Origin: J088 sp003695505 [NCBI: Candidatus Dadabacteria bacterium]
GTDB lineage: Bacteria > J088
NCBI GenBank assembly: GCA_003695505.1
Contig: RFIY01000039.1
Location: 1-8,659 of the forward strand
DNA: 8,659 nucleotides
Direction of reading: 5' to 3'
This document shows positions 1 through 8,659 of this stretch, piece by piece. Below the pieces are notes generated by a model, which saw nothing but the letters and a program-made list of their open reading frames with translations, was not told where the DNA came from and did no database searches. The number at the start of each line of letters is the position of its first letter. Positions within the stretch are counted from its first letter, which is position 1. The position numbers and the translations under genes are program-made.

Positions 1-404
1 AGGCCGACCCTGCGCAACTGACGTGCGGCGCAGTGTTCGAGGGTTACATCGATCATATCGACGACGCGGCTCGTATCTGCCTGCTGGGCGACCTCAGGCA
101 GAAAGAGATGGGCCGTGTTGCAGGGAATCGCGATACAATCTGGGTCCACCTGCATCAGCCACGTGATCGATGCCGCCATACCAGAGACCAGTTCGTTGCG
201 ACGTTCGTCATAGAGCACCGCGCGGACACGACTTGGCAAGACACAATTGTTGTCGATGACAATGCGCGGGCGCTGCCACTCCTTTTCGGCCGGGAAGGCG
301 CGGAGCAATTCTTCAAAAAAATGCAGCGTGCTGTACGAACCCATCCCACCAAGTACGGCGATGACGGCATCCGAGGCGTCCGACATGTCGATTGGCGTCG
401 TCAC
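1..404 (-). CDS. Aspartate/glutamate racemase family protein, N-terminal half (3' end outside window)
   Basis: This gene runs off the left edge; about 134 codons are visible. Translating the minus strand gives the family landmarks in order (numbering from the ATG at 386): VLGGMGS at residues 11-17, where the family has an N-terminal GGMGP-type loop; IDNN at 44-47, matching the family's DNN/DNS element; and IPCNTAH at 87-93, where Cys89 is the expected first catalytic cysteine. Members interconvert L- and D-amino acids, or related acids, by a two-cysteine, cofactor-independent mechanism; the second cysteine lies outside the window. The start is uncertain: GTG at 404 makes a GTGA overlap with the upstream stop and has a GAG eight bases before it, while ATG at 386 has no Shine-Dalgarno sequence but gives a more usual N-terminus. 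The gene probably shares a transcript with the lipid synthase. Its substrate (aspartate, glutamate or other) cannot be told. Confidence 0.85.
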   Translation of the reverse strand, partial: MTTPIDMSDASDAVIAVLGGMGSYSTLHFFEELLRAFPAEKEWQRPRIVIDNNCVLPSRVRAVLYDERRNELVSGMAASITWLMQVDPDCIAIPCNTAHLFLPEVAQQADTSRVVDMIDVTLEHCAARQLRRVG

Positions 405-1600
405 GGCGTCGTCTCATCCGTCGCGCGGCGTTGCTGCAGCATGCCGATCCAGAGATAGACGTTCGCCAGTGCAATGAACGTGACGATCACGGCAAAAATA
501 CCATGGTAGATGTTCGGGTTGTCCAGTGCCCAGGGCAGGGTGGCGATGATCGCAAAAATCAGCGAGAACTGGGCGCGTCGCCCCAGGACGCTCAGGGCGT
601 CGAGAATCCGGAACAGGACGCTTTTCTGCTCCTGCTGACGCAGGTCGCGCGATACGGCCGTCATGCTGCCGCCAAGGCCTTTGCGGCGGACATACAGGAA
701 CTGTGAGCCGATGAACAGGGCGGCAAGCCCGAGTACGCTCCAGGCCAGTGGCGCGGCGATCGGCGCCCAGACCACGGGATGGTCTGCGGCAAATTTCGGG
801 TAGCCGACGGCGATGCCAACGAGATAGGACAGGTAGATCGCATTGTCGCCAAAGGTGTCGATCCAGGCACCGAGCGGCGATGCCATGACTTTCGCGCGGG
901 CCAGTTCGCCATCACAGCAGTCGAGAATGGCGGTGACCTGTAACAAAATGCCGCCAATTGCCAGCGATGCAGCCGTGCCGAAAGAAATCGCGAACGCACC
1001 GGCCATCCCGACGAGCGTATTGATCAACGTCATCTGATTTGGCGTGATCGGCGTATCGGCGACAAGGCGGCTGATGTGGATCGAGATGCGTTCATTCAGA
1101 AGGCGGGCCACCGGACTCGAATTTGGCGATTTTGCGTATCGAAACACGAACGTCCGGGCGTGGCGCAGATCGTCTTGCGACCGAATCGTGACGGCAAATG
1201 TTCGCGCAGGCGGGGCCCCCTCGGGCCACAACGGCACCGGGTCCGCACCTTTCTGGATTCGGCGAACCTGCTCCGCCCCCGGGACGTAGACGTCACCCGA
1301 GCTGTCGAGCAGCAGTCGCCAGACGTTGGTCGATAGCACCACGTCGGCTGTAGCCTCGAGTCGTGGGCTGGGGGGGGCTTCCTCTGCAGCGGCAATCGCG
1401 ACATCGACCGAACGCAGGCGCCAGTCGCGTCGGCAGGCACGGACGAGCGCGCTGGCCACGGAGCGCTCGCCGCGAATGCGGATGGTCTCGACGCCCGCCT
1501 GGGCCGCTCCGGCGCAGAGTCGCAACGCAATGCTGTTGCCGGCGATGGTCCACTGCCAGACGTCCTGTTCCGGCAATGTGATGTAAAGCGGTAGGGTCAC
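401..1600 (-). CDS. CDP-alcohol phosphatidyltransferase with divergent N-terminal domain
   Basis: This 399-residue protein is predicted to transfer a phosphatidyl or phospho-alcohol group from a CDP-alcohol to an acceptor alcohol in the inner membrane. The complete family signature D-x2-D-G-x2-A-R-x8-G-x3-D-x3-D is present: D227, D230, G231, A234, R235, G244, D248 and D252. It is surrounded by hydrophobic helices at about 188-206, 209-226, 250-265, 275-303, 340-360 and 364-386. The first 145 residues are soluble. They faintly resemble the middle of a nucleotidyltransferase fold (AGVETIRIRG, then ADVVLS), but no GxG-x-R nucleotide-binding loop is seen. That layout recalls archaeal proteins fusing inositol-phosphate cytidylyltransferase to di-myo-inositol-phosphate-phosphate synthase, with the first activity apparently lost. 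Translation starts at GTG 1600, supported by AGGAG eight bases upstream. The gene lies 39 bases after cheY and its stop overlaps the next GTG. The acceptor alcohol and product are unknown. Confidence 0.88.
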   Translation of the reverse strand: MTLPLYITLPEQDVWQWTIAGNSIALRLCAGAAQAGVETIRIRGERSVASALVRACRRDWRLRSVDVAIAAAEEAPPSPRLEATADVVLSTNVWRLLLDSSGDVYVPGAEQVRRIQKGADPVPLWPEGAPPARTFAVTIRSQDDLRHARTFVFRYAKSPNSSPVARLLNERISIHISRLVADTPITPNQMTLINTLVGMAGAFAISFGTAASLAIGGILLQVTAILDCCDGELARAKVMASPLGAWIDTFGDNAIYLSYLVGIAVGYPKFAADHPVVWAPIAAPLAWSVLGLAALFIGSQFLYVRRKGLGGSMTAVSRDLRQQEQKSVLFRILDALSVLGRRAQFSLIFAIIATLPWALDNPNIYHGIFAVIVTFIALANVYLWIGMLQQRRATDETTP

Positions 1601-1608
1601 CGAAGCGG

Positions 1609-1613
1609 CTCCT
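1609..1613 (-). promoter_or_regulatory. Shine-Dalgarno sequence of the CDP-alcohol phosphatidyltransferase
   Basis: AGGAG on the minus strand, eight bases before the GTG at 1600. It decides the non-ATG start; the nearby ATG at 1620 is out of frame and reaches a stop within eight codons. Confidence 0.7.
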
Positions 1614-1639
1614 GTGGCATCCGCGGGCGTGATGTCTGA

Positions 1640-2008
1640 TCAGTCCAGCAGTTCGCGGATCTTGCGTGTGACCTGCGCTGCGCGCACGGGCTTGGTAATG
1701 TAGGCGTTTGCACCGAGACGAAAAGCCCGATTGCGGTCTTCCTCGCCGCTTTCGGTCGTGATCACAACGACGGGCGTGTCTCGATGTCGTTCATCCTGGC
1801 GGATCAGGCTGACCAGCTTCAGGCCATCCATCATCGGCATGTTGATGTCTGTGATCACGAGATCATAGACCTTTTCGCGGATCTTCTGCAGCCCCGCGAT
1901 CCCGTCTCCGGCTTCGTCGATGGTCAGGTCGCCGATTTTGCGAAGCGCCATGATCAATAACTGGCGCATGGTTGGGGAATCTTCCACGATCAGCACGTTG
2001 CGCGACAT
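1640..2008 (-). CDS. CheY-type single-domain response regulator
   Basis: This 122-residue protein is a lone receiver domain with no output domain. It should take a phosphoryl group from a CheA-type histidine kinase and pass the signal to a motor or other target by protein contact. All catalytic positions are present: the acidic pair E9/D10 in VLIVEDS, phospho-acceptor D54 in ITDINMPMMDG, the threonine pair T84/T85 at the end of strand 4, and K106 in ITKP. The length is typical of CheY. It starts 24 bases after the GAF gene's stop with no clear Shine-Dalgarno sequence, so coupling to upstream translation is likely. The stop lies 39 bases before the next gene. It may be called CheY or PilG depending on whether the output is flagella or pili; the window does not say which, so no symbol is given. 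Confidence 0.93.
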   Translation of the reverse strand: MSRNVLIVEDSPTMRQLLIMALRKIGDLTIDEAGDGIAGLQKIREKVYDLVITDINMPMMDGLKLVSLIRQDERHRDTPVVVITTESGEEDRNRAFRLGANAYITKPVRAAQVTRKIRELLD

Positions 2009-2032
2009 CAGGAGCAGGCTTTCGGAAGAATG

Positions 2033-2896
2033 TCAGGATTTGGTCAGCAGGTCGATGAATCCCTGCATCGTCGACAGCTTTCGTTCGCTTTCGGTATAGA
2101 GGCGCGAAGCGAACACGGCAGTGGCGGCATGGCCCGCAAGGAGATGGAACAACTCGCGGTCGACATCGAGGAATCGCGGTTTTTGTTGCAGCAGTCGGAA
2201 AATGACGATGGCGCCGATCGTGTCATCCTTGATCTGCAACGGAATGACCGCGAGCGGTTGCTCCAGATCTGCTTCGGGCAACGCCAGACGGTCTTCGAAC
2301 AGTGCCATTTCGGCGCCTGCAACGGCCTGGCCTATGTCTCCTTCACCGAGCTTGACCTTGGGGAACTTGTCCGTGTCCAGCCCTTCTGATGCCACCGCCT
2401 GGAGGGAATCGCTTTTGGATTCGTACAGGTACACCGCAAATAACTCGGCACCGATCAGATTGATGACGATTTCGAGGATGATCTGGAGGACCTCATCGAA
2501 ATTGAGTGTGCTGTGCAACTGATAGCTGGCGATGTACAGATTGGCGAGGTTATTGTTTTCTTCCTCGACTTCCATGTACCGCTGGAGAAAGTCGCGGTTT
2601 TCTTCTTCGACTTCCTCGATGCGTGACAACAGACTGTTGTATTTTTCTTTCCAGGAGGACAGTTCTTTTTCAAGAAATGCGACACGGTCGTCCGCTGGCG
2701 CGCCAGCTCCGCTTTCGAGCTGGGATTCAACCGAGGCCAGACGATAGCGGAGGCGCTGGTTTTCCTGGATGACTTCCCGGAGGAAATCCGCGCCCCGATT
2801 GAACATGCGCAGAAAGTCTTCTGCCGCCCCTTCGTCCAGGGGCTGCGGGTCTGCGTCGCTCGTTCCGGGCGCTCTGGTTTGTTCTTCGCTGTTCAT
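2033..2896 (-). CDS. Coiled-coil and GAF domain protein of a chemosensory cluster
   Basis: This 287-residue soluble protein has no signal peptide or membrane segment. After an acidic, flexible start (residues 1-25) comes a long predicted coiled coil (about 26-125), with heptad-like charge patterns such as RIEEVEEENRDF and MEVEEENNN. A GAF domain (about 130-268) follows, opening with the dimer helix around LHSTLNFDEVLQIILEI and including VIPLQIKDDTIGAIVIF. GAF domains bind small ligands or cofactors or act as dimer platforms. No cysteine or histidine cluster suggests haem or iron-sulfur binding, and no kinase, cyclase or HTH output is attached. It begins with ATG and GAGG six bases upstream, after the 119-bp gap, so it probably opens the second transcription block with cheY. 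An accessory or scaffold role in the sensory array is inferred from context only. Confidence 0.85.
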   Translation of the reverse strand: MNSEEQTRAPGTSDADPQPLDEGAAEDFLRMFNRGADFLREVIQENQRLRYRLASVESQLESGAGAPADDRVAFLEKELSSWKEKYNSLLSRIEEVEEENRDFLQRYMEVEEENNNLANLYIASYQLHSTLNFDEVLQIILEIVINLIGAELFAVYLYESKSDSLQAVASEGLDTDKFPKVKLGEGDIGQAVAGAEMALFEDRLALPEADLEQPLAVIPLQIKDDTIGAIVIFRLLQQKPRFLDVDRELFHLLAGHAATAVFASRLYTESERKLSTMQGFIDLLTKS

Positions 2897-3015
2897 GCAC
2901 CGCCTCGATGCCGCAAAGGCCTTGCAGAGCCTCGCGAACCGAACATGAGGGTTATTTCTGCGAGAAAATTCAGCAAGATCACACCTGCCAGCCTAACATG
3001 GGCGTCCCGTTTCGA
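2897..3015 (-). other. 119-bp non-coding gap between cheB and the GAF gene; possible promoter region
   Basis: This is the longest gene-free stretch in the window. An AT-richer pocket (about 2951-2975) stands out from GC-rich surroundings, and GAGG at 2903-2906 is the likely ribosome site for the GAF gene. The near-repeats CATGTTAGG (complement of 2992-3000) and CATGTTCGG (complement of 2939-2947) lie in the same orientation 53 bases apart. No good sigma-70, sigma-28 or sigma-54 promoter match could be made, and no hairpin followed by a T-run marks a terminator after cheB. A promoter here is inferred from gap length and composition alone. Confidence 0.35.
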
Positions 3016-4110
3016 TCAACTGGATGGGGGCTTGCGCGGGCCGGCAAGACCGCGCATCCATTGCTCGAGAAAACCGCCCATCGTTGCCGCTGTGTAGACG
3101 TGGTCGGCAAGATCCGCCTCGACGATCGACTGCGGCATCCCAAATACGATCGCACTGGCGGGGTCTTCCGCGGCGACGGTTCCGCCGGCTTCGCGAACGA
3201 CCCGCGCCCCGGCCGTTCCGTCGTTGCCCATGCCGGTAATGACGACAGCAAGCGTCTGCGGGCCAAATTCCTGGGCAGCGCTTTCGAACAGACGGTCGAT
3301 TGCAGGAACATAGCGATCGTCGGGCGAGGCCGGGCGGACCTGCCAGCGTAGTTCCCGGCCCCGGCTCAGGGTCGTGTTTGCCCCACCGGGGCAGACGAAT
3401 GCTGTGCCGGCGCTGACCCGGTCGAGATCCTGAATTTCACGGACCGGAAATGGAAGGGTGCGGTCGAGGCGTTCGGCAAATGCGCGGGTGAAGCCGGGGG
3501 GCATGTGCTGGCAGATGACAATCGAGGCCCAGGGCTCGAGCGTGACGTTTTCGAGGATCTCCGACACCGTTCCGGGTCCGCCGGTGCTGGAGCCGATGCA
3601 AATCAGTTGCCGCGGCGCTTCGTAAACCTCCGGCAGTGCCTTGTGGATTTCGCGAGGGGCCTGGAATGCTGGCGGCGCGGGTGCTGTCTTGCGCAGATGC
3701 AGGCGCGGAAGATCCAGCAACTGAATCTTGTTGCGGAGCTGATCTTCGATCTCCCAGATGCGGGTACTTGCCGTCCGTGTCGGTTTCGATACGAAATCAA
3801 GAGCGCCGAGATCGAGTGCTTTCAGGACGTTGGCTTCGTCGTTCTGTCCGCTGACCACGAGGACCGGCGTGGGCTGGCGCGCCATCAGGAGCCGTAAGAA
3901 CGTAAAACCGTCCATGCGCGGCATTTCCAGATCGAGAAAGATCAGATCCGGTTGCTCGCGGAAGGCCATCTGCAGCCCCTCATCGCCAGCCGAAGCGGTC
4001 AGAAAAGTAGCGCCGGGCAGGAGGTCGGCCAGCATCTGGCGCAATGCGCGACGCGAATACGCCGAGTCGTCGACGATCAGGATACGCAGTTTGCGGTCTG
4101 CCCCGGTCAT
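3016..4110 (-). CDS. cheB: Chemotaxis response regulator protein-glutamate methylesterase CheB
   Basis: This 364-residue protein should remove methyl groups from (and may deamidate) glutamyl sites of chemoreceptors, resetting the array when phosphorylated by CheA. An N-terminal receiver (about 8-115) carries D14/D15, phospho-acceptor D60 in FLDLEMPRMDG, S87 and K109. A linker of about 50 residues, partly Ala/Pro-rich, leads to the methylesterase domain (about 166-355). Its catalytic triad is visible as S175 in IGSSTGG, H202 in CQHMPPG and D297 in TGMGNDGTAG. Length and architecture are those of canonical CheB. The ATG at 4110 overlaps the cheR stop (ATGA), with AGGA seven bases upstream, so CheR and CheB are likely made in coupled amounts. 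No receptor-docking pentapeptide partner is seen on the visible MCP tail. Confidence 0.96.
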   Translation of the reverse strand: MTGADRKLRILIVDDSAYSRRALRQMLADLLPGATFLTASAGDEGLQMAFREQPDLIFLDLEMPRMDGFTFLRLLMARQPTPVLVVSGQNDEANVLKALDLGALDFVSKPTRTASTRIWEIEDQLRNKIQLLDLPRLHLRKTAPAPPAFQAPREIHKALPEVYEAPRQLICIGSSTGGPGTVSEILENVTLEPWASIVICQHMPPGFTRAFAERLDRTLPFPVREIQDLDRVSAGTAFVCPGGANTTLSRGRELRWQVRPASPDDRYVPAIDRLFESAAQEFGPQTLAVVITGMGNDGTAGARVVREAGGTVAAEDPASAIVFGMPQSIVEADLADHVYTAATMGGFLEQWMRGLAGPRKPPSS

Positions 4111-6845
4111 CGCGGCTTCCTGTAGCAGACATGTCCACCTCGCTGCTCTGCCTGGAAGGGGTGCTCAAGGTTGAGCAGACTTTCCGCATGGCCCAGTAAC
4201 AGAACACCACCCGGCTTGAGCGCGTGCCACATGTTGCGAACAGCGCGCTCCTTGGCTGCGCGATCGAAATAGATGAGGACATTCCGACAGAAAATGGCGT
4301 CCGCGGGTGGCAACAGCGCGAGGCTGTCACTGTTGACGAGATTCAGCGTCACGAACTCGACTCGATCCATCTGTTCCTGATGGATCTGCCAGCGGCCGGG
4401 AGCGATCTGGTCGAAATATTGCGCGCGAATGTCCGGGGACAGGGTGCGGAACGCATTTTCGCGGTAGATTCCTGTACGGGCCTGCTCCAGGGACGGCGCG
4501 CTGATGTCCCCGGCGATGATCGTGGCGCGGTTGCGGCCGATCCCCGCGCGATCAAGGAGGATCGACAGGGTGTATGCTTCTTCTCCGGTCGAACAACCGG
4601 CGCTCCAGATCGTCGCCTGGCCCCCGGATGCATAGTCCGGCAGTCCCGGCAACAGATCGTCCAGAAAATATTCGAGCTGGCTCAGTTCCCGGAAAAAGTA
4701 GGTCTCTCCGGTCGTGATCGATTCGATAAGGTGCTGTGTGATGGCCTCGGCATCGAGATGATAACGGAGTCGTTGATAGTAGTCTCCCAGGTGCGGGCAG
4801 CCCGCCGCTTGCGCAAGTTGCTGGACTTTGCGTTCGTAGATCGCCCGGTTTTCGAGATGTAGTTGAATGCCGCTTGCGGCATAGACGTGTTCAGAAATCG
4901 CACGGAACCACATCCGGTTCTCGCTGTGACTGCGCAGGGTCCCGGAACTCCCAAGCAGGACGCGCAGATCGGTGTCGGACTCAACCTGCAGTACGGCCGC
5001 CAACTGCTCGCGAAACCGCTCGTATCCGGAAAACCAGCGACACGCTTCGTATCGGGCACGCCAGAACTGATCGCGTAGCAGATCGACATCCTCATCCCGT
5101 GGCTCGACCGCATTGACCTGTAGGTAGCGGATCAGCTCCGCGCGGATGTCCCCGGACGTTTCCCGCGGCAGCATGGCACGCACGCGGCCGGTATATTCGC
5201 GAGCCCGCATCGTACGCAAGAGACGAACGGCTTCGAGCCGCACGGCATCTCCCGAATCTGAAAGGAATTCTGCAGCGGTCTGGATGACGTCAGGGCCAAG
5301 TATTCTGGCCAGCGTGGACAGGCCGACGGCGCGGAGCCAGGGTTCCCGATCCAGCAGCAGGGTGCGGGCCTCTCGTTCCAGTTTCTCGTCGGCGATTTCG
5401 TGCAGGATCTCGGCGGCCGCAAGCCGAACCTCCGGGTTGCGGTCTGCAAGACCCAGCGCGAGGTACTGGCGCGCGAAATCGAGCCTGTATCTGGCCAGGA
5501 TGGAGAGTGCGCGGGCGCGCAAATGGGGTTCGGCCCGTTTCCATACACGCTCGACGTGCAGACCCAGTCCGGCGAGGTTCAGGCGCTCGACCAGGGTCAG
5601 AAGCGCCTCCCAGTTGCCATTGCCCACGGCCTCGGTTGCCCATGGCAGCAGCGCCTGCATGACGATTTCGCGTTGTTCCGGAAGGATTGCCTGCAATGCC
5701 TCGATCAGTTGTTCATCGGCGCCATACCGATCGAGCAGGGAGGGCAGGCGGGCCACCTGCTCCTGAGCACCAACGAGACAACCAGCACGAAACAGGCGCA
5801 GATCGTCGCCCTGCTCCTCGGCCGGGATTTGTGAGATGACTTGCCAGTATGCCGGATCTCGGCGACTGGCAATGATGTCGAGGAGCAGTCGTCGCTGCTC
5901 CGGCAGGGGCACGAGCTGGTTGACGACATTTGCGAAGTCGGCGTCCGGCAGGCTCGCCAATGCCGCGATGATGTGTGGCTGTGTCGCCAGAAATGGTTCA
6001 CGGCAGGCGAGCGCAGTGACCTCGGCCGTGTGTCCGGCAAACAGTGCGATCCATACCGCACCCGTGCGGATATGATCCTGCTGCCCGCGAAGCAGGGACA
6101 GTGCGTCGTCTCGTGTGATCTGAAGTTCAGGAAAGCCGGCCAGTTGGCAATAATGGCGGATTTCGTCCGGCGGCAAGGCTGACAAGTAGGCGGCTGCATC
6201 CTGAAGGCGAAGCACATCCAGTTCGGGAAGCCAGGCAAACACGAAAGGCAGCGCCTCGCGCGCGGGCAGTTCACCGAGCAGATCGAAGAGCGCACGCGTC
6301 AGGAGCGTCTGGTCTCTGAGGGGGGTCAGCGTCGAAAGATCGATTGAAATCGGCACGCCGCGCCGGAGCAATTCCGTCAATGCCTGCAAGGTCACGAACT
6401 GCTCCGATGGATCTCCCGTGCGTTGCACATGCTGCAGGAGCGCTTCACCCGCCATCGGCACCGCAATCTGCCCGAGCGCTTCGATTGCTGCATGTCGCAC
6501 GTTGACATCGGGTTCGTCGAGAAGTCGAATCAGGCGCGGGGCGGCAAGAGGCGAGCCAATCGCCGCGAGTACATCGATCAGAAATTTCCGCGGGCCATTG
6601 ACGGCGTGATCGAGCGCATCAACAACGGCTGGGACGACAGTGACCCCGACCGTTGTCAGAACTTCGATCAGCGCATTGCGCAGAACCGGGTCCTCGGTCT
6701 GTAACAATCGATCCAGAACGGCGTCCTGGATCGTTTCGAATGGTGCCCAGGAGCTGAGTTCCTGAATTGCCTGCTTCCGGACCTGCCAGTCCGGTGCAGC
6801 AAGGTTGCGCCAGACGCTTGCGGGTATTTCCGAGGTGGCGGGCAC
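4107..6845 (-). CDS. cheR: HEAT-repeat protein fused to CheR-type chemoreceptor methyltransferase
   Basis: This 912-residue protein is over three times the usual CheR length of about 280. The C-terminal part (about 645-908) is a full CheR: an alpha-helical N-subdomain, TGETYFFRE at 712-720, the SAM-binding loop SAGCSTGEEAYTL at 748-760, GDIS at 779-782, and FCRNVLIYF at 852-860. It should transfer methyl from S-adenosylmethionine to receptor glutamates, opposing CheB. The first 640 residues are soluble alpha-helical repeats. HEAT/PBS-lyase-like units are clearest at about 8-130 (PDVNVRHAAIEALGQIA) and 440-545 (RNPEVRLAAAEILHEIA), with more divergent helices between. Such solenoids usually bind proteins, so docking of CheR to a receptor or scaffold is inferred. 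The start is GTG 6845, the only reasonable start near the preceding gene; no Shine-Dalgarno sequence is seen and a strong hairpin lies just upstream. The stop overlaps cheB. Confidence 0.94.
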   Translation of the reverse strand: MPATSEIPASVWRNLAAPDWQVRKQAIQELSSWAPFETIQDAVLDRLLQTEDPVLRNALIEVLTTVGVTVVPAVVDALDHAVNGPRKFLIDVLAAIGSPLAAPRLIRLLDEPDVNVRHAAIEALGQIAVPMAGEALLQHVQRTGDPSEQFVTLQALTELLRRGVPISIDLSTLTPLRDQTLLTRALFDLLGELPAREALPFVFAWLPELDVLRLQDAAAYLSALPPDEIRHYCQLAGFPELQITRDDALSLLRGQQDHIRTGAVWIALFAGHTAEVTALACREPFLATQPHIIAALASLPDADFANVVNQLVPLPEQRRLLLDIIASRRDPAYWQVISQIPAEEQGDDLRLFRAGCLVGAQEQVARLPSLLDRYGADEQLIEALQAILPEQREIVMQALLPWATEAVGNGNWEALLTLVERLNLAGLGLHVERVWKRAEPHLRARALSILARYRLDFARQYLALGLADRNPEVRLAAAEILHEIADEKLEREARTLLLDREPWLRAVGLSTLARILGPDVIQTAAEFLSDSGDAVRLEAVRLLRTMRAREYTGRVRAMLPRETSGDIRAELIRYLQVNAVEPRDEDVDLLRDQFWRARYEACRWFSGYERFREQLAAVLQVESDTDLRVLLGSSGTLRSHSENRMWFRAISEHVYAASGIQLHLENRAIYERKVQQLAQAAGCPHLGDYYQRLRYHLDAEAITQHLIESITTGETYFFRELSQLEYFLDDLLPGLPDYASGGQATIWSAGCSTGEEAYTLSILLDRAGIGRNRATIIAGDISAPSLEQARTGIYRENAFRTLSPDIRAQYFDQIAPGRWQIHQEQMDRVEFVTLNLVNSDSLALLPPADAIFCRNVLIYFDRAAKERAVRNMWHALKPGGVLLLGHAESLLNLEHPFQAEQRGGHVCYRKPR

Positions 6846-6858
6846 GGCCAGAGGCTGC

Positions 6859-6884
6859 GGAAGCCGGGTTACTGCCCGGCTTCC
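6859..6884 (-). promoter_or_regulatory. Perfect 10-bp inverted repeat with a stop codon in its loop
   Basis: Arms 6859-6868 (GGAAGCCGGG on the plus strand) and 6875-6884 (CCCGGCTTCC) are exact complements around a 6-base loop. The loop holds the TAA stop of the zinc-ribbon gene. The transcript would read last codons, hairpin, 13 bases, then the GTG of cheR. No T-run follows, so it is not a standard intrinsic terminator. Attenuation, translational control of cheR or an RNA-processing site are possible roles. Confidence 0.55.
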
Positions 6885-7909
6885 CGCCGTTTGTTATCGA
6901 TGTAATCCCGCAACGCATTCAGCAGGAAGGGCTCGACGTCGCGAACCTCCGGGGCGATGCGCTCGGTGAACAACTGGGCACCCTCGGCCAGCTCGTCGGC
7001 GAGAATGACTTCAGGGTCGCCACCCGAAACCGCCTCGTCGATCTTGTCCGTATTGTAGAGCGCGATATCCGAAATGATCGTACGTGCAAGCCTGCGCGCC
7101 CGTTCGAGGCGCTGCTCATCACCGTCGGCAGGTGGGGGCGAGGCCGGTTCGGGCGTCTGCTCAGCGGCTGGTGGCGCGGGTGCTGTGGATGGGGGGGCTG
7201 GCTCGGATACCGCTGGAGACGCGGCAGGGGCAGTCGTATCTGCGGGCGGTGCAGTGGGGGCGGCCTCCTGTGGCTCGGTTGGCGCCGCTTTGGCACCGAG
7301 CAGACGGCTGATTTTTTCTTGCAGTTCGTCAGGAATACGGTGCTTCTCAATATAATCGTCGGCACCGTACAGGGAGCTGGGGGGGCGCTTGTAGCGGCTC
7401 TCGTCGTAAATGGCGGCAACCAGCACAACGCGCACCCCGGACAATTCCTCATCGCGCCTCACGATTTCGCAAACCTCGAAACCGAACATCTTTGGCAACG
7501 CGACATCGAGAATCGCAATCTGAGGTTTGTGGGTCTCGATATACATCAGTGCATCGACGCCGTTGTCCGTGATATGAACTTCTTTGGCAAAGGCGGCCAC
7601 AGTGCTCTGGATTTCTGCCGCGACGTCCGGATTGGCGTGAGCGATCAAAATAATCGCATCACCAGTGCCGGTATCGTCCGTCGCTGAGGATGGCGCAGGT
7701 GCCGCGGCCTCTGCGTTGGGTTGCGGCGCCGCGGGGGCCGGCGGTTCAGGCTGGGGCGGGGCAGTCGGCGCTTCGACCTCGGGCTCCGACAGATCGACAT
7801 CAAATGGCTCACCGCACTTCTTGCAACGAATGCGCAAGCGAGGCTTGTCGAATTTGGCGGGATCCAGCCGGTAACGGGTGTCGCAATGCGTACAGGCGAC
7901 AACTTTCAT
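6869..7909 (-). CDS. Zinc-ribbon / atypical receiver / C-terminal helical module protein
   Basis: This 346-residue soluble protein has three parts joined by Pro/Ala-rich linkers (about 45-80 and 207-262). Residues 1-40 form an MJ0042-type zinc ribbon with CTHC at 6-9 and CKKC at 29-32. Residues about 85-205 form a receiver with phospho-acceptor D135 in AILDVALPKMFGFE and K189 in YIEKH. The acidic pair that binds magnesium is replaced by A90/H91, and the strand-4 Ser/Thr by Ala, so normal phosphorylation is doubtful. Residues about 263-343 are a charged helical module (ARRLARTIISDIALYN, then GAQLFTERI) of unknown role that resembles tails of other zinc-ribbon proteins, from memory. The ATG at 7909 overlaps the MCP stop (ATGA), and GAGGA lies nine bases upstream. 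It probably links the MCP to CheR/CheB as an adaptor; this is inference from order and architecture. Confidence 0.88.
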   Translation of the reverse strand: MKVVACTHCDTRYRLDPAKFDKPRLRIRCKKCGEPFDVDLSEPEVEAPTAPPQPEPPAPAAPQPNAEAAAPAPSSATDDTGTGDAIILIAHANPDVAAEIQSTVAAFAKEVHITDNGVDALMYIETHKPQIAILDVALPKMFGFEVCEIVRRDEELSGVRVVLVAAIYDESRYKRPPSSLYGADDYIEKHRIPDELQEKISRLLGAKAAPTEPQEAAPTAPPADTTAPAASPAVSEPAPPSTAPAPPAAEQTPEPASPPPADGDEQRLERARRLARTIISDIALYNTDKIDEAVSGGDPEVILADELAEGAQLFTERIAPEVRDVEPFLLNALRDYIDNKRREAGQ

Positions 7910-8659
7910 GTGTAATCTTCCTCTGGCTCAGGTTCGTTGGAGTCTTCCTGCGATAACGCAGCGCGTTCGCTGTCCTGTTCAATTTCCGGCGCTTTGTCGT
8001 CGTCCGAGAAATCACGCAGCAGCCGCTGGAAGCGCGCGATTTCCTCATTCAGGATACGCACGACATCGGATTGCTGCTGGGCGTACTTGAGGTTGGTCTC
8101 GGCCGACTGTCTGATCTCGTCGGTGACTTCGAGTACCCGATCGCTGCCAGAGCGCTGTTCTTTGAGGCTGCGAGCGATCTGGCGAACCATCTCGGTAATG
8201 CGTTCGATGGCCTGGGTAATCATCTTGCTTCCGGTCGACTGTTCACTGGTGGTGCGACGCACCTGCTGCGCGATGTTTTGCATGTTTTGCGCGGCCTTGC
8301 GTAGCGCCTCGGCCTGACTGCCTTGCGCTTCCGTATTCTGAGCAAGATGTGACACCATTTCGGCAACCTGCTGGATGCTCATCGCGACCTGATGACTGCC
8401 GCGGCTCTGCTCCGCGGTGGTCTGCTCGATAGAACGCACGCGTTCAAGCACGGATTCCGTGGATGACAGGATCGATTCGAGCGCCTGCTCGGCGTCTTCC
8501 GCACGGTCACGTCCCGCCGTGATTGCATCGCGACTCTGCCGCATTGCATCGGATGCGCGACGGCTCTCGGTCTGAACGTCCTCGATCAGTCGTGCAATCG
8601 CCTGAATCGAATCAGCCGTCTGCTCGGAAAGCTCCTTGATCTGACGCGCAACCACGGAG
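7906..8659 (-). CDS. Methyl-accepting chemotaxis protein, C-terminal part (5' end outside window)
   Basis: The reading frame is open to the right edge, so about 250 C-terminal residues are visible. It opens with VARQIKELSEQTADSIQAI, which corresponds to the stretch just after the conserved MCP hairpin tip (DEVRKLAERT-type in other receptors); the CheA/CheW-binding tip itself lies outside. The next 210 or so residues are one continuous coiled-coil arm of the cytoplasmic signalling domain, long enough for one of the longer heptad classes. A Q-x2-GS-type motif recurs (EQSRGS, AQGS, EQSTGS, EQRSGS). The last 32 residues (DDDKAPEIEQ to EEDYT) are acidic and probably disordered, with no NWETF-like CheR-docking pentapeptide. 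Sensor domain and membrane segments are not visible, so the stimulus is unknown and a PilJ-like or flagellar role cannot be separated. ATGA overlap with the next gene implies coupled translation. Confidence 0.92.
   Translation of the reverse strand, partial: SVVARQIKELSEQTADSIQAIARLIEDVQTESRRASDAMRQSRDAITAGRDRAEDAEQALESILSSTESVLERVRSIEQTTAEQSRGSHQVAMSIQQVAEMVSHLAQNTEAQGSQAEALRKAAQNMQNIAQQVRRTTSEQSTGSKMITQAIERITEMVRQIARSLKEQRSGSDRVLEVTDEIRQSAETNLKYAQQQSDVVRILNEEIARFQRLLRDFSDDDKAPEIEQDSERAALSQEDSNEPEPEEDYT

What the first reader, a model, noticed from the sequence alone, without database searches (positions are those of the whole stretch)
6869..7909. Receiver with phospho-acceptor Asp but no metal-binding acidic pair, behind a zinc ribbon
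The receiver keeps D135 and K189, but the strand-1 acidic pair is A90/H91 and the strand-4 Ser/Thr is Ala. Magnesium-dependent phosphotransfer normally needs the acidic pair, so this may be a pseudo-receiver that senses by binding, or that uses the zinc ribbon. The MCP to zinc-ribbon to CheR to CheB gene order suggests an adaptor inside the adaptation machinery.
Basis: partly seen in the sequence, partly recalled or inferred. Interest (0 to 1): 0.6.

Follow-up and report, generated by a model that had tools for sequence, protein, structure and literature searches.

The report
Pseudo-receiver linking chemosensory operon to polarity GTPase
A chemosensory operon carries a small signalling protein whose phosphorylation site has decayed in all relatives examined and whose tail is a relative of RomX, the partner of the bacterial polarity switch MglA, so it probably wires environmental sensing to cell polarity by binding and not by phosphorylation.

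Summary
The 346-aa protein has a four-Cys zinc ribbon and a receiver that keeps D135 and K189 but lacks the acidic pair, which is H91/A92 (not A90/H91), and has Ala165 at the Ser/Thr position. It is no exception: 0 of 60 profile-drawn orthologues has an acidic pair. D135 itself varies (15 of 30 on the Nitrospirota side).

Residues ~263-345 form a RomX-family domain: phmmer with the window segment alone finds only RomX (8zna) in the PDB at E<=1 (1.6e-8), and its predicted fold matches 8zna (Z 11.8, 84 residues). RomX binds the Ras-like polarity GTPase MglA. This genome has an MglA gene behind a roadblock (MglB-like) gene. All 16 RomX-positive genomes of 98 carry MglA-like proteins, against 19 of 82 others. 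In the Nitrospirota-side class, close MglA is in 48 of 53 orthologue-positive and 4 of 97 other genomes.

Best reading: a binding-only pseudo-receiver coupling a CheA/CheW/HEAT/CheR/CheB chemosensory system (syntenic with Geobacter Esn genes) to MglA. Domains and co-occurrence are shown; binding and direction of signalling are inferred.

The parts
6869..7909 (-). whole gene: zinc ribbon + pseudo-receiver + Pro-rich linker + RomX-type domain, 346 aa
7793..7909 (-). zinc ribbon, residues 1-39 (C6, C9, C29, C32)
   Evidence: Zn_ribbon_4 34.4 bits; Cys 60 of 60 orthologues; pLDDT about 95
7661..7792 (-). Pro/Ala-rich linker 1, residues 40-83
   Evidence: low pLDDT
7295..7660 (-). pseudo-receiver, residues 84-205; H91/A92 at the acidic pair, D135, A165, K189
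7337..7414 (-). conserved beta4-beta5 segment, residues 166-191 (family pattern Y.R.P.SLYGADDYIEKH), no alpha4 helix in the model; R175 and D184 in 60 of 60
7124..7294 (-). Pro/Ala-rich linker 2, residues 206-262
   Evidence: low pLDDT
6872..7123 (-). RomX-family domain, residues 263-346
7906..8658 (-). C-terminal part of an MCP (runs off the window); its stop overlaps the gene's start
   Evidence: MCPsignal 60.9 bits
4107..6845 (-). HEAT-repeat / CheR fusion, 912 aa
   Evidence: CheR 167.9 bits, HEAT_2 82.6 bits
3016..4110 (-). CheB (REC + methylesterase)
2033..2896 (-). operon GAF protein, 287 aa, GAF at about 132-261
1640..2008 (-). single-domain CheY-like receiver (acidic pair E-D present)

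Best explanation
It is a chemosensory-linked MglA adaptor. The zinc ribbon and pseudo-receiver dock it, without phosphotransfer, onto a component of the che system encoded around it (candidates: the HEAT protein, the phosphorylated CheY-like proteins or the CheA/CheW array). The flexible Pro-rich linker presents a RomX-type domain that binds the Ras-like GTPase MglA, most likely MglA-GTP, so that chemosensory signalling positions or activates MglA and through it polarity and type IV pili. Shown: domain composition, loss of the receiver's acidic pair in all members examined, RomX homology in sequence and fold, operon conservation, co-occurrence with MglA, MglA in this genome. Inferred: MglA binding, the docking partner, the direction of signalling and the motility output.
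For: RomX homology: profile A2 vs 8zna E 2.2e-22; window segment alone E 1.6e-8, the only hit at E<=1; fold Z 11.8, rmsd 2.2, 84 residues, next row 6.3. The genome has MglA (197 aa, 321 bits to PDB chains named MglA) just after a roadblock-domain frame. RomX without MglA: 0 of 16 (Fisher 4e-9, shared ancestry not corrected). Close MglA in 48 of 53 orthologue-positive vs 4 of 97 negative genomes of the Nitrospirota-side class. In G000, G014 and G044 the fused protein is the only RomX found. Pseudo-receiver: acidic pair 0 of 60; D135 43 of 60; R175 and D184 60 of 60. Operon: CheA, CheW, CheR, CheB and HEAT on the same strand in 26 of 26 HEAT-linked loci with at least 8 kb on both sides. Literature passages: RomR-REC binds RomX, which engages MglA (PMC12719032); RomX interacts with MglA (PMC9481161).
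Against: No interaction was tested. 0 of 60 fused members have the C-terminal S.IW tail that 8 of 9 stand-alone RomX proteins read here have, so partners may differ. In the Desulfuromonadia-side class MglA is nearly universal (139 of 146): 68 of 71 orthologue-positive and 71 of 75 other genomes have it, so co-occurrence says nothing there, and 3 positives had no MglA hit. MglA also occurs without RomX (19 of 82). In many Nitrospirota the gene is outside the che operon, and its presence also goes with the che system's GAF protein (24 of 27), so MglA is not the only correlate. The passages read disagree on whether RomX is a GEF or an effector.
Confidence: 0.55

Rival explanations
1. It acts inside the adaptation machinery, as a non-catalytic adaptor that tethers HEAT-CheR and CheB to receptors; the RomX-type domain serves as a receptor- or CheR-binding helix bundle.
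For: Position directly before HEAT/CheR/CheB, median gap 14.5 bases in 52 loci; upstream gene is CheW (38) or MCP (11). In 24 of 27 genomes whose locus lacks an adjacent HEAT gene, the operon's GAF protein is still encoded.
Against: In 5 Nitrospirota operons read, HEAT-CheR-CheB-GAF-CheY stays together without it (in one of them the contig starts at HEAT); presence follows MglA in that class; RomX is a known MglA partner.
Confidence: 0.15
2. The receiver is still phosphorylated on D135 at low efficiency or with another metal (H91 plus E/S92 plus D135 as ligands) in the lineages that keep Asp and Lys.
For: D135 53 of 55 in HEAT-linked members; K189 28 of 30 on the Desulfuromonadia side; H or N at 91 in 60 of 60; Ser or Thr at 165 in 26 of 60.
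Against: Acidic pair in 0 of 60; Asp is Glu in 13 of 30 and Lys is Glu in 27 of 30 on the Nitrospirota side, so the protein persists without them.
Confidence: 0.12
3. The RomX-type domain does not bind MglA itself but competes with stand-alone RomX for a RomR-type receiver or another polar protein, making it an inhibitor or decoy.
For: 4 genomes (G020, G040, G056, G091) carry both fused and stand-alone RomX, and all four have a RomR-C match; the fused form lacks the S.IW tail.
Against: In G000 and G044 neither stand-alone RomX nor a RomR-C match was found (G000 is 84.5% complete), leaving nothing known to compete with.
Confidence: 0.13

Closest known systems
RomR-RomX (M. xanthus polarity complex)
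   Same: receiver, Pro-rich linker and RomX-type helical domain, in genomes with MglA; RomR-REC partners RomX in trans (PMC12719032 passage)
   Different: one polypeptide; zinc ribbon added; no RomR-C match in G000; the receiver lacks the acidic pair that the RomR-like protein read in G028 keeps; encoded in a che operon
Geobacter Esn genes / class 40H che proteins (GSU2220-2222), and the mcp-less group alpha/beta che clusters of Tran 2008
   Same: CheA, ATPase and CheW side by side as in Geobacter locus L048
   Different: the passages read mention neither a zinc-ribbon/RomX gene nor a HEAT or GAF protein of the operon (find: 0 each for HEAT, GAF and zinc in PMC2577667; 0 for HEAT repeat in PMC5585712); assignment is by synteny only
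FrzS pseudo-receiver (M. xanthus)
   Same: pseudo-receiver acting by protein binding in MglA-dependent T4P control (PMC12632262 section 19)
   Different: FrzS binds SgmX; that it has no RomX-type domain or zinc ribbon is recalled
Short zinc-ribbon-REC paralogues (L239 1922-2536, L240 1485-2033)
   Same: same N-terminal zinc ribbon + receiver order
   Different: active site intact by eye (VVDD, D.LP, S, K), no RomX-type match

Membership tests
Bacterial pseudo-receivers (PF00072, definition of PMC12632262) | recognised as a receiver by PF00072 | tested here: met
   47.1 bits vs cut-off 30.2; receiver fold Z about 18
[quoted passage not shown]
   H91/A92 and A165; full set in 0 of 60 orthologues
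RomX family (as a domain) | sequence homology to RomX | tested here: met
   E 1.6e-8 single sequence; E 2.2e-22 profile
RomX family (as a domain) | RomX fold | tested here: met
   8zna Z 11.8, rmsd 2.2, 84 of 85 residues; next row Z 6.3; Foldseek rank 1, E 2.7e-3, prob 1.00. The aligner's note warns that Z under about 13 can be a common arrangement for helical bundles; the sequence match settles it
RomX family (as a domain) | co-occurrence with MglA | tested here: met
   16 of 16 RomX-positive genomes
RomX family (as a domain) | binding or nucleotide exchange on MglA; binding of RomR-REC | not testable with these tools
   needs biochemistry
RomR | RomR-C region with invariant Trp and Pro (PMC3441718 passage) | tested here: not met
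   no RomR-C match in G000 at E<=0.001; the window C-terminus matches RomX instead
CheV-type adaptor | CheW domain fused to a receiver | tested here: not met
   no CheW match in the protein at E<=0.001
Class 40H / Esn chemosensory system | CheA/CheW of the 40H class in the operon | tested here: inconclusive
   CheA-ATPase-CheW in Geobacter L048 as annotated for GSU2222-2220 (PMC5585712); the class itself was not computed, and the window contig ends in the MCP

The most novel reading that the evidence does not exclude
The protein is the physical output link of a widespread, partly mcp-less chemosensory system to the MglA polarity GTPase: RomR's and RomX's jobs fused into one phosphorylation-independent protein, so that in Desulfuromonadia, Nitrospirota and this deep lineage the che array itself recruits MglA to steer pili or surface attachment, including Geobacter electrode colonisation.
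Probability: 0.4. Interest if true: 0.85.

Novelty: new variant of a known kind. Interest (0 to 1): 0.7.

Why it matters
How chemosensory systems talk to the MglA polarity switch is known mainly from Frz in M. xanthus (in part recalled), where phosphorylated FrzZ is suggested to act on RomR (PMC3441718 passage), separate from RomX. A single protein with a RomX-type domain inside a che operon gives a direct, testable wire, and would give the Esn system, needed for electrode growth (PMC5585712), a candidate output. It also offers the pseudo-receiver field, whose mechanisms the abstract of PMC12632262 calls a mystery, a case with a defined partner to test.

Tried and rejected
Rejected: (1) single odd copy or artefact - the loss is seen in every member examined. 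(2) RomR orthologue - no RomR-C, and among fetched loci the receiver profile scores best on canonical receivers with a YGADDYI segment such as L022. (3) CheV-type adaptor - no CheW domain. (4) RomX-type domain as a chance helix bundle - single-sequence hit, fold hit and co-occurrence agree. (5) PDB fold searches of the whole protein listed receivers (plus a few chains matched through a receiver-like part) and did not test the other parts, so the C-terminal domain was folded alone. Pfam and NCBIfam listed no family above its cut-off for the stand-alone RomX-type proteins or the window's C-terminus (Pfam; NCBIfam, one stand-alone protein and two full-length ones).

Led nowhere or weak: MglA co-occurrence on the Desulfuromonadia side. 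'GSU2217' is in no paper of the library. Novelty searches: zinc ribbon, receiver domain, chemotaxis, CheR, HEAT (the 20 listed papers have 0 'zinc ribbon'); RomX with zinc ribbon: 0 papers; RomX, chemosensory and Geobacter: 0 papers. The 2019 RomX paper is not held and no preprints are, so they may say more. Whether M. xanthus che8 holds this gene was not tested; G028, myxobacterial by its RomR and RomX (inference, unnamed), shows one RomX, stand-alone.

Sampling limits: the 80 loci are the best of 272 and were found by two motifs that contain D135 or YGAD, so conservation there is biased; 3 pairs of the 87 rows are the same protein. The 60 proteins come from the best 30 matches of each of two searches (71 and 53 positive genomes) with a profile of full-length members, so degenerate or partial members are under-sampled; 27 of the 60 share their receiver sequence with the 87. 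Positives at E<=1e-30 are an upper bound: some match only part of the profile (G271 and G282, receiver part only) or are short zinc-ribbon-REC paralogues (G135's second match). The MglA cut-off of 1e-79 was chosen after seeing the list; at 1e-40 the figures are 51 of 53 and 23 of 97, at 1e-60 51 of 53 and 13 of 97. In one search, 32 proteins lacked a HEAT gene nearby, but L011, L013, L014 and L015 are short loci (L011 equals L099, L013 equals L086 and G091 was re-read in L134: all three have HEAT adjacent) and L052 and L109 lie at contig ends; the '27' used above leaves out L011, L013, L014, L015 and L052 but keeps L109. Of the 31 genomes, 28 had the GAF protein; 27 of the 31 are these loci. 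One further stretch, L133 (G020), showed GAF and CheY only.

Full report
Observation. The gene at 6869-7909(-) encodes 346 aa. Pfam gives Zn_ribbon_4 at 4-36 and Response_reg at 87-200. D135 and K189 are present and the strand-4 Ser/Thr position is Ala165. The start codon overlaps the MCP stop (ATGA), the HEAT-CheR fusion starts 23 bases after the stop, and CheB, a GAF protein and a single CheY-like receiver follow on the same strand.

Orthologues. Aligned with the window and six further members (87 rows, 84 distinct), none has two acidic residues at 91/92 (one row is a gap there). That scan's motifs include D135 and YGAD, so I repeated the count on 60 members drawn by profile search in two classes; 27 of them share the receiver sequence with the first set. 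Acidic pair: 0 of 60. D135: 28 of 30 (2 Asn) on the Desulfuromonadia side and 15 of 30 (13 Glu, 1 Ser, 1 Gly) on the Nitrospirota side. K189: 28 of 30 and 1 of 30 (27 Glu). Ser or Thr at 165: 11 of 30 and 15 of 30. R175, D184 and the four zinc-ribbon Cys: 60 of 60. So the full catalytic set is in none of them, even the phospho-acceptor is dispensable, and another surface is kept. The side names rest on the titles of L052 and L058, on whose genomes the two classes were centred. By the definition in PMC12632262 (abstract, sections 4, 5, 7 and 19, and passages seen) this is a pseudo-receiver. Receivers such as L022, close to the family profile, keep an intact active site with a related YGADDYI segment, so the loss looks derived (inference).

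The C-terminal domain. A profile of 46 members found RomX (8zna) as the top PDB sequence hit, E 2.2e-22. The window's last 93 residues alone hit only 8zna at E<=1, with E 1.6e-8. The whole protein is modelled as zinc ribbon, receiver and helical domain, mostly above pLDDT 90, joined by low-confidence linkers; the receiver model shows no alpha4 helix between strands 4 and 5 (mean pLDDT 65 at residues 171-180). The C-terminal domain folded alone (pLDDT 96) matches 8zna with Z 11.8, rmsd 2.2, 84 residues, next row Z 6.3; Foldseek ranks 8zna first with E 2.7e-3, prob 1.00. R276, D281, Y285 and R317 are in 60 of 60. Stand-alone RomX proteins of roughly 81-92 aa occur in several genomes (two lie in longer open frames); 8 of the 9 read end in S.IW, which 0 of 60 fused members do.

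MglA. The window's genome has a roadblock-domain frame ending some 40 bases before a 197-aa MglA (321 bits to PDB chains named MglA). Over 98 genomes, each from a different family and G000 included, RomX domains are in 16, MglA-like proteins at E<=1e-15 in 35, and no RomX occurs without MglA: 16 of 16 against 19 of 82. Within the Nitrospirota-side class, close MglA (E<=1e-79, a cut chosen after seeing the list) is in 48 of 53 orthologue-positive genomes and 4 of 97 others; at E<=1e-40 the figures are 51 of 53 and 23 of 97. On the Desulfuromonadia side MglA is nearly universal (139 of 146; 68 of 71 positives), so nothing can be concluded there. None of these tests corrects for shared ancestry. 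RomR-C was not found in G000 or G044, but was in G014, G020, G040, G056 and G091; G000 is 84.5% complete.

Operon. Of 34 loci with at least 8 kb on both sides, 26 have the gene just before the HEAT gene, and all 26 also carry CheA, CheW, CheR and CheB on the same strand; 5 carry an MCP recognisable by these queries. In Geobacter L048 the order is DUF4388-REC, CheY, CheA, AAA_22 ATPase, CheW, REC, CheW, Zn-REC-RomX, HEAT, CheR, CheB, GAF, CheY. CheA, ATPase and CheW are also neighbours as GSU2222, 2221 and 2220, whose CheA and CheW mutants (esnC, esnB) fail on electrodes but not on Fe(III) oxide (PMC5585712, passages and section 10). Tran 2008 (PMC2577667, abstract, passages and section 12) describes mcp-less alpha and beta che clusters in Geobacter and delta-proteobacteria; mapping them to this operon is my inference. 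In 27 loci no HEAT gene was found beside the gene (one, L109, ends at a contig edge); 18 of the 27 lie upstream of groEL. 24 of those 27 genomes still encode the operon's GAF protein at E<=1e-74. In 5 such operons read, HEAT-CheR-CheB-GAF-CheY runs on without it; in 4 of them CheW stands directly before HEAT and in the fifth the contig starts there.

Mechanism. Shown: composition, loss of the acidic pair in the members examined, RomX homology, operon and MglA association. From literature passages: RomR-REC binds RomX, which engages MglA and stabilises its GTP form (PMC12719032); RomX alone has GEF activity (PMC10329633), or RomRX is an effector (Dinet 2024 as reported in PMC12719032; itself not seen). 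Inferred: the fused protein docks on the che system by its zinc ribbon and pseudo-receiver and brings MglA to it. Membership: it contains a RomX-family domain and a pseudo-receiver; it is not RomR and not CheV.

Novelty. I found no description of a zinc-ribbon/pseudo-receiver/RomX protein, but the 2019 RomX paper and preprints are not held. I rate it a new variant of a known kind. Other papers used: PMC3441718, PMC3945109 and PMC9481161, passages only.

Noticed in passing
window 4107-6845(-): HEAT repeats and CheR are fused in one 912-aa protein here; in 47 relatives' loci where both were seen they are separate genes.
   Followed up: partly
L058, L070, L083, L084, L085 and 13 other Nitrospirota loci: The gene lies upstream of groEL, outside the che operon, in 18 of 27 loci without an adjacent HEAT gene.
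   Followed up: partly
L168 2504-3337(-) and 4118-4684(-): A zinc-ribbon + RomX protein without a receiver lies about 0.8 kb from an MglA-like protein (63.6 bits) whose P-loop looks altered.
   Followed up: no
L170 1998-2888(-), L171 718-1863(+), L169 2684-4618(-): RomX-type domains at the end of other proteins: zinc ribbon + Pro-rich linker, an apparent membrane segment, and a 644-aa protein; RomX looks like a general module.
   Followed up: partly
L239 1922-2536(+), L240 1485-2033(+): Short zinc-ribbon-receiver paralogues with an apparently intact active site and no RomX-type domain.
   Followed up: partly
G000:C144 (L123): An AAA_22 ATPase and two CheW genes in the operon's order lie on another contig of the same genome, possibly the missing 5' part of this operon.
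   Followed up: partly
L048 7437-8237(+): The operon's AAA_22 ATPase is near the XrtA/PEP-CTERM-associated ATPase model (236.7 bits, below its cut-off of 324.5); its role in a che operon is unexplained.
   Followed up: no
L111 390-1571(+): A RomR-like protein (receiver + RomR-C) is encoded about 3 kb upstream of the first gene seen of a che operon carrying the fused protein.
   Followed up: no
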